A stretch of DNA of 64,000 nt from Nitrospirota bacterium. Its GTDB lineage: Bacteria; Nitrospirota; Thermodesulfovibrionia; Thermodesulfovibrionales; JdFR-88. Shown here piece after piece: positions 1 to 64,000 of the stretch (the first letter of the stretch is position 1; each line of letters starts with the position of its first letter). The DNA lies in the NCBI GenBank assembly GCA_021789935.1, contig JAJYIR010000005.1:1-64000 (forward strand). Direction: 5' to 3'. The position numbers and the translations under genes were made by a program. Below the pieces are notes generated by a model. That model had not been told where the DNA came from, did not search any database, and was given only the letters and a program-made list of their open reading frames with translations.

Positions 1-66
1 CACTGCGAAATAATCGAGACCGGCAACGAAAGCTGGAGGATCAAAACAAGAAACACTAAAAACTGA
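1..66 (+). pseudogene. C-terminal end of an IS21-type helper ATPase (IstB-like), cut by the window edge
   Basis: Frame 1 reads HCEIIETGNESWRIK and stops at 64-66. This resembles the C-terminus of IstB-like AAA+ transposition helper proteins of IS21 elements. Only 21 residues are inside the window, so whether the full gene is intact cannot be seen. The repeated terminal sequence just downstream (77-127) supports the IS21 reading. Assignment rests on a short tail and on memory of the family. Confidence 0.55.
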
Positions 67-76
67 CCGTCTGGGG

Positions 77-127
77 TGGGTCAAAATTGGACGCCGATAG
101 TGGGTCAAAATTCAATGCCTATTGACA
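77..127 (+). repeat. Probable terminal repeats and right end of an IS21-like element
   Basis: The 12-mer TGGGTCAAAATT occurs at 77-88 and again at 101-112, followed by a TTGACA end at about 122-127. IS21-family ends carry multiple internal repeats and finish in CA, so 127 is the most likely element boundary. The other end lies outside the window. Confidence 0.5.
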
Positions 128-408
128 ATGATCCGAGTTCAAAGTAACGAAGCTGTGCATCCGGCCGCTGCCAAAGTGGAACGGCAGAAGGCATTTATTG
201 CGCTCCAGACTTTTCCCGAGGCCCTCCGGGTAATAGAAAGACTCAGGAAATGGTTTATTCCTTGATTAAACGGAAAAGATGGACTTACGGTAGCGGATAC
301 ATTGCTAAATGAAAATCCTTGTAAAACAATGACTTGTGAAAAATGTAAGAACTTAATTGTTTTGCAAGAACTTTATTGTCTGCGGATACCGTAACCACTT
401 GATTTTAT
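128..408. other. Flank of the insertion element; no recognisable gene
   Basis: A short open frame of 45 codons (128-265, plus strand) starts right after the probable IS end and finishes FPEALRVIERLRKWFIP. I do not recognise it; it may be the tail of a gene interrupted by the element. Bases 266-408 are AT-rich and show no coding frame. Confidence 0.3.
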
Positions 409-484
409 TGGTGGTCCCAACGGGAGTCGAACCCGTGTTTTAGCCTTGAGAGGGCCACGTCCTAGGCCTCTAGACGATGGGACC
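409..484 (-). tRNA. tRNA-Glu (anticodon CTC), CCA encoded
   Basis: The reverse strand folds as a cloverleaf: acceptor GGTCCCA/TGGGACC, D-arm with AGAGGCCT, anticodon loop CTCTCAA (anticodon CTC, Glu), T-arm CGGGTTCGACTCCCG, discriminator A and an encoded CCA at 411-409. It lies 23 nt downstream of tRNA-Gln on the same strand and is probably co-transcribed with it. Confidence 0.95.
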
Positions 485-507
485 TTTATACTGCAACTTA
501 AGAAAAA

Positions 508-581
508 TGGCTGGGGAGAGAGGAATCGAACCCCTATAAGCAGATCCAGAATCTGCCGTCTTGCCCTTAGACGACTCCCCA
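508..581 (-). tRNA. tRNA-Gln (anticodon CTG), CCA encoded
   Basis: The reverse strand gives a 7-bp acceptor stem TGGGGAG/CTCCCCA, an anticodon stem GCAGA/TCTGC around loop TTCTGGA (anticodon CTG, Gln), and a T-arm with GGTTCGATTCC. Discriminator G and CCA are encoded at 511-508. First gene of a two-tRNA unit with tRNA-Glu. Confidence 0.95.
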
Positions 582-760
582 AAAACAATAGGTTTGATCA
601 CTTCCACCAGAAAGAGCAGCCTTATATTATCAAAAACCCTAAAAAACCGTCAATCTCCACTCCGGGGAACGGTAAAGCGGCGGCCGTTGCGGCCCCGGTT
701 GAAATTACCCCGGAGGGTGGTAGCATTTGATAAAGACTATCAAAAGGGGGTTTTCCCTTT

Positions 761-2065
761 ATGTTCAGAGACAGAACGGACGCCGGCGCCAGGCTTGCAG
801 CCGCGCTGAAACACTACAAAGGACAAAATGTTATTGTCCTCGGATTGCCCAGAGGGGGCGTTGTAACCGCGGCGCAGGTGGCCGAATACCTGAGTGCTCC
901 GCTGGACGTGCTCATTGTGCGGAAGCTGGGCGTGCCGTGGCAGCCGGAGCTGGCGATGGGGGCCGTATCCGAGACAGGGGTTACGGTACTGAACCAGGAT
1001 GTGATCCACACGCACCGCATCCCCGCCCAGGAGTTGGACAGAGAAGCATCCTTGCAGAAAAAAGAGATCGAGCGCCGCATTGTGTTATACAGGAAAGGGG
1101 GGAGGCTGAGGGCGCTTAAGGGCGCAACCTGCATCCTGGTTGATGACGGGCTGGCGACCGGGGCCACCATGAAAGCGGCTGTTTCCACCCTGAAAGAGGA
1201 GGGCCTTAAAAAGCTCGTCGTGGCCGTCCCCGTTGCGGCCCCCGAGACGGCAAGGGCAATCGGGCAAATGGTTGATGATTTTGTCTGCCTGGAGCTGGAC
1301 CCTTTCTTCACATCCCTGGGCAGCCATTATTATGAGTTCGATCAGGTCCCGGATGAAGAGGTCGTCAGGCTTCTTGGGGAGGCCGCAACGGCGGTGCCAG
1401 AGCTTGGCGACCCTGTGACAAAATCTACCGATATCCGGATACCGGCGGGAAAGGTCCACCTGGATGGCGATCTCCAGATCCCGCGAGGGGGCCGCTCCAT
1501 CGTCATATTCGCCCATGGAAGCGGAAGCAGCCGCTTCAGTCCCAGGAACAGATACGTGGCAAGCGCTTTGCGGGAGGCAGGGTTTGGCACGCTTCTGTTT
1601 GATCTGCTTACGCCTGAAGAGGAGAACGTCTACGATACCCGCTTCGATATAAACCTGTTGTCGGGACGTCTGGTTGCGGCCACAAGGTGGCTTTTAGAGA
1701 ACAATCCTCTTGCAAAAGGCTTTCAGGCAGGTTATCTTGGGGCAAGCACGGGGGCGGCGGCGGCCCTGCAGGCGGCGGCCCTGCTTGGCGGCAAGGTGCG
1801 CATAGGGGCCATAGTTTCGAGGGGCGGCAGGCCTGACCTGGCGTCTGAAGACGCGCTCCGCGGCGTCACATGCCCTGCGCTCTTTATCGTGGGGGAGTTC
1901 GACCGCATGGTCCTGGAACTGAACAAGAGGGCCTTCGAGTCCCTGGGCGGTATCCAGAAAAAGATAGAGGTTGTCCCCGGCGCAACACACCTTTTCGAAG
2001 AACCGGGGGCCCTTGAGGAAGTGGCCAGGCTTGCGGCGGGATGGTTTAAAAAATACCTTGTCTGA
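761..2065 (+). CDS. Phosphoribosyltransferase / dienelactone-hydrolase-type fusion protein
   Basis: A 434-residue two-domain cytoplasmic protein. Residues 1 to about 210 form a type I phosphoribosyltransferase domain with a PRPP-binding loop VDDGLATGATM at 127-137. Residues about 225-434 form an alpha/beta hydrolase of dienelactone-hydrolase type: HGSGSS near 252, nucleophile elbow GASTG with Ser329, and likely Asp381 and His410 completing the triad. Fusions of this kind are known, but their substrate is not established and I do not assign one. The ATG at 761 follows a GGGGG stretch. The gene faces MutS2 convergently across about 90 nt. Confidence 0.85.
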   Translation: MFRDRTDAGARLAAALKHYKGQNVIVLGLPRGGVVTAAQVAEYLSAPLDVLIVRKLGVPWQPELAMGAVSETGVTVLNQDVIHTHRIPAQELDREASLQKKEIERRIVLYRKGGRLRALKGATCILVDDGLATGATMKAAVSTLKEEGLKKLVVAVPVAAPETARAIGQMVDDFVCLELDPFFTSLGSHYYEFDQVPDEEVVRLLGEAATAVPELGDPVTKSTDIRIPAGKVHLDGDLQIPRGGRSIVIFAHGSGSSRFSPRNRYVASALREAGFGTLLFDLLTPEEENVYDTRFDINLLSGRLVAATRWLLENNPLAKGFQAGYLGASTGAAAALQAAALLGGKVRIGAIVSRGGRPDLASEDALRGVTCPALFIVGEFDRMVLELNKRAFESLGGIQKKIEVVPGATHLFEEPGALEEVARLAAGWFKKYLV

Positions 2066-2157
2066 ATCCGCGTTAAATATAAGTCATTTGAAAAATTGGA
2101 TTCCCGTATTTTTATTACTTTAGCACCCGCTTTTTTAAGAGTAGCGCCCACGGTCTT

Positions 2158-4542
2158 TTATTTAAGAGTAATAACCGTAACGCCTTCTCTTCCCTCAAAA
2201 GGCGCGCCGCCTCTGAAACCCTCCACAAGGGGGTGCTCCCTGATATACTCACGCACCGCACGCATCAGCTGGCCTGTTCCCATCCCGTGGATTATTACAA
2301 CCTCCTTCAGCCCCATTATGGATGCGTCGTTTAAAAAAGGTTCCAGCCTCGACAAGGCCTCATCCACCCTGGAGCCTATAAGGTTCATGCTTGAGGGCAC
2401 GGCATCTTTTTCTTCCCTGATTATGTTTACCATTCCGCCGTGCGGCCTTTCATTGCCCGCTCCTGACGATGCCGGGGTTTTTACATGGCTCACATCGGAG
2501 ATAGGTACGTCTGCATACATGCTGCCTGTTTTTATCCGCAAACGGCCTTGCCTTTCATCCACGCGGACCACCATCCCCCGGGTTTTCGTTCCGAAGGCCC
2601 TACGGACATAAACAATGTCCCCTTCCCGGATATCTCCCGGAGAAACGGGGGTTTCCGGGCTGATGGCTTCCAATTCATTTTTTATCTTTTGCTGCTCAAG
2701 AGAGAGTTTTTTAAGTACCTCCCGCGCAGCCGTCTTTTTCTCCCTCTTTGCCTCGTCCAGCCATGTGTTTATCTGTCGTTTGGCCTCAAGCACCATGCGT
2801 CCGGCCTCCTCATAGGCTTTGGCCAGGGTCTCTTTCCCGGCCTTTTCCTCTTTAGCCCTGCCTTCCTCAAAAAGCCTCTCCCTGGCCTCAAGCCCTGCTT
2901 CCCGCCGTTTCAGCTCTTCAAGGGATTCGTCATAGAGGGCGCTTTTATCCTTCATCTGAGAGATGAGCTCCTGGAGTTCAAGCTGGTTTGTTCCAAGGAG
3001 CCTTTTGGCCTCCTCCACGATGCCGCCCGGCATGCCGAGCCTGAGCGCGGTTTCGAGGGTCCGGGATTGCCCCGGTTCTCCCACCTTGAGCCTGTAGAGC
3101 GGGGTGAGGGTTTTTGGGGAAAACTCCATGGACGCGTTCACGATGCCCTCCGTACGCTGCACGAAACCCACTATATCCATAAGATGAGTGGTTGCAAGCA
3201 CCAGGGCGCCTTTTTCCTTGAGGTCCTTCAGTATGGCGCAGGCAAGGGCCGCACCCTGTCCCGGGTCCGTGCCGGTGCCGAGCTCATCCATTAATATGAC
3301 CATCTTCGAGTCCGCCCTTTTTATTATCTCCGACACGTTGGACACGTGGGCGGAGAACGTGGAGAGGCTTTCCTCTATGGACTGCTCGTCCCCGATATCG
3401 GCTATTACCTCATCAAGCAGGGGCAGGGTGGAGGAAGGGCCGGCCGGTATGGGGATGCCGGAGAGCGCCATGAGTATCAGGAGCCCGGCGGTTTTTATGG
3501 CTATGGTCTTTCCGCCCGCGTTCGGGCCGGTTATCACCATTGTCCTGTTTTCCCCGCCCAGTTCCATGTCAAGCGGGACCACTTCTTTCTTACCAAGGAG
3601 AAGCAAAAGCGGATGTCTTGCGCCAGCCAGCCTGATAACGGAGGCCCCGTTTATCTCCGGGGTGTTCAGTCCGAGGTTATCGGCGAAAAGCGCTGTTGCC
3701 GAAAGTACATCCAGAGAAACCAGCACGTCGTACTCCGCCAATATCCCGCCGGAGCAGGCGCGTATTTCCCTGCAGATGTCCCTGAGTATGCGGATCTCCT
3801 CCGCCTTGGCATCGGCCTCCAGGTTTTCCAGCTCGTTAGTGGGGCCGATTATGTCCAGGGGTTCTATGAACGCCGTCTCCCCGCTTCTTGAGATGTCGTG
3901 CGCCACGCCCGGCACCTGCCCCTTCGCGTCCATCCTTACCGGGAGCACCCACCTGCCGGACCGCCTGGAGATAAAATCGTCCTGCAGGAAGACGGACGTC
4001 CTTTCATCCCTCACCATGGTCTCCAGTTTTCTGCTTATCCTTGCCTGCAAACCGCGTATTCTTGCCCTCAGTTCCCGGAGCAGGGGGGAGGCGGTGTCCC
4101 TGATGTTGCCTTCCGGGTCTATGGAGTCTTCTATGCGCCTTGATATCCCGGGGAAGCCGGTCAGTCCGCCCGCAAGCTCCTTAAGATACGGCAGCCAGTC
4201 CGCCCGCGGCTCTTTGTTTATCAGCGAAGAGGCGGCCCCGGCCATCTTAAGCACATGGCAGACGGCCAGCAGCTCCGCAGGCTCGGCGGCGGCGCCCTCC
4301 GGCCCAAGGCGCTCCAGGGTTTTTGCTATGCCGGTGAATCCCGATATCGCAAGAGGGGCCGCCATGGCCCTGAGCCTTCTTATCTCCTCCACCAGCCCAA
4401 AGCGCCTCTTTATCTCCTGCCCGTCCTCCAAAGGGCATATCTTCTGCACTCTGTCCATTGAGGCGCCGCTGTGGGTGAGCCCCGATATCCCGGCCAGTAT
4501 CTTGTCAAACTCAAGCACCCGGAGGGTTTCTTTTTTTATCAT
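2158..4542 (-). CDS. mutS2: MutS2 family ATPase with C-terminal Smr domain
   Basis: A 794-residue MutS2. It has MutS core and clamp regions, Walker A GPNAGGKT at 339-346, Walker B region MDELGTGTDP at 418-427, a long charged coiled coil at about 520-640, a KOW-like segment and a C-terminal Smr domain (about 720-794, HGMGTGQL). Family members suppress recombination, and in Bacillus MutS2 acts on collided ribosomes. The usual DLRG at the start of Smr reads NLIG here, so the nuclease function often ascribed to Smr is doubtful. The start ATG overlaps the stop of the upstream GGQ-factor gene by 4 nt, implying translational coupling. Length is normal for the family. Confidence 0.95.
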   Translation of the reverse strand: MIKKETLRVLEFDKILAGISGLTHSGASMDRVQKICPLEDGQEIKRRFGLVEEIRRLRAMAAPLAISGFTGIAKTLERLGPEGAAAEPAELLAVCHVLKMAGAASSLINKEPRADWLPYLKELAGGLTGFPGISRRIEDSIDPEGNIRDTASPLLRELRARIRGLQARISRKLETMVRDERTSVFLQDDFISRRSGRWVLPVRMDAKGQVPGVAHDISRSGETAFIEPLDIIGPTNELENLEADAKAEEIRILRDICREIRACSGGILAEYDVLVSLDVLSATALFADNLGLNTPEINGASVIRLAGARHPLLLLLGKKEVVPLDMELGGENRTMVITGPNAGGKTIAIKTAGLLILMALSGIPIPAGPSSTLPLLDEVIADIGDEQSIEESLSTFSAHVSNVSEIIKRADSKMVILMDELGTGTDPGQGAALACAILKDLKEKGALVLATTHLMDIVGFVQRTEGIVNASMEFSPKTLTPLYRLKVGEPGQSRTLETALRLGMPGGIVEEAKRLLGTNQLELQELISQMKDKSALYDESLEELKRREAGLEARERLFEEGRAKEEKAGKETLAKAYEEAGRMVLEAKRQINTWLDEAKREKKTAAREVLKKLSLEQQKIKNELEAISPETPVSPGDIREGDIVYVRRAFGTKTRGMVVRVDERQGRLRIKTGSMYADVPISDVSHVKTPASSGAGNERPHGGMVNIIREEKDAVPSSMNLIGSRVDEALSRLEPFLNDASIMGLKEVVIIHGMGTGQLMRAVREYIREHPLVEGFRGGAPFEGREGVTVITLK

Positions 4543-4916
4543 TCTTCCTTAGCCACTGAATATTTGCCCCTGGATTTTTTTTGCCGCCTGGCTTTTTGTC
4601 TCCTTATTTTTTCGGCCGGAAGGGAAGCTGCTTCCCCCTTGCCGTCGCCAGCCGCCAGCGCCTCTATCCTTTCAGCCAGTTCACGCCTGGCCAGAAACCT
4701 GTTTACGGACTGGCTGCGCTCTCTCATGCATTTTATCTCTATCCCGGTGGGAAGGTGCTTCAGGTACACGCATGAGGATGTTTTGTTAAGCTTCTGGCCC
4801 CCGTGCCCGGAGGAACGGATGAACTTCTCCAGGATGTCTTTTTCCTGTATGTTGAGGGCCTCCATTTTCTGCTTCAGAAGCCTGTTTTTCTCTTCGCTTA
4901 CGGCAAAAGCTGGCAT
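4539..4916 (-). CDS. Short GGQ peptide-chain-release-factor-like protein (ribosome rescue type)
   Basis: 125 residues. The catalytic GGQ is at 39-41 in SSGHGGQKLNKTSSCVYL, the class I release-factor signature, which hydrolyses peptidyl-tRNA on the large ribosomal subunit. The codon-recognition domains of RF1/RF2 are absent, and residues about 100-125 form a basic tail (RRQKARRQKKSRGK). This architecture matches ArfB/YaeJ or mitochondrial C12orf65-type rescue factors rather than prfA/prfB. It is the first gene of a pair with mutS2, overlapping by ATGA. Which rescue subfamily it belongs to cannot be settled by eye. Confidence 0.88.
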   Translation of the reverse strand: MPAFAVSEEKNRLLKQKMEALNIQEKDILEKFIRSSGHGGQKLNKTSSCVYLKHLPTGIEIKCMRERSQSVNRFLARRELAERIEALAAGDGKGEAASLPAEKIRRQKARRQKKSRGKYSVAKEE

Positions 4917-5004
4917 TTTTGATTTTATTATAACAGGCAGGGTTTATTAAATTATTAAAGGTGTGCGGAAAGAAAAGAGGGCAGGAGGTCCGGGCCCGGG
5001 CCGC

Positions 5005-5646
5005 TCAGGAAGGTTTTTTGTCCTCCCGCTTGCGGAAATGCGGGTATATGTAAAACGTGATCAACGCTATAGTGATGAGGACGAGCACGAAAAACCCCGC
5101 CCTGCCCAGCCATGTCTCTATCAGCTTCAGGTTGCGTCCGAAAAAATAGCCAAGCAGCGTGAAGGAGAGCGTCCAGCTGATGGCGCCAAAAAAATTGTAG
5201 AGGAAAAACCTGGAGTATCTCATCCTGGCCAGGCCCGCGCTGAAGGGGGTGACGGAACGGATGAAGCTTAAGAACCTGCCGACGACGATTGTGGCCCCTC
5301 CATGCTTTTTGAAATATACGTCCACCCTGTCCAGGTGCTCTCTTTTCAGAAGCAGAAACCGGCTGTGCTCCCTGAAATACCTTCTCCCCAGTTTCTTGCC
5401 GATCAGGTAGCCGGCGTTGTCGCCCAGTATTGCACCAAGGGCCACGGCGGCAAGGGTGTATTTCAGCCCCAGGTACCTGCGCGCCGACAGGAAGCCCACG
5501 AAGACGACGAACGTCTCTCCCGGAAGGACGAACCCCGTGAATGCCGCGCTCTCAAAAAAAGTGGCAAGGAAAATGATGAGGTAGGAAAAAAAGCCCAGTT
5601 TGTTTACGTCCGCCAGAAGGCTTTTCAGTATAGAGAGGTTGTCCAC
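5005..5646 (-). CDS. DedA family inner-membrane protein
   Basis: 213 residues with several hydrophobic segments and the DedA (SNARE-associated) core: FVLPGETFVVFVG near residue 40, GYLIGKKLGRRYF, and FLSFIRSVTPFSAG near 125. DedA proteins are polytopic; some members move undecaprenyl phosphate or phospholipids across the membrane. The specific substrate is unknown here. It lies 24 nt downstream of the GroES-like gene on the same strand, so the two may be co-transcribed. Confidence 0.9.
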   Translation of the reverse strand: MDNLSILKSLLADVNKLGFFSYLIIFLATFFESAAFTGFVLPGETFVVFVGFLSARRYLGLKYTLAAVALGAILGDNAGYLIGKKLGRRYFREHSRFLLLKREHLDRVDVYFKKHGGATIVVGRFLSFIRSVTPFSAGLARMRYSRFFLYNFFGAISWTLSFTLLGYFFGRNLKLIETWLGRAGFFVLVLITIALITFYIYPHFRKREDKKPS

Positions 5647-5670
5647 GTCTCAATTCTAATACTGTATGGC

Positions 5671-6036
5671 TTAACTCTCCAGTATTTCCGTCCTGACGAG
5701 GGCAAGTATGGAGGCGTGAGGCACTATGACGTATTTTTTATCTTCGAACTCTATTTCCACCGCGTCGTTTTTAAGGAAGATGGCGTAATCGCCTTCCATC
5801 GCCTCCAGCGGGAAATACCTGGCAGAGTGTCTTTTATCAGCCCACGGCTCATCCGGGCCGCCCGGCTCCGGGATAGGGTATCCGGGGCCTTTCTTTATGA
5901 TCTTGCCGCTTTGCACCTTCTCCCGGTCCTTTATGCCCGGGGGCAGATAAAGGCCCGCCGAACTCTTGTCCGAGCCTTCGTCAGGCTCTATGAGCACCCT
6001 GTCCCCGACTATCATTAGGGTCTTTTTGGCTTCCAC
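5671..6036 (-). CDS. Divergent GroES (Cpn10)-like co-chaperonin, without groEL nearby
   Basis: About 121 residues beginning VEAKKTLMIVGDRVLIEPDE. The MIVGDRVLIEP start and VIVPHASILALV end match the Cpn10 fold. The middle is longer than in normal GroES (about 97 residues), with a proline-rich segment GYPIPEPGGPDEPW where the mobile loop would be. GTG at 6036 is chosen because homology begins there; ATG at 6015 is the alternative, and no good Shine-Dalgarno precedes either. A TATTAT hexamer sits just before the GTG. No groEL is in the window, so partner and role are open. Confidence 0.75.
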   Translation of the reverse strand: MEAKKTLMIVGDRVLIEPDEGSDKSSAGLYLPPGIKDREKVQSGKIIKKGPGYPIPEPGGPDEPWADKRHSARYFPLEAMEGDYAIFLKNDAVEIEFEDKKYVIVPHASILALVRTEILES

Positions 6037-6135
6037 AGTGTATAATAGCAGATGAGCTTTTTCAATGGATAGGAAAGCCTTTAAAGTTCCAGTTTGAGCT
6101 TGAAAAAGTGAAAAATCCAATGTTAAAATTTTCTG

Positions 6136-6552
6136 ATGCGCGTGGCTAATCAAGCCGGCCTTCTATCGAGGGTTGTGGCCAAGTCCATTGATGTGATAAT
6201 TATCCTGGCGGCCACTGAAATCCTACCAAAGGCCGGTTTTCTGGCCGGAGTGGGTTACATACTGATAGGGGATGGCATCGCGGGCGGCGGGAGCATTGGC
6301 AAAAGGCTTCTGAGGCTTTCCGTGCTCGATGAAGAAGGAGAAGCCTGCCGCGTGCGGGAATCCATTTTGCGCAATCTGACCTTGGGGACCGGGATTGTCC
6401 TCTGGAGAGTGCCGCTCATCGGATGGCTGCTGGCTGCGGCCATCTTCACTTTGGAGTTCATAGTCCTCCTTGGAAGCCGGGAGGGCAAAAGAATAGGGGA
6501 CGAAATAGCTAAAACCCGGGTCGTAGAGTCCCGGCTTAAGGAGGCAGTTTGA
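6136..6552 (+). CDS. RDD family membrane protein
   Basis: 138 residues with three hydrophobic segments and the RDD pattern: the N-terminal [18 protein letters not shown] carries the Arg and Asp, and SIGKRLLRL follows the second helix. Function of the family is poorly known; some are linked to ion or solute transport. It is the first gene of the mre operon: its TGA overlaps the mreB ATG by one base. A TAAAAT hexamer at 6124-6129 lies 6 nt before the ATG, so the transcript may be leaderless. Confidence 0.8.
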
Positions 6553-7583
6553 TGTTTTTCAGCAATATAATGGGTTGGTTCTCCAACGACCTGGCGATAG
6601 ACCTTGGCACGGCCAATACCCTGGTTTACATGAAGGGCAAAGGCATTGTGTGCAACGAACCCTCTGTGGTTGTGGTGAGGAAAGACACTAAAAAAGTTGT
6701 TGCAGTGGGCGTAGAGGCCAAACGTATGCTGGGCAAAACCCCCGCCAGCATACATGCGATAAGGCCGATGAAGGAAGGCGTAATCGCCGATTTTGACGCG
6801 ACGGGGGAGATGCTTAAATACTTCATAGCGAAAGTGCACAACAGGCGCAGCTTCGTTTCCCCGAGGGTCATAATAGGTGTCCCCTCCGGTATCACCCAAG
6901 TGGAGCAGAGGGCCGTCAAGGATGCGGCCCAGGCATCAGGGGCGAGAGAAGTATACCTTATAGAGGAACCGATGGCCGCGGCGCTGGGTGTGGGCCTCCC
7001 GGTGGGTGAGCCCTACGGCAACATGATCGTGGACGTAGGCGGCGGCACGACGGACATAGCGGTTATATCTCTGGACGGCATTGTAATAAGCAAGGTGGCC
7101 CGCGTGGGCGGCGACAAGATGGATGAGGCCATCATGGCCTACATAAAGCGCAGGTACAATCTCATGATAGGCGACCGCACGTCTGAGACTATAAAGGTGG
7201 AGATGGGTTCGGCATGCAAGTTCGATCACCGGGAGCCCAAAACGATGGAGATAAAGGGCAGGGACCTCGTCTCCGGCATACCAAAAACCTTTACGATAAA
7301 CGAGGACGAGATCATGGAGGCCCTTCAGGAGCCGGTCAATATAATAATAGAGACCATCAAGGCGGCGCTCGAAAACACCCCCCCGGAGCTTGCGGCCGAC
7401 ATAGTGGACAGGGGAATAGTGCTTGCGGGCGGCGGGGCGCTTTTAAGCGGTCTTGACGTCCTCATCAGGGAGTCCACCGGGCTGCCCGTAAGTGTTGCGG
7501 AAGACCCGCTTACGGCAGTGGTTAAAGGCGTCGGCAAGATGCTGGACGAACTGGAATTGCTTAAGAAGATAGCCATCAATTAA
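6552..7583 (+). CDS. mreB: Rod-shape actin homologue MreB
   Basis: 343 residues. Actin-fold nucleotide motifs are clear: [12 protein letters not shown] near the N-terminus, [13 protein letters not shown] in the middle and [11 protein letters not shown] near the C-terminus. The N-terminal FFSNIMGWF is the usual amphipathic membrane-binding segment. MreB forms membrane filaments that organise the elongasome. ATG 6552 is preferred over the upstream in-frame TTG at 6549 because AAGGAGG lies at correct spacing before it. Confidence 0.98.
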
Positions 7584-7585
7584 AA

Positions 7586-8392
7586 ATGCCGGGTAGGAAA
7601 TTTCTGCCCCTCGTCCTGCTTTTTCTGCTTGTGGTGGCCCTCATGACCTATCAGGCCAGATCGGACGTAAAGAAGCAAAAATCCCCAACGCCCCTGAAGC
7701 CGCTGAACGGGTTTGTTTACGGCGGCCTGAAGGCGGCACACGGCGCATATTCCTGGGGGGCAAACCTGGTTGTCCGTATCGGGAGCGGTAAAAAAGACAT
7801 GCGCATACGGCAGCTTGAACAGGAGGTCTCCGGCCTTAAAAGACAGCTTGCCGGGACATACGCGCTCTCGCTTGAGAACGCCAGGCTCCGGGTGCTGCTT
7901 GGGCTCAAAGAGCACACCCCCAAATACGTGGCCACGGCAAACGTGATATCCAGAGGGTCCTCCGGGTGGCAAAATACCTTTGTGATAGACGCGGGCAGCG
8001 GCCAGGGCATTCAAAAAGACATGATAGCCGTAAGCCCTGACGGCCTTGCCGGAAAGGTAATCAGCGTGGACAAGGGCTACAGCCGGGTGCTTCTGATAAA
8101 TGACATCCGGTTTGCCGCGGCTGTGAGGATAGAGCGCCTGGAGCAGGAGGCCATTTTCGCGGGCATCGGTGGGCTGGAAAACGCCTGCGAGCTTAAATAC
8201 GTCACAAATGATATAAAGCTTCAAAAAGGGGACGTCCTTACGACCTCCGGTCTGGATGGCCTTTTTCCTGCCGGCATCAGGGTGGGCTATGTGTCCGGGA
8301 TTTCCGCGGGCGATGGATTTTTCAGGCAGGTGGACGTTACACCTTATACTGACACGGCACGGCTTGAGGCAGTAACGATAATAAAGAGATGA
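7586..8392 (+). CDS. mreC: Rod-shape protein MreC
   Basis: 268 residues: a short cytoplasmic N-terminus, one membrane helix (about 6-22), a predicted coiled coil (about 66-95, MRIRQLEQEVSGLKRQL) and a beta-rich periplasmic domain ending in DTARLEAVTIIKR. MreC bridges MreB/MreD and PBP2 and activates the transpeptidase. It starts 2 nt after mreB and overlaps mreD by 4 nt. Confidence 0.95.
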   Translation: MPGRKFLPLVLLFLLVVALMTYQARSDVKKQKSPTPLKPLNGFVYGGLKAAHGAYSWGANLVVRIGSGKKDMRIRQLEQEVSGLKRQLAGTYALSLENARLRVLLGLKEHTPKYVATANVISRGSSGWQNTFVIDAGSGQGIQKDMIAVSPDGLAGKVISVDKGYSRVLLINDIRFAAAVRIERLEQEAIFAGIGGLENACELKYVTNDIKLQKGDVLTTSGLDGLFPAGIRVGYVSGISAGDGFFRQVDVTPYTDTARLEAVTIIKR

Positions 8393-8856
8393 AGCGCTTT
8401 GCCCCCCTTAGCATCCTGCTGTTTACCGCCCTGGCCTTACTTTTGGACATGAAGATATCCTTCTACGGATTCAGGCCGGACCTGGTCAGTTTCATGGCGT
8501 ACTGGTTCGGATACAGCCGGTCCTCCGGGGCCGGCATGCTCTACGGGGCGGCGGCCGGGGCCGTGGAGGACAGTCTTTATATGGGCCTGCTGGGGCCTGG
8601 GATGCTTTCTAAGGGATTGATAGGTTTCTTCGCTTCTTTTCTCTCCAGGAGTTTTTTCAGGTGGACGCCCCTGCTGGGCTTTTTTGGCGCGCTGGCGCTT
8701 ACCCTGGCGGGCGGGTTTGTGGAGTTGGCCGTCCTTTCCGTATTCAGCCAGGGCTCTGAGGGGTTTTCCACGGGCGGGCTTTGGATCCTTCTGTTCCAGG
8801 GACTTTTAAACGGCATCCTTGGTATTTTTTTGAGGCCCGAAGCGCGTGAGTCATGA
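8389..8856 (+). CDS. mreD: Rod-shape protein MreD
   Basis: 155 residues, almost entirely hydrophobic with about five membrane segments, of the usual MreD length and in the standard position between mreC and mrdA. It overlaps mreC (ATGA) and mrdA (11 nt). The sequence is poorly conserved in the family, so position is a large part of the evidence. Confidence 0.9.
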   Translation: MKRFAPLSILLFTALALLLDMKISFYGFRPDLVSFMAYWFGYSRSSGAGMLYGAAAGAVEDSLYMGLLGPGMLSKGLIGFFASFLSRSFFRWTPLLGFFGALALTLAGGFVELAVLSVFSQGSEGFSTGGLWILLFQGLLNGILGIFLRPEARES

Positions 8857-10738
8857 CAGGCACGCGATAAGGATATCCGCCCTTGTTATCGGGCTGGCTT
8901 TCCTGGTGGCGGTGATCAGGCTGTGGCAGCTTCAGGTGATACAGGGGCGCGACATGAGGAAGGCCTCTGAGGGAAACAGGTTCAGGGCAATAGATATCTA
9001 CGCGCCGCGCGGCATCATATACGACAGAAACGGTGTCCCGCTTGTCAAAAATATGCCCTCTTTCAATGTCTCTGTGTCGCCCGGTATGCTGAAAAAAGGC
9101 GATCTGGAGGAGATATCGGCGTTGCTGTCCCTTTCTCCGGCAGATGTTGAAAAAAAGATACGGGAGGCGAGCGGCTCCCTGGAGCCTGTGACGCTCAAGG
9201 AAGGGCTTGGTTTCGACGAGCTTGCGACGGTGGAGTCCAGGCTTTCGGATTTTCCGGCGCTTCAGGTGGATGTGAACATAGTTAGAGATTACATGTACAA
9301 GGATGTGGCCTCGCAACTTATAGGCTATATAGGAAGGATTACCGCCCAGGAACAGGAAGACCCGGAATACAGCGATGTCCCCAAAGGGGAATCCGTGGGG
9401 CAGTGGGGGATTGAACGCCTCTTTGACAAACAATTAAGAGGGGTGTCCGGGCAGAAACTGATAGAAGTGGACGCAACAGGCAGGGAAATAAAGTTGGTTG
9501 GCGAGGTGCCCCCAAAAAAAGGCAAAGACCTTACGCTGGCCCTGGACGTAAACGTGCAGATGGCGGCCGAAAAGAAATTCGGGGACCACGCCGGGGCGTT
9601 TGTGGCGATAGACCCGAGAACGGGCGAGATACTGGGCTTCATGAGCAAACCTTCGTTTGACCCCAACGCCTTTATAAACGGGATAAGCAGCGCAGACTGG
9701 AAGAAGCTTTCCGATGATAAGGAGCATCCCATGCTGGACCGCGTCTTCCAGAGCCAGTACCCGCCCGGCTCCACCTTCAAGATAATAACGGCCATAGCGG
9801 CCCTGGAGTCCGGGGCCATAAAGCCGACAGACAAGATAAACTGCCCCGGCACGTTCCGCCTCGGAAGGCACGTCTTTCACGACTGGAAAAAGGGAGGGCA
9901 CGGCATCATAGACATCGAACATGCCATCATCCAGTCCTGCGACGTTTTTTTCTACAATGCGGGTTTGAGGACGGGGATAGACGAGATCGCCAAATACGCC
10001 AGGGCCTTCGGCCTGGGGCAGAAAGTTAAGCTTGGTCTCGGTTATGAGGCGTCCGGGCTCGTCCCCGACACCGCCTGGAAACAGCGCGTTTATAAATGCG
10101 CATGGTATCCGGGAGACACCGTGAGCTCATCCATCGGGCAGAGTTATGTGCTTGTCACCCCGCTTCAGATGGCAAGGCTGGTTGGCTCGGTGGGCACGGG
10201 AGGCGTATTCATGCCCGATCTGAGTTTTACGAAGCTTCAGCCCGGACAGCATCCGCGGCTTGAGCCGGTTGGCGTGCCGATAAGCTCCGCCACAATAAAC
10301 CTTGTCCGTACGGCCCTGCAAGGAGTCGTGAACGAGCCGGACGGTACGGCGTACCGCTCCAGATCAAGCCTGGTGTCTATCTCGGGCAAGACCGGGACCG
10401 CCCAGACTGTAAACGGGGGGAAGCGTTACGACGCCTGGTTTGTGGGCTATGCGCCCTCCGACAACCCGGAAATAGCCGTTGCCGTAATGGCTGAAAAGAC
10501 CCTGCAGGAAGGGGCCTCTGCCGCCGCCCCTGTCGCAAAAGACGCGATAGAGGCCTATATAAAGGAAAAGGAAGGCAAGCTTGCCCCCGGAGCCCTTCTT
10601 AATGGGATTGCGCCCTCCGCGAACCTCGCCAATGGGACGGCAAAAAACATAATCGGGACGGCGAGGCCTTCCGGGCTTGCAAACGGGAGCGCCGCGCAAA
10701 AAAGGGCGGCGGGAGGCGTGGCCAATGCAAATAGATAG
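8846..10738 (+). CDS. mrdA: Penicillin-binding protein 2 (elongasome transpeptidase)
   Basis: 630 residues. One N-terminal membrane helix (about 8-27) is followed by the PBP dimerisation domain and a transpeptidase domain with all three active-site motifs: STFK at 309-312, SCD at 364-366 and KTGT at 515-518. It crosslinks peptidoglycan in the periplasm together with RodA. The last 50 residues are a low-complexity Ala/Asn/Gly-rich tail. GTG at 8846 is used as the start and overlaps the end of mreD; no in-frame ATG lies close by. Confidence 0.95.
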   Translation: MSHDRHAIRISALVIGLAFLVAVIRLWQLQVIQGRDMRKASEGNRFRAIDIYAPRGIIYDRNGVPLVKNMPSFNVSVSPGMLKKGDLEEISALLSLSPADVEKKIREASGSLEPVTLKEGLGFDELATVESRLSDFPALQVDVNIVRDYMYKDVASQLIGYIGRITAQEQEDPEYSDVPKGESVGQWGIERLFDKQLRGVSGQKLIEVDATGREIKLVGEVPPKKGKDLTLALDVNVQMAAEKKFGDHAGAFVAIDPRTGEILGFMSKPSFDPNAFINGISSADWKKLSDDKEHPMLDRVFQSQYPPGSTFKIITAIAALESGAIKPTDKINCPGTFRLGRHVFHDWKKGGHGIIDIEHAIIQSCDVFFYNAGLRTGIDEIAKYARAFGLGQKVKLGLGYEASGLVPDTAWKQRVYKCAWYPGDTVSSSIGQSYVLVTPLQMARLVGSVGTGGVFMPDLSFTKLQPGQHPRLEPVGVPISSATINLVRTALQGVVNEPDGTAYRSRSSLVSISGKTGTAQTVNGGKRYDAWFVGYAPSDNPEIAVAVMAEKTLQEGASAAAPVAKDAIEAYIKEKEGKLAPGALLNGIAPSANLANGTAKNIIGTARPSGLANGSAAQKRAAGGVANANR

Positions 10739-11849
10739 GCGCCATGTGCACAATTTTGACTGGCTGATGCTTGGCCTTGTGCTTTTGGCCTCTTTTATAG
10801 GGGTGCTCACAATTTTCAGCGCCACGAGGCCCCTTACCGGGGCCGGCCATCATTCAACCTATTATATCAAGCAGCTTGCCTGGATGGTTATCGGCCTGAT
10901 AGGGATGGGCGTTGTCGTGAAAATAGACTACCGCCAGTTCGGAAGGTTCGCCTGGATATTCTATGCCATAGGGCTTATTCTGCTGGTCTTCGTGCTCGGT
11001 ATGGGGAGGATGGGCATGGGGGCCCAGAGGTGGATAAGCATTGGCGGCATCTCCTTCCAGCCCTCGGAGATATTCAGGCTGGCCTATATCATAGTGCTTG
11101 CCAGGTATCTTTCATTTTTAAAGCCGCCCATAGGGGTGAGGGCTTTTTTAAAGATGCTGCCGCTGCTTGCGCTGCTGCCCTTCGGGCTGCTTGTAAAACA
11201 GCCGGACCTTGGGACTGCCACAACGATGGGCATGGTCTTTCTCTTTTTGTGCATCGCAAGGGGTATGTCAAAGAAGCTGGTTACGGCGCTTCTGATATTC
11301 GGCCTTGTTTCGGGGCCTTTTCTGTTTGACATTGTATGGCATGGATTTTTGAAGGGCTACCAGAGGGACCGCATAGTGGCCTTCATGGACCCCCAGGTGG
11401 ACCCTGCCGGCATCGGTTACAACATAAACCAGTCCAAGATTGCCATCGGCTCCGGCATGCTGTTTGGCAAGGGGTACCTTAAAGGCACCCAGGGGCCCCT
11501 CAGGTTCCTGCCGGAAAACCACACGGACTTCATCTTCTCCGGCTTCGCCGAGGAATGGGGTTTCGCCGGCTGCATGGCGCTGCTGCTCATATACCTTGCC
11601 ATCCTGCTTAGGGCCCTGGACACGGCAAGACAGGCCAAGGATGATTTCGGGGCACTGCTGGCTCTGGGGCTTACGTTCATGTTCGCCTTCTACTTTTTTT
11701 TCAATATAGGGATGGCCATGGGCATGCTGCCAGTGGTGGGCATACCCCTGCCGTTCATGAGCTACGGGGGCACGGCGGTGTTCTGCAATTATATAGCGGT
11801 GGGCCTGCTTATAAACGTAAGGCTCCGGCGGTTCGAGCTCTTTTACTAG
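10725..11849 (+). CDS. rodA: Peptidoglycan polymerase RodA (SEDS family)
   Basis: 374 residues with about ten membrane segments. SEDS signatures are visible: GAQRWISIGGISFQPSE near residue 100, KQPDLGTA, the ENHTDFIFSGFAEEWG segment and PLPFMSYGGTA near the end. RodA polymerises glycan strands with PBP2. ATG 10725 (MQIDRRHV) is preferred over an upstream in-frame ATG at 10677 inside mrdA, because GGGAGG sits 8 nt before it. Overlaps mrdA by 14 nt; last gene of the operon. Confidence 0.95.
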   Translation: MQIDRRHVHNFDWLMLGLVLLASFIGVLTIFSATRPLTGAGHHSTYYIKQLAWMVIGLIGMGVVVKIDYRQFGRFAWIFYAIGLILLVFVLGMGRMGMGAQRWISIGGISFQPSEIFRLAYIIVLARYLSFLKPPIGVRAFLKMLPLLALLPFGLLVKQPDLGTATTMGMVFLFLCIARGMSKKLVTALLIFGLVSGPFLFDIVWHGFLKGYQRDRIVAFMDPQVDPAGIGYNINQSKIAIGSGMLFGKGYLKGTQGPLRFLPENHTDFIFSGFAEEWGFAGCMALLLIYLAILLRALDTARQAKDDFGALLALGLTFMFAFYFFFNIGMAMGMLPVVGIPLPFMSYGGTAVFCNYIAVGLLINVRLRRFELFY

Positions 11850-11874
11850 AGGGCCCTTTTTGGTTATAATACTG

Positions 11875-11880
11875 CTTCGG
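11875..11880 (+). promoter_or_regulatory. Likely -10 box of the tRNA-Met promoter
   Basis: A perfect TATAAT 20 nt before the mature 5' end of tRNA-Met, in the short gap after rodA. No convincing -35 hexamer is visible. Confidence 0.5.
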
Positions 11881-11900
11881 GTTTTTTGTTTTTGTCCAAA

Positions 11901-11974
11901 GGCGGTGTAGCTCAGACGGTTAGAGCATGCGGCTCATATCCGCAGTGTCCGGGGTTCGATTCCCTGCACCGCCA
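11901..11974 (+). tRNA. tRNA-Met (anticodon CAT, elongator type)
   Basis: Acceptor GGCGGTG/CACCGCC, D-arm GCTC-GAGC, anticodon stem TGCGG/CCGCA around CTCATAT (anticodon CAT), T-arm CGGGGTTCGATTCCCTG, discriminator A. CCA is not encoded, unlike the two tRNAs at 409-581. The paired first acceptor position argues against initiator tRNA; tRNA-Ile2 (lysidine type) cannot be fully excluded by eye. It borders a decayed tract on its 3' side. Confidence 0.93.
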
Positions 11975-12023
11975 TTTTCCTCCTCCTCTCTCTGTGTTAC
12001 CGTGCCCCATCTTTTGCCGTAAT

Positions 12024-12106
12024 GGCAAACTTATATTGCCCCTTTTTCAATAGAAATCGGGGAATTTTTACCCAAATTTTTGCAACTTTCGGCAAGTTTA
12101 TATTGC
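12024..12106. repeat. Two direct copies of an interrupted palindrome
   Basis: GGCAAACTTATATTGCC at 12024-12040 and GGCAAGTTTATATTGCC at 12090-12106 differ at two central bases. Each copy is itself an inverted repeat (GGCAA...TTGCC), so the pair looks like two binding sites for a dimeric DNA-binding protein, or relics of repeat-bearing mobile DNA. Confidence 0.5.
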
Positions 12107-12204
12107 CTCCCCCATTTGGGATAGATTAAAAAAATTTCCTAATTTCGGGCATTGTGAAGAGAGATTTCTCACTGTAACTGAGAGTCCGGGCATCCTGAAA
12201 ATTC

Positions 12205-12459
12205 TGCGGGTTACAAGCGGAACTCTTTACAAAGTTGATGGCGCAAAGCGTACTGCCAAAGTAACAAAAGCCAATAACCAGCCTAGTCCTCACTTTGGCC
12301 AAGCGCGAGAAACAGATCGAGCGTGTTGTGTTCAGCACGGCCGGTATGTACGGAGACATGCAGGGAAAAATTGGGGCATCTCTGCCAGATTTAAAACTCT
12401 TAGAGGCGGGAAGCGAAGACGAGGAAATAGCAGAAGAAAAAGAAGGCCCAGTATATTGA
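12205..12459 (+). pseudogene. C-terminal remnant of a DUF2130-family gene
   Basis: One frame reads CGLQAELFTKL, an in-frame TAA, then LAKREKQIERVVFSTAGMYG, DMQGKIGASLPDLKLLEAG and an acidic tail. The KREKQIERV-GMYGD-QG-SLP pattern resembles the C-terminus of DUF2130 proteins, which are nuclease-like and often phage- or island-borne. The internal stop and missing N-terminal part show it is broken. Identification is from memory of the motif only. Confidence 0.5.
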
Positions 12460-12907
12460 TTTAAAATCTTGCAGAGCCTGATAAAAAAATTTACGATCAC
12501 AGGTCCAAGCGCTTTGAATCCAAAGATGAAAAGGAGCCCAGTATTCGGCGGTTCTTGCGCTTGATAAACATTGTGATCCGTGATTATAATGGAATTGAGC
12601 GGTAAGACCGCTGTGGGTTGTTCATGGTGTTCCCCTCCGTAGTGTGGGCCACAGCCATGGCGCATCAAGCCTGCAGGGCGCTCTCTTTTTTTTTTACTTC
12701 CTGTACACCGCGCTTATCGCGTTTTTGCCATAGGGGTATGATTTCACCTGGAACTAAACGCGTATTATGACCGGGGGCCGGTACGAAGTCCCCCTTAAAA
12801 CAAACATTTTCAGTTAGGCGCGGCGTATGCTAAAGTACGCCACAAAGTTTACATAACGGAACTTTCTTGCGAATGAATGTTACCACCGGCATATTCGCAT
12901 TTTATTG

Positions 12908-14533
12908 TTAATAAGATGCGATGCTCAACCTGTTTTTACCGGTTTTTTTTGAGCTGTAAAGGGCTTTGTCAGCAGCCTTGATGAAATCGTCTTTGCCCAA
13001 GCGGTGCGCCGCGGGGTCAAAGACGCAAACCCCCAGGCTTACCGTCACGGAGATCTTTAGCTTGTCGATACTGACTGTAACCATTTCAATCGTTTTCCGC
13101 ACCCTTTCCGCAAAGGCCGCGGCATGCTGCAAATCCGTTTCAGGCAATACGACAGCAAACTCCTCTCCGCCATACCTGGCAACCGTATCGCCAGAGCGGC
13201 TTTCCCCCAAAATCAGGCCTGCCACTGATTTCAATACCATATCGCCAACTAAATGGCCATGAGTGTCATTGACCCTCTTGAAATCGTCTATATCGATCAT
13301 CACAAGGGCCATTTTATGCGCATATCTCTGCGCCCTTAGCATCTCGCTCTGAATCTGGGCGTGAAAATACCTGGAATTGCGCAACCCTGTAAGATTGTCC
13401 GTCGCAACCAGCTCGATCAGCCTTTCATTTGCCTCCCTGAGCTCTCTTTCCAGCATTTCAGCTCTGGCTTTCTCTTCTTCGAATTTCCGCAGTAAATGAT
13501 CATACTCAAGATGCAGATCGCTCAACCGCTCATTGGCCCGTTGAAGCAATGCGCTGTATGGCCTGACCTGTGACGCCGGCATATCCAGGCTATTCAGTAT
13601 ATTGGCTGCGTGAGGCGCCACCTCATCCACAATGCGGTATGCATCATCCGCGTTTACACTATATTTGTCCTTAATCAGGCCGCACAGTCTTTGCATGTAT
13701 TGCGCTGACGCCTGGGACACGTATATCTTCGATGTCAAATCAGCAAGCTGAATCACGTCCCGCAAATCCGCATAATTTTCCTTTTTGCACGAACCACTAT
13801 GGTGGCAGGCCACGGGCTGATAAATACTCTCCGGCATTCCCCATGATCTAAGCGTTTCGCTTCCTATATCCTGATGATCGTAGGTGAACATACGCCGCTC
13901 AACATCGCAGTCCCTTGCCCCGGTACCGCGTACCTCTCTTTGCACCGTCAAATAATCATCCGGCCTGGCCATGAACATCAATACCTTGCCCACATCCGCC
14001 AGCAGGGCCACAATAAATGCATCTTCCGGAACGCAGGGAGTAAATGCGGCAAAAATACTTGCGGCCGAAGCCCGGATCACCGACTCTTTCCAAAAACTGT
14101 CATAATCGAATCCCCCCGTTCCCCGGTCCCATAATGCGTCAACAATGCTGAAGGAAAGAGCTATATTCCTGACCGCGTTTATACCCAGCACGTCGATTGC
14201 CCGCCGGACGCTGCCGGCGTTTCTATTGGCGGCTAAATAAAAAGGTGAATTCGCATAGCCAAGTATCCTGATGGTAAGGGCCGGGTCGATCTCGATGAGA
14301 TGAGCCAGATCCTCTGAGGAGAAGTTCGTCTTTAACAGGGTGTCAAGGATTTTCATCGCAATAGCGGGAGGGGTAGGTAGCTTCAAAGGCGTATCAATAA
14401 ACTGGCTGCGGCCATTAAGGGAAGATGGCTGGATTTTTTCCTTCATAAATGTTTTATAAGTTGCAAGAAAACTATTTTTCCGCTTTTTTTCAATGGATCG
14501 GTTAATGTCCACGCTGTTAAAATCGCCCGCCAC
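12908..14533 (-). CDS. HDOD-GGDEF signalling protein (putative diguanylate cyclase)
   Basis: 541 residues. An HDOD domain spans about 45-250 (LPTPPAIAMKILDTL at its start), a coiled coil about 330-375, and a GGDEF domain about 375-541. The active site is GGEEF at 455-459, an allowed variant, and an inhibitory I-site RSGD lies at 446-449, so it probably makes c-di-GMP under product control. No membrane segment is visible. The first start is GTG at 14533. ATG at 14446 (residue 30) is an alternative, preceded at 6 nt by TATAAA on the coding strand; the HDOD domain is intact either way. Confidence 0.88.
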   Translation of the reverse strand: MAGDFNSVDINRSIEKKRKNSFLATYKTFMKEKIQPSSLNGRSQFIDTPLKLPTPPAIAMKILDTLLKTNFSSEDLAHLIEIDPALTIRILGYANSPFYLAANRNAGSVRRAIDVLGINAVRNIALSFSIVDALWDRGTGGFDYDSFWKESVIRASAASIFAAFTPCVPEDAFIVALLADVGKVLMFMARPDDYLTVQREVRGTGARDCDVERRMFTYDHQDIGSETLRSWGMPESIYQPVACHHSGSCKKENYADLRDVIQLADLTSKIYVSQASAQYMQRLCGLIKDKYSVNADDAYRIVDEVAPHAANILNSLDMPASQVRPYSALLQRANERLSDLHLEYDHLLRKFEEEKARAEMLERELREANERLIELVATDNLTGLRNSRYFHAQIQSEMLRAQRYAHKMALVMIDIDDFKRVNDTHGHLVGDMVLKSVAGLILGESRSGDTVARYGGEEFAVVLPETDLQHAAAFAERVRKTIEMVTVSIDKLKISVTVSLGVCVFDPAAHRLGKDDFIKAADKALYSSKKTGKNRLSIASY

Positions 14534-14820
14534 TGTAACATTTTCCGTATCCTCAATCCAGTTTCCCCTGAGGTCCCTTTATTGTTGAAGCAGGAAGCGA
14601 CCTTTGCATTATACCATGCGGCCGCCTCCTTCATGTCAAGGGATTTTTGCTGCAAGGCGGTATCCAGTTCAGGGCCTATTTCATTCAGGCAAACAGGTGA
14701 TCGGAGCCTGATAATTGGCATTTTTGCTGTGATTCTACAAGGATTGCATTTATAAAGGACTGAGTAGCCAGAATCGAAGTCACCAAAAAAGACAAGGATA
14801 TTGATACTCCCAGATGTCCA

Positions 14821-14855
14821 GCAAAGAGGCCGCGTCCAGGAGACGGCCTCTTTGC
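14821..14855 (+). terminator. 12-bp perfect hairpin, terminator-like
   Basis: GCAAAGAGGCCG (14821-14832) pairs perfectly with CGGCCTCTTTGC (14844-14855) around an 11-nt loop, followed by ATCTTTTAATTTT on the plus strand. That is a plausible plus-strand intrinsic terminator, yet no plus-strand gene is visible upstream. It could end a small RNA or be a relic. Confidence 0.5.
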
Positions 14856-15165
14856 ATCTTTTAATTTTCCTCGAAAAAAGGACACCTCTTCCCACATTCT
14901 TCCAGAAATCCGCACCGGTTTTGAATAACAAAACTACTAGATAACGTAACACGCGGCAGAATCTAGCCCCTTAAAAGCTTCAGGTAGCTGGACGGAGACT
15001 TGCCTTTCTCAAAACAGCGGGAGAAGTCTATATTTCCAAAAGAACTGCGCGACAATTTCGGGTTTCCTGTCCTAGCGACCAGATAATGGCACCAAGAATT
15101 TAAGAAAACAGGGTGACGCTCCAAGGTGAGGTTTTCGAAAGGAGTGTCATCGATGGAACCAGTAA

Positions 15166-15390
15166 AGAGGGTATCCGGCCGATTTCAAGCTGCTAATAAT
15201 TAAGAAGTATCTCGAGGAGAGCATCCCTGCTTTGGTGATCAGGCAGGAGTGTGGTCTGGGCAATGGGACGGTGGGGCCGTCAAGGAAAAGCAGTATTAAT
15301 GGCCGCGCACCGGCCCTAAAGTATGGCAAAATGAAGGAAGGAAAGCGAGGTGAACCAAAATGGCAAAAGAACCGGCGAAAAAAGAAGTAA
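15166..15390 (+). pseudogene. Transposase OrfA-like helix-turn-helix fragment
   Basis: An open frame of 74 codons without a proper start reads RGYPADFKLLIIKKYL then EESIPALVIRQECGLGNGTV, like the N-terminal HTH of IS3-type OrfA proteins (basic lead, FK-helix, second helix with an R-x-x-G-turn). Homology fades after about 35 codons. Likely a transposase relic; low certainty. Confidence 0.3.
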
Positions 15391-15419
15391 AGAAACCGAA
15401 GGGCGGTAAAAAGAAGTAA
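15360..15419 (+). CDS. 19-residue Lys-rich microprotein
   Basis: ATG at 15360 opens a 19-codon frame MAKEPAKKEVKKPKGGKKK with 9 lysines. A GAGGTG Shine-Dalgarno-like sequence lies 8 nt upstream and a perfect 12-bp terminator starts 15 nt after the stop. The RBS-ORF-terminator arrangement suggests a real short transcript. The composition resembles Lys/Ala/Pro tails of histone-H1-like nucleoid proteins or ribosome-associated peptides; function is unknown, and chance cannot be excluded for so short a frame. Confidence 0.45.
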   Translation: MAKEPAKKEVKKPKGGKKK

Positions 15420-15433
15420 AGGGCCGAGAGGGG

Positions 15434-15468
15434 AAGAAGGGACGGACAGAGAAGCCGTCCCTTCTTTT
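15434..15468 (+). terminator. Strong intrinsic terminator
   Basis: AAGAAGGGACGG (15434-15445) pairs over 12 bp with CCGTCCCTTCTT (15455-15466) around a 9-nt loop, ending in TTTT. It follows the 19-codon ORF directly. Confidence 0.85.
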
Positions 15469-15908
15469 AAGGGCAAGAAGAAACGAAAAAACGTAACCAA
15501 ATTTTTACCCCTCTTGAAAATAAATATCTCAAGTTTGAGAAAAAACCAGCGCCATTCGGGACACATCTTCGACCGGCCTTTTGTCAAAGACGATTGGTTA
15601 ATCGGAATCTGCGGAATATTAAATGCGTTGACAAAGTAATTCAGCAATATTTATAGTGTAGAGCTTGAAGGAAACCAAATGTATTTGGCCGTCCGCATAT
15701 TCGTGGTGGTTGACGTCCGGGATGTGTTTTTGATGTTCTCCGATAGGCCGTACAAAAAAGAAAAGACCTGGTCGAAGGAGATGGTTATTGAACACCCGCG
15801 TCCCCTTGCCGGACAGGTATTTCGGTCCGGGAAATGAAGATTTTATTGGTATTTCACAAAAAACCCGTCTTAAAATTTTATGTTCCTGTTTTGTAGAATA
15901 ATAAAAAA

Positions 15909-17012
15909 ATGAAGATATGGACGACAAGGACGCTGGCCGACACTTTTTTCCCTGATGGAAAGTTCATTCTGGAAATCCGTTCCTCAAACGACGCCCAAAG
16001 TTCGTTTCTCCAGAGTGCCGTCCCCGGAGACATGGCCCTGATTGAGCTGCCAGAAGACTATATCGGATTTCTTGCGGCGGCCAAGATGAAGGGAATACTT
16101 GGCCCTTTCATATTCATTTCACCGGAGCCCACGGTAATAGAGGAACAGCTGAAGAGGTATAGAGCATTAATACTCGATATAAAGAAAAACGAGATTTCGG
16201 AAATAAGGGAAGTCGTCAATTTCATCGCGCATAGGTACCTGGAGCGCGATATGCAGATTTTTTCCGATCAGGACCTGGCAAGCAAAATGTCCGCTGACGA
16301 ATTTAAGACTTGCCATGCTGAAGAGCAAATGAAAGATCCGGCTCGAATCAAACAGGTGCTGGAATATATCCTGCGGGCAGATGTCCCCGTCATCATATCC
16401 GTACGTATTCTTGAAAACGGAGAGCCCGTGACCGCAAGGGGGCTTTGCCGTATTGAATCCTTTAGTGAGCTGGAAATAATTTTATACGAGTTTATGCCCG
16501 ATGTATTTTCAAAGATAATACTGGCTGATACGCAAATTAAACTGGTCCTTTCCCATCGGGAGGATAACTTTGAAATTATTTCGACTGTTCTTAAGACCGG
16601 TCCTGACAAATTATATGTAACTGTGCCTGATGTGATGTTCAAGGAAAAAAGAAGGAATATTCGTATAGAGCCCGGCCGTAAAAACCCGGGACTGCTTTAT
16701 TTCTTGCTCAAAAACGAGCCGACAAATGCCTGCCGGATTATTGATATCAGCATTGGCGGCCTGTGTTTTGAAACAAGAACTGAACTGATCAAAAGCAGCG
16801 TCTACGGATTTACCATTGTTTTGCCCGGGGAAAGAAATATTATCCTCTGCTACGGGAAAATACTTTATCAGCGGGCTGTTGCTTCGGTTTTCCACTATGG
16901 CGTTCAACTGAATGTCCATCCTGGGGATGAAGAGCGCATTGCCCATTATATTATGAACAGGGAAAAAGAGATTGCGGCCCTGGTGACGCATTATGCTGTT
17001 GAAAAAAACTAA
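15909..17012 (+). CDS. PilZ-domain protein (putative c-di-GMP effector) with unassigned N-terminus
   Basis: 367 residues, no membrane segment. A PilZ domain is read at about 245-355 from its two binding motifs: RRNIR at 248-252 (RxxxR) and DISIGG at 279-284 ((D/N)xSxxG). These bind c-di-GMP in PilZ proteins. Residues about 155-245 may be a YcgR-type PilZN segment. Residues 1-150 are unrecognised; ALIELPEDYIGFLAAAKMKG and FIFISPEP recall a receiver- or response-type fold, without certainty. TAGAAT at 15894-15899 lies 9 nt before the ATG. It sits among c-di-GMP genes. Confidence 0.75.
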   Translation: MKIWTTRTLADTFFPDGKFILEIRSSNDAQSSFLQSAVPGDMALIELPEDYIGFLAAAKMKGILGPFIFISPEPTVIEEQLKRYRALILDIKKNEISEIREVVNFIAHRYLERDMQIFSDQDLASKMSADEFKTCHAEEQMKDPARIKQVLEYILRADVPVIISVRILENGEPVTARGLCRIESFSELEIILYEFMPDVFSKIILADTQIKLVLSHREDNFEIISTVLKTGPDKLYVTVPDVMFKEKRRNIRIEPGRKNPGLLYFLLKNEPTNACRIIDISIGGLCFETRTELIKSSVYGFTIVLPGERNIILCYGKILYQRAVASVFHYGVQLNVHPGDEERIAHYIMNREKEIAALVTHYAVEKN

Positions 17013-17428
17013 AGCCTCCTCCTGCACCGTCCGTCCAAAAATACATTCCCGCCAAAGACGGGAGGGGCTGTTTCAAGACCGGTAGTTCCTGTAAATTTCC
17101 TTTTTTTATAGAGGTTTCCCCTCTGTTCCCCTTGTATTTCTTCTTTCCGCGAATCATTTTATTTTCAGTTTGCATGAACATCTGCTTGACCAATATTCTG
17201 CGTGAAATAGGCGAGCAGCTATGAGAACCCAAAGGGGGGCTTCTACGCAGAGTATGTGACGGTGGACGCCGGCACAGTTGCACTTGCTCTAAAACAGCTC
17301 ACCTCGCCTATTGACAAAAATCCCTTTAAAACATTAATAATGTAGCCGGGATTTTTTTGATAGGGTAAGCATGAAGTCTTCAGAAAGGCGGATGAACAGA
17401 CATTAATCTTGCACGCCGTTTCCCGTTA
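17013..17428. other. Intergenic stretch with a possible oxidoreductase relic
   Basis: No complete gene. A 41-codon open frame at 17220-17345 (plus) reads YENPKGGFYAEYVTVDAGTV and is faintly like the GGxAEYVxV segment of zinc or quinone-type alcohol dehydrogenases; it has no start and stops early. The remainder shows nothing I can support. Confidence 0.35.
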
Positions 17429-17773
17429 ATGCGCACGATTCTGCAGAAGCAGTACCGGCTTAAGACCTTTGTCTGCGCATCCACCCTGATCGTTTGCTTC
17501 ATCAGCTTTAATTTCGCCTTTGTTATCGCCTATTCCGTCAATAAGAGGATAATTGAAAACCAGGCACGCGCCGTTTCCCGCTCTGTTTCGCAGCAGACAT
17601 CCAATATGCTGTTTCAGCTTATGGAAAAAGGCTGGACTAAAAAAGAACTGGGGCGGCACCTCGCCTTTATGGAGGCTCAGGAAGGAGGGGCGGCATACAA
17701 GATAAAACTGTACAGGAAAGGCGGCGGCAAGCTTGACAGCCGTGTGGCGGGTGTACTGCCAGCGGGAACATAG
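17429..17773 (+). CDS. N-terminal half of a frameshifted membrane sensor (reads into the GGDEF-EAL gene)
   Basis: 114 residues: one membrane helix (about 13-35) and the start of a periplasmic sensor domain. The frame ends at a TAG just before the downstream frame, which opens GNIVIAKDG and continues the same domain through a haem-type CLKCH. The two frames together would make one protein of the usual sensor-GGDEF-EAL layout. A shift of one base near 17760 (around GCGGGAACA) restores continuity. Either a mutation, a sequence error or a recoding event. Confidence 0.7.
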   Translation: MRTILQKQYRLKTFVCASTLIVCFISFNFAFVIAYSVNKRIIENQARAVSRSVSQQTSNMLFQLMEKGWTKKELGRHLAFMEAQEGGAAYKIKLYRKGGGKLDSRVAGVLPAGT

Positions 17774-19974
17774 TGATCGCAAAAGACGGCTTTCTGCTGA
17801 CCGGCATATATCCGGTGAAAGCAACGAAGGGTTGCCTGAAATGCCACGTAAAAGACCGTGAGGGGGGCATACGCGGGGCCATAAGCGTTCAGCAGGACAT
17901 AGGGCCTGAAATCAACGCCATGAAAAGGAAATTCACTTTTTTCTTTCTGCTCTTTTCGCCGGTCCCCTTCATCATGGCAGGTTTTATCGCCACCTTCCTG
18001 AACGCGAAGATCCGGAATTCCACAGAACTTTTTTACAAAAAAGTACGGGATGTGAGCAGTGTCAGTGATCTGGCCAAACTCGAAATGGAGAGTTCCGATG
18101 TGGGTTTCGCGGAATTCAACAGCATCCTTCGGGAGCTTGGCAGTTTTGCCGGGAGGATAAGGGACATCGCGGTGGACAGGCACATCCTCGAATTCGAGCT
18201 CCAGGTGCTCGATAAATTCATCATCACTTCGGATGTGGTAAAAGCGTGGAAAGAGCACGTTCATCGTCTGCTGCTGGAAATCAACAAGGTGGTAGACGTA
18301 TACGCCCTATTCTCCATTTTTCAAACGGGCGATGATTTATACGAACTGGAGGTGTTCTGGGCCGGCGCGCCGTCTGACAGCATAAAAGAGTTTGTAGAAA
18401 AAGCCGTCCGGCGAGAGGTTTTTCCCGGTGCAAATGAGGACCCCGGAAAGGCGGCTTACCCAGAGATTAAACATAATGTAGCCCCGAATTTCATGGGGCC
18501 TTTGGGCCTGGAGGAAGGGGACATGGAGTTGCAGACCAAATCCATGGAACTCCAGAACCCGAGGATCAAGGGAGTGGTGGGGGTAGGATTACAGCCCGGG
18601 CTGACCAAAGACCCCGTCCGCGCTCTTGTAATAGACGGTATTTTGACCACTATTTTGAACATGGCCGGGTCCATCAAGGCCATCCGCAAATACACCAGGG
18701 ACCTCGAATACTATGCGACAAGGGACCCGTTAACCAAACTCTATAACCAAAGGATGTTCTGGGAACTTTTCAGGTATGAAATCATGAGGTCGGACCGGCT
18801 CGGGTATAAATTGTCCGTAGTCGTCATCGATCTGGACAACTTTAAAAACGTCAATGATTCGCGCGGCCACGTCTTTGGCGACCGGTTTCTGTCTGCAATC
18901 TCCGAAGCGATGCACAATGCGCTTAGGAAGGGGGACATACTCTCCAGGTACGGGGGCGACGAATTCGCGATAGTCCTGCCGGATGCCGGCGAAGAGCAGG
19001 CTTTTTTTGTCATAAACAGGATCAGGGAAAATATGGGCAGGATATGCATAACCGCCGATGACGGCGCAGAGGTTAAAGTGACGGCCTCCATCGGTTTCGC
19101 CGTTTACCCCGTCCATGCCTCGAATGCGGACGACCTCTTTATATTCGCTGACCATATGATGTATAAGGCCAAAGAGGGGGGTAAGGATGCGGTCATCCTC
19201 CCGGCAATTGAAGATGTCGCCGGCGTATTCAGGACAAATGGAGAAGTAAATATGCTTGTCATGAATGCCCTGGAAGAAAAGAGCGGCATCCCCTATTTTC
19301 AGCCCATCGTAAATGTGGAAACCGGCAGGGTCGAAGGCTGCGAGGTCTTAAGCAGGATCAAGACCATTAAGGGCATCCTGACCGCGGAGGAATTCATTGA
19401 GGCCGCCGAGAGGATCGGCATATTGGGCAAGCTCGATTATGTGCTTATGGAGAAGGCCTTCGAAAAGGCGGAAGACGAGGGGTATGACGGGTCCCTGTTC
19501 CTTAATTTATCGCCCAAGTCCCTGATCCTCAAGGAATTCATCCCCGGTGTCATGGACCTGGCAAGGAGGTACGGGATAGGCCACAGCCGGATCGTATTTG
19601 AGATTACCGAGAAAGATGCGGTCCGTAATATCTCCCTTCTGGAAAAGTTCATCCGGGACCTGAAACTGGAGGGCTTCAATTTCGCCATCGATGATTTTGG
19701 GACCGGTTTTGCTTCGTTTCAATACATAAAACGCTTCCCGATCGACTATGTCAAGATTGCCGGGAAGTTCATAAAGAACATGATCGTTGACCCCAAGGAT
19801 ATGGCGCTGGTAAAAACCGTGGTTGTGCTGTGCAGGGAATTCGGCATCAAGGCGGTAGCCGAATATGTGGAGAACGATGAGATCATGGAGGCGGTAAAAC
19901 AGGCCGGCATCGTTTATGGCCAGGGCTACCACATAGGCAGGCCCTCTCCGGATATTGAAAGCAGGCAAGGATGA
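17773..19974 (+). CDS. GGDEF-EAL c-di-GMP enzyme with haem-binding sensor motif, 5' part displaced by frameshift
   Basis: 733 residues from GTG 17773, but this start lies inside a sensor domain and is probably not the native one. CLKCH at 21-25 is a CxxCH c-type haem motif, as in DUF3365/Tll0287-like sensors. A membrane helix follows (55-77), then a HAMP/GAF-like region. GGDEF is intact (394-398, I-site RKGD 385-388). The EAL domain has EVL at 524-526 in place of EAL but keeps DDFGTG at 640-645. It may sense redox state or ligands in the periplasm and both make and degrade c-di-GMP. Confidence 0.85.
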   Translation: MIAKDGFLLTGIYPVKATKGCLKCHVKDREGGIRGAISVQQDIGPEINAMKRKFTFFFLLFSPVPFIMAGFIATFLNAKIRNSTELFYKKVRDVSSVSDLAKLEMESSDVGFAEFNSILRELGSFAGRIRDIAVDRHILEFELQVLDKFIITSDVVKAWKEHVHRLLLEINKVVDVYALFSIFQTGDDLYELEVFWAGAPSDSIKEFVEKAVRREVFPGANEDPGKAAYPEIKHNVAPNFMGPLGLEEGDMELQTKSMELQNPRIKGVVGVGLQPGLTKDPVRALVIDGILTTILNMAGSIKAIRKYTRDLEYYATRDPLTKLYNQRMFWELFRYEIMRSDRLGYKLSVVVIDLDNFKNVNDSRGHVFGDRFLSAISEAMHNALRKGDILSRYGGDEFAIVLPDAGEEQAFFVINRIRENMGRICITADDGAEVKVTASIGFAVYPVHASNADDLFIFADHMMYKAKEGGKDAVILPAIEDVAGVFRTNGEVNMLVMNALEEKSGIPYFQPIVNVETGRVEGCEVLSRIKTIKGILTAEEFIEAAERIGILGKLDYVLMEKAFEKAEDEGYDGSLFLNLSPKSLILKEFIPGVMDLARRYGIGHSRIVFEITEKDAVRNISLLEKFIRDLKLEGFNFAIDDFGTGFASFQYIKRFPIDYVKIAGKFIKNMIVDPKDMALVKTVVVLCREFGIKAVAEYVENDEIMEAVKQAGIVYGQGYHIGRPSPDIESRQG

Positions 19975-19982
19975 TAAAATAA

Positions 19983-20180
19983 TTACCGCTCCAATATTTC
20001 CTTTACGCGCCCCACTTCGCCGCTTTCCAGGCGGACTTTGATCCCGCGGGTATGTTCAGGTGACTTGGTTAATATATCTTTGACAATCCCCTCTGTCAGC
20101 TTCCCGGTCTGCTGGTCTTTTTTTAATACTATTGAAACACGCAGCCCCGCTCTTATACCGGAACGTCTGGTTCCGCCCAT
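19983..20180 (-). CDS. YwbE family small protein
   Basis: 65 residues (MGGTRRSGIRAGLRVSIVLK...). The whole length matches the YwbE family pattern: GLRVSIVLKKDQQTGKL, GIVKDILTKSPEHTRGIKV and GEVGRVKEI. Members are small, about 65 residues, with no established role. ATG at 20180 is chosen because homology starts there; the frame continues upstream without similarity. Divergent from the ABC-F gene. Confidence 0.85.
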   Translation of the reverse strand: MGGTRRSGIRAGLRVSIVLKKDQQTGKLTEGIVKDILTKSPEHTRGIKVRLESGEVGRVKEILER

Positions 20181-20294
20181 ATATTTTTGCGCCCCCCGTC
20201 CGAATTTTTGTGATGGCTCCCCGCCTAAAGCTCCCGCCCTTCGGGGGCGTACCGTACATATTAACAGCATCGCACAGGTGATGGTGTTATTCGC

Positions 20295-20300
20295 TATAAT
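20295..20300 (+). promoter_or_regulatory. Likely -10 box for the ABC-F gene
   Basis: A perfect TATAAT on the plus strand in the divergent gap, 96 nt before the ABC-F start. The -35 is weak. Confidence 0.35.
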
Positions 20301-20396
20301 AAATGGGAGACCAAAGAAGAAGCGAGCTGGCCCGGGTTTTTGTTTTTTGCTTTTTTTGGGAAAAAATATCGCGTGCTCTTCCACTCGAGGTGAAAT

Positions 20397-22307
20397 TTGG
20401 CATTGGTGAGTTTGCAGGATGTGAGGATCTCGTTTGGCATTCATGCGCTGCTGGACGGGGTGATGCTGCAGATAGAACGCGGCGAACGGGTCTGCCTGGT
20501 GGGCAGAAACGGGGTGGGCAAGTCCACCCTTTTAAAGGTCATAAGCGGATCGATTTCCCCTGACGAGGGCAGGTGCATGCGGCAAAGTGATGCAAGGGTC
20601 GGATTACTGGAGCAGGAAGTCCCGGCGGAGCTCTCCGGCACTGTCTTCGAGGTCGTCTCCGGCGAGCTTGGCCTGTCAGGTCTGATCTCTGAATACCGCT
20701 CTCTCAGCAACCGCCTGGGCCGCGGGGATGACGACGGAAACATCGCGGAACTGGAGCGGATACAGCACGCCATCGAGTCCGCAGGCGGATGGCAAACGAA
20801 GCATAGGGTGGAGAACATCCTTTCCCGCTTAAGATTAAATCCCGATGCTTCTTTTGCCAATCTCTCCGGCGGATACAAAAGAAGGGTGCTGCTGGCCAGG
20901 GCGCTTGTGAGCGAGCCGGACCTGCTGCTGCTCGATGAGCCGACGAACCATCTGGATATAGAATCCATTGAATGGCTTGAAAAATTTTTCCTTCTGGATT
21001 TCCGCGGCGCCATACTTTTTATAACCCACGACCGGAGGTTTCTCAAGGCCCTTGCGACCCGCATAGTAGAGCTGGACCGCGGGCGGCTCACCGATTGGCC
21101 GGGTGATTACGCAACCTACCTGGCCAGGCGGCAGGCTGAGCTCGACGCAGAGGCTTCGCACAATGCGCTTTTCGATAAAAGGCTTAGCAGGGAAGAGGCC
21201 TGGATACGGCAAGGGATAAAAGCCCGGCGCACGCGCAATGAGGGCCGGGTCAGGGCATTGAAGGAGTTGAGGAGGGAGCGCCTCGCGAGGCGTGAGCAGA
21301 CCGGCAGCGCCATAATGGGGCTTAACGAGGCCGAAAGGTCCGGTAAGCTGGTTCTTGAGGCAAAGGGGGTGGGATTCAGCTGCGATGGGCATCCCCTGGT
21401 CCGCGATTTCTCCACCATCGTCATGCGCGGGGACAAGATCGGAATCATCGGGCCAAACGGAGCGGGAAAGACCACGCTGCTGAACGTGCTGCTGGGCAAG
21501 ACGCCGCCTGCGGAAGGTTTTGTGCGAATGGGGACCCGCATCGAGGCCGCCTATTTTGACCAGCACAGAGCGCAGCTGGATGATGATAAGTCGGTATCCG
21601 AAAACGTGGGTGAAGGATGCGACACCGTTACTGTCAATGGCAGGACAAGGCACATAACCGGCTATCTCGAAGATTTCCTCTTTCCCCCGGAGCGGACCCG
21701 CTTGCCCATAAGGGTATTGTCGGGCGGCGAGCGAAACCGGGCACTCCTGGCGAAGCTCTTCACGAAACCTTCAAACCTGCTTGTGATGGATGAACCGGCC
21801 AATGACCTCGATACCGATACACTGGAACTGCTTGAGGAGATGCTGATAGAGTACACGGGCACCGTTTTTCTTGTGAGCCATGACCGTGAGTTCCTGAACA
21901 ACATCGTTTCCAGCACCATGGTATTTGAAGGCGGCGGAAGGCTGGCGGAATATGTTGGAGGCTATGACGACTGGCTCTGCCAGCGCGCCCCGGTAATGGT
22001 TAAGCCGGGGAAGGCCAAAGAAGCGGCAAAACAAAAACACAAAAACCCCATCCGGCCGGGGCAGCCGGCGCGCCCGCGTGTCCTGAGTTTCAGGGAGAAA
22101 AAGGAGCTCGAAGAGCTGCCGGCATTTATCGAATCCCTGGAATCGGAGCGGACCCTGCTATATGAGGCCCTTGCGGACCCCGAATTCTACCGGCAGGACG
22201 GTAGCAGGATGCCGGCTGCAAAGGCCCGGATACAGGAACTGGAAAATGAAATCACCGGCGGGTATCAAAGATGGGAGCTTTTAGAATCGCTCCCGAAAGA
22301 GAAGTGA
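20397..22307 (+). CDS. ABC-F family ATPase (Uup type)
   Basis: 636 residues, no membrane segment. Two ABC cassettes: Walker A GRNGVGKST then signature LSGGYKRR and LLLDEPTNHLDI; and GPNGAGKTT then LSGGERNR and LVMDEPANDLDTD. A charged linker joins them, and the last 90 residues form a Lys/Glu coiled coil typical of Uup. ABC-F proteins act on ribosomes or translation; Uup also affects transposon excision and DNA branch structures. The start is TTG at 20397, with AGGTG 4 nt upstream; a GTG 9 nt later is also possible. Confidence 0.92.
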   Translation: MALVSLQDVRISFGIHALLDGVMLQIERGERVCLVGRNGVGKSTLLKVISGSISPDEGRCMRQSDARVGLLEQEVPAELSGTVFEVVSGELGLSGLISEYRSLSNRLGRGDDDGNIAELERIQHAIESAGGWQTKHRVENILSRLRLNPDASFANLSGGYKRRVLLARALVSEPDLLLLDEPTNHLDIESIEWLEKFFLLDFRGAILFITHDRRFLKALATRIVELDRGRLTDWPGDYATYLARRQAELDAEASHNALFDKRLSREEAWIRQGIKARRTRNEGRVRALKELRRERLARREQTGSAIMGLNEAERSGKLVLEAKGVGFSCDGHPLVRDFSTIVMRGDKIGIIGPNGAGKTTLLNVLLGKTPPAEGFVRMGTRIEAAYFDQHRAQLDDDKSVSENVGEGCDTVTVNGRTRHITGYLEDFLFPPERTRLPIRVLSGGERNRALLAKLFTKPSNLLVMDEPANDLDTDTLELLEEMLIEYTGTVFLVSHDREFLNNIVSSTMVFEGGGRLAEYVGGYDDWLCQRAPVMVKPGKAKEAAKQKHKNPIRPGQPARPRVLSFREKKELEELPAFIESLESERTLLYEALADPEFYRQDGSRMPAAKARIQELENEITGGYQRWELLESLPKEK

Positions 22308-22309
22308 AG

Positions 22310-22534
22310 TTAAAAACTGTCCGGGTCCGTTCCCTCTTTTTCTTCCAAAAGACCCTCCAGGACCTTTTTAACATCTTCCCCCGTCCCCTTCAGCATGTCC
22401 CTGCAGGACTCAATAAGCTCCGCGGCCCTTTTTACCTTTCCCGGCAGAGCATCAACGGAGACGTTATCGCCCTCCATTTCCGCCGCTATTGTCTCCAGCT
22501 CTTTCAGCGCTTTCGAATATATGAAATTACCCAT
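22310..22534 (-). CDS. xseB: Exodeoxyribonuclease VII small subunit
   Basis: 74 residues. FIYSKALKELETIAAEME at the N-terminus and the SVDALPGKVKRAAELIESCR helix are the XseB signature; it is the short helical subunit that binds several-fold to XseA. It overlaps xseA by 8 nt and ends a repair operon that begins with the UvrD-type helicase. It ends convergently 2 nt from the ABC-F stop. Confidence 0.95.
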   Translation of the reverse strand: MGNFIYSKALKELETIAAEMEGDNVSVDALPGKVKRAAELIESCRDMLKGTGEDVKKVLEGLLEEKEGTDPDSF

Positions 22535-23726
22535 TTTTAACCCTTTTCACCTCGATTTTGCTTTGCACCGTCCCGTCAGAAAGCTGTGTGATTACCACGG
22601 AGCCAACCTCCGCCCCGGCTATGGATCTAAGCACTTTGCCGTTTGCAAAGGTGATGCTGTAGCCTCTTTTAAGGAGGCCCGCCGGGTCCAGATGCCTGAT
22701 TGTTTTTTCAAAAATAGTCAATTTGCTGTCCTCCCTTTGAAGGACGTTTATTGCCGCCTGCTGTAATCTTTGCAAAAGAGAGTCCAGGCTGTGGCGTTCA
22801 TTCCTTAAGGCGCGCTCACAATACCTTACAAGCTTTCTCTGTGCCTCCAGTATTCGCTCCTCGAAAGCCCTGAGCCCGGAGATCAGGAATTCGGCCGCCG
22901 CCGTCGGGGTTTTCAGCCTTGTATGGGCCACCATATCCACCACCGTGTCATCCCTTTCGTGGCCTATCCCGGTCAGTACCGGCAGAACACAGGCCGCAAC
23001 TGAAGCGGCGATATCGTATCCATCGAAGCATTGGAGGTCCACCTGGGAGCCTCCCCCGCGAATTATTATGACCACATCGAACAGGTCCCGTTGGGCCTGG
23101 ACCTCCCGCAGGGCGCTGATAACAGACTCCCCGGCCGTGGGCCCCTGCATAATTGCCTGGAAAAGTGTGCACCGGAATCTATACCCGAAGGCGTTATTGC
23201 TTATGTGATTCATGAAATCGCCGTAGCCTGCCGCCCCCGCCGATGAGATTATTGCCACCCTCTGCGGAACGAGCGGGAGTTTCAGGCCCTTGTTGCGGTC
23301 CATCAGCCCCTCTTTTTGGAGCCTTTCAAGGACTTCCTTCCTTTTCCTGGCCATCTCACCCATTGTATATATGGGGTCAATATCCCTGATATTAAGGCTC
23401 AACCCATATACTTCATGGAAATTTACCGCGGCCAGAAAGAGCACTTTCAACCCGGCTTTTAACGATTCTCCTGTGGATTTTTCGAATTTTTGCACCAGTT
23501 TCCGGTATTCATAAGACCAGATATTGGCTTTGGCCTGCGCAACGGTCCTGTCATCGGCCTTTTCGATCAGGGTCAGATAGCAGTGGCCCTTTTGGTCGCA
23601 CCTGGAATCGGCTATTTCGGCGATGACCCAACAGGCCCCGGGGAAAAAATAGTTGAGGGCGGATTTTATTCTGTTGTTCAGTTCCGAGAGGGTAATGGCC
23701 CGTTGACCGGTCAGTGGTTCAGTCAA
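22527..23726 (-). CDS. xseA: Exodeoxyribonuclease VII large subunit
   Basis: 399 residues. An N-terminal OB-fold (GACWVIAEIADSRCDQKGHC) is followed by the catalytic domain with RVAIISSAGAAGYGDF, IIIRGGGSQVDL and TGIGHERDDTVVD, then a helical region and a C-terminal segment RGYSITFANGKVL. It degrades single-stranded DNA from both ends. It starts 3 nt after the helicase stop. Confidence 0.96.
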   Translation of the reverse strand: MTEPLTGQRAITLSELNNRIKSALNYFFPGACWVIAEIADSRCDQKGHCYLTLIEKADDRTVAQAKANIWSYEYRKLVQKFEKSTGESLKAGLKVLFLAAVNFHEVYGLSLNIRDIDPIYTMGEMARKRKEVLERLQKEGLMDRNKGLKLPLVPQRVAIISSAGAAGYGDFMNHISNNAFGYRFRCTLFQAIMQGPTAGESVISALREVQAQRDLFDVVIIIRGGGSQVDLQCFDGYDIAASVAACVLPVLTGIGHERDDTVVDMVAHTRLKTPTAAAEFLISGLRAFEERILEAQRKLVRYCERALRNERHSLDSLLQRLQQAAINVLQREDSKLTIFEKTIRHLDPAGLLKRGYSITFANGKVLRSIAGAEVGSVVITQLSDGTVQSKIEVKRVKNG

Positions 23727-23729
23727 AAT

Positions 23730-25622
23730 TTATTCCTTTTTCCCCCCCGAGATAACTTCCATTACCTCGCCTATATAACGTGATCGCAGCATCTGGGATG
23801 TCCTGCCGAATTTCATCCTGTAATCGGCCGACGAAAGGTAGAGTCCCTCCTTGGCCCTGGTGCAGGCAACGTAAAAAAGCCGTCTCTCCTCTTCCAGTGC
23901 GGCGCCGCTCTCAAGGGACCTCTCGGAGGGGAATATCCCCTCTTCCATGGCCGGAAGGAAGACGACGGGCCATTCAAGCCCCTTTGCGGCGTGGATCGTC
24001 ATTATCTTAACACTTTCTTCCTGGCTGATCCTGTCCTGGTCCGAGGCAAGAAGACTGTCTTCCATGAACTCGGAGAAAGGTTTCCCCGCTTTCTCAATGG
24101 ACAGCAGCACGTTGCTGAGTTCAGAGACGTTTTCTATGCGGTCCTCATGGTCTTCCTTGTACTCCTCTTTCAGATATTCAAGGTAGTTCAGTTCCCGGAT
24201 TACGCTCATCAGGACAGTGTAGGGTTTTTCTTCCACCGTGTCCCCGTGTTTCAGGAGCATACTTATCAGCGCGTCGGCATTAACTCTTTGTTTTTGGGAA
24301 AACCTGGTATCTCTCAGCGCCTGTACCCAGCCGGTTTTGAAATTCCCGGTGATCATCCCGATTGCCTTCTTCCCGATCCCCCTGGAAGGCGTATTGACGA
24401 CCCTGTCGAAGGCCGCCCTGTCCCTGGTGTTGGACATAAGCCTCAGGTAGCAAAGCAGGTTCTTCACCTCGGCCCGTTCGTAGAATGCCAGGCCCCGGAC
24501 GATCTCGTAGGGAATGCCGTATCGCATGAAGCTGCTTTCCAGACCCCGTGAAAGGAAACTCATGCGGATAAGGATGGCCATATCGGAATAGGAGTATTTT
24601 TCTGTTTTGGCAAGCGCTATTATCTTTTCGGCAATATGCCTGTTTTCCGCGTCGTTTCCCTCAGCGGAGCGATACTCCACTTCTCCCTCTTCTTCCTTGT
24701 CTGTGTGAAGCGTAAGGACTTTGTCCGCCCACATGCGGTCAACATTGCCGATGACGATATTGGCCACATCGAGGATCTTTTTGGTGGACCTGTAGTTCTT
24801 TTCCAGCCGCATCTCTGTCGCATTGAACTCCCGGCCGAACTTAAGGATATTCTCCGGGACGGCGCCCCGCCATGTGTAAATAGTCTGGAAAGGGTCTCCG
24901 ACCACAAAAATGTTGTTCCTGTTCCCGGCAGAAAGCAGCTTTATAAGGGAGTACTGTATCTCGTTAGTGTCCTGGAACTCATCCACCATGAAAAAATCGT
25001 AGCGGTCCTGCCACTTCCCGCGCACCTCGGGCCTGGTTACGAACAGGTGGGCGGTGTAATGGATCAGGTCATCGTAGTCCAGCGCATTTGACCGTTCAAG
25101 ATCCGTTTGGTATGCGTTTGCCGTTTCCGCGTGCTGGTTCTGTGGAAATGGCATGCCTGCGATGTATTCCACTATGTTGTCCCTGTACGTCTGCTTCGCC
25201 TTTGAAATGGTCTTTTGTGCGGCATCCGTTTCCTTGGGGTCGAGATTTAACCGCCTCAGTATGTCCTTTACCGTTTTTTTGCTGTCCGTCTGGTCGTAGA
25301 TGATGAAGTTCTTGTCAAAATTCCTCCCGAGCGCAGCAATATCCTCCCTGAGCACCCGCACACAGAATGAGTGGAAAGTGCTGATGGAGCGGGGCTTGAT
25401 CGAGAGCATTCTTTCGACGCGGCCGGCCATTTCCTGGGCGGCCTTTTTAGTGAAGGTTATGGCAAGTATCCGGTGCGGCTTGATGTTCTTCTCTTTGATG
25501 AGATAGCCGATCTTGTGTGTAAGGACCTTCGTCTTGCCGCTGCCGGCGCCGGCCAGCAGCAACAGGGGAGAGCCGAAATGCTCGACAGCCGCTTTTTGTT
25601 CCTGATTCAGCCCTTTTAACAT
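23730..25622 (-). CDS. UvrD/Rep-family superfamily 1 DNA helicase
   Basis: 630 residues. SF1A helicase motifs in order: Q-motif LNQEQKAAVEH, Walker A LAGAGSGKT near residue 24, ITFTKKAAQEM, MVDEFQDTN, GDPFQTIYTWRGA, LEKNYRST and the C-terminal TIHAAKGLEWPVVF with RRLFYVACTRA. It unwinds DNA 3' to 5' in repair or replication restart. It is a little short for UvrD/PcrA (650-720), missing much of the C-terminal tail. It heads an operon with xseA and xseB. Confidence 0.93.
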   Translation of the reverse strand: MLKGLNQEQKAAVEHFGSPLLLLAGAGSGKTKVLTHKIGYLIKEKNIKPHRILAITFTKKAAQEMAGRVERMLSIKPRSISTFHSFCVRVLREDIAALGRNFDKNFIIYDQTDSKKTVKDILRRLNLDPKETDAAQKTISKAKQTYRDNIVEYIAGMPFPQNQHAETANAYQTDLERSNALDYDDLIHYTAHLFVTRPEVRGKWQDRYDFFMVDEFQDTNEIQYSLIKLLSAGNRNNIFVVGDPFQTIYTWRGAVPENILKFGREFNATEMRLEKNYRSTKKILDVANIVIGNVDRMWADKVLTLHTDKEEEGEVEYRSAEGNDAENRHIAEKIIALAKTEKYSYSDMAILIRMSFLSRGLESSFMRYGIPYEIVRGLAFYERAEVKNLLCYLRLMSNTRDRAAFDRVVNTPSRGIGKKAIGMITGNFKTGWVQALRDTRFSQKQRVNADALISMLLKHGDTVEEKPYTVLMSVIRELNYLEYLKEEYKEDHEDRIENVSELSNVLLSIEKAGKPFSEFMEDSLLASDQDRISQEESVKIMTIHAAKGLEWPVVFLPAMEEGIFPSERSLESGAALEEERRLFYVACTRAKEGLYLSSADYRMKFGRTSQMLRSRYIGEVMEVISGGKKE

Positions 25623-25957
25623 TTTTTCCCCGGATGAAGTGCTGCGATGATGTCAAAGCTAAAAAAGTTCACAGTCTGAAAACCCGGTAAAATAGAAAAT
25701 AGTGGATTATTAATTTATCGCCGGCCTTCAGAGAAGGCCGGACACTGCAAGTATTTCATTGTAAACGAGGCACACAAAATTCACAAGTTTCAGGCTTCCT
25801 TTCCTCCCCCGGCGCCGGCAACCCCCGGGAGGGCCATTTTCAGGGCACCGGAAGCAGCCGCTTTCAGGTTTGGAGTCCTGGAGGCGCAAGGATGCAAACG
25901 GCGGGATTTGCGAAGCTGTAAGCCGGAACGCCGCGCCCACCCGCTATGCTCGTTCCA
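25623..25957. other. GC-rich intergenic tract, possible dispersed element
   Basis: No gene I can support. A reverse open frame (25940-25728, 70 codons) ends KLVNFVCLVYNEILAVSGLL, and the tract has a 9-bp hairpin at 25721-25741. The peptide tail feels familiar as a recurring spurious ORF, which would fit a dispersed repetitive element; this cannot be confirmed from one copy. Confidence 0.4.
25721..25741. repeat. 9-bp perfect inverted repeat, CCGGCCTTC AGA GAAGGCCGG
   Basis: The arms pair perfectly around a 3-nt loop. No T-tract follows on either strand, so this is a hairpin rather than a clear terminator. Confidence 0.6.
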
Positions 25958-27700
25958 TTATTCGCACCCGTCGGCCGCCATCCTTTGAACGGAGTTGAGG
26001 CCCTTTTTCAAATTTGTGGTCTTAAGCCTTTCCTCTGAATTGCGGTGCGCATTGGGGATAACCATATCCCCGGATAGAATATTTTTCGCGGCCTCGCTGT
26101 CCATAGGCTTGAACAGATGGAATCCCTGTGCGTATGCGCCTTTCATGGTCCTGTATATGTCCAGTTGTTCGATTGATTCAACCCCTTCCGCAATCACATC
26201 CAGACCAAGCTCGTTCCCCAGGGCAACGATAGTCCTGACGATCTTTGCATTGTTTTCATCGCTGGGCAATGCATTGATGAAGGACCCGTCTATCTTTAGC
26301 CCCCTGATAGGGAAATGGCGCAGATAATTCAGCGCGGAATACCCGGTGCCGAAGTCATCTATATCGAACCGTACGTTCAGCTCGCCCAGTTGCTTTATCA
26401 AAGCTGCTGCCGGCTCCGGGTTTTCTATAAGCGTTCTTTCTACTATCTCCAGCCTCAAACAACTTCCGTCGACACCGGTTTCCCGAAGAATGTCCGCTAT
26501 GAGTCCATAGAAATTCGTCTGGGAAAATACGGCCGCCGAGACATTTACGCTCATCTCCAGGTCCCGGTACGCCGGGAACTGGGTCTTCCAGCTTTTCAAC
26601 TGCCGGCAGGCTTCGCGGATGATCCATGGTTCAATAGACAAGATCAGGCCGGTCTCTTCTGCAACCCTGATGAATTGCGACGCGGTAATTATCCCCCGTT
26701 CCGGATGCCGCCACCTCAGGAGCGCCTCAAACCCGGTGATGCTGTTGCGCTCCAGGGATACGATAGGCTGGTAATACAGGGTCAGCTCGTTGCGGTCAAA
26801 TGCGCCCCTCAAATCGGTCTCAAACCGGAGGGCCTCGGCTGCCTCGGCATTCATGGCCGGGTCAAAAACTACATGGCATGCCTTGCCTCTGGCCTTCGCC
26901 TTGTACATCGCCGTGTCCACATCGCGCAAAACCTCGCCGGGCTTCTTTTTGCCAACGGTATCGCCCAGCACTATCCCAATGCTTATAGTGACGAATATTT
27001 CATGGCCGAATATTGAAAAAGGCAACCTCATATCGTTTTTCAGCCGTTCGGCAATGTCCTCCGCATAGGAACTTTCCTTTATATCACCAAGAAGAATCGC
27101 GAACTCGTCCCCTCCGAAGCGCGCGATGGTATCGATTGCCCGGACGTGTTTCTTCAGCCTCTGGGCCACCAAAACCAGGAGTTGGTCCCCGATACTGTGG
27201 CCAAGGCCGTCGTTTATGACCTTGAACCGGTCAAGATCGAGAAACAGGACGGCGAATGAATAATCGGGGTACCGCTTCCTGCGCTCAAGCGAGGTATGCA
27301 GGTTGTCAATAAACATGGTCCTGTTGGGCAGGTTCGTCAAACAATCATAAAAGGCATGCTGGGTCAAACGTGCGTTAGCCCGTTCAAGTTCGATGGCCTG
27401 TTTCTGCAGTTCCTTCTCTGATGCCAGATTTTTCGTGAAAAGTTTGGCCCTTTCATTTACCAGGTAGGCGATTATTGTCAGAACAAACGGGGCCAGCAGG
27501 GTCAATGCGCGAAATTTGATGCCGGCCTGGCCTGTTGACAAAAAATACCCCAAAATTCCGCATCTCCCACCCCTGTATAACGCATATATGTATAGAGCAA
27601 TGCCGGTCCATGCAAGCAAAACGATATAAAGCGCCAGCCTGGATAAAGACCTGTCTGAGACGCCCTCAGGGGGTTTTTTTCTGTTTGTCATAAGTTTCAC
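25958..27700 (-). CDS. Membrane GGDEF-EAL protein (c-di-GMP turnover)
   Basis: 580 residues. Two membrane helices (about 21-42 and 65-81) bracket a short loop, then a coiled coil and a GGDEF domain with intact GGDEF at 196-200 and I-site RAID at 187-190. The EAL domain has FEALLRW (EAL 325-327) and DDFGTGYSALNYL, so both activities look possible. There is no obvious periplasmic sensor domain. It is followed in the same orientation by the helicase, over 330 nt away. Confidence 0.9.
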   Translation of the reverse strand: MKLMTNRKKPPEGVSDRSLSRLALYIVLLAWTGIALYIYALYRGGRCGILGYFLSTGQAGIKFRALTLLAPFVLTIIAYLVNERAKLFTKNLASEKELQKQAIELERANARLTQHAFYDCLTNLPNRTMFIDNLHTSLERRKRYPDYSFAVLFLDLDRFKVINDGLGHSIGDQLLVLVAQRLKKHVRAIDTIARFGGDEFAILLGDIKESSYAEDIAERLKNDMRLPFSIFGHEIFVTISIGIVLGDTVGKKKPGEVLRDVDTAMYKAKARGKACHVVFDPAMNAEAAEALRFETDLRGAFDRNELTLYYQPIVSLERNSITGFEALLRWRHPERGIITASQFIRVAEETGLILSIEPWIIREACRQLKSWKTQFPAYRDLEMSVNVSAAVFSQTNFYGLIADILRETGVDGSCLRLEIVERTLIENPEPAAALIKQLGELNVRFDIDDFGTGYSALNYLRHFPIRGLKIDGSFINALPSDENNAKIVRTIVALGNELGLDVIAEGVESIEQLDIYRTMKGAYAQGFHLFKPMDSEAAKNILSGDMVIPNAHRNSEERLKTTNLKKGLNSVQRMAADGCE

Positions 27701-27950
27701 GCGATTGCGGGCCCTGCCATGTTGCCGTATCTCTTTCCTGAAATGGACATTTTCATTTCTTTTCCAAAGCGCAAAAATGCAATTTCTATTATCTCTTATC
27801 GGAAAATGCTTTTAATAACTTTAGGCGGTTTTTTTAAAAAAAATTGAATTACGGCCGGAATCGAAAGGAAAATCAAGGCAATATGCCGAAAAATAAAGAA
27901 ACAACGGCGTTTTAAGCTCCATGCAGATGGTTTTTTTTGAATAACCCGGA

Positions 27951-29564
27951 TTATTTAAGGAATTTGACGGATTCCCCTGCCGGCAACGGACGGCAAAACA
28001 AAAACCCCTGGACCGAATCGCACCCGTGTTCCCGAAAGAATTCAAGCTGTTTTTCATTCTCCACCCCCTCGGCAATGACCTCCAAATTCAGGTTGTGGGC
28101 CATAGAAATGATGGTTTTAACGATCACTTCATCGTTGACATTGGAAAACATGTTCCTGGTAAAAGAAGCGTCTATCTTCAGGGCGTCAAGCGGGAGCTTT
28201 CCAAGATAGCTCAGTGAGGAATATCCGGTGCCGAAATCATCGATCGTGATCCGCACTCCGGCGGCTTTCAGCTCTTGCAAAATTCGAACGGCCACCTCGG
28301 GGTTTTTCATTATAGTGCCTTCTGTGATCTCGATTTCCAGGTATCGCGGTTCCAGACCCGTGTCTTTCAAGGCATCGAAGACCACTTTCGTGAGGTCCCT
28401 TTGGTCAAACTGCCGTCCAGATATGTTCACGGCCACGCTTATTGTTTTGAGGCCTGCCTCCTGCCATTTTTTGTTCTGTGAGCAGGCCTCCTGCAACACA
28501 TACTTCCCTATGGGCACAATCAGGCCGCTGGTTTCCGCCAGCGGGATAAATTCCGAAGGCATCGTCAGCCCGGCAGATGGATGCCCCCACCTCAGGAGGG
28601 CCTCCATTCCGGAGGTCTCTCCCGTCTTTAAATCGATCTGGGGCTGGTAATAGAGCAGGAATTCGTTTTTTTCCAGCGCCTTATGCAGATCATTTTCCAT
28701 CGTCAAGCGCTTAAGGGCCGCCTCATTCATTGCCTTTGTGTAATATTGACAGCTGTTTTTGTTCCCGCTGCACTTGGCGCTGTACATCGCCGAAACCGCA
28801 TTTTCCATCAGGCTGTCCGCGTCCTGCCCATCATGGGGATAGGCCGAAATGCCAATTCCTGCTGTCAAAAATATTTCCTGGCCCTTTACGGTAAAAGGGC
28901 TGGATAAACTTGTCAGCACGCGGTCCGCCACGCGGCTTGCATCCTGGGGGGATGCCAGGTCTCTTAACAGGATGATAAACTCATCCTCCCCGGTCCTGGC
29001 GATGTCCTCAATCGCCTTTCCCGATATCCGTGCTATATCGTCACTGGTTCTTATAGTGCCCAGCAGCCTGTGCGCAAAGGCCTGCAGCAGCTTGTTGCCC
29101 GCATCATGACCGAGGGTGTCGCATATCCGTTCGAAATCGTCAAGGTCAATATAGGCTATGGCGAATGTTTGGTTATAACGTTTTGAGTGCTCGATGGTCC
29201 GGACCAGGAGTTCCTTAAAAAAGTCCTTGTTCGGAAGCCCGGTGAGACTGTCGTGATAGGCAAGAAAGCAAATCCGTTCCTGCGCCTTCTTGTGCTCTTC
29301 ACTGATTTTCAAGGGTTTGACGACCCGCCGGACTATAAGACAGGACACCGCTGAACTCAGCAGCAGGGCTTCGGCAAGCCCGGCCAGAAGCGGAGGCATC
29401 CGGCCCGCAATGCCTGTGAGGTTAAATGCAGCCATGATGAGCATTCCGGCGGCAGCGATTATCGCAAACAGTCTGAGGCCCATGCAGATTGCGCTATTTT
29501 GGCCTGAAAATGTCCCTGACCTGTCCGGATGCGCGATGCCCGGAGGCTTTCCTTGCAGCCGCAT
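27951..29564 (-). CDS. Membrane EAL phosphodiesterase with degenerate GGDEF domain
   Basis: 537 residues, two membrane helices (about 29-52 and 57-79). The cyclase site is GEDEF at 192-196 instead of GGDEF, and an extra segment DDIARISGKAIEDIAR (175-190) precedes it, so cyclase activity is doubtful. The EAL domain is intact (MEALLRW, EAL 321-323; DDFGTGYSSLSYL). Probably a c-di-GMP phosphodiesterase with a regulatory GGDEF. A TATAAT ends 6 nt before the ATG on the coding strand, suggesting a leaderless transcript. ATG at 29483 is an alternative start. Confidence 0.88.
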   Translation of the reverse strand: MRLQGKPPGIAHPDRSGTFSGQNSAICMGLRLFAIIAAAGMLIMAAFNLTGIAGRMPPLLAGLAEALLLSSAVSCLIVRRVVKPLKISEEHKKAQERICFLAYHDSLTGLPNKDFFKELLVRTIEHSKRYNQTFAIAYIDLDDFERICDTLGHDAGNKLLQAFAHRLLGTIRTSDDIARISGKAIEDIARTGEDEFIILLRDLASPQDASRVADRVLTSLSSPFTVKGQEIFLTAGIGISAYPHDGQDADSLMENAVSAMYSAKCSGNKNSCQYYTKAMNEAALKRLTMENDLHKALEKNEFLLYYQPQIDLKTGETSGMEALLRWGHPSAGLTMPSEFIPLAETSGLIVPIGKYVLQEACSQNKKWQEAGLKTISVAVNISGRQFDQRDLTKVVFDALKDTGLEPRYLEIEITEGTIMKNPEVAVRILQELKAAGVRITIDDFGTGYSSLSYLGKLPLDALKIDASFTRNMFSNVNDEVIVKTIISMAHNLNLEVIAEGVENEKQLEFFREHGCDSVQGFLFCRPLPAGESVKFLK

Positions 29565-29727
29565 CCGAAATTATAACTCTTAAAATATTCCATATCGAGC
29601 AAAATCTGGGAATTTCTCCTTTGTGCCCCCTGTGGGGTCCCTTTCAGGATATGGCCCCCCTCATGAAATCCGGACAATGAAATCCGGCAATTGACAATTC
29701 CCCGCCAGCTTAATAGCTTTTAATAAG

Positions 29728-31473
29728 ATGGCAAGAAAGATCATCATTGCCCTGGTGATTGTTTCCCTGTTTTTTGCCGGCCTTCTCCGGACGGCGGCGG
29801 CCGCCGTGCCGGTTACTGTGGATGTGCAGGGCGTGGAGGGGGCTGTCAAGAAAAACGTCTTGAGTTTTCTTGGCATCGAACGGCTCAAAAAGGCCCCGGA
29901 GTTCAATGAGGACGTGATGAAAGACCTCTTCGGCCGGGCCCCGGGGGAGATACGGGAGGCCCTTCAGCCGTTTGGCTTCTACAGCCCGAAAATAGAAAGC
30001 AGCCTTGTGAAAAAAGATGGTCAATGGCGGGCCGTTTTCCTGGTAGACCCGGGGCAGCCGGTCAGGATATCAAAGCTGGACTTCCAGATTACTGGGGAGG
30101 GCGCCAGCCAGCCTCCCTTCGAAAATTTCAGAAAGACCTTCCCCCTGAGGCAGGGCGATGTCCTTAACCAGCAGCTCTACGAAAAGGCCAAGCAGGGTCT
30201 CCAGGAGATAGCCGCAAATTACGGTTTTTTGAACGCCTCCATGCTCCGGCACCGTATACTCGTCTACCCCGGGCGGCATGACGCGCAGGTATTTTTGAAG
30301 TTCGATACCGGCCCGCAGTTCAAGTTTGGGGCCGTTACATTCAAACAGAACACCTTCGGCAACCGGTTTTTGGAGAAATTTATCAACTTTAAGAAGGGGG
30401 ACCCCTATAACGGCACGGTGCTTGTTGCGTTCCAGGATGCCTTGAGCAGCAGCGGTTATTTCAGCCAGACCCAGGTCTCCCCGGAGCTAAAAAAGGCGTC
30501 CGGGTTATATGTTCCCATCGATGTGACTCTTACGCCCGAGAAGCGCTACCAGCTTTCCCTTGGGGCGGGTTATGGCACGGATACAGGCCTTCGGGGACGA
30601 CTGGACTGGGCGGACAAGAGGGTAAACAGACGGGGCCACCGGATGGAGGTGGACCTGAGGCTGGCGCAGATAAGGCAAAACGCCATCTGGCGGTACATCG
30701 TGCCGCTGGACCAGCCGCTCACAAACCACCTGGATTACACTGTGGGGTACCTGCACGAAAGCACCGATATCGAGACAAGCCAGACCTATTTTGCCCAATT
30801 CAGCTATACGCGGGCCATCAGCGCGCATTGGCTGCAAACCCTGTACTTCGAGGTCGAGCGCGTCTACTTCACGGTGGCGGACGAATCCGCTACGGACAAG
30901 CTCATCCTGCCCGGCGGGACATGGACCTACAAAAAAACTCCGGCGGAGATATACACCAATGAGGGCATCCGGCTGATAGCAGATGTGAAGGGCACTTCCA
31001 AGGCCATGCTTTCAAGCGTGTCTTTCATTCAGGGGCGGCTGCGGGCCAAATACGTCCGCGGGATAGGAGGGTTCGGCAGCGTGGTGCTCCGGGCAGAGGC
31101 CGGGGCGACGGAGGTAAACAATTTCCAGAGGCTCCCCGCCACCATCCGTTTTTTCGCTGGAGGAGACAACAGCATCAGGGGCTACAGCTATAAAACCCTT
31201 GGGCCCAAAAACTTCCTGGGCCTTGTCGAAGGCGGCAAATACATAATGACGGCAAGCGTCGAGTATGTGCAGAAAGTCTACGGCAAGTGGGGCCTCGCTT
31301 TCTTTTATGACGGGGGCAACGCATTCAGCTCTTTCCCGCCTGTCTGGAAATCCGGGGCCGGCACGGGCATAAGATGGGCCTCGCCTGTCGGGCCTGTAAA
31401 GCTTGATTTTGCCTGGGCCCTTGAGCCTGGCCACACTTTTCACGTCTATGTAAGCATAGGGCCGGAGATATGA
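29728..31473 (+). CDS. tamA: Translocation and assembly module subunit TamA (Omp85 family)
   Basis: 581 residues. A signal peptide (about 1-26, ending TAAAA) is followed by POTRA repeats to about residue 260 and an Omp85 beta-barrel. Barrel landmarks are FFAGGDNSIRGYSYKTLGP (the conserved RGY of loop 6) and the C-terminal strand GHTFHVYVSIGPEI. TamA sits in the outer membrane and with TamB moves lipids or helps insert some outer-membrane proteins. Its stop overlaps the tamB ATG by 4 nt. Confidence 0.93.
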   Translation: MARKIIIALVIVSLFFAGLLRTAAAAVPVTVDVQGVEGAVKKNVLSFLGIERLKKAPEFNEDVMKDLFGRAPGEIREALQPFGFYSPKIESSLVKKDGQWRAVFLVDPGQPVRISKLDFQITGEGASQPPFENFRKTFPLRQGDVLNQQLYEKAKQGLQEIAANYGFLNASMLRHRILVYPGRHDAQVFLKFDTGPQFKFGAVTFKQNTFGNRFLEKFINFKKGDPYNGTVLVAFQDALSSSGYFSQTQVSPELKKASGLYVPIDVTLTPEKRYQLSLGAGYGTDTGLRGRLDWADKRVNRRGHRMEVDLRLAQIRQNAIWRYIVPLDQPLTNHLDYTVGYLHESTDIETSQTYFAQFSYTRAISAHWLQTLYFEVERVYFTVADESATDKLILPGGTWTYKKTPAEIYTNEGIRLIADVKGTSKAMLSSVSFIQGRLRAKYVRGIGGFGSVVLRAEAGATEVNNFQRLPATIRFFAGGDNSIRGYSYKTLGPKNFLGLVEGGKYIMTASVEYVQKVYGKWGLAFFYDGGNAFSSFPPVWKSGAGTGIRWASPVGPVKLDFAWALEPGHTFHVYVSIGPEI

Positions 31474-34400
31474 GCCGTGCGCGCAAATATATATTGGGGG
31501 CACTTGCCGTCCTGTTTATCGGCTTTCTTGCCGCCGCTTTTTACCTGATGTATTCCCAGACTATGCTTAGACTGGCATTTTCCAGGTTTTTGGCTCCCGC
31601 CGGACTTTCAGTGAAAAGCGTAAACGGCAGGCTTGCCGGTCCCATCCGGCTGGAAGGCATATCTTACATGTCGCAAGGGGCCAGGGTGAAAATCGGTTCC
31701 ATAAAGATGGACTGGGAACCAGCCGCGCTGTTTTCCCTGAACCTGTACATAACCAGGCTGGATATAACCGGCGTTCGGATGGAGGTCCTTAAGAAAAAGA
31801 AACCCGCAAGGCCGCCTTCAGCCGGGCCGCTGCCGCAAATCCGCCTGCCCTCCTATTTCTCCGTGGAACTGAGCGGCGTTACGGCGGAGAACATTGAATA
31901 TTCGTCCGCCGGCGCGAAAAAACCGCTGGCCCTCAGCCGTTTGCGGCTGAATGCCGTTATGCGGGGAGACTCACTATATATACAGTCTCTGCAGGCGGTG
32001 GGGCCAGAGTACTCATTTTCCGTGCAGGGGCAGCTTAATCCCCAGGGCAGCTATCCGCTTTCTTTAAAGACGCAGTGGGAGTTTGCTCTAAAGGCATATC
32101 CTCCTGCCAGGGGGCGGGGTCTTTTTGAGGGCGACATAGGAAAAAGGCTGCACATATCGCAGGCCATAAGCCAGCCATATAACCTGAACGCGAATTTTAT
32201 TGTCTCCGGTCTTTTGGAGCAGACCGGCGCTGAAAATGGGGAAAAGCCAAAATGGCAGGGCAGGGTAACCTGGCGCGCTTTGAGGTGGCCTCTGGCCGGG
32301 AAAAAGCCAGTTGCGGAAAGCCCCCGGGGCGAATTTGTCACGAAGGGGAATCCCGGGGCCTACAGCGCGCGCCTCGATGCGGTTTTTTCCGTGGCAAAAA
32401 GGGCGCCAAAAAGCCCGGCCATAACGGGCCGCGTCACGGCTGAAGGGAAGGGGGACATGAAAGGCATGTCTCTCTCAAGCCTGCGGGTGGCCCTCCTTGG
32501 CGGCACGCTTCGCGGCAGCGGAAATGTTTACTGGAAGCCCGCCATCGGATGGGCGCTGGCAATAAGCGGGACGGGGCTCAACCCTGCCCATGTCTCTCCA
32601 AACTGGAGCGGCAACGTCAATTTCGAGGCCAAAACCCGGGGCAGCATCATGGGAGCTGCGCGGGACATATCCATGGATATCCAAAACGTTCACGGCAGTC
32701 TCCGGGGGTATCCATTAAGCGGAAGCGGGAGGTTTCTTGTTAAAGGCCAGGATGTTTTTGTCCAGGGGCTTTTCATCCGCTCCGGCCAGGCAAGCGTTTC
32801 CGCTTCGGGCAGGCTTATGCCCCGATGGGATTTTTCCTGGCGCGTAAACGCGAAAGACATAAGGGACATCCTTCCAAATGCCGGAGGTTCACTATCAGCC
32901 GCAGGGACTGTGACAGAACGCGGCAAAAAGCCGGTTGTCAGCGCCAGGATAACCGGCAGGGGCGCGGCGTATCAAGCATACAAGATCAAGACCCTCCATG
33001 CGGCCATGAGGATAGACCTCTCCGGCCGCACGGCATCAAACCTGGACCTGGATATGGCCGGCCTGCAGGCGGGCAAGCGGCAGGTAAGGGCAGTCCATCT
33101 GAAGGCGGCGGGAAAGCTTGCCGGGGGGCGGATATCGCTTTCCGCCAGCTGGCGGAAAACGGCGCTGGGCCTGGTCCTGGATGGCGGCTATCGTTCGGGC
33201 CTCTGGAGCGGCAACATATTGCGCATGGATGTGTCCAGGCGGGGATACGGCATGTGGAGGCTTCTTCGTCCTGCCCCGCTCAGGCTTTCAAAGGAGATGG
33301 CGCTTACGGATATGTGCCTCGCAAACGGCCAGGCGCAGATGTGTCTTATGGCGGATTGGCGGAAGCCCAAAGGGGCCCACGTGAAAATGTCGGCTAAGCG
33401 GGTGCCGATGGAGCTGTTTGCGCCCTTGATGCCGCCGGGCCTCAGCGTCACGGGGATGCTTAACGGCCGGGCAGACATTTTGTATGCGCAAAAAGGGGCG
33501 CTTACGGGGAAAGCGGACATCAGCCTGACCGGCGGGGCGCTTGCTTACAGCCTGAAAGGAAAAACCGTGAGGCGTACCTTCAGGGAAAGCACTCTTTCCA
33601 TGGTGAGCACCGCCCGGACGGTCTTTGTGAATTTCGCGATGCCGTTTGCGGATGGCGGCGGCATAAAAAGCCAAATCGCCATTTCGCATTCAAATTTACC
33701 ATCAAATTTTTATCCAAAGGGCACTCAGCCAAACGGCCCGCACCCCATGGAGGCCCGGGTAAAGTTGTCTGTGGCCCGCATCCCGATGGAGCTGTTTGCG
33801 CCCTTGATGCCTCCGGGCCTTAGCGTCACGGGGACGCTTAACGGCCAGGCCGGCATTTTGTATGCGCAAAAGGGGGCGCTTACGGGGAAGGCGTACGTCA
33901 GTATGACCGGCGGGGCGTTTGCCTACAGGCTGAAGGAAAAGAACATAAGGCTTTCCTTCAGGGAAAGCACTCTTTCCATGGTGAGCACAAAACAAGGGGT
34001 GCTTGCCAGATTTGCGATGCCTTTTTTAGAAGGAGGGGGCATAAACAGCCAAATCGCCATTTCGGTCCCGAAAGTCCCGCCGGGGGCGGTGAATGCGGCA
34101 AAAAAATCGCCCGGCGTCAGCGGCAGCGTACATATGGACATACCCGATATTGCGATACTTGCCGAGGTTCTCCCTGCCGTCAAGAACCCCCGTGGCACTA
34201 TGAGGGCGGACTTCGATATCTCCGGCACCCTGGCCAGCCCGGCTGTAAGAGGTACACTGGCGCTGGAAAAGCTGTCCGCGGGCCTGCCCCGCCTGGGCAT
34301 AAAGGTTGACGGCTCCATAACGGCGGCCAGCGCAGGTGAAAACAGGTTCAATATCCAGGGCAGGTTTGGTTCCGGCGGAGGCTATATAAACATAAAAGGG

Positions 34401-35387
34401 GACGTCGCCCGCACGCCCGCAAAACTCTGGTCAGTGGGCCTGGGACTGAAAGGAGAAAATTTCCAGGTGATAAAGACCCCGGAGGCCCAGGCGTCAGCCA
34501 GTCCGGATCTGGCCATAGCCGTTCAGGGCAAGGAGGCTTCTGTAAGCGGAGTGGTGACTGTACCAAAGGCAGACATAAGGCCGATTGAAATGCCGGGGGC
34601 GATAAAGCCCTCCCCGGATGTCGTGGTGGTCAGCGAAAAAGGGAAGCCGGTGAGCGTGGCGCAATGGAAAGTCCATGCGGACGTTAAAGTGGTCCTCGGG
34701 GAAAAGCTCTCGTTTGAAGGTTTCGGCCTCAAAAGCGTGATGACGGGGGCACTCACTATTCATGAGGAGCCCGGGAAACTGGCAGCCGGGCAGGGGACGC
34801 TCACGATAGTTAAGGGCACATACAAGGCATACGGGCAGGACCTTACTATTACGAACGGAAAGCTGCTTTACAGCGGGCAGCCCATAAACAATCCGGGCCT
34901 CGCCATCAGGGCCGAAAGGACCGTCAACGAAGTGGTTGCCGGGATAAATGTTTCAGGTACGCTCCGGCAGCCAAAAATAAGCCTGTTTTCCGATCCGGCA
35001 ATGGACCAGACCGACGCCCTTTCCTATCTTGTTCTTGGCAAGCCCGTCAGCTCGGCCTCCAGTTCGCAGGGTAATCTGCTATATGGCGCGGCCACCTCAC
35101 TGGGGCTTGCAGGCGGAGCGCTCATAGCCAACAAGATAGGGGCACTTTTCGGCATCAAGGCATCGGTGGAAAAGACCCAGCCGCAGCAGCCCACCGGCCA
35201 GGAGCAGGCCACACTCTTTCTTGGCCGCTACCTTTCGCCAAGGCTGTATGTGGCCTATGGGGTGGGTATCTTCGAGCCGGCCAACGTATTTCGCGTCCGG
35301 TACAGGATAACCAAAGACTGGCTGGTGCAGACGGAGTCCGGGACGGAGACCGGCGGGGACGTGCTTTATAAGCTGCAATGGGAGTAG
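31470..35387 (+). CDS. tamB: TamB-type AsmA-like inner-membrane protein with internal duplication
   Basis: 1305 residues. One N-terminal membrane anchor (about 7-27) is followed by a long repetitive beta-rich periplasmic part and the C-terminal TamB/DUF490 domain (about 960-1305; LTITNGKLLYSGQPINNPG, ALSYLVLGKP). The protein is expected to span the periplasm as a lipid-conducting groove to TamA. Residues about 637-762 and 763-888 are near-identical copies: VPMELFAPLMPPGLSVTG and STLSMVST recur 126 residues apart. This lengthens the rod and appears recent at the DNA level. Confidence 0.92.
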   Translation: MSRARKYILGALAVLFIGFLAAAFYLMYSQTMLRLAFSRFLAPAGLSVKSVNGRLAGPIRLEGISYMSQGARVKIGSIKMDWEPAALFSLNLYITRLDITGVRMEVLKKKKPARPPSAGPLPQIRLPSYFSVELSGVTAENIEYSSAGAKKPLALSRLRLNAVMRGDSLYIQSLQAVGPEYSFSVQGQLNPQGSYPLSLKTQWEFALKAYPPARGRGLFEGDIGKRLHISQAISQPYNLNANFIVSGLLEQTGAENGEKPKWQGRVTWRALRWPLAGKKPVAESPRGEFVTKGNPGAYSARLDAVFSVAKRAPKSPAITGRVTAEGKGDMKGMSLSSLRVALLGGTLRGSGNVYWKPAIGWALAISGTGLNPAHVSPNWSGNVNFEAKTRGSIMGAARDISMDIQNVHGSLRGYPLSGSGRFLVKGQDVFVQGLFIRSGQASVSASGRLMPRWDFSWRVNAKDIRDILPNAGGSLSAAGTVTERGKKPVVSARITGRGAAYQAYKIKTLHAAMRIDLSGRTASNLDLDMAGLQAGKRQVRAVHLKAAGKLAGGRISLSASWRKTALGLVLDGGYRSGLWSGNILRMDVSRRGYGMWRLLRPAPLRLSKEMALTDMCLANGQAQMCLMADWRKPKGAHVKMSAKRVPMELFAPLMPPGLSVTGMLNGRADILYAQKGALTGKADISLTGGALAYSLKGKTVRRTFRESTLSMVSTARTVFVNFAMPFADGGGIKSQIAISHSNLPSNFYPKGTQPNGPHPMEARVKLSVARIPMELFAPLMPPGLSVTGTLNGQAGILYAQKGALTGKAYVSMTGGAFAYRLKEKNIRLSFRESTLSMVSTKQGVLARFAMPFLEGGGINSQIAISVPKVPPGAVNAAKKSPGVSGSVHMDIPDIAILAEVLPAVKNPRGTMRADFDISGTLASPAVRGTLALEKLSAGLPRLGIKVDGSITAASAGENRFNIQGRFGSGGGYINIKGDVARTPAKLWSVGLGLKGENFQVIKTPEAQASASPDLAIAVQGKEASVSGVVTVPKADIRPIEMPGAIKPSPDVVVVSEKGKPVSVAQWKVHADVKVVLGEKLSFEGFGLKSVMTGALTIHEEPGKLAAGQGTLTIVKGTYKAYGQDLTITNGKLLYSGQPINNPGLAIRAERTVNEVVAGINVSGTLRQPKISLFSDPAMDQTDALSYLVLGKPVSSASSSQGNLLYGAATSLGLAGGALIANKIGALFGIKASVEKTQPQQPTGQEQATLFLGRYLSPRLYVAYGVGIFEPANVFRVRYRITKDWLVQTESGTETGGDVLYKLQWE
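33377..34132 (+). repeat. Tandem in-frame duplication inside tamB (378-bp unit)
   Basis: Two copies at exact 378-bp spacing (33377-33754 and 33755-34132). The best stretches, such as GAGCTGTTTGCGCCCTTGAT and GGGAAAGCACTCTTTCCATG, are identical. Intervening parts have diverged, and the ends of each unit are less conserved. Confidence 0.85.
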
Positions 35388-35514
35388 TGGCCGGACTGCG
35401 CGAAGGCGGCAGTTTATAGGCATCACCCCGGCAGCGCTTGACTCGGTTTGACCAGGTGATAGCCTATAAACGAAAAAAAAATTCAAAAGGCCGTGACGGA
35501 GGTTTTGTTTTTTT

Positions 35515-37053
35515 ATGGCAGGCACAACTGTACTTGAAGCCGGGCCGCAGGCGGTCCGCTGCGAATTCGAGCGGCCCGGGCCGTTCAATCTGTTCATCTT
35601 CGGCGCCACCGGCGACCTGGCGAAAAGAAAGATATTCCCGTCTCTTTATCAGCTCAATACGCTGTCCCTGCTTCCGGAGGACTTCCTTATCGTGGGCTCA
35701 GGGAGAAAGAGCATGAGCACGGAGGAGTTCAGGCGGCAAATGCGCGAAGACGTCCGCAGCGCCGCGCCGGGCGGCAGGTTCGACCAGGGAAAATGGGAGG
35801 AGCTCGAGGGCAGGGTCCATTACATGCCGATGGAAGGCCGGGGGGCTTACGGCGCCATGCTTGAAAAATGCGTTCCGCTTGAGAAGCGTTACAGGACTTG
35901 CCGAAACCGTATTTTTTATCTCGCGGTGCCGCCCTCCGCATTCGATGACGTCATCACAAACCTGGGGGAGGCCGAGGCCGCCCGTGAGCCCGGAGAGGGA
36001 AATGAGGGATATTCGCATATCGTGGTGGAAAAGCCCTTCGGACGCGATACGGAGTCCGCAAGGCGGCTCAACGTCTTGTTGAGGAGATATTTCAGGGAGG
36101 AGCAGATATACCGGATGGACCATTTCCTGGCCAAGGAGACCGTCCAGAACATACTCATGTTCAGGTTTTCCAATGCCATTTTCGAGCCTGTCTGGAACAA
36201 CCATTACATAGACCACGTGCAGATAACTTCGGCGGAGACCATCGGCATTGAGCGCAGGGGGGCGTATTACGAGGAGTCCGGGGTGCTGAGGGACATGTTC
36301 CAGAACCATATGCTCCATCTCCTGGCGCTTACCGCAATGGAGCCCCCATCGGCTTTTGCCACCGCCAGGGTCAGAGGCGAAAGGGCCAAGGTGCTTGGCT
36401 CCATAAAGCCCCTTGACCCCCGGAGGACGGATGAGTTCCTGGCCCTGGGCCAGTACGGCCCCGGCAGAACGGACGGGGAAGAAATTCCGGCTTACAGAAG
36501 CGAACCCGGCGTGTCTCCGCAGTCTGGTACCGCCACGTATGCTGCGCTGAAACTGGAGGTCGAAAACTGGAGATGGCGCGGGGTGCCGTTTTATCTGCGT
36601 TCGGGCAAAAGGATGGCAAGCCGCAGGGGGGAGATATCCATCCACTTCAAACCTGTCCCCCATACGATTTTCAAGGGGTACGCGGGGGAAATAGAGCCCA
36701 ATACACTGACGCTCTGCATTCAGCCCAATGAGAAGCTGGACCTGTTCCTGCAGGCAAAGCAGCCGGGCTCCAGGATCTGCCTTGGCCCCGTCAGGCTGGA
36801 CTACACATACCCGGAAGGCATCGCTACGGCGGATTATGCACGAATCCTTCTTGACTGCATGCAGGGAGACCAGATGCTGTTTGCATGCGCGGAGGAGGTC
36901 GATGCCTCATGGGAGCTGCTTACCCCGGTGATAAGGAAAGCGGAATCCATTGGGATGAAGGATATTTTCCAGGATTATGCGGCCGGCTCGCAGGGGCCGG
37001 CCGCCGCGGATGCCCTGCTTGCCAGAGACGGCCGGGTATGGGACCCGCTTTGA
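35515..37053 (+). CDS. zwf: Glucose-6-phosphate 1-dehydrogenase
   Basis: 512 residues. Coenzyme-binding IFGATGDLAKRKIFP lies near residue 25, and the catalytic segment RMDHFLAKETVQNI contains the substrate-binding lysine and its histidine neighbour. It oxidises glucose-6-phosphate to 6-phosphogluconolactone, feeding the pentose phosphate pathway. A GGAGG lies about 10 nt before the ATG. A terminator follows at 37071-37104. It converges with the SemiSWEET gene. Confidence 0.96.
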   Translation: MAGTTVLEAGPQAVRCEFERPGPFNLFIFGATGDLAKRKIFPSLYQLNTLSLLPEDFLIVGSGRKSMSTEEFRRQMREDVRSAAPGGRFDQGKWEELEGRVHYMPMEGRGAYGAMLEKCVPLEKRYRTCRNRIFYLAVPPSAFDDVITNLGEAEAAREPGEGNEGYSHIVVEKPFGRDTESARRLNVLLRRYFREEQIYRMDHFLAKETVQNILMFRFSNAIFEPVWNNHYIDHVQITSAETIGIERRGAYYEESGVLRDMFQNHMLHLLALTAMEPPSAFATARVRGERAKVLGSIKPLDPRRTDEFLALGQYGPGRTDGEEIPAYRSEPGVSPQSGTATYAALKLEVENWRWRGVPFYLRSGKRMASRRGEISIHFKPVPHTIFKGYAGEIEPNTLTLCIQPNEKLDLFLQAKQPGSRICLGPVRLDYTYPEGIATADYARILLDCMQGDQMLFACAEEVDASWELLTPVIRKAESIGMKDIFQDYAAGSQGPAAADALLARDGRVWDPL

Positions 37054-37070
37054 TTCCCCTCACTCCCGCC

Positions 37071-37104
37071 CCTCTCCCGAAGGGGAGGAGGGAAAGGTTT
37101 TTTT
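37071..37104 (+). terminator. Intrinsic terminator of zwf
   Basis: A stem of CCTCTCCC (37071-37078) with GGGGAGG (37082-37088), GAA loop and one bulged base, followed after nine bases by a seven-T run at 37098-37104. Confidence 0.6.
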
Positions 37105-37131
37105 AACGGGATTTTTTAATTTTTTTTCTTT

Positions 37132-37386
37132 TTATCCGTACCTTATCTTCAGCAAAATGATGATCATCCCAAGGGTGAACGAGACTATGTTTGTGAGGAT
37201 AACGGGAAGGGAGTTGATGGAAACCCCATAGAGGACCCACAAGACAAGTCCCGCGCACAGGGTGACGAACATGCCCAGCGAAACGTCCTTTGTGTGTTTT
37301 GACTTCCAGGCCTTGACCAGCTGGGGCACAAGTGAAAAGGTTGTAAGCGTGCCCGCCATGAACCCCGTTATGCTTCCGCCTTCCAT
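37132..37386 (-). CDS. SemiSWEET-type sugar transporter (PQ-loop)
   Basis: 84 residues with three membrane helices. The N-terminal helix carries the SemiSWEET PQ motif (TTFSLVPQLVKAWKSKHTKD), followed by SLGMFVTLCAGLVLWVLYG, where the conserved Trp and Asn-like positions sit. SemiSWEETs work as dimers and equilibrate small sugars across the membrane. It is the last gene of a leftward set behind the GH13 enzyme and the glucan dikinase, 39 nt after the GH13 stop. Confidence 0.88.
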   Translation of the reverse strand: MEGGSITGFMAGTLTTFSLVPQLVKAWKSKHTKDVSLGMFVTLCAGLVLWVLYGVSINSLPVILTNIVSFTLGMIIILLKIRYG

Positions 37387-37425
37387 GGCGTATATTGTAA
37401 CATTGCGGGCCTTCCCTGGTCAGGG

Positions 37426-38781
37426 TCAAGGTTTTGGTTTTTCCCTGGTGGTGATAAGCAATATCCCCTGGCCGGGCCTCAGGTCATATTCAAATGGCGA
37501 GGGCACGTAGTCAAGCCGGTACTCCGGAGAGATGTCCGCAACCGGCAGGCCGGATTGCAGGAATTTCAGCACCGCCTCCGTCTGGAAACGCTGTTTCTCC
37601 CTGATGTCCTTGTTAAGGATGAGCAGGCTTTCCTCGCTTCCGCTGGCTGAGGCCTTCCACATAACAAGCACATTTGGGTTTTCATATGGGAGCATGGCCG
37701 TCGGGGCCTCCTCCGCAAACAGGCTGTGAGCGGCTTTTATCTCATTGACCTCTTTTATGAATTCCCTCAGGTCGATTCCCGTTTCCCACGGTGACGTGGG
37801 CCAGTCCTGAGGGGTGGTGCTGACCACGTTAAGTCTTTTTCTGAGGCCGAATTCAAAACCCATGGGGATCATCACGCCGGCGGAAAAAAGGGCCGAAAAA
37901 AGGTAACGCTGCTTCATGCCCTCCACGCTGCCTCCAAGTTCTTCCGCCAGCCTTACCGTGTCATGGCTTTCGGGAAAGCTTATGGATGGGGCCATCTCCC
38001 TTGTAAGCGAATACTGCTCTATGAGCCAGTGGCCTTTCAGGTCCCACCATTTTGAGCTGTTGAAGATGTAATCGAAACCGGCGCTTGCTGTTTTCATTGT
38101 CTGGTCCGGCGGGCAGCCAAGCGTTTCGGCAAGAAAAAGGACCTGCGGGTGTTTTGCCTTTATTTCCCGGATGAGTCTTTCCCAGAAGCGGTTTGGCACC
38201 TGGTAGGCCGCGTCGCAGCGGAAACCTTCGAACCCCATATCAATAAGGTTTTCCACTACGCTTTTAAAGAAGCCGAACAGCGCCTCCGTGTCTTTTTCCT
38301 TTTCGATATTTTTTTTGCCTTTCCCCTCCCCTTCGCCGTAATAAAAAAAATCGAATTTGGCCAAGTCCTTCCAGACCACCTTCCTGCCGTCTTCGAACGC
38401 AAACGGGTGGGCCACCTTGCCTTTGGCTTCCCACAGGAACCATTCCGGATGGGTTTTCAAAAGCTCCGAGCCGGTGGAGCAGTGATTGACAACAAGGTCC
38501 GTCATCATCTTAAGCCCAAGCCCGCGGGCCTCCTCCCCCATGTCCTTTACCTGCCCGTTTGCAGATTTTTTGCTTTTTTCATCGAGGAAAGCCGGGTTGA
38601 TGGAGAAATAGTCGGAAATGGAGTAAAGACTGCGGGAAGGGCCGAGCTGCTGTATGGGGTTTATGAATATCCAGTTAAAGCCCATGCCGGCCGCCCTTTC
38701 CATGTGCTCAGCCCAACGGCTGAACTTCCCCGCAAGCAGGGGGAAAAGGTTATATATGTGCATTTTCCGTGCAGGTTTCAT
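37426..38781 (-). CDS. GH13 alpha-amylase family enzyme (GlgE/amylase-like)
   Basis: 451 residues, no signal peptide, so cytoplasmic. GH13 regions are complete: DLVVNH at 95-100, nucleophile Asp190 in GFRCDAA, acid/base Glu219 in FLAETLG, and SHD at 272-274. The RCDAAYQVPNRFW segment recalls GlgE-type maltosyltransferases and related amylases; the precise substrate cannot be assigned. It lies 57 nt downstream of the glucan dikinase gene on the same strand, so it probably acts on the same glucan. Confidence 0.85.
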   Translation of the reverse strand: MKPARKMHIYNLFPLLAGKFSRWAEHMERAAGMGFNWIFINPIQQLGPSRSLYSISDYFSINPAFLDEKSKKSANGQVKDMGEEARGLGLKMMTDLVVNHCSTGSELLKTHPEWFLWEAKGKVAHPFAFEDGRKVVWKDLAKFDFFYYGEGEGKGKKNIEKEKDTEALFGFFKSVVENLIDMGFEGFRCDAAYQVPNRFWERLIREIKAKHPQVLFLAETLGCPPDQTMKTASAGFDYIFNSSKWWDLKGHWLIEQYSLTREMAPSISFPESHDTVRLAEELGGSVEGMKQRYLFSALFSAGVMIPMGFEFGLRKRLNVVSTTPQDWPTSPWETGIDLREFIKEVNEIKAAHSLFAEEAPTAMLPYENPNVLVMWKASASGSEESLLILNKDIREKQRFQTEAVLKFLQSGLPVADISPEYRLDYVPSPFEYDLRPGQGILLITTREKPKP

Positions 38782-38838
38782 AAAAAAGTAAAGCCCCTTT
38801 CTTTATTGTCGAAAAAATAAAAATAAAAATAGAAAAAC

Positions 38839-41800
38839 CTAAAGGACCTGCGGCCTTGCCTGGACCACATAGAATTTCCCCCCGCAGTAAGCGCCTTCTA
38901 TATCCTGCGGACCGCCTGCCGCATCCTGCACCGCCGCGCCAGTCCGGGCCACCATGGACGTAAACTCCTTTAAAAACTTTTCATCCCATACAAGAGGGGT
39001 ATCGGAATAATCGAGCGCGACTTTTTCAGGTTTGGGCAGAATGAAGCTGTCATAGAGGCCTGCGCCCGCGTATCCGGCCAGGTCCTCCCCGTTGGAATCG
39101 GAGCGGAATATGAGTCCGCCGGAGGCGGGGGCAAAAACAAAAAACCCGCAGCTCTTTCCAGGCATGGAGAAAATGCGCGCCGCCTTTGCCCCTTTTCTGA
39201 AGGCGAAACCAAGGGGCATGCCGGGGTAATTGCCGGCCAGGGACTCTCCCAGGCCCAGCACGGCCTCGGCGTATATATCTTTCGTGTCCCCGGTTATCGG
39301 GTTTGCGGTATGGATGACGAAGCTCAGGTCCGAACTTACGACCTCCTGTATGAGGACCGACATGAAAAGACCCCCGCCGTCGATCCCGTTTGTCCGCCTG
39401 TTCAAGTAAGCCCGGTCATTCCATTTGGACGCCCATACACGCTTTATGCAAGCCCATGCGGCATCCCAGTCCGAGGGGGCGGGAAGCCCCGCGCCATCCA
39501 TAACCTCCATAAGCGGAGCGATGAGCGCGGCGGGTGCCTTAAGCCCTGCAATAATGTTTCTAAGCCCCGCCAGCGTCTCTTTAAAATCCAAGGCCGGAGT
39601 TTCTCTTTCTCCGGAACTCCCCGCCAGTTTTTCTTCAAGCCCGCGATATGCCTTTTCCGCCCGGCTGTTTTCCTCAAGGCCCAGCACCTTTTCAAAGACG
39701 CCAAAGGGGATGGCCGCAGAACGGGGGATGTTTATCCAGGCCGGGAGTTTTTTTTCAATTAGGCGTTTCAGGTTTATGGATTTGTAGCCGACCGTACGTT
39801 CCGTGAACCCGTCGGCAGGAATGGCCCATCCGCTCCAGCCCGGCTGCCCGCCCGGAATTATTTTACTTTTTCTGTCCGTAACACCCGAGGGGGCCTCTTG
39901 CTTTTTTCCCGCGGCGCCTTTTTTTACGCCTGCAATCCGTTTTTTTGTCTTGTCTTCTTCACTGAACAGGACCTCTCCGGCCGCGGTGGCATCAAGCCTT
40001 AAGGAGCGTCCCTCCATGGACTTTATCTGCCCGATGATGTCCGGCTCCAGGCAGGCCGCGAAAAAGACGCCAGCGTTCCTTGCCCGTATGGCCAGGTGCG
40101 AGAGCCTGTCTATTGTGGAAGGCGTTATGATGGCGGAAACCCCGGCCGGTATGTCCTCATCCCCGGATATCCTGTCCGCCACCAGGACAACAGGATTTTT
40201 TGTTTTTGAAAAATCCTGCCCCTGGAGCTCCTTTAGTGAGGCCGCAAGTTTCACCTGCCCGCCTGCGGAGGGCTGTCCGTCTGTTGCCGCCCCCCGGCTT
40301 ATTATCAGCCAATTGCCCATTGCGGCGCTTTTTCTGAGCAGCGGGTCGATACGGCGCAGGAGGGCAGACAGAGCAAAGACGGGTCTGCCCCGCAACGCTT
40401 CCTCGGCAAAGAGCCTGACAGACCACGGCTCCGCATGGAAGGCGGCGCCCATGCGTTTGGCTGCCGGCTGAAGGAGCGAATGCATGCGGCTGGCGTAATC
40501 CCCTATGGCGCGCCCGGTGCGCTCAAGGTCCGCTTCCGCCCGAAGCGCCCAGGGTTTTTTTTTGAACCTGGTGACTTTTTCCGCCTCAAGACGCCTCCAG
40601 AACCCGAAGCAAAGCTGCAGTTCTTCTTCACAAAGCGAAAGCCAGACATTTTCAAACGCAAGCGAGAAGAGCTCCACAAGGCCGGCCGCGTTGAATTTCC
40701 GTTCATCGGGCACGTCCCCGGTGGCCCGCTCCACAGCCGCTCTCAGGGAATCCTCCAGCGCCATGTCCAGGAAAAGCAGGTCTCGCGTGTCCTCCGCCTT
40801 TGCGCCGGAGAGGGTTCTGTCCGTCAGGAGTCTTCTGGCCTCGATTATTTTTTTGGCAAGGGGCAAAGCCGGCGCGGAGCGGCCGCCGGAGAGTGACGGG
40901 CGCGCCGCCCGGATTGCTTCTATAAGCCCTTTTGTCTCATCGTCAAGAAGCCTCCCGGCGCCCGCGGCCGCCGCATCCAGGTCCGTACCGGAATGGACCT
41001 CCTTCAGTATGGAAAGAAAATTCTCAAAATCGTGGATCAGCGGCCCTTTCAGGTCCGCACTGAAGTCCGGGTGGGACTTGATCGGCCTATCGTAGCTTTC
41101 AAGCCTCTCTTTCGACACCCCCCCTTGGGAGAGTCTTTTGTAAAAGATCTCCAGGTTTCCGTCGCTTTTCAGGAAATCAAGATAGGCCTCGCAGATAATT
41201 ATGTCATCGGGCGTCGCATTATTGTGCAGTTTCTGGTGCCACTCTTCCATGAAATGTCCGGAGACTTCTTTTATGCCGTGCCGGTGCATGATGTTCAGTA
41301 CTTCATCCCGTACCCTCTGCGCATCGCTGCCCCGCCCAAGGGTTGTCATTATGAGCCTTATCATCTCGCGCTCCCCTGGCGCTTCCCTGTATCGTCCGGC
41401 AAGCTTTGCCGAAAGCCGGTCCAGTGCATGCCCCAGCTCTCCGGGCTTTGTGTTGTAGTTGCGCTGCCAGTCAAGCTGCCGCAGGGCAGAGAACCGGAGC
41501 CATACATATATGAGGGCCAGCCCGCCTGTATCGTTTTGCCCGATCCTGTCCAGCAGGTCAAAGCAGAGATTGTACCTGTGCATCAGCGTCCAGGAGTTCC
41601 GCCCCGTTTCCATGGCGGCTATCTCGGCCTCGATTGCTTCTGTTCCGGCCGTCCCTGCCCCGGCTGGTTTGGGTCCTTCCGTGGGACCTCCGCCTTCGGC
41701 TGGTCCGGCTTCAGACGGGCCCGTTTCCGGTTTTCCCCCGGTTTTGGGCCGTTTTTCCGGAGCGGGCAGTTCCACCCGGTAGTTCCTGCCAAGGTTGTTG

Positions 41801-42129
41801 TCCCAGCTCCCGTCGCCGGGGAAAAAAAGGACGAAGTCCATGAGACTGAAGCCGGTATCGCGGTCTATCGTGATTACGATCTGTCCGGCGCCGGGTTCCA
41901 AAAGGTTCCGGAGCGCGGCATGATCGAACGGATGGCTTCCGGAGGGCCAGTTCCGCTCCGGAGGGACATACCATGGGCCGTCAGGTTCTTTTCTCAGCCC
42001 CCAGTGCAGGATGAAAGGCTCTTTTATGTCCTCAGCCTTTATGATTACTTCAATCGAGTCTTCCCAGACGCGTTTTTCCACAAAAAGCACGATCCCGCTC
42101 TCTGTGCTGATCTTGTTGACCGGAGACAT
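38839..42129 (-). CDS. Alpha-glucan water dikinase-like protein
   Basis: 1096 residues. An N-terminal carbohydrate-binding-like region (about 1-120) is joined by a Pro/Gly-rich linker to the dikinase core. Signatures are EEWHQKLHNNATPDDI at 296-310, the phosphohistidine segment RLSHLAIRARN (His678) and SDSNGEDLAGYAGAGLYDS in the C-terminal PPDK-type nucleotide-binding domain. GWD enzymes transfer the beta-phosphate of ATP to glucose units of starch or glycogen, releasing AMP. Plant GWD is longer (about 1400). A second low-complexity linker lies near residue 740. It heads the set GWD-GH13-SemiSWEET. PEP synthase is excluded by these signatures. Confidence 0.9.
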   Translation of the reverse strand: MSPVNKISTESGIVLFVEKRVWEDSIEVIIKAEDIKEPFILHWGLRKEPDGPWYVPPERNWPSGSHPFDHAALRNLLEPGAGQIVITIDRDTGFSLMDFVLFFPGDGSWDNNLGRNYRVELPAPEKRPKTGGKPETGPSEAGPAEGGGPTEGPKPAGAGTAGTEAIEAEIAAMETGRNSWTLMHRYNLCFDLLDRIGQNDTGGLALIYVWLRFSALRQLDWQRNYNTKPGELGHALDRLSAKLAGRYREAPGEREMIRLIMTTLGRGSDAQRVRDEVLNIMHRHGIKEVSGHFMEEWHQKLHNNATPDDIIICEAYLDFLKSDGNLEIFYKRLSQGGVSKERLESYDRPIKSHPDFSADLKGPLIHDFENFLSILKEVHSGTDLDAAAAGAGRLLDDETKGLIEAIRAARPSLSGGRSAPALPLAKKIIEARRLLTDRTLSGAKAEDTRDLLFLDMALEDSLRAAVERATGDVPDERKFNAAGLVELFSLAFENVWLSLCEEELQLCFGFWRRLEAEKVTRFKKKPWALRAEADLERTGRAIGDYASRMHSLLQPAAKRMGAAFHAEPWSVRLFAEEALRGRPVFALSALLRRIDPLLRKSAAMGNWLIISRGAATDGQPSAGGQVKLAASLKELQGQDFSKTKNPVVLVADRISGDEDIPAGVSAIITPSTIDRLSHLAIRARNAGVFFAACLEPDIIGQIKSMEGRSLRLDATAAGEVLFSEEDKTKKRIAGVKKGAAGKKQEAPSGVTDRKSKIIPGGQPGWSGWAIPADGFTERTVGYKSINLKRLIEKKLPAWINIPRSAAIPFGVFEKVLGLEENSRAEKAYRGLEEKLAGSSGERETPALDFKETLAGLRNIIAGLKAPAALIAPLMEVMDGAGLPAPSDWDAAWACIKRVWASKWNDRAYLNRRTNGIDGGGLFMSVLIQEVVSSDLSFVIHTANPITGDTKDIYAEAVLGLGESLAGNYPGMPLGFAFRKGAKAARIFSMPGKSCGFFVFAPASGGLIFRSDSNGEDLAGYAGAGLYDSFILPKPEKVALDYSDTPLVWDEKFLKEFTSMVARTGAAVQDAAGGPQDIEGAYCGGKFYVVQARPQVL

Positions 42130-42330
42130 GGACTGGTTATGTTCCCCTTCGATTTTTTTAAATTTTGGACCTGAGATTACGGCAAGTCTTACTAAAGACT
42201 ATCGAAATTATGCAGGATGGTCAACCGGCCGCCGCCTTTGCATACGCCTGTTGCGCCTGGCAAAAATTTTTTTAGGCGGTCCCGCGAACAACTTAAAAAT
42301 CCTGGCCTTTTTATGTTAAAATCCATTCCT

Positions 42331-43911
42331 ATGGCTGAAGAAAAAGAAAAAGAAAAAGAAAAAACCGTAAACGAACTTGTGGAGCAGAGGCTCAAAAAAA
42401 TGAAGGAGCTCAGAGAGGCGGGCATAGAGCCTTACGCCGCTCCCTGGCCGGCCAAAGACCATGCGCAGCAGCTCCTGGATGAATACGGGCCGAAACCCAA
42501 GGAGGAGCTTGAAGGCGCCGCCGTCCGCGTCTCGCTTTCGGGCAGGCTGATAACGATAAGGGATTTCGGCAAGGCATCCTTCGCGCACATCCAGGACCCT
42601 ACGGGAAAGATACAGCTCTACTTCAAAAAGGACATAACCGGGGAGGAAAAATATTCCTTTTTTAAAAAATACCTGGATATGGGGGACATCATCGGGGTTG
42701 CCGGGCCCCTTTTTAAAACCCGCACGGGCGAGCTTACGGTAGAGGTGGAGGACTTCCGGCTTCTTTCAAAAGCCCTTCATCCACTGCCCGAGAAGTGGCA
42801 CGGGCTTCATGACGTGGAGACCCGCTACCGCCAGAGATACCTGGACCTCATAACGAACCCGCAGGTGAAGGAGACTTTCAGGTTAAGAAGCACCATAATC
42901 AAGTCTGTAAGGGACTTTTTTGAAAAAGAGGGGTTCATCGAGGTTGAGACCCCTATGATGCACCAGATAGCCGGCGGGGCCGCCGCAAGGCCCTTCAAGA
43001 CCTATCACAATGCTCTGGATATCGAGCTGTTCCTGCGTATAGCGCCCGAACTCTATCTTAAAAGGCTCCTTGTTGGCGGATATGAAAGGGTCTTTGAGCT
43101 TAACAAGAATTTCAGGAACGAGGGCATATCGACAAAGCACAACCCGGAGTTCACGATGCTGGAGTTCTACATGGCAAACCAGGACTATGAATTTTTGATG
43201 TCATTCACCGAGCATATGTTCGGTGAGCTGGCCATGAAGACACTTGGAAAACTTAAATTCCCCTACCAGGACATAGAGATAGACTTCACTCCTCCGTGGC
43301 CCCGTTATCCGATGCTCGAGATCATGAAAGAAAAAGGTGTGCCTGAAGAGGCTCTTTGGGACAGGGAAAAGGCGGTCGTGTGGGCAGCCTCCAAGAATAT
43401 CCATACGGAGAAAGGAGCCTCTCTGGGCAAGGTGCTGGATGAAATATTCAAGGAAAAGGTTGAACCCTTTCTTGTTCAGCCTGCTTTCATCACCGACTAC
43501 CCGGTGGAGCTTTCACCCCTGGCAAAGAAAAAGCCTTCAAACCCGGCCCTGGTGGAGCGGTTCGAGCTTTTCATCGCGGGCCGCGAGATAGCCAATGCCT
43601 TCTCGGAGCTTAACGACCCCATAGACCAGAGGGAGAGGTTTTTGAAGCAGGTTGAGGCCAAGGCCCACGGGGACGAGGAAACGCACCCGATGGATGAGGA
43701 TTATGTAAGGGCTCTGGAGTACGGGATGCCGCCGGCGGCAGGCGAGGGCGTGGGCATAGACAGGCTGGTGATGCTGCTTACCAACTCCGCATCCATAAGG
43801 GACGTGATACTTTTCCCCCAGTTGAAGCCCTCAGTGCCAGTGTCCGGAAAAGTTGAAGCAAAATCAGATGCCAGAGACGATCAGGACGCAAACCCAGATT
43901 CTCAATCGTAA
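42331..43911 (+). CDS. lysS: Lysyl-tRNA synthetase (class II)
   Basis: 526 residues. An N-terminal OB-fold anticodon domain (about 60-170) is followed by the class II core: motif 2 FELNKNFRNEGISTKHNPEF with TMLEFYMA, and motif 3 GEGVGIDRLVML. A Lys/Glu repeat EEKEKEKEK opens the protein. ATG at 42331 is chosen over 42313 and 42217 because a TAAAAT hexamer ends 8 nt upstream, leaving no room for a leader. A non-conserved tail of about 20 residues follows the usual end. Confidence 0.96.
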   Translation: MAEEKEKEKEKTVNELVEQRLKKMKELREAGIEPYAAPWPAKDHAQQLLDEYGPKPKEELEGAAVRVSLSGRLITIRDFGKASFAHIQDPTGKIQLYFKKDITGEEKYSFFKKYLDMGDIIGVAGPLFKTRTGELTVEVEDFRLLSKALHPLPEKWHGLHDVETRYRQRYLDLITNPQVKETFRLRSTIIKSVRDFFEKEGFIEVETPMMHQIAGGAAARPFKTYHNALDIELFLRIAPELYLKRLLVGGYERVFELNKNFRNEGISTKHNPEFTMLEFYMANQDYEFLMSFTEHMFGELAMKTLGKLKFPYQDIEIDFTPPWPRYPMLEIMKEKGVPEEALWDREKAVVWAASKNIHTEKGASLGKVLDEIFKEKVEPFLVQPAFITDYPVELSPLAKKKPSNPALVERFELFIAGREIANAFSELNDPIDQRERFLKQVEAKAHGDEETHPMDEDYVRALEYGMPPAAGEGVGIDRLVMLLTNSASIRDVILFPQLKPSVPVSGKVEAKSDARDDQDANPDSQS

Positions 43912-43933
43912 AATTCCGGCGCGCAGCAGGTCC

Positions 43934-45040
43934 TTACTGAAACCGTATTAAAACTATCTCCGGTATCGTCCCCAGGCGCATCGGGGGCCCCCAGGTGCCT
44001 GTTCCCGCAGAGGTGTAGACGATGAGGCCCTTAAGCCTTTTTAGTCCATTGTCAAACCCTTTGTACACCAGGCGGGTGATGAGGCTGGCCGGGAATATCT
44101 GCCCCCCGTGCGTGTGTCCCGAGAGCTGAAGCGAAACGCCTTCATCCATGGCTGTTTCAGGGTACATGGGCGAGTGCTTAAGCAGGATTACCGGGCCGTC
44201 CCGTCTTAACGCCATCTTTTTGAGCACCGCCCGGTATTTTGCCGCCGTAAATGTGTCCATGTAGTCCACCCCCGCGATCTGGAGCCCGTTTATCGTGGTT
44301 GTCTCATTGTCCAGCACCTTTATCCCCGCCCCGCTTACGGCCCTGATGTATCTTTGCTTTGCCCGGGCGAAAAATTCCTCATGATTTCCCGTTATGAACC
44401 ACGTCCCGAGGGGCGGTTTTATTGCGGCAAGGGGTTTTATGAGACGCGCCGGGTCCCCGGAAGTGCCGTCGTACAAGTCCCCGCCTATGAAGACTATGTC
44501 CGGGTTGAGCCGCTTTATTTTCCTGGCTATCCCGCGCGCAAAACCGGGACCTCTTACCGGCCCCAGGTGCAGATCGCTTGTCCATATGGCGGTCTTTCCT
44601 CTCCAGGCTTCGGGAAGCCCGGACAGCGTAACATCTATCTTCTTTATGCGGACGGCCCCGGCCTTTACAATGGAGTAGAAGGAGACGGCCAACCCAAGCA
44701 GGAAAATGGCGTAAGCCCACGGGCGGGGCCTGAAGCTGAGCCCGAGCGCCCTATGCATCCATAGGGCAACCCAGCAGAAAAATGAGGACCACAGGAGAAA
44801 GTGGAAGACGCCAAGCCAGACGGCCGAGAGAGTGTAGAGAAGGTCTGCGAGCGTTTTTTTGTTGTACCTGAAGACAAGCACAGAGGCGGAAATGAAGCTT
44901 ACGGAGAGGAGTCCGAAGATTGTCCTTAAGGGGATGGTCCCCCGAAGTCCTAAAAACCTGACGGCCGTTTTGTAAAGGAACCAGTGCCCAAGAAAGACGA
45001 GGGACTGAAAGATGATAATTATGAGGGTGAAGAGCGGCAT
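43934..45040 (-). CDS. Membrane-anchored metallophosphoesterase
   Basis: 368 residues: four hydrophobic segments (to about residue 127), then a calcineurin-like phosphoesterase domain with the metal ligands: SDLHLG (Asp156, His158), GGDLYDG (187-188), GNHE (218-221) and SGHTHGGQ. The layout matches YkuE/YaeI-type enzymes, some of which act on lipid-linked substrates such as UDP-diacylglucosamine. The substrate is not clear. It lies between lysS and the Lol permease on the opposite strand. Confidence 0.88.
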   Translation of the reverse strand: MPLFTLIIIIFQSLVFLGHWFLYKTAVRFLGLRGTIPLRTIFGLLSVSFISASVLVFRYNKKTLADLLYTLSAVWLGVFHFLLWSSFFCWVALWMHRALGLSFRPRPWAYAIFLLGLAVSFYSIVKAGAVRIKKIDVTLSGLPEAWRGKTAIWTSDLHLGPVRGPGFARGIARKIKRLNPDIVFIGGDLYDGTSGDPARLIKPLAAIKPPLGTWFITGNHEEFFARAKQRYIRAVSGAGIKVLDNETTTINGLQIAGVDYMDTFTAAKYRAVLKKMALRRDGPVILLKHSPMYPETAMDEGVSLQLSGHTHGGQIFPASLITRLVYKGFDNGLKRLKGLIVYTSAGTGTWGPPMRLGTIPEIVLIRFQ

Positions 45041-45184
45041 AATGTAGTTATATCACTTTGTACGCGGGTGGTAAAACGTCCCCGAATTGATTATCATAAG
45101 ATAAATAGCGGGTTGCTCCGGGACGCTGCGGCGGGCCGCGCAGGCTTAAAACTACATAAGGAGGAATTCCTCACATCAGCATCC

Positions 45185-46441
45185 ATGCGGGCCTTTGTGC
45201 CGCTGGGATGCCCAAAAAAGCCCTTGCCTTATACCCTGTTTATCGCCTTCAGATATCTGAAGTCAAAGAAGAAGCAAAAAGGGATATCCTTTAACGCGCT
45301 GGTGTCCGTGGGCGGGGTTGCACTTGGGGTAATGACCCTGCTTGTGGTGCTTTCAGTGATGAGCGGGTTCAGGGAAGACCTCCAGAACAAGATCCTCGGC
45401 GTGAACGCCAATGTAGTAGTGCTTTCAGCGGACGGCACCATGGACAACTATGGGGGCCTTCTTAAGAAACTGCAAAAATGGCCCCACGTGGCGGCCGCTT
45501 CGCCTTTTGTCATGGGACAGGTGATGCTGTCTGCGGGCAAGGCGGCGCAGGGCGTTTATATCAGGGGCATCGATCCTCGGGAGGAACTGAAGGTCACTGA
45601 TCTTGCCAGGCATATGAAGGAAGGCTCTTTAATGCCGCTGGCCGGGGACAAACCCGGCATTGTTGTAGGCTCCGAGCTTGCCGACAGGCTTGGCGTCATA
45701 ACAGGCGACACCGTCACGGTGCTTTCCCCCATGGGAGAGGTGGGCCCGTTCGGGATGCTGCCCCGGATACGACGTTTCCAGGTTGACGGCATATTCGAAA
45801 TGGGGATGTACGAGTATGACAACAACCTCGCTCTCACCGGACTTGAGCCCGCCGCCCAGTTCTTCGGCATGGACAACGGCATCACCGGCATAGAGCTGAA
45901 GCTCAACGACATCTACAAAGCCCCGGAAGTGAGGGCCGCCCTCAACAAGGGGCTGGGGTTCCCATACTTTGCGAGGGACTGGATTGAAATGAACAAGAAC
46001 CTCTTTGCGGCCCTCACGCTGGAGAAGATCACCATGTTCATAATACTTACGTTCATAATACTGGTGGCCTCTTTTAATATCGTAAGCACCCTGATGATGA
46101 ACGTGGTGGAAAAGCAGAGGGAGATAGCCATTTTAAAGGCCATGGGCGCCACAAACCGGGGGATCATGACTGTCTTTGTCATCCAGGGGCTGCTGATAGG
46201 CATTGTCGGGACGGTCATAGGCGTTGTGGGGGGCTACCTGATAGGTTACCTGGTAAATACCTATCACATAATCAGTCTCCCATCCGACGTGTATTATTTA
46301 AGCCACTTGCCGGTCAAGATGAACCCAAGGGATTTCGTCCTGGTCTCCTTTGCAGCCATAGCCATCTCGTTTTCCGCTACGATATATCCGGCATGGCAGG
46401 CCGCCAGGCTTGATCCTGTCGAACCTCTCAGATACGAATAG
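45185..46441 (+). CDS. LolC/LolE-family lipoprotein-releasing ABC permease
   Basis: 418 residues. A first membrane helix (NALVSVGGVALGVMTLLVVL) is followed by a periplasmic MacB-type domain and three C-terminal FtsX helices ending AARLDPVEPLRYE. LolCDE extracts lipoproteins from the inner membrane. No lolD ATPase gene follows. The start is uncertain: ATG 45185 is used, but TTG 45224 (MPYTLFIAFRYLKS) fits the usual family start better, and an AGGAGG lies about 20 nt before 45185. lysS-lolC order is common, but here a reversed gene separates them. Confidence 0.88.
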   Translation: MRAFVPLGCPKKPLPYTLFIAFRYLKSKKKQKGISFNALVSVGGVALGVMTLLVVLSVMSGFREDLQNKILGVNANVVVLSADGTMDNYGGLLKKLQKWPHVAAASPFVMGQVMLSAGKAAQGVYIRGIDPREELKVTDLARHMKEGSLMPLAGDKPGIVVGSELADRLGVITGDTVTVLSPMGEVGPFGMLPRIRRFQVDGIFEMGMYEYDNNLALTGLEPAAQFFGMDNGITGIELKLNDIYKAPEVRAALNKGLGFPYFARDWIEMNKNLFAALTLEKITMFIILTFIILVASFNIVSTLMMNVVEKQREIAILKAMGATNRGIMTVFVIQGLLIGIVGTVIGVVGGYLIGYLVNTYHIISLPSDVYYLSHLPVKMNPRDFVLVSFAAIAISFSATIYPAWQAARLDPVEPLRYE

Positions 46442-46551
46442 CCCTGCAGATTTCAGTCGAAATAAACCGCTTGATACAGGGGATTGAATGCTAAGGACTT
46501 ACAAAAAACAAAAACCGGGGGAATTTTTGTCTTTTTTATTGAAGGGGCGGG

Positions 46552-46884
46552 TCAGTAGATGGAGCGGATCTTCCCTGTCCTCATGTCCAGGATGACGGTA
46601 TCCACATAATTTTTGCCGCTGAAGATGTCCGCCTTGATGAAATGATGGCCTATCTGCCCTTTTATTACCGCAGTATAACCGTGTTTTGCGAAATAATCAG
46701 TAAGCGCGTGTTCGGCCTGTTGTTGCGTCATCACGTTGTGGCAGATGCCGTAAGCCGCTCCGCAGCAGTTACCGTAATAAAAAATAAAGATATGGCTTCT
46801 GATTTCCTGGGCATAGGCAGCGCTTGAAATGCCCATGACGGCGATGATGGAGAAAAACAGGGCTTTTTTCAGTTTTTTCTGCAT
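46552..46884 (-). CDS. Small secreted protein of unknown function
   Basis: 110 residues. A signal peptide of about 25 residues ends AAYA before QE. The mature part holds YYGNCCGAAYGICH with three cysteines and ends YVDTVILDMRTGKIRSIY. I do not recognise a family. The C-terminal strand pattern recalls PepSY/NTF2-like small exported domains, without certainty. It stands alone, followed downstream by the Lol permease on the other strand. A G-rich hairpin lies in its upstream region. Confidence 0.7.
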   Translation of the reverse strand: MQKKLKKALFFSIIAVMGISSAAYAQEIRSHIFIFYYGNCCGAAYGICHNVMTQQQAEHALTDYFAKHGYTAVIKGQIGHHFIKADIFSGKNYVDTVILDMRTGKIRSIY

Positions 46885-47437
46885 ATGGCAAGCTCGACCA
46901 TGAATAATTGCTCTTTTTTATTTTTCTTTTTTGATGAATGGGAGGGAGGGAGGGGGTTTTCCCTCCCATTCATTGCCCCCCTTAGGGGCGAATTGTCAGG
47001 CCGCACGGGCCCTGTTCGTAAAAAGATTTTATCCGGAAGATTCCGCCTCTGCCTGTGGCCGTCACAATAGATATAATTTAAACCCAGGCTTTGAAGAATA
47101 TTTGAAGGAATTGTGAAGAAATTGTGAAATGGACCGCGAGCGCATCCCGAAGGGCAAGCAAGCGAATTCAATTAATGCCCAATTCTCCCGCATTCGATTC
47201 CCGAAGGGAATAAATCAGGCGGTGTATCCCGGGCACCCCGCAAAACCAGAGCACCCCAGCTTTCTCAAACGGCATTGCGCATTCAGGCAAGCCCGCCCCA
47301 ATCCTGAGGACCGCATATCGCGTCCCGGGCTTGCGGCAGCTGGTTTCCCGCCGGATTTCAGATTTTTTCTTTGCCCCCCGTGCTGCCGGGCGGACGGGGC
47401 CTTTCCCTTTTTTATCAATGGTATCTTTGATGTTTGC
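46885..47437. other. Non-coding gap between the secreted-protein gene and rsmG
   Basis: No coding frame is convincing. It holds the G-rich hairpin at 46936-46971 and a GC-rich stem at about 47375-47402 (GCCCCCCGT...ACGGGGC), which lacks a T-tract directly after it on either strand. Confidence 0.5.
46936..46971 (+). repeat. G-quadruplex motif within a perfect hairpin
   Basis: GAATGGGAGGG (46936-46946) pairs with CCCTCCCATTC (46961-46971). Inside, GGGAGGGAGGGAGGGGG at 46940-46956 is four G-runs with one-base loops, a canonical parallel G-quadruplex. The two folds are mutually exclusive. It lies 52 nt upstream of the minus-strand secreted-protein start, so that gene's transcript carries the C-rich complement. 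Confidence 0.75.
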
Positions 47438-48067
47438 CTATCCATTAATTATGATTATAACGAACCTTTCGGCGTCTGTAAAAGGGAGATTGAACTTAAG
47501 GACCTCATGCTTTATCCCGGCCAGTTCGGCAGCGTATGAAGGCCCCTTGCTCATGATGAAAAAACCGCCTTTTTTAACTATGCCAGAGGCGCTTCGTATA
47601 AAATCAGGGGCCTTGAACAGTGCCCTTGTAAGCGCGATATCAAATTGGGCAACCCCCGGGAGGTCCTCCATTTTTTCCTCCAGCACCGTTATCCCCTCAA
47701 GGCCAAGCTCCCGGGTAATATGTCTGAGAAAGACGGCTTTTTTCCAGGCAGGCTCCACCAGGGACACGCGGAGGTCAGGGGCAAGCAGTTTAAGCACTAC
47801 GCCCGGAAAGCCCGCCCCGCTTCCAATGTCGGCAATGTTCCTGCCGCGCCCCTCTATGGCCTTAAGATATAGGGCGGAGTCCAGGAAGTGCTTTATTATT
47901 ATCTCCCTGTCCTCCTTTATGGCGGTCAGGTTGTGGGTGCGGTTCCATTTCTTCAGTTCGGAAAGATAGAGCATGAACTTGCCCGCCGTCTCTTTTTGAA
48001 GCGGGGGCAGGCCCAGCCCGGCGGCGCCTTTTTCAAGCAGTTTCAGTTCTTTTCCTGCGGTTTGCAT
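47438..48067 (-). CDS. rsmG: 16S rRNA (guanine-527-N7)-methyltransferase RsmG
   Basis: 209 residues. [24 protein letters not shown] and the SAM motif [15 protein letters not shown] are characteristic, followed by [15 protein letters not shown]. It methylates G527 of 16S rRNA using S-adenosylmethionine. Its start overlaps the 3' end of mnmG by 25 nt, the widespread gidA-gidB arrangement. Confidence 0.96.
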
Positions 48068-49950
48068 TTTTTGTCTTTAGTTTTTTGTTTTTTGCATCCC
48101 CCGGCTTCCTTTCCGGAGGCCACCATCAGGAGCATCAGGGCCGCAGGGGTCATGCCGGGGATCCTGCCTGCCTGTCCGATGTTTACAGGCCGGACCTCCT
48201 CCAGTTTTGACACCAGCTCGTTTGAAAGTCCGGGCACACGCCGGTAATCCATTGAGGCGGGTATTGGTCTGTCTCCGGAGGATTTTAGTCTCTGTACCGC
48301 ATCGAACTGGTTTTTGATGTAGCCTTCGTATTTTACTTCAGTTTCCACAAGCATCTGCGCGTCCGGGGAAAGCCCTGGGGGCGAAGGCGGCAGTACCCTG
48401 CTTATGGCCTCATAGGTGACGCCAGGCCTTTTAAGGAGTTGTTCCAGGGTCGAGCCTTCAGGGCAATTCCGGGCCTCACCCAGTATGGAGCCCGCCTGTT
48501 GAGGTTTTGCCCTGGACGTCTTCAGCCTTTTTATCTCGCTGGCGACGGAGGCCTTTTTCTCAATGAACCTCTTGTAATCATCGCAGCCTAAAAGCCCGGC
48601 CCCATGCCCGATTTCGCAAAGCCGCATGTCGGCGTTGTCGTGCCTGAGGAGGAGCCTGTATTCGGCCCTGGAGGTAAACATCCTGTAGGGCTCGGATGTG
48701 CCCTTTGTGACAAGGTCGTCTATGAGCACCCCAATATATGCGTCATGCCTGGCTAATATCAAAGGGGCAAGGCCCTTTATTTTGAGCGCTGCGTTCATGC
48801 CGGCCATGAGTCCCTGGGCCGCCGCCTCCTCATAGCCGGAGGTGCCGTTTATCTGTCCGGCAAGATAGAGGCCCTCAACTTTTTTCGTCTCCAGGGCATG
48901 GGTCAGCTCCGTGGGGCTGACGTAGTCATATTCAATCGCGTATCCGGGTCTCATGATCTCTGCTTTCTCCAGGCCCGGGATGCTCTTCACCAACTCTATC
49001 TGGACATCAAATGGCAGGCTGGTGGAAATGCCGTTGGCGTAATATTCAGAGGTGTTCAGCCCCTCAGGCTCCAAAAAAACCTGGTGGCGCGTCTTTTCCG
49101 GGAAGCGGACCATCTTGTCCTCAACGGATGGGCAGTAGCGCGGCCCCGTTCCCTTTATCCTGCCCGAATAAAGAGGGGAGCGGTCCAGGCTTTGAAGGAT
49201 TTTCTGCCTGGTCTCTTCGCCCGTATATGTGAGATAACAGGGAAGCTGCGGGTTGGTGATATCCCCTTTCCAAAACGAAAAGGCCACCGGAGGGTCTTCC
49301 CCCGGCTGCACGTCCAGCCTTGGGAAATCTATGGTATGCGCGTCCAGCCTTGGCGGGGTCCCGGTTTTGAGCCTGCCCATGCGAAACCCTAATGCCCGCA
49401 AGGAATCGGAAAGCCCCATCGAGGGGAACTCCCCGGCGCGGCCCGCCTCATGTGACTCCGTTCCTATGTGGATGAGGCCTTTTAAAAAAGTCCCGGTCGT
49501 CACGACCACCGCTTTGGCCTTGCAGGAAACACCAAGCGCCGTCATGACTCCGCGTACCTTACCGTCCTCTACAATGAGGCTCTCGGCCATGGCCTGTTTC
49601 ACATGGAGGCCGGGGACGCCCTCTATGGCTTTTCGCATGGCCAGCTTGTAAAGAAGCCTGTCTGCCTGGTGCCTCAAGGACCAGACAGCAGGGCCTTTCG
49701 AGCGGTTCAGCACGCGGCTTTGAATGCAGGAGGCATCAGACACCCGGCCCATCTCGCCCCCCAGCGCATCTATCTCTCTTACCAGGTGGCCCTTGGCCAG
49801 CCCCCCGATTGCGGGATTGCAGGAAAGCTGCGCGATATTGTCCAGGGTAAGCGTAAAGAGGCAGGTATCAACGCCCATGCGGGCCGCGGCAAGCGCCGCC
49901 TCGCATCCGGCATGCCCCGCCCCGATTACGATTACGTCATATTCCATCAT
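48043..49950 (-). CDS. mnmG: tRNA uridine 5-carboxymethylaminomethyl modification enzyme MnmG
   Basis: 635 residues from ATG 49950 ([15 protein letters not shown]). FAD motif GAGHAG is at the start, with [14 protein letters not shown] and [11 protein letters not shown] further in. With MnmE it modifies wobble U34 of certain tRNAs. The frame stays open about 50 codons upstream, but similarity starts here. The extreme C-terminus is Lys-rich ([16 protein letters not shown]) and non-conserved, and overlaps rsmG. Confidence 0.96.
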
Positions 49951-50154
49951 GGCATTCATCCCATTTATTATGACAGAAAAGTACAGGGTGTTTGACTTTG
50001 CCCCCGGCAGGTGCCATAATAAAGATGGAGTTTCAGAAGTAAGTTTATGTTTCAGCATCAGATAAAATCCACAGAGGCTCGTTTGCAGCCTTGCTCCCAC
50101 TCCCCACAGCCTTCTCTGAAGCTTTAATCTGCTTATTGGAAGGAGGTATCAGAA

Positions 50155-50355
50155 ATGGCTGAAGGGACAGTAAAGTGGTTCAATGAATCCAAGGGTTTTG
50201 GCTTTATAACAAGCAAAGACGGCCAGGATTATTTTGTTCACTTCTCCTCGATAAAAGGCGACGGCTTCAAGACACTTTCAGAAGGCGACAGTGTCGTCTT
50301 CGATGTGGAAAGCAGCCCTAAGGGGCCGAAGGCAGTAAACGTTGTGAAGCAGTAA
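50155..50355 (+). CDS. csp: Cold-shock domain protein
   Basis: 66 residues. RNA-binding motifs KGFGFIT (RNP1) and DYFVHFS (RNP2) are intact. It binds single-stranded nucleic acid as an RNA chaperone. AAGGAGG lies 8 nt before the ATG. Composition and length are canonical for CspA/CspC types. A nested hairpin follows the stop. Confidence 0.96.
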
Positions 50356-50362
50356 GCCCGAT

Positions 50363-50396
50363 CACCTGGCCTTCCGCCAAGGCGGGGGGCCAGGTG
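50363..50396 (+). terminator. Nested hairpin after csp
   Basis: CACCTGGCC (50363-50371) pairs with GGCCAGGTG (50388-50396), enclosing CCGCC/GGCGG. No T-tract follows (CTAAATAAAATAAAA), so it may stabilise the mRNA end or act as a non-canonical terminator. Confidence 0.5.
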
Positions 50397-50490
50397 CTAA
50401 ATAAAATAAAATGAATAAAGATAAAATAAAAAGCACCCCCGCTTCAGGCAGGGGGGCCGATAAACGCTATCGGAAGGACCCGGGAACGTG

Positions 50491-50901
50491 ATGAGACAAA
50501 ACCATTTTGCAAAACTGGAGATGCTCAAAAAGAACAAGCTTGCCGCGGGCCTGCTCCAGGAGCGGTTCCCGAAGGTATCGGGCATCGTGATCCAGATGCG
50601 CTATTATCACAGGTCCCGCCAGCTGCTGATGGAACGGACCGTAAATTTCTGTCCGTCGGATTACGCATATTTCAAAATGGGATGCATGACCAGGGGCTGT
50701 GAAAACGGCGGGTTTGACCTTGCCGTAGTCATAAACGATCTTGTTAAAAAAGGCGGCAAAAGCGCAAAAGGCGGGCTCTGCTGCGAAGGCACCAGCCCCG
50801 AGCTGGAGGCGGGCCATGCCAGCATCGATTACAAAATCAGCATAAATTATTCCGCCAGGCGTTCACCAGGCTTGAAGTCCCCCCAATTGACAAGCTTTTA
50901 A
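50491..50901 (+). CDS. Conserved-looking Cys-rich protein of unknown function
   Basis: 136 residues from ATG 50491 (GGAAGGA upstream; a GTG lies one codon before). Residues 36-59 carry QMRYYHRSRQLLMERTVNF, then CPSDYAYFKMGCMTRGC and later GGLCCEG. The spacing of C-C-C-CC suggests a metal site. It ends in a DYKISINYSAR strand. I do not recognise the family; no membrane segment is seen. It follows csp by about 135 nt and precedes lipA by about 120. Confidence 0.65.
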   Translation: MRQNHFAKLEMLKKNKLAAGLLQERFPKVSGIVIQMRYYHRSRQLLMERTVNFCPSDYAYFKMGCMTRGCENGGFDLAVVINDLVKKGGKSAKGGLCCEGTSPELEAGHASIDYKISINYSARRSPGLKSPQLTSF

Positions 50902-51021
50902 AAGTTCCATTATTGTAAAATGTAACGCGCCAGCTGCCCCGGTGCGAGCGAACGGAACTTTTTAATGAAAAAATTCCCTATATTCAATTCCCTGCGGCAT
51001 TGCCGCCTGGAATAAAAGGAC

Positions 51022-51867
51022 ATGAGGCTGCCTGATTGGGTAAGGACGCGATACCCCTCCCAAAGCGTCCTTGAGCTGAAGAAATTCCTTCGCAAGAGGG
51101 GTTTGCACACGGTCTGCGAGGAGGCCAGGTGTCCCAACATGGGGACATGCTTCTCCCGTCCTGCGGCCACCTTCCTGATAATGGGGCCAAGCTGCACCAG
51201 GAACTGCGGGTTCTGCTCCGTGGATTCCTCATCGCCGGCGCCCCTTTCCCATGACGAACCGGCCAGGCTGGCGGAGGCAGCAAGCCTGATGGGCCTTAAA
51301 TACGTGGTAATAACCTCCGTGACCAGGGATGACCTGGAAGACGGCGGAGCGGCCCATTTCGCGATGTCTATCAGGGCAGTGAAGGAGGCTGTGCCCGGCG
51401 TGAAGGTGGAGGTGCTTACCCCCGATTTCAAAGGCAGCCGGGAAGCTCTGTCCATAGTGCTTGAGGCCGGACCGGATGTTTTTAATCATAACGTGGAGAC
51501 GGCGCCCAGGCTCTACCCCGTTGTCCGCCCCCAGGCGGATTATCAAAGGAGTCTTGCCGTCCTTCAGAACGCGGCGTTTGCCGCCCCGCATATACCCGTA
51601 AAGTCCGGTTTCATGCTTGGGCTTGGCGAAACACGGGGCGAGGTTCTAAAAATGATGGAGGCCCTGAGGGCGCACGGATGCAGGATGCTCACGGTCGGCC
51701 AGTATCTGCAACCTTCAAAAAAAAATCTGCCCGTAAGGGAATATATAGAACCCGGGAGGTTCGAGGAATTAAAGGAGGAGGCCCTTCAGATGGGGTTCGC
51801 TTCCGTTGCTTCCGGGCCCCTGGTAAGAAGTTCAATGAACGCGGAGGAATATTACCGGCATGTATGA
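51022..51867 (+). CDS. lipA: Lipoyl synthase
   Basis: 281 residues. Both iron-sulfur signatures are present: [12 protein letters not shown] (auxiliary cluster, CxxxxxCxxxxC) and CTRNCGFC (radical SAM, CxxxCxxC). The C-terminal SSMNAEEYY includes the conserved RSS-type serine. It inserts two sulfur atoms into octanoyl groups on lipoyl domains. AAAGGA lies before the ATG. It overlaps the aminotransferase by 8 nt. Confidence 0.97.
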
Positions 51868-53041
51868 GTTCAACCGTATAAAACGGCTTCCACCATATGT
51901 ATTTGCGATAGTGAACGCGCTCAAGATGGATGCCAGGAAGCGCGGAGAGGATATTATAGACCTTGGGATGGGCAACCCGGACATGGCGTCTCCGGACCAC
52001 GTGATAGACAAGCTTTGCGAGGCGTCCAAGAACCCGAAGAACCACAGGTATTCGGCTTCAAAGGGGATAACCCAGCTCAGGGTGGCCCTCACCGAGTGGT
52101 ACAAGAAGCGCTACGATGTGGACCTGGACCCGGAGACGGAAACGGTGGCAACGATAGGCTCCAAGGAGGGGCTTTCGCATTTCGTGCTGGCCACCATCCA
52201 GCCCGGGGATGTCGTAATGGTGCCTTCCCCCGCTTATCCCATACACCCTTACAGCGTGATAATCGCGGGAGGGGAAACCACAAGTGTGCCCGTGGGCAAA
52301 GGGATAGATTTCATGGAGGAGATAGAAAAATCCTACAAGAGGACCTGGCCCCGCCCGAAGATGCTGATAATAAACTTCCCCCACAACCCCACAACGCAGG
52401 TGGTAGAGGGGACCGGGTTTTTCCAGAACGTGGTGGACTTCGCTAAGGAAAACAACCTGATAGTGGTGCACGACCTGGCCTACGCGGACCTGGTATTTGA
52501 CGGATACAAGGCCCCCAGCATCCTTCAGGCGAAAGGGGCCAAGGACGTGGCCGTGGAGTTTTTCTCGCTGACAAAGAGCTACTCGATGGCCGGATGGAGG
52601 GTTGGCTTCTGCTCCGGGAACAGGGAGCTTGTCGGCGCTCTGATCAAGATAAAAAGTTACCTGGACTACGGCATGTTCCAGCCGATACAGATAGCCAGCG
52701 TCGTGGCGTTCCGCGGACCTCAGGACTGCGTGGAGGCCTACCGGAAGGTTTACCAGTCCAGGAGGGACGTCCTGATAAAGAGCATGAAACAGGCGGGCTG
52801 GAACATAGAGCCCCCCAGGGCAACCATGTTCGTCTGGGCGGAAATACCGGAGCCGTTCAGGCACATGGGTTCGCTTGAGTTCTGCAAATTCCTCATAAAA
52901 GAGGGCGGGGTGGCCGTATCGCCCGGCATCGGGTTTGGTGAAAGCGGCGAGGGGTTTGTCAGGTTCGCGCTCGTCGAAAACGAGCACAGGATAAGACAGG
53001 CGGCAAGGGGAATAAAAAAGGCCCTGAACGGGAAGCTCTGA
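51860..53041 (+). CDS. Class I/II PLP-dependent aminotransferase (AlaC-like)
   Basis: 393 residues. The PLP lysine lies in [17 protein letters not shown], with [10 protein letters not shown] near the N-terminus, NFPHNPTT and the substrate arginine region [13 protein letters not shown] near the C-terminus. The overall pattern is close to AlaC-type alanine/glutamate-pyruvate transaminases; LL-diaminopimelate aminotransferase is a nearby alternative. Coupled to lipA by an 8-nt overlap; no obvious pathway link. Confidence 0.9.
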
Positions 53042-53065
53042 ACGGGCCCCTGTCAGCGCTGGTCC

Positions 53066-54112
53066 TCAGTCGCTGATCCTCAGTACCTTCGCGCCGCGGA
53101 TCTTCCTCTGCGTTATCTCCAGCAGGGCCTTGTTGGCCTCCTCCAGCGAATATTCCTGCACTTCCGGCCTGATGGGGATGCCGGCGGCCAGAGACAGGAA
53201 TTCCTCCACGTCCCTCCTTGTGATATTGGCCACGCTCTTAATCTCCTTTTCCATCCAGAGGTCGCGCGGGTAATCGATCTGCCCGAAGGCTTTTTGTTTG
53301 TCTGAATCCTCTTTCCTGATGGCGTTGATCACGAGCCTGCCGCCCTTCTCCAGGGCCGAAAGCGCGGAGACGGCGGGGCCCCAGGCCGGCGTGGTATCTA
53401 TGATGGAGCGGAGTTTTTCCGGCGGCCTATCCCCGGTGTCCCCGGCCCAGAAAGCGCCAAGTCCCCGGGCAAAATCCCTCTCGCTCTCCGACCTGGAAAA
53501 CACGAAAACCCTGGAGCCTGGATATTTGTGGCGCGCCATCGCGAGGACAAGATGCCCGGAAGCGCCAAACCCCGTAAGCCCGATGCTGTCTCCGTCTCTT
53601 ATGCCCGAGAGCCTTAAAGAACGGTATCCCACGGAGCCCGCGCAAAGCAGGGGCGCGGCCTCCGAATCGGAGAAAACGGCCGGTATCTTGTAGGCGAAGT
53701 CCCCGGGGACCGCCATATACTCCGCGTATCCGCCATTGGCGTCTCTTCCAGTGGCCCTGAAATCCGCGCAAAGGTTTTCACGGCCTCCCAGGCAGAACTC
53801 GCACCTGCCGCAGGCTGAATATATCCAGGCGACGCCCACCCTGTCGCCAGGCTTGAACCTGTTCTTTCTTACTGCCTCTTCCCCCATCTCCTCAACCCTG
53901 CCTACGACCTGGTGCCCTGGGATGACAGGGAAGCGGTGCGGCGGCGTTCTGCCCTCTATCTCGTCCAGTTCCGTGTGGCAGACCCCGCAGCGCAAAACCC
54001 TGACAAGCAGCTGATCAGGGCCGGGGACGGGTTTTTTTGCCGCCTCCGCAAGCTCCAGGGGAGAAGCGTTCCGCCCGAAATCGGAAAGGCCTTTAAGGAC
54101 CATGGCTTTCAT
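53066..54112 (-). CDS. Zinc-dependent alcohol dehydrogenase
   Basis: 348 residues. Catalytic zinc site CGVCHTELDEIEG and GHQVVGRVEE, structural zinc cysteines CGRCEFCLGGRENLC, and nucleotide-binding region around LTGFGASGHLV. Belongs to the medium-chain dehydrogenase family; the substrate is likely an alcohol or aldehyde but not specified by sequence. Lies 25 nt upstream of the PK-domain gene on the same strand. Confidence 0.93.
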   Translation of the reverse strand: MKAMVLKGLSDFGRNASPLELAEAAKKPVPGPDQLLVRVLRCGVCHTELDEIEGRTPPHRFPVIPGHQVVGRVEEMGEEAVRKNRFKPGDRVGVAWIYSACGRCEFCLGGRENLCADFRATGRDANGGYAEYMAVPGDFAYKIPAVFSDSEAAPLLCAGSVGYRSLRLSGIRDGDSIGLTGFGASGHLVLAMARHKYPGSRVFVFSRSESERDFARGLGAFWAGDTGDRPPEKLRSIIDTTPAWGPAVSALSALEKGGRLVINAIRKEDSDKQKAFGQIDYPRDLWMEKEIKSVANITRRDVEEFLSLAAGIPIRPEVQEYSLEEANKALLEITQRKIRGAKVLRISD

Positions 54113-54137
54113 TTGATATGGGAGCTCCCGATAAAGA

Positions 54138-54710
54138 TTATACTCTCGGTTTTGCCAGCACCTCCAGGACCCTCAATTCAAGAAACCTTTTGGAGACGGC
54201 CGGCCTTACGAGCAGAACGGTGTCCGCTCCGTGCGCCGTCCCGGCCACGGCAAGGACCTCTTCTCCTTCCGGTATCAGCCCGGCATCGGCGGCCATCATC
54301 ACTATCTCCAGCGCCACCTTTGACCCTTCTCCGAAACGCTTCAGCGACTGGGCTATTATCATCGTGGGATAAATGCCGTTGAATTTTTGGTTCAGGGATG
54401 TTTCCAGGGAGTGTGTGAGCATAGGGCCGGTAAATATCTTTATGCCCAATGAGGCTATCTTTTCCCTGGTCTCATGGTCCAGGTCCCTTGTATTGGGCCC
54501 CTTGAAACCGGCCGAGTGGGTGACCGCAACCATATTCAGGCCCGCCTCGCGCAGCGCCACGCCCATGGCCATGGCCGTGCCTCCGGTTGTGGTGGCCAGA
54601 ACCAGATGTTTGTACCCGTATTCCTTGACCGCCTCCTTCACCACCATAACGCAATCTCCCGTGTTCTCACTGCCAGGCTTTTCAAAATAGACTGTTTTTT
54701 TAATAATCAT
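54138..54710 (-). CDS. Stand-alone pyruvate kinase C-terminal (alpha/beta) domain protein
   Basis: 190 residues from ATG 54710 (MIIKKTVYFEKPG). The fold signature GYKHLVLATTTGGTAMAMG and VTHSAGFKGPNT matches the PK_C domain, which in pyruvate kinase carries the allosteric site; the catalytic barrel is absent. Free-standing versions are known but have no settled role. It could bind phosphorylated ligands. The frame extends upstream into galU antisense, which I reject. Confidence 0.82.
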   Translation of the reverse strand: MIIKKTVYFEKPGSENTGDCVMVVKEAVKEYGYKHLVLATTTGGTAMAMGVALREAGLNMVAVTHSAGFKGPNTRDLDHETREKIASLGIKIFTGPMLTHSLETSLNQKFNGIYPTMIIAQSLKRFGEGSKVALEIVMMAADAGLIPEGEEVLAVAGTAHGADTVLLVRPAVSKRFLELRVLEVLAKPRV

Positions 54711-54786
54711 GTCTTTTCTTTGAAAAAAACCTCCTTGGGTTTTTATTTGAATAATTATAAAGGAAGACGGCCGGGTTTTTGAGTGT

Positions 54787-54813
54787 TTGACATAAATTAT
54801 TTTATGGTAAAAT
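54787..54813 (+). promoter_or_regulatory. Likely galU promoter
   Basis: TTGACA at 54787-54792 and TGGTAAAAT at 54805-54813, an extended -10 (TGn-TAAAAT). The 15-nt spacer is short, which the extended -10 may compensate. It lies 39 nt before the galU start. Confidence 0.6.
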
Positions 54814-54852
54814 TGGGAATCAAAACGGAAGGATAGGGGTGAAACTCGATCA

Positions 54853-55725
54853 ATGATAAAGAAAGCTGTTTTCCCGGCAGCCGGCCTCGGCACGAGGTTC
54901 CTTCCTGCCACCAAGGCCTCTCCAAAAGAGATGCTCCCCCTGGTGGACAAACCCCTGATCCAGTACGCTGTTGAGGAGGCGAGGGACTGCGGCTGTGAAG
55001 AGCTCATAATAATCACGGGCAAGCAGAAGCGGGCCATAGAGGACCATTTCGATTCGGCCTTCGAGCTTGAGGACGTTCTCATGAAAAAGGGCAAGAAAGA
55101 ACTTCTGGAGATGGTGCGAAAGTTAAGCCACATCAATTTCGCATACATAAGGCAAAGAGCGCCCCTGGGGCTTGGGCATGCGATACTCTGCGCCAAGCCT
55201 TTCGTGAACGGGGAATCTTTTGCGGTGCTCCTGAGTGACGACGTCATAGCGCCGGGCTCCACCCTTCTGCCTGAAATGATAAAGATAGCGACCGAAAAGG
55301 GTGCCACGGTGATAGCTCTCGAAATGGTGGAGGAGAGCGAGGTTGAGAAATACGGCATCATAGAGGGAGATGACGAGGGGGGGGGGCTTTACAGGATACG
55401 CGGCCTCGTTGAAAAGCCCAAGCCCAAAGACGCTCCATCAAGGATGGGCGTCATCGGAAGGTATATACTTACCCCCGATATTTTTGATATACTCGAAACC
55501 CTTGCCCCGGGCAAGGGAGGGGAAGTGCAGCTTACGGACGCCCTGAACATACTTGCCGCGCGGAGGCCGGTTTACGGGTATCTTTTTGAGGGCAAGCGCT
55601 ACGATGCGGGCGACAAGCTGGGTTTCCTGGAGGCCACAGTTGAGCTTGCGCTGAAGGACAGCGCCCTTAGTGCCGGTTTCAGAAAGTTTCTTGTCGGGCT
55701 CATGAACAATGAATTATCGAGCTGA
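54853..55725 (+). CDS. galU: UTP-glucose-1-phosphate uridylyltransferase
   Basis: 290 residues. Starts KKAVFPAAGLGTRFLPATK (nucleotide-binding), with KEMLPLVDKPLIQY, GLGHAIL and the VEKPKP segment. It makes UDP-glucose for glycogen, envelope sugars or trehalose. First gene of a long operon: hsp20 overlaps its 3' end by 17 nt. Confidence 0.96.
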   Translation: MIKKAVFPAAGLGTRFLPATKASPKEMLPLVDKPLIQYAVEEARDCGCEELIIITGKQKRAIEDHFDSAFELEDVLMKKGKKELLEMVRKLSHINFAYIRQRAPLGLGHAILCAKPFVNGESFAVLLSDDVIAPGSTLLPEMIKIATEKGATVIALEMVEESEVEKYGIIEGDDEGGGLYRIRGLVEKPKPKDAPSRMGVIGRYILTPDIFDILETLAPGKGGEVQLTDALNILAARRPVYGYLFEGKRYDAGDKLGFLEATVELALKDSALSAGFRKFLVGLMNNELSS

Positions 55726-56086
55726 GATTATCCGCATAATGGTGGAAGACGAGGTCCTGGCCCCTCCGGTTGACATCTATGAGGCCGGGGATTCCCTGGT
55801 TATAGAGATGGACCTGCCGGGCATCGGGCTTGAGGACATACGCATCATGGTATCAAGCGGCTGTCTTGTGATAGAGGGAGAAAAGAAAGAGGCGGGCCTG
55901 GCTGAAAAGCCGCGGTACATATGCATGGAGAGGAGCTTCAAAAGCTTCAGGAGGGCGATACAGTTTCCGGTTGCTGTTGAAGAGAAGGCCGGGAAAGCGG
56001 CATACAGGGACGGGGTCCTGACTGTAAAGTTTCCCAAAAAGCAAAAACTTGCCACGGAAGAGGTGAAAATAGACATTGAAAAATAA
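55709..56086 (+). CDS. hsp20: Small heat-shock protein (Hsp20/alpha-crystallin)
   Basis: 125 residues. Alpha-crystallin core: [20 protein letters not shown], then [11 protein letters not shown] and the [13 protein letters not shown] strand with [10 protein letters not shown] at the end; a very short C-terminal tail without an obvious IxI motif (KIDIEK). An ATP-independent holdase. Overlaps both galU and lon (11 nt), so it is translationally coupled to the protease. Confidence 0.92.
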
Positions 56087-58499
56087 CGAGATCAAGCTGG
56101 AAGATGTCGCCAATGCCCAGCTCAAGGAGCCGGAGATCCCGGACACGCTCCCTGTCCTGCCCATACGCGACATAGTCGTCTTTCCCTACATGATAATCCC
56201 TCTTTTTGTGGGCAGGCAGATTTCGATAAACGCCATAGACAACGCGCTTGCCGGAAACCGGATGGTGTTGCTTCTCACTCAAAAAGACATGGGCGTGGAG
56301 ACCCCCAGCACCGGGGACCTCTATACGGTAGGCACGGTAGGGCTTATCATGAGGATGCTAAAACTGCCCGATGGCCGGGTCAAGATACTGGTCCAGGGTG
56401 TGGCGAAGGCCCGCGCGAAGCAGTTCGTGCAGAACGAACCTTTCTACAAGGCGGATATCGATAAGATAAAGGAAGAGAAGGCCGGCAAGCTAACCATAGA
56501 AGTCGAGGCCCTTATCCGGACGGTAAAGGAGCAGCTTGACAAGGCGGTCTCCCTGGGCAAAAGCATTATACCTGATGTCATGGTGGTGATAGACAGCCTG
56601 GATGAGCCCGGACGGCTTGCGGACCTCATCGCCTCCAACCTGGGGCTTAAAACGGAAAGCGCGCAGGAGGTCCTTGAGCTTACTGATCCTGTGGCCCGCC
56701 TTAAAAAGGTAAGCGAGACCCTGGCCCATGAGATAGAGCTGCTTATAGTCCAGCAGAAGATACAGACGGAGGCCAGGGGCGAGATAGACAAGACGCAGCG
56801 GGAATATTTCCTGAGAGAGCAGCTCAAGGCCATACAGAAGGAGCTCGGCGATATTGACGAGCGCACTGAGGAAATAAGGGAGTTCCAGGGCAAGATAGAA
56901 AAGGCCAAAATGCCGGACAAGGTGGCCAAAGAGGCCGAAAAGCAGCTCAGAAGGATACAGAAGATGCATCCCGACAGCGCCGAGTCCGCCACGATAAGGA
57001 CGTACCTGGAATGGATGGTCGAGCTACCCTGGTCTAAATCCACAAAGGACAAACTTGACATAAAACTGGCGCAGAAAGTGCTGGACGAGGACCACTACGA
57101 CCTGGAAAAGATAAAGGAAAGGATACTTGAGTACCTCTCCGTAAGGAAACTCAAGGCAAAGATGAAGGGCCCTATACTATGCTTTATAGGCCCGCCTGGT
57201 GTGGGTAAAACCTCTCTTGGCAAATCCATTGCCAGGGCGCTTGGACGAGAGTTCGTGAGGATATCGCTTGGCGGCGTGAGGGACGAGGCCGAGATAAGAG
57301 GACACAGAAGGACGTACGTTGGGGCGCTGCCCGGCCGTATAATCCAGGGGCTCAAGCAGGCCGGCACCAACAACCCCGTCTTCATGCTTGACGAGATCGA
57401 CAAGGTAGGCGCGGATTTCAGGGGCGATCCTTCTTCGGCGCTCCTTGAGGTGTTGGATCCGGAGCAGAACAACTCGTTCTCGGACCATTACCTCGGGGTG
57501 CCTTTCGACCTGTCAAACATAATATTCATAACCACGGGCAATGTCGTGGACACCATCCCCGGCCCCCTCAGGGACAGGATGGAGATAATCTATCTGAGCG
57601 GCTACACGGAGGAGGAGAAGCTGGGCATCTCCAAGAATTACCTCGTTCCCAAGCAGCTCGAGGCCCATGGCATAACGGAAAAGACCCTTAAGGTGTCCGA
57701 TGATGCCGTAAGGCAGGTCATTATGCAGTACACGAGAGAGGCCGGCGTGCGCAACCTTGAGCGCGAGATCGCCCGTCTATGCAGAAAGATTGCCAGGGCG
57801 ATAGCCGAAGGCGGCAACGGGACAGGGGGAAAAACCTTCCAGATAACGCCTAAAAACCTGGACAAATACCTCGGGGCGGCAAAATTCCTCCCTGAAGAAG
57901 AAATGGAAAAGGATTATGTGGGTGTTGCCACGGGTCTTGCCTGGACGGAGGCGGGAGGCGACATCATATTCATAGAGGCCACCACGATGAAAGGCCGGGG
58001 CCATCTTACGCTTACGGGCCAGTTAGGTGACGTCATGAAAGAGTCCGCACAGGCCGCCGTCAGCTATGTCCGGTCCAGGGCTGGCCAGCTTGGCATAAAG
58101 GAGGACCTTTTTGGCAAGGTGGACATCCACATACACGTCCCTGCCGGGGCGATACCGAAGGACGGCCCTTCGGCGGGAATAACCATGGCCACCGCCATAG
58201 CGTCCGCCCTTACCGGCAAGGCTGTAAGAAAAGACACCGCCATGACCGGCGAGGTCACTCTCCGGGGCAGGGTGCTGCCCATAGGCGGGATAAAGGAGAA
58301 GGCGATCGCGGCAAGGAGAATGGGCGTCAAGACGGTCCTTATCCCCAAAAGGAATCTAAAGGACCTTGACGAGCTTCCCAAGTACGTCACCAGGGATTTG
58401 ACCTTCATACCGGTTGAGACCATGGACGAAGTTCTGGCATACGCCCTTAAGGAAAAGAAGAGGAAGCCCGAAAAGAAAAAACAAAAAAAGGTAGCATGA
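56076..58499 (+). CDS. lon: ATP-dependent protease Lon
   Basis: 807 residues. An N-terminal LON domain ([15 protein letters not shown]) and coiled coil precede the AAA+ module: Walker A GPPGVGKT at 372-379, then [10 protein letters not shown]. The protease domain has the Ser699 (DGPSAGI) and Lys742 ([10 protein letters not shown]) dyad. It degrades misfolded and regulatory proteins. TTG at 56076 is the start, with GAGGTG 10 nt upstream inside hsp20. The stop overlaps thiL by 4 nt. Confidence 0.97.
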
Positions 58500-59542
58500 G
58501 GCTCAGGCAACTGGGTGAGCAGGCCCTGCTGGACTGGATAAGGAAAAGGGCCGGGCGGGCGGAATTGAGGGCCGCCGGCGGGGGTAGAGGTCCTTTGCTT
58601 GCCGGCATCGGAGACGATGCCGCCGTCTTCCGGATAGGGGCGGGAAAGAGAAAAAAGGCCCTTGCCACCTCGGACATGATGCTTGAGGGTGTGCATTTTG
58701 ATCTGCGTCTCCAGACCCCCTATCAGCTGGGCTTCAAACTGGTCTCCGTGAACGTAAGCGACATTTACGCCATGGGAGGCTGGCCCCGCCTGGCTTTCTT
58801 CGAGATCGGAGCCCCTTCCGAAACCCCCGTCGAATTCGTGAAGCAGATATTTGAAGGCGTCTTTGACGCCCTCGGGCTCTATAAGTCCCAGCTTGCCGGC
58901 GGGGACGTTTGCGCTTCCCGTTCTGGCCTTGTGCTCAATATGAGCGTGATAGGCGAGGGCGAAAATATAGTCAGAAGAAGCGGCGCAAGGGTTGGCGACG
59001 GCCTTTACGTCACAGGCCCGCTGGGGGATTCGGCCTGCGGGCTTGCCCTGCTCAGGGAAATCGGCAGGCCTGTTCCTATAGAGAAAACATATAAAGCCCG
59101 TCATACTGAAAAGAAAGGCGTTCCGGCCCCGCCCAACAAGCCGCTCCCATGGGACGTAATGAGGCCGCTGCTTGAAAGGCACCTCATGCCCAGGCTCGAA
59201 AGGCCCCCCAAAAAGGCCACCGCCATGATGGACATAAGCGATGGCCTTTTGATAGACGCAATAAGACTTTGCAAAGAAAGCTCAGTTGGTGTCAGAATAT
59301 ACGAAGCCAGCATCCCGGTGTCCCCGCAGATGAGGCGGGCCGCCCAAACTCTGGGCATTGATGCGCTTGCGCTGGCCAAGGCGGGAGGGGAGGATTATGA
59401 GCTCCTCTATGCCGCGCCCGGCAGAAAGGCTGGCGGAGTGCTGATCGGAGAGATAATAGAATCAGGGTACTATATGGCCGGGCCCTCCGGGGTCTCTAAG
59501 AGGTTCAGGGCCGGAGGATACGAGCATTTTTCAGGTATTTAA
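58496..59542 (+). CDS. thiL: Thiamine-monophosphate kinase
   Basis: 348 residues. [12 protein letters not shown] near residue 38, [24 protein letters not shown] and the MMDISDGL magnesium-nucleotide motif are characteristic. It phosphorylates thiamine monophosphate to the pyrophosphate. Carries a 20-residue low-complexity insert [13 protein letters not shown] near the start. Translationally coupled to lon. Confidence 0.95.
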
Positions 59543-59963
59543 AGACAGGTTCAAAGGCGTGCTTTCGCTTAGGGAGAGTCCCCGCCGGATCGCCGCCTCC
59601 CTGGCCATAGGCATCTTCATAGGGCTTTCACCCCTGTTTGGCGTGCATACCGTAATCGCCATAGCCCTTATCTACGCGCTAAGGCTCAATATGACCGCCA
59701 CCATGACCGGGGTATATGTAACAAACCCTTTTACCGTTATCCCGATCTATACATTTGCCACCTGGGCAGGCTCGAAGTTTCTGGGGATGCAGTTCATCCC
59801 CGGCAATTTCGATTTCGGACACATCACACTCAAAAATTTTACCGGCGAACTGAAATATCTTTTAAAGCCTTTCGTTGTGGGCTCCACAATGATTGCCATA
59901 TGCGCAGCCGTTGCCATGTATCTCATCGTTCACCGCTTGTTGTCCGGGGCGGGTAAAAATTAA
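59526..59963 (+). CDS. DUF2062 membrane protein
   Basis: About 145 residues. Core matches DUF2062: SPRRIAASLAIGIFIGLSPLFGVHT, then VTNPFTVIPIY and three hydrophobic segments. The conventional GTG at 59559 leaves a short N-terminus; an ATT at 59526 ([10 protein letters not shown] following) has GGAGG 8 nt upstream and gives the usual N-terminus, so a rare ATT start is likely. It overlaps the thiL end. Function unknown. Confidence 0.8.
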   Translation: MFQVFKDRFKGVLSLRESPRRIAASLAIGIFIGLSPLFGVHTVIAIALIYALRLNMTATMTGVYVTNPFTVIPIYTFATWAGSKFLGMQFIPGNFDFGHITLKNFTGELKYLLKPFVVGSTMIAICAAVAMYLIVHRLLSGAGKN

Positions 59964-59970
59964 GGGAAAA

Positions 59971-61323
59971 GTGAAGGACAGGGACATTTCCTCTTTTTAC
60001 CTTCTAAGCCTTGGGTGCCCAAAAAACCTTGCGGACTCCGAAAAGCTCACCAGGAAGCTCCGCATGAAAGGGTTTTTGCCGGTTCCCGGCCCGGAGGAAG
60101 CGGACACCCTGATAGTGAACACCTGCGGGTTCATAGAGGCCGCGAAGCGCGAGTCGATAGATGAGATCCTCAGGCTGGCAAAACTGAAGGGAAAAAGAAA
60201 AGGCAAAACAGGCAAAAAGCAAAAACTCCTGGTGTTCGGGTGCCTTGCCCAGAGGTACATGGAAGAGCTCCGGAAGGAGCTTCCGGAGGTGGACGCCATA
60301 TGCGGGGTAGACGCTGGCGAAGAGATCGCGGGCCATCTGGAGGGGTGGGGGGGAAACTTCAAGGATGGGGGAAGCGGGGCTGAAAAAGAAAAAGAAAAGG
60401 ACTTGCCTTATATGACTTCAACCTTCCCTTATGCCTATCTGAAAATATCGGAAGGCTGTAAAAGGCGCTGCTCATTTTGTTCCATTCCGCTTATAAGGGG
60501 CCCTTTAAGGAATTTTGCTCCCGATGCGCTGCTTGCCGAGGCCCGGGATTATATAAATGCCGGCATAAGGGAGCTCATTGTCGTGTCCCAGGACACGGCC
60601 AGCTACAAGTTCAAGGGCTACGGGCTTAAGGAACTGGTCAGGGACTTATCTTCCCTGCCCGGGGATTTCTGGGTGAGGCTGCACTACCTGCACCCCTCCG
60701 GCGTGGACCAGGCGCTGCTTGACGCCATGGCAAGGGAGAAGAAGGTGGTAAAGTACCTGGATATGCCTCTTCAGCATTCGGAGCCCGGGATTTTAAGGCT
60801 GATGGGAAGGGGCGGACACGGCAGGGAACATTTCGGAAGGCTCATCGCCCGCGCCAGACACACGATGCCCGGCCTTGCGGTAAGGAGCTCCTTCATCGTC
60901 GGGTTCCCCGGCGAGACGCAGGCGGAATCGGATGGGTTGATCGATTTCATACGGCAGACCGGGTTCGAGCATGCCGGCGCGTTCATCTACTCCAGGGAAG
61001 ACGGCACCGCGGCCGCATTGCTCGGCAAGCAGCTGCCCCCAGCGGTAAAAGAGAGAAGATACGGACGTTTCATGAGCGCGCAGGCTGAAATCAGCCTGGA
61101 GAAAAACCAGGCGCTGACGGGGCGCAAAATGAAGGTGATAGTGGATGAGGTGGACGGGAAGACGGCCATATGCAGGCTTGCCTCCCAGGCGCCGGAGGTG
61201 GACGGGGTTGTCTTCGTGGAGGGTGAGGGGATGAAGGCCGGCGATTTCGCGCGTGTCCTCATAACCGAGGCGTACGATTATGATCTTAAAGGGGAGCTTC
61301 TAAAGCAAAAGCAGGTGGTATGA
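59971..61323 (+). CDS. rimO: Ribosomal protein S12 methylthiotransferase RimO
   Basis: 450 residues from GTG 59971 (VKDRDISSFYLLSLGCPKN), with AAGGGA 4 nt upstream. Domains: N-terminal UPF0004 (SLGCPKN, VNTCGFIE), radical SAM (SEGCKRRCSFCSIP, CxxxCxxC) and a C-terminal TRAM. It adds a methylthio group to Asp89 of S12. A Lys/Gly-rich insertion (KGKRKGKTGKKQK) sits in the first domain. 35 nt before the M50 gene. Confidence 0.93.
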   Translation: MKDRDISSFYLLSLGCPKNLADSEKLTRKLRMKGFLPVPGPEEADTLIVNTCGFIEAAKRESIDEILRLAKLKGKRKGKTGKKQKLLVFGCLAQRYMEELRKELPEVDAICGVDAGEEIAGHLEGWGGNFKDGGSGAEKEKEKDLPYMTSTFPYAYLKISEGCKRRCSFCSIPLIRGPLRNFAPDALLAEARDYINAGIRELIVVSQDTASYKFKGYGLKELVRDLSSLPGDFWVRLHYLHPSGVDQALLDAMAREKKVVKYLDMPLQHSEPGILRLMGRGGHGREHFGRLIARARHTMPGLAVRSSFIVGFPGETQAESDGLIDFIRQTGFEHAGAFIYSREDGTAAALLGKQLPPAVKERRYGRFMSAQAEISLEKNQALTGRKMKVIVDEVDGKTAICRLASQAPEVDGVVFVEGEGMKAGDFARVLITEAYDYDLKGELLKQKQVV

Positions 61324-61358
61324 TCTTAAAAGGGGAAAAACTTCTCAAAAAATAAAAA

Positions 61359-62249
61359 ATGACGGATCACTGGATGGATGAAGAGATAACGGATAAAGGA
61401 GGGGTGAAAAACTTCCTCAAAAGGCTGCCTTATTTGCACTTGGTGCTTTTTGCGCTCACCATATTCAGCACGCTTGTCGCCGGGATGGTGCAAAAGGGAA
61501 TAAACCCCCTTAAACAACCGGGCAGGATCTACGAGGGCATCCCTTTTTCAGCCACGCTTATCATCATACTTCTTTCGCATGAGCTTTCCCATTATTTCGC
61601 CTCAAAAAAACATCATACGATGGCGACCTTGCCATTCTTCATACCGGCCCCAACGCTTATTGGAACGTTCGGTGCGGTGATAAAGATGAAGTCCCCCATC
61701 CTCTCAAGGCAGGCGCTTGTGGACATAGGCGCATCGGGGCCCATCTCCGGTTTCCTGGTCTCGGTTGCGGCATGTGTCATCGGTCTTCACTATTCCTATG
61801 TGATAAGAGGGCCGCATGCGGCCCCCGGTATAGAGCTGGGGGACTCATTGATCTTTTATATTTTGACAAAGGCCATAGTGGGCAGCACCTCCGGAGGGGA
61901 CCTGGTGCTCCACCCCATGGCATTTGCGGGATGGATAGGTTTTTTCGTGACATTCCTGAACCTGCTTCCCGCGGGCCAGCTGGACGGAGGGCACGTGGCC
62001 TATGCCTTTTTGGGTCCCCTGCACAAGGCGCTTTCCAGGACGCTTGTGGGCGTGCTTGCCGTCATCGGCTTTTTTTTCTGGAAGGGATGGATCGTCTGGG
62101 CGGCACTTCTTATGATATTGGGGCTTAAACATCCCCCCGTTTACCACTGGGAAGTCCCCCTTGAGCCCTCCAGGAAATATATAGGATTGGCAGTGCTTGT
62201 TATTTTTCTTTTAACGTTTATTCCCACCCCTTTCAAGGTGGCGATATAG
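61359..62249 (+). CDS. Site-2-protease-type M50 intramembrane metalloprotease
   Basis: 296 residues, about six or seven membrane segments. Zinc ligands: LLSHELSHYF (HExxH) and NLLPAGQLDGGH for the third ligand. It is shorter than RseP types and lacks a PDZ domain. Intramembrane proteases cleave membrane-bound substrates in signalling. Last gene before the mraZ promoter; substrate unknown. Confidence 0.92.
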   Translation: MTDHWMDEEITDKGGVKNFLKRLPYLHLVLFALTIFSTLVAGMVQKGINPLKQPGRIYEGIPFSATLIIILLSHELSHYFASKKHHTMATLPFFIPAPTLIGTFGAVIKMKSPILSRQALVDIGASGPISGFLVSVAACVIGLHYSYVIRGPHAAPGIELGDSLIFYILTKAIVGSTSGGDLVLHPMAFAGWIGFFVTFLNLLPAGQLDGGHVAYAFLGPLHKALSRTLVGVLAVIGFFFWKGWIVWAALLMILGLKHPPVYHWEVPLEPSRKYIGLAVLVIFLLTFIPTPFKVAI

Positions 62250-62250
62250 C

Positions 62251-62264
62251 CACAATATATTGTG
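62251..62264. repeat. 14-bp perfect palindrome, CACAATATATTGTG
   Basis: Self-complementary sequence 2 nt after the M50 stop. It is 68 nt before the mraZ -35. Its symmetry fits a dimeric regulator site or a small cruciform; there is no T-tract. Confidence 0.6.
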
Positions 62265-62331
62265 TAGTTTGCCCCTCCGAAGCTCTAGATAGTCCGCCGT
62301 TAAACTTCCATTAAACGGGTCTCTTTTTTCC

Positions 62332-62361
62332 TTGACAACTTATGCGGTGTTTCCCTATGAT
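62332..62361 (+). promoter_or_regulatory. mraZ: Strong mraZ promoter
   Basis: TTGACA at 62332-62337 and TATGAT at 62356-62361 with an 18-nt spacer, close to sigma-70 consensus. It drives the division/cell-wall cluster. Confidence 0.85.
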
Positions 62362-62364
62362 TTA

Positions 62365-62388
62365 GTGGTAAAACGTGGGGAAAGGTGG
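62365..62388 (+). promoter_or_regulatory. mraZ: MraZ operator (three GTGG repeats)
   Basis: GTGG at 62365, 62375 and 62385, exactly 10 bp apart, directly after the -10 and before the mraZ ATG at 62394. This matches the known MraZ box layout and implies autoregulation. The last repeat also sits in the Shine-Dalgarno region AAAGGTGG. Confidence 0.8.
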
Positions 62389-62393
62389 TTTGA

Positions 62394-62846
62394 ATGTCCG
62401 GTTTTTCGGGCAAGTATTATTATGCGATGGACGAAAAGGGCAGGCTCATGATACCGGCCCCTTTCAGGGACATCGTATTATCGAACTACAGCCCCAAACT
62501 CATGGTTGCCAATTCAGCCTTCGACAGCTGCCTGAACGTATATCCCCTGGAGGAGTGGCAAAAGCTTGAGGACAAGGTGAGGCTGCTGCCACGCTCCGAC
62601 AAGGCGGTGAGGTATTTTCTTAGGAAGGTGGTAGCTTCCGCCGTCGAGACGGCGCTTGACAAGCAGGGCAGGATACTGGTCCCTTCGGCCCACAGGCAGG
62701 ACACCGGGCTTGACGGTGAGGTGGTGCTTGTCGGGCAGGTAGAGATGATTGAGATATGGAGCAAGTCCGCATGGGCGCAGGAGACGGACTCTTCCCGCGT
62801 GGACAGGGATGCAATTGAGGCTTCGCTCAGCCGTTATGGGATATAG
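62394..62846 (+). CDS. mraZ: Transcriptional regulator MraZ
   Basis: 150 residues: two AbrB-like swapped-hairpin domains, each with the family's DExGR-type motif (YYAMDEKGRLMIPAPFRD and ALDKQGRILVPSAHR). MraZ forms ring-shaped oligomers and represses its own operon through the GTGG repeats upstream. First gene of the dcw cluster. Confidence 0.96.
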   Translation: MSGFSGKYYYAMDEKGRLMIPAPFRDIVLSNYSPKLMVANSAFDSCLNVYPLEEWQKLEDKVRLLPRSDKAVRYFLRKVVASAVETALDKQGRILVPSAHRQDTGLDGEVVLVGQVEMIEIWSKSAWAQETDSSRVDRDAIEASLSRYGI

Positions 62847-62854
62847 CCCTGAAT

Positions 62855-63751
62855 ATGATCGCGCATCTTCCCGTTTTGCTTCGGGAGGTGATGGAGATAC
62901 TGGAGCCGGAAAGAGGGGGCGTATATGTCGACGCGACGGCCGGGCTTGGCGGGCACGCACGTGAGATGCTCAGGCGGATTGGATCTAAAGGCTCCCTTGT
63001 CGGTATTGACAGGGATGAGGAGGCATTGAAGATGGCCCAGTCGGCGCTGGCCTCTGAAAATGAAAAAGCGGTTTTTGAACTGAGGCACGCCAGGTTCTCG
63101 GAGCTTGATTCAGTGCTCGACGGGCTCGGGATAAATAATATTGACGGCATCCTTTTTGACCTGGGCGTCTCAATGCTCCAGCTCAAAGGGGCGGACAGGG
63201 GGTTCAGCTTCAACTCTGATGAGCCCCTGGATATGCGGATGGACAAAATGTCCGGCTCTCCCACCGCCTGCGATGTCCTTGACACCTACTCTGAGGCCGG
63301 CCTGCGGAGGATCTTCGGCGAGTACGGCGAGGAGCGGTATGCAGGCAGGATCGCCAGGCAGGTAGTCTTTTTAAGGCGGAAGGGCACGCCTGTAAGGACC
63401 GGAAGGGAGCTTTCCCGCGTCGCTTTAACCGCATATCACGGCGGAGGCAGGGAAAAGATACATCCGGCCACAAGGATATTCCAGGCGTTGAGGATAGAGG
63501 TAAACAGGGAACTGGAAGAGCTGAAGGCGGGGCTTGATTTTTCCCGGCGGCGTCTCTCAAAGGGCGGAAGGATTGCCGTCATCTCCTATCATTCCCTTGA
63601 GGACAGAATAGTGAAGCATTTCCTCAAGGACGCGGCGAGGGAAGGGGAATTCCTTCTGTTTTCGAAAAAACCGGTAAGGCCGGGTCCGCGGGAAACCAGG
63701 GAGAACCCTGCTGCCAGGAGCGCCAAGCTAAGGGGGGCCGAAAGACTATGA
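62855..63751 (+). CDS. rsmH: 16S rRNA (cytosine-1402-N4)-methyltransferase RsmH
   Basis: 298 residues. HLPVLLREVMEIL at the N-terminus, SAM motif VDATAGLGGHAREML, DGILFDLGVSMLQL and VISYHSLEDRIVKHF near the end. It methylates C1402 of 16S rRNA. It lies 8 nt after mraZ and overlaps the next gene by ATGA. Confidence 0.97.
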   Translation: MIAHLPVLLREVMEILEPERGGVYVDATAGLGGHAREMLRRIGSKGSLVGIDRDEEALKMAQSALASENEKAVFELRHARFSELDSVLDGLGINNIDGILFDLGVSMLQLKGADRGFSFNSDEPLDMRMDKMSGSPTACDVLDTYSEAGLRRIFGEYGEERYAGRIARQVVFLRRKGTPVRTGRELSRVALTAYHGGGREKIHPATRIFQALRIEVNRELEELKAGLDFSRRRLSKGGRIAVISYHSLEDRIVKHFLKDAAREGEFLLFSKKPVRPGPRETRENPAARSAKLRGAERL

Positions 63752-64000
63752 GAACGGGCATGAGAGACCAGGGGAATGTGTTATCATATTTTGTCAGGAT
63801 GTGTGCATGTTTACTCATTGTAATGGGCTGTTTCGGGTTGGTCTGGCTTCGCTCCAGCATACGGGATCAGGAATACGAGATCGGTGCGCTCCAAAATGAA
63901 TATCAGGGGATGGTGCGCCACATGCATAACCTTGATGCCGAAAAGGCCACGCTTTTTTCCGTCGCTCAAACCGGTACGGTCGTTTCGGAAAAACTGGGTA
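63748..64000 (+). CDS. ftsL: FtsL-like division protein, truncated by the window end
   Basis: 84 codons visible, beginning MRTGMRDQGNVLSYFVRM. One membrane helix (about 19-37, LLIVMGCFGLVWL) is followed by a heptad-patterned coiled coil (IRDQEYEIGALQNEYQGM), the FtsL layout and position just after rsmH. The 3' end is outside the window. Identification rests mostly on context and topology. Confidence 0.75.
   Translation, partial: MRTGMRDQGNVLSYFVRMCACLLIVMGCFGLVWLRSSIRDQEYEIGALQNEYQGMVRHMHNLDAEKATLFSVAQTGTVVSEKLG

Follow-up and report, generated by a model that had tools for sequence, protein, structure and literature searches.

Gene layout and domains of the dikinase

The window, i.e., the whole 64,000-nucleotide stretch of DNA analyzed here, lies within contig C34 of a genome of 2.47 Mb (60 contigs, completeness estimate 100%), which was assigned to the phylum Nitrospirota by its named relatives. 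Genes for a predicted alpha-glucan water dikinase (GWD), a GH13 enzyme, and a SemiSWEET transporter follow one another on the minus strand, with gaps of 57 nt and then 39 nt, and the ORFs agree with the genes, order, strand, and spacing given in a preliminary description of this DNA. Upstream of GWD lies the divergent lysS (42217-43911), and downstream of SemiSWEET lies the convergent zwf (35515-37053). The following features were located:

37132..37386, minus strand: SemiSWEET transporter, 84 aa (NCBIfam SemiSWEET_2); contiguous, but not conserved with the other two genes
37426..38781, minus strand: predicted GH13 alpha-glucan-active enzyme, 451 aa (Pfam; catalytic D190, E219, and D274 kept)
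38839..42129, minus strand: predicted alpha-glucan water dikinase (GWD), 1096 aa (ORF, Pfam, phmmer, motifs)
39241..39456, minus strand: PPDK_N-type ATP-binding domain of GWD, top-scoring part, residues 892-963 (Pfam, structure search)
39946..40266, minus strand: phosphohistidine domain of GWD, PF22973, residues 622-728 (Pfam)
40096..40098, minus strand: codon of His678, the predicted phospho-acceptor, in SHLAIRARN (alignment, motif reading)
40324..41679, minus strand: central helical domain of GWD, residues 151-602 (phmmer against 9ha9, 40% identity)
41218..41238, minus strand: HQKLHNN motif of GWD, residues 298-304, then ATPDD (motif reading)
41767..42105, minus strand: N-terminal Ig-like domain of GWD, PF23166, residues 9-121 (Pfam); glucan binding possible

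In the dikinase, Pfam recognized Ig_N_CWD1, GWD1_pHisD, and, partially, PPDK_N, all over cut-off (61 bits for PF23166 and 92.8 bits for PF22973, with a cut-off of 27 for both), and gave no match to a PEP/pyruvate-binding C-terminal domain. The central domain matched 9ha9 with a phmmer E value of 1.1e-87; 9ha9 and 9qvi were the closest solved structures (E about 1e-87), and we take both, from our reading of the PDB entry ('Alpha-glucan water dikinase, chloroplastic'), to be potato GWD1. Identity to this potato domain was 40% for the window GWD and 35-44% for 71 bacterial GWDs, compared to 17-22% for 19 PWD-like proteins (described below). HQKLHNN and the histidine of SHLAIRARN (His678) were invariant across the bacterial GWDs aligned. 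These domains, the 9ha9 match, and the motifs at residues 298-304 and 678 confirm that the hallmarks first reported for this protein are present, and they argue strongly for a GWD-type rather than a pyruvate dikinase.

An AlphaFold model of the protein (pLDDT 80) gave the ATP-binding domain of rifampin phosphotransferase as its fold match, and a Foldseek search with the full model returned mainly the ATP domain, with 9ha9 absent among the best 50 matches. For the Ig-like domain, which is possibly glucan-binding, the Foldseek hits to CBM21 and to starch-binding domains were very weak (E about 0.2-0.4). The redox motif of plant GWD, which is regulatory and not defining, reads CFATC. In the window GWD it reads FFAAC, and none of the bacterial GWDs for which this motif was read has the first Cys; plant-style thioredoxin control is therefore unlikely.

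GWD is associated with GH13, and SemiSWEET is incidental

The GH13 protein matched hDGE_amylase/Alpha-amylase in Pfam. Of 296 genomes of the phylum that were searched for the family, 22, spread over nine families, had GWD over cut-off and 274 did not. The same GH13 type, with invariant catalytic residues, was present in 12 of the 22 genomes with GWD compared to 4 of the 274 without it, at a threshold (E at most 1e-200) chosen after viewing the matches, which left a gap from about 1e-128 to 1e-223. The four genomes G262, G217, G156, and G207 carry the GH13 type without GWD or TIM1 (a TIM barrel protein, see below). Judged by gene content, the association between GWD and GH13 is genuine.

The tree placed the window GWD in a well-supported five-member clade in which the lysS-GWD-GH13 neighborhood is conserved. 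The SemiSWEET gene, which scored 100.5 bits with profile NF037968 (cut-off 80), was found beside GWD at only 1 of 80 other fetched loci, L102 from a close relative, where the encoded protein is 76% identical and the gene lies about 520 nt past GH13. It was absent from L103 and L130, which belong to the same clade; the sequence of L098 ends inside GH13. By eye, the interval between SemiSWEET and zwf at L102 (10090-13415) holds a gene that is glycosyltransferase-like and another that may encode a debranching-type enzyme, neither of which lies at this place in the window.

The set of GWD, GH13, and SemiSWEET originally proposed thus holds across bacterial loci for its first two members, and SemiSWEET was rejected as a member of the module; by its distribution, it is incidental. 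An export path of three genes, with SemiSWEET carrying the released sugar away, would fit the 39-nt gap, the shared strand, and the L102 homolog, but the gene is missing at all other fetched GWD loci, including those of the clade mates, and we regard such a path as very improbable.

A recurrent gene module surrounds bacterial GWDs

A scan of a genome collection yielded 137 bacterial GWD loci, of which 80 were fetched for their neighborhoods. This number corrects the initial view that GWD is uncommon outside plants and algae; the window's own genome also has a second copy. By record title, which for metagenome bins is not verified taxonomy, hosts among the fetched loci include Nitrospirota, Desulfobacterota/Deltaproteobacteria, Verrucomicrobiota, Planctomycetota including Scalindua, Acidobacteriota, Myxococcota, Nitrospinota, Fibrobacterota, Chromatiales, and others. 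A plasmid search returned partial matches only, at <60% identity and mostly of PEP synthase/Rph types. Viral contigs yielded no relatives when scanned with the alignments of GWD and the PWD-like proteins, and the tree therefore has no algal or viral outgroup.

Five kinds of gene recurred around bacterial GWDs, encoding a PWD-like dikinase, the AP_endonuc_2-type TIM barrels TIM1 and TIM2, GH13, and a GlgA-type GT5. TIM1 was the next gene after GWD, in the same orientation, at 35 of the 63 loci with enough sequence and also exists as a free protein, while TIM2 is free or fused to GH13. At L051, L053, and L059, the AP_endonuc_2-like TIM2 is fused at the N-terminus of GH13 (781-788 aa); elsewhere it is a free gene of ~340 aa. 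In two genomes (L175 and L180), GH13 is clustered with GlgA at a distance from GWD, with TIM1 alongside in L180, and both clusters also hold a ~530-aa protein that is GH57-like by eye. These neighborhoods point to a bacterial glucan-phosphorylation module across many phyla, consisting of GWD, the PWD-like dikinase, GH13, GlgA, and the two TIM barrels.

The PWD-like dikinase has GWD-type phosphohistidine and ATP domains, falls in a clade deeply apart from GWD, and carries QNKLHR[CS]AGPE in place of HQKLHNN. Plant PWD has a similar motif; a PDB search found no plant PWD. In 23 of 25 PWD-like ORFs, TIM1 is fused as an N-terminal AP_endonuc_2 barrel. An alignment of 28 TIM1 sequences showed nine invariant positions (H73, H107, E138, D169, H172, H198, D209, H211, and E245), and these align, via 5zhz and MJ1311 (3wqo), with the metal-ligand positions of endonuclease IV. 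The TIM1 model (pLDDT 91) matched the folds of MJ1311, AP endonucleases, and sugar 3-epimerases, and weak similarity to CbiR was seen in NCBIfam. Sugar 3-epimerases match the fold equally well, so that TIM1 could instead be a sugar epimerase; the fold search matches phosphoesterases and epimerases alike and does not separate them. The ligand set favors a multi-metal phosphoesterase and, as TIM1 is also found fused to a dikinase of the phosphoglucan type, makes it a candidate phosphoglucan phosphatase.

Within the phylum sample, TIM1 (E at most 1e-30) was present in 20 of 22 genomes with GWD and in 0 of 274 without it; the two exceptions, the window's genome and G120, belong to one family. Since several genomes carry TIM1 at a distance from GWD or on a different contig, linkage alone is insufficient to account for this co-occurrence. 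Among 20 further genomes, mostly from other phyla and mostly picked since TIM1 had not been recognized beside GWD, 16 had TIM1, with several of the matches in long frames representing fused forms on other contigs. A GlgA-type GT5 was found in all 22 genomes with GWD, and at least two GT5 matches in 14 of these compared to 4 of the 274 others. Fisher values for TIM1, the GH13 type, and GT5 (4e-29, 1e-12, and 3e-15, respectively) are descriptive, as shared ancestry is ignored.

Glucan-store genes and a second GWD in the window's genome

A glycogen synthase in the same genome had been suggested as something to look for, and the genome was found to encode GlgA (C14), a CBM48-bearing GlgB-like protein of 638 aa (C56), and phosphorylase-family proteins (C4, C21, and C22). 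With only one GT5, there is no hint that this species makes an elaborated starch-like polymer. A second GWD, 49% identical to the window copy, is encoded on C30 (G000:C30:577-3621, locus L038), and the two copies fall in distinct clades. By eye, the neighbors of the second copy are cyclopropane-fatty-acid-synthase-like and GH1-like, with no glycogen genes. PPDK_N proteins separate from GWD are encoded elsewhere in the genome; one PPDK_N match (G000:C58:15837-16736) lies inside a 1513-aa frame.

Neither a PWD-like gene nor TIM1 (E at most 1e-30) was found in the window's genome. When seven related genomes were searched with the TIM1-PWD profile, TIM1 was found only in the genome carrying L098, and no match spanned a PWD-like gene, save for the GWDs themselves. 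In the lineage of the window, PWD and, for the most part, TIM1 seem either to have been lost or never to have been present, with GWD and GH13 remaining.

Proposed role in glucan turnover and alternatives

The bacterial GWD probably phosphorylates the cell's own alpha-glucan store, which GH13 and phosphorylases then degrade or trim, with the PWD-like dikinase and TIM1 cooperating elsewhere. This reading draws on the family, domain set, active-site residues, linkage, co-occurrence, and glucan-store genes, from which we infer the substrate, the phosphate transfer, the order of steps, the effect on degradation, and the activity of TIM1. His678 would take the beta-phosphate of ATP, and the phosphate would be passed on to glucosyl residues of the store; glucan phosphorylation by the window GWD is likely. 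Phosphorylation would open or solubilize the glucan, the insolubility of which is suggested by analogy, and the co-encoded GH13 and the phosphorylases of the genome could then degrade or trim the loosened polymer. In other bacteria, GWD may act alongside the PWD-like dikinase and TIM1, a predicted multi-metal TIM barrel that would take the phosphate off again; in the window's lineage, where PWD and TIM1 are missing, GWD and GH13 would be what is left of this system. More tentatively, many bacteria could have a plant-like cycle of phosphorylation and dephosphorylation, in which GWD and the PWD-type enzyme add phosphate and TIM1, often fused to PWD, represents a new class of phosphoglucan phosphatase. 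Such a cycle may be older than, or independent of, the plant one.

It is unlikely that the dikinase has switched to a different substrate, such as an exopolysaccharide, a metabolite resembling maltodextrin, or a protein, and that GH13 remodels that polymer. The ATP-binding fold is common to rifampin phosphotransferase and PEP synthase, which have widely different substrates, and the window GWD is in a clade distinct from that of the second copy, which is without glycogen neighbors; against this, the central domain and motifs are about 40% identical to plant GWD1, and the neighbors and co-occurring genes encode glucan enzymes. Least credible is that the name GWD is wrong and the protein is a pyruvate water or phosphate dikinase or a phosphotransferase for an antibiotic. 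A PPDK_N domain is present, and NCBIfam gave weak matches, each far short of its cut-off, to PEP synthase and Rph, but the PPDK_N match spans only about 70 residues, and other PPDK_N proteins of the genome can cover that function. Action on pyruvate, named in the preliminary description as a result that would speak against its reading, is disfavored because Pfam finds no PEP/pyruvate-binding domain in the protein, while its GWD-specific domains are over cut-off.

Relation to known glucan phosphorylation systems

With the PWD-like proteins as outgroup, the potato GWD1 sequence attaches at the base of the bacterial GWDs, on a long branch; as the only plant sequence in the tree, it is not enough to give the direction of transfer. 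Because bacterial GWDs occur in many phyla and in operon structures, an old bacterial history of GWD is worth testing, and the bacterial sequences can be used for tracing the origins of plant GWD and PWD. Bacterial GWD homologs were already included in the GWD tree of the 2018 Goniomonas paper, which mentions possible lateral transfers to some bacteria and in which we found no discussion of the module, the PWD-like partner, TIM1, the GH13 link, or the distribution (PMC6260743). The preliminary statement that the combination had not been described therefore needs qualifying with respect to bacterial GWDs themselves, and stands for the module, of which we have found no published account so far. 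The finding matters most for the module and TIM1: a conserved bacterial module makes bacterial glycogen phosphorylation directly testable, and TIM1, a near-constant and uncharacterized partner, is a candidate new glucan phosphatase.

The window GWD shares its Ig-like, HQKLHNN, phosphohistidine, and ATP-binding domains with plant and algal GWD1 (EC 2.7.9.4; potato 9ha9 and 9qvi), with 40% identity in the central part. Compared to plant GWD1, it is shorter and has no CBM45 match in Pfam, and bacterial GWDs are without the first redox Cys and are encoded beside GH13 and often TIM1. The bacterial PWD-like proteins resemble plant PWD/GWD3 (EC 2.7.9.5) in forming a second, deeply separate dikinase clade beside GWD. 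Plant PWD carries CBM20 N-terminally, whereas in the bacterial proteins the AP_endonuc_2 barrel (23/25 ORFs) takes this place. TIM1 has the fold and the nine metal-ligand positions of endonuclease IV and other AP_endonuc_2 metalloenzymes, yet it is linked to glucan dikinases and not to DNA repair. The phosphoglucan phosphatases SEX4, LSF2, and laforin are dual-specificity phosphatases (PMC12892837); the same role is proposed here for TIM1, which is an unrelated TIM barrel.
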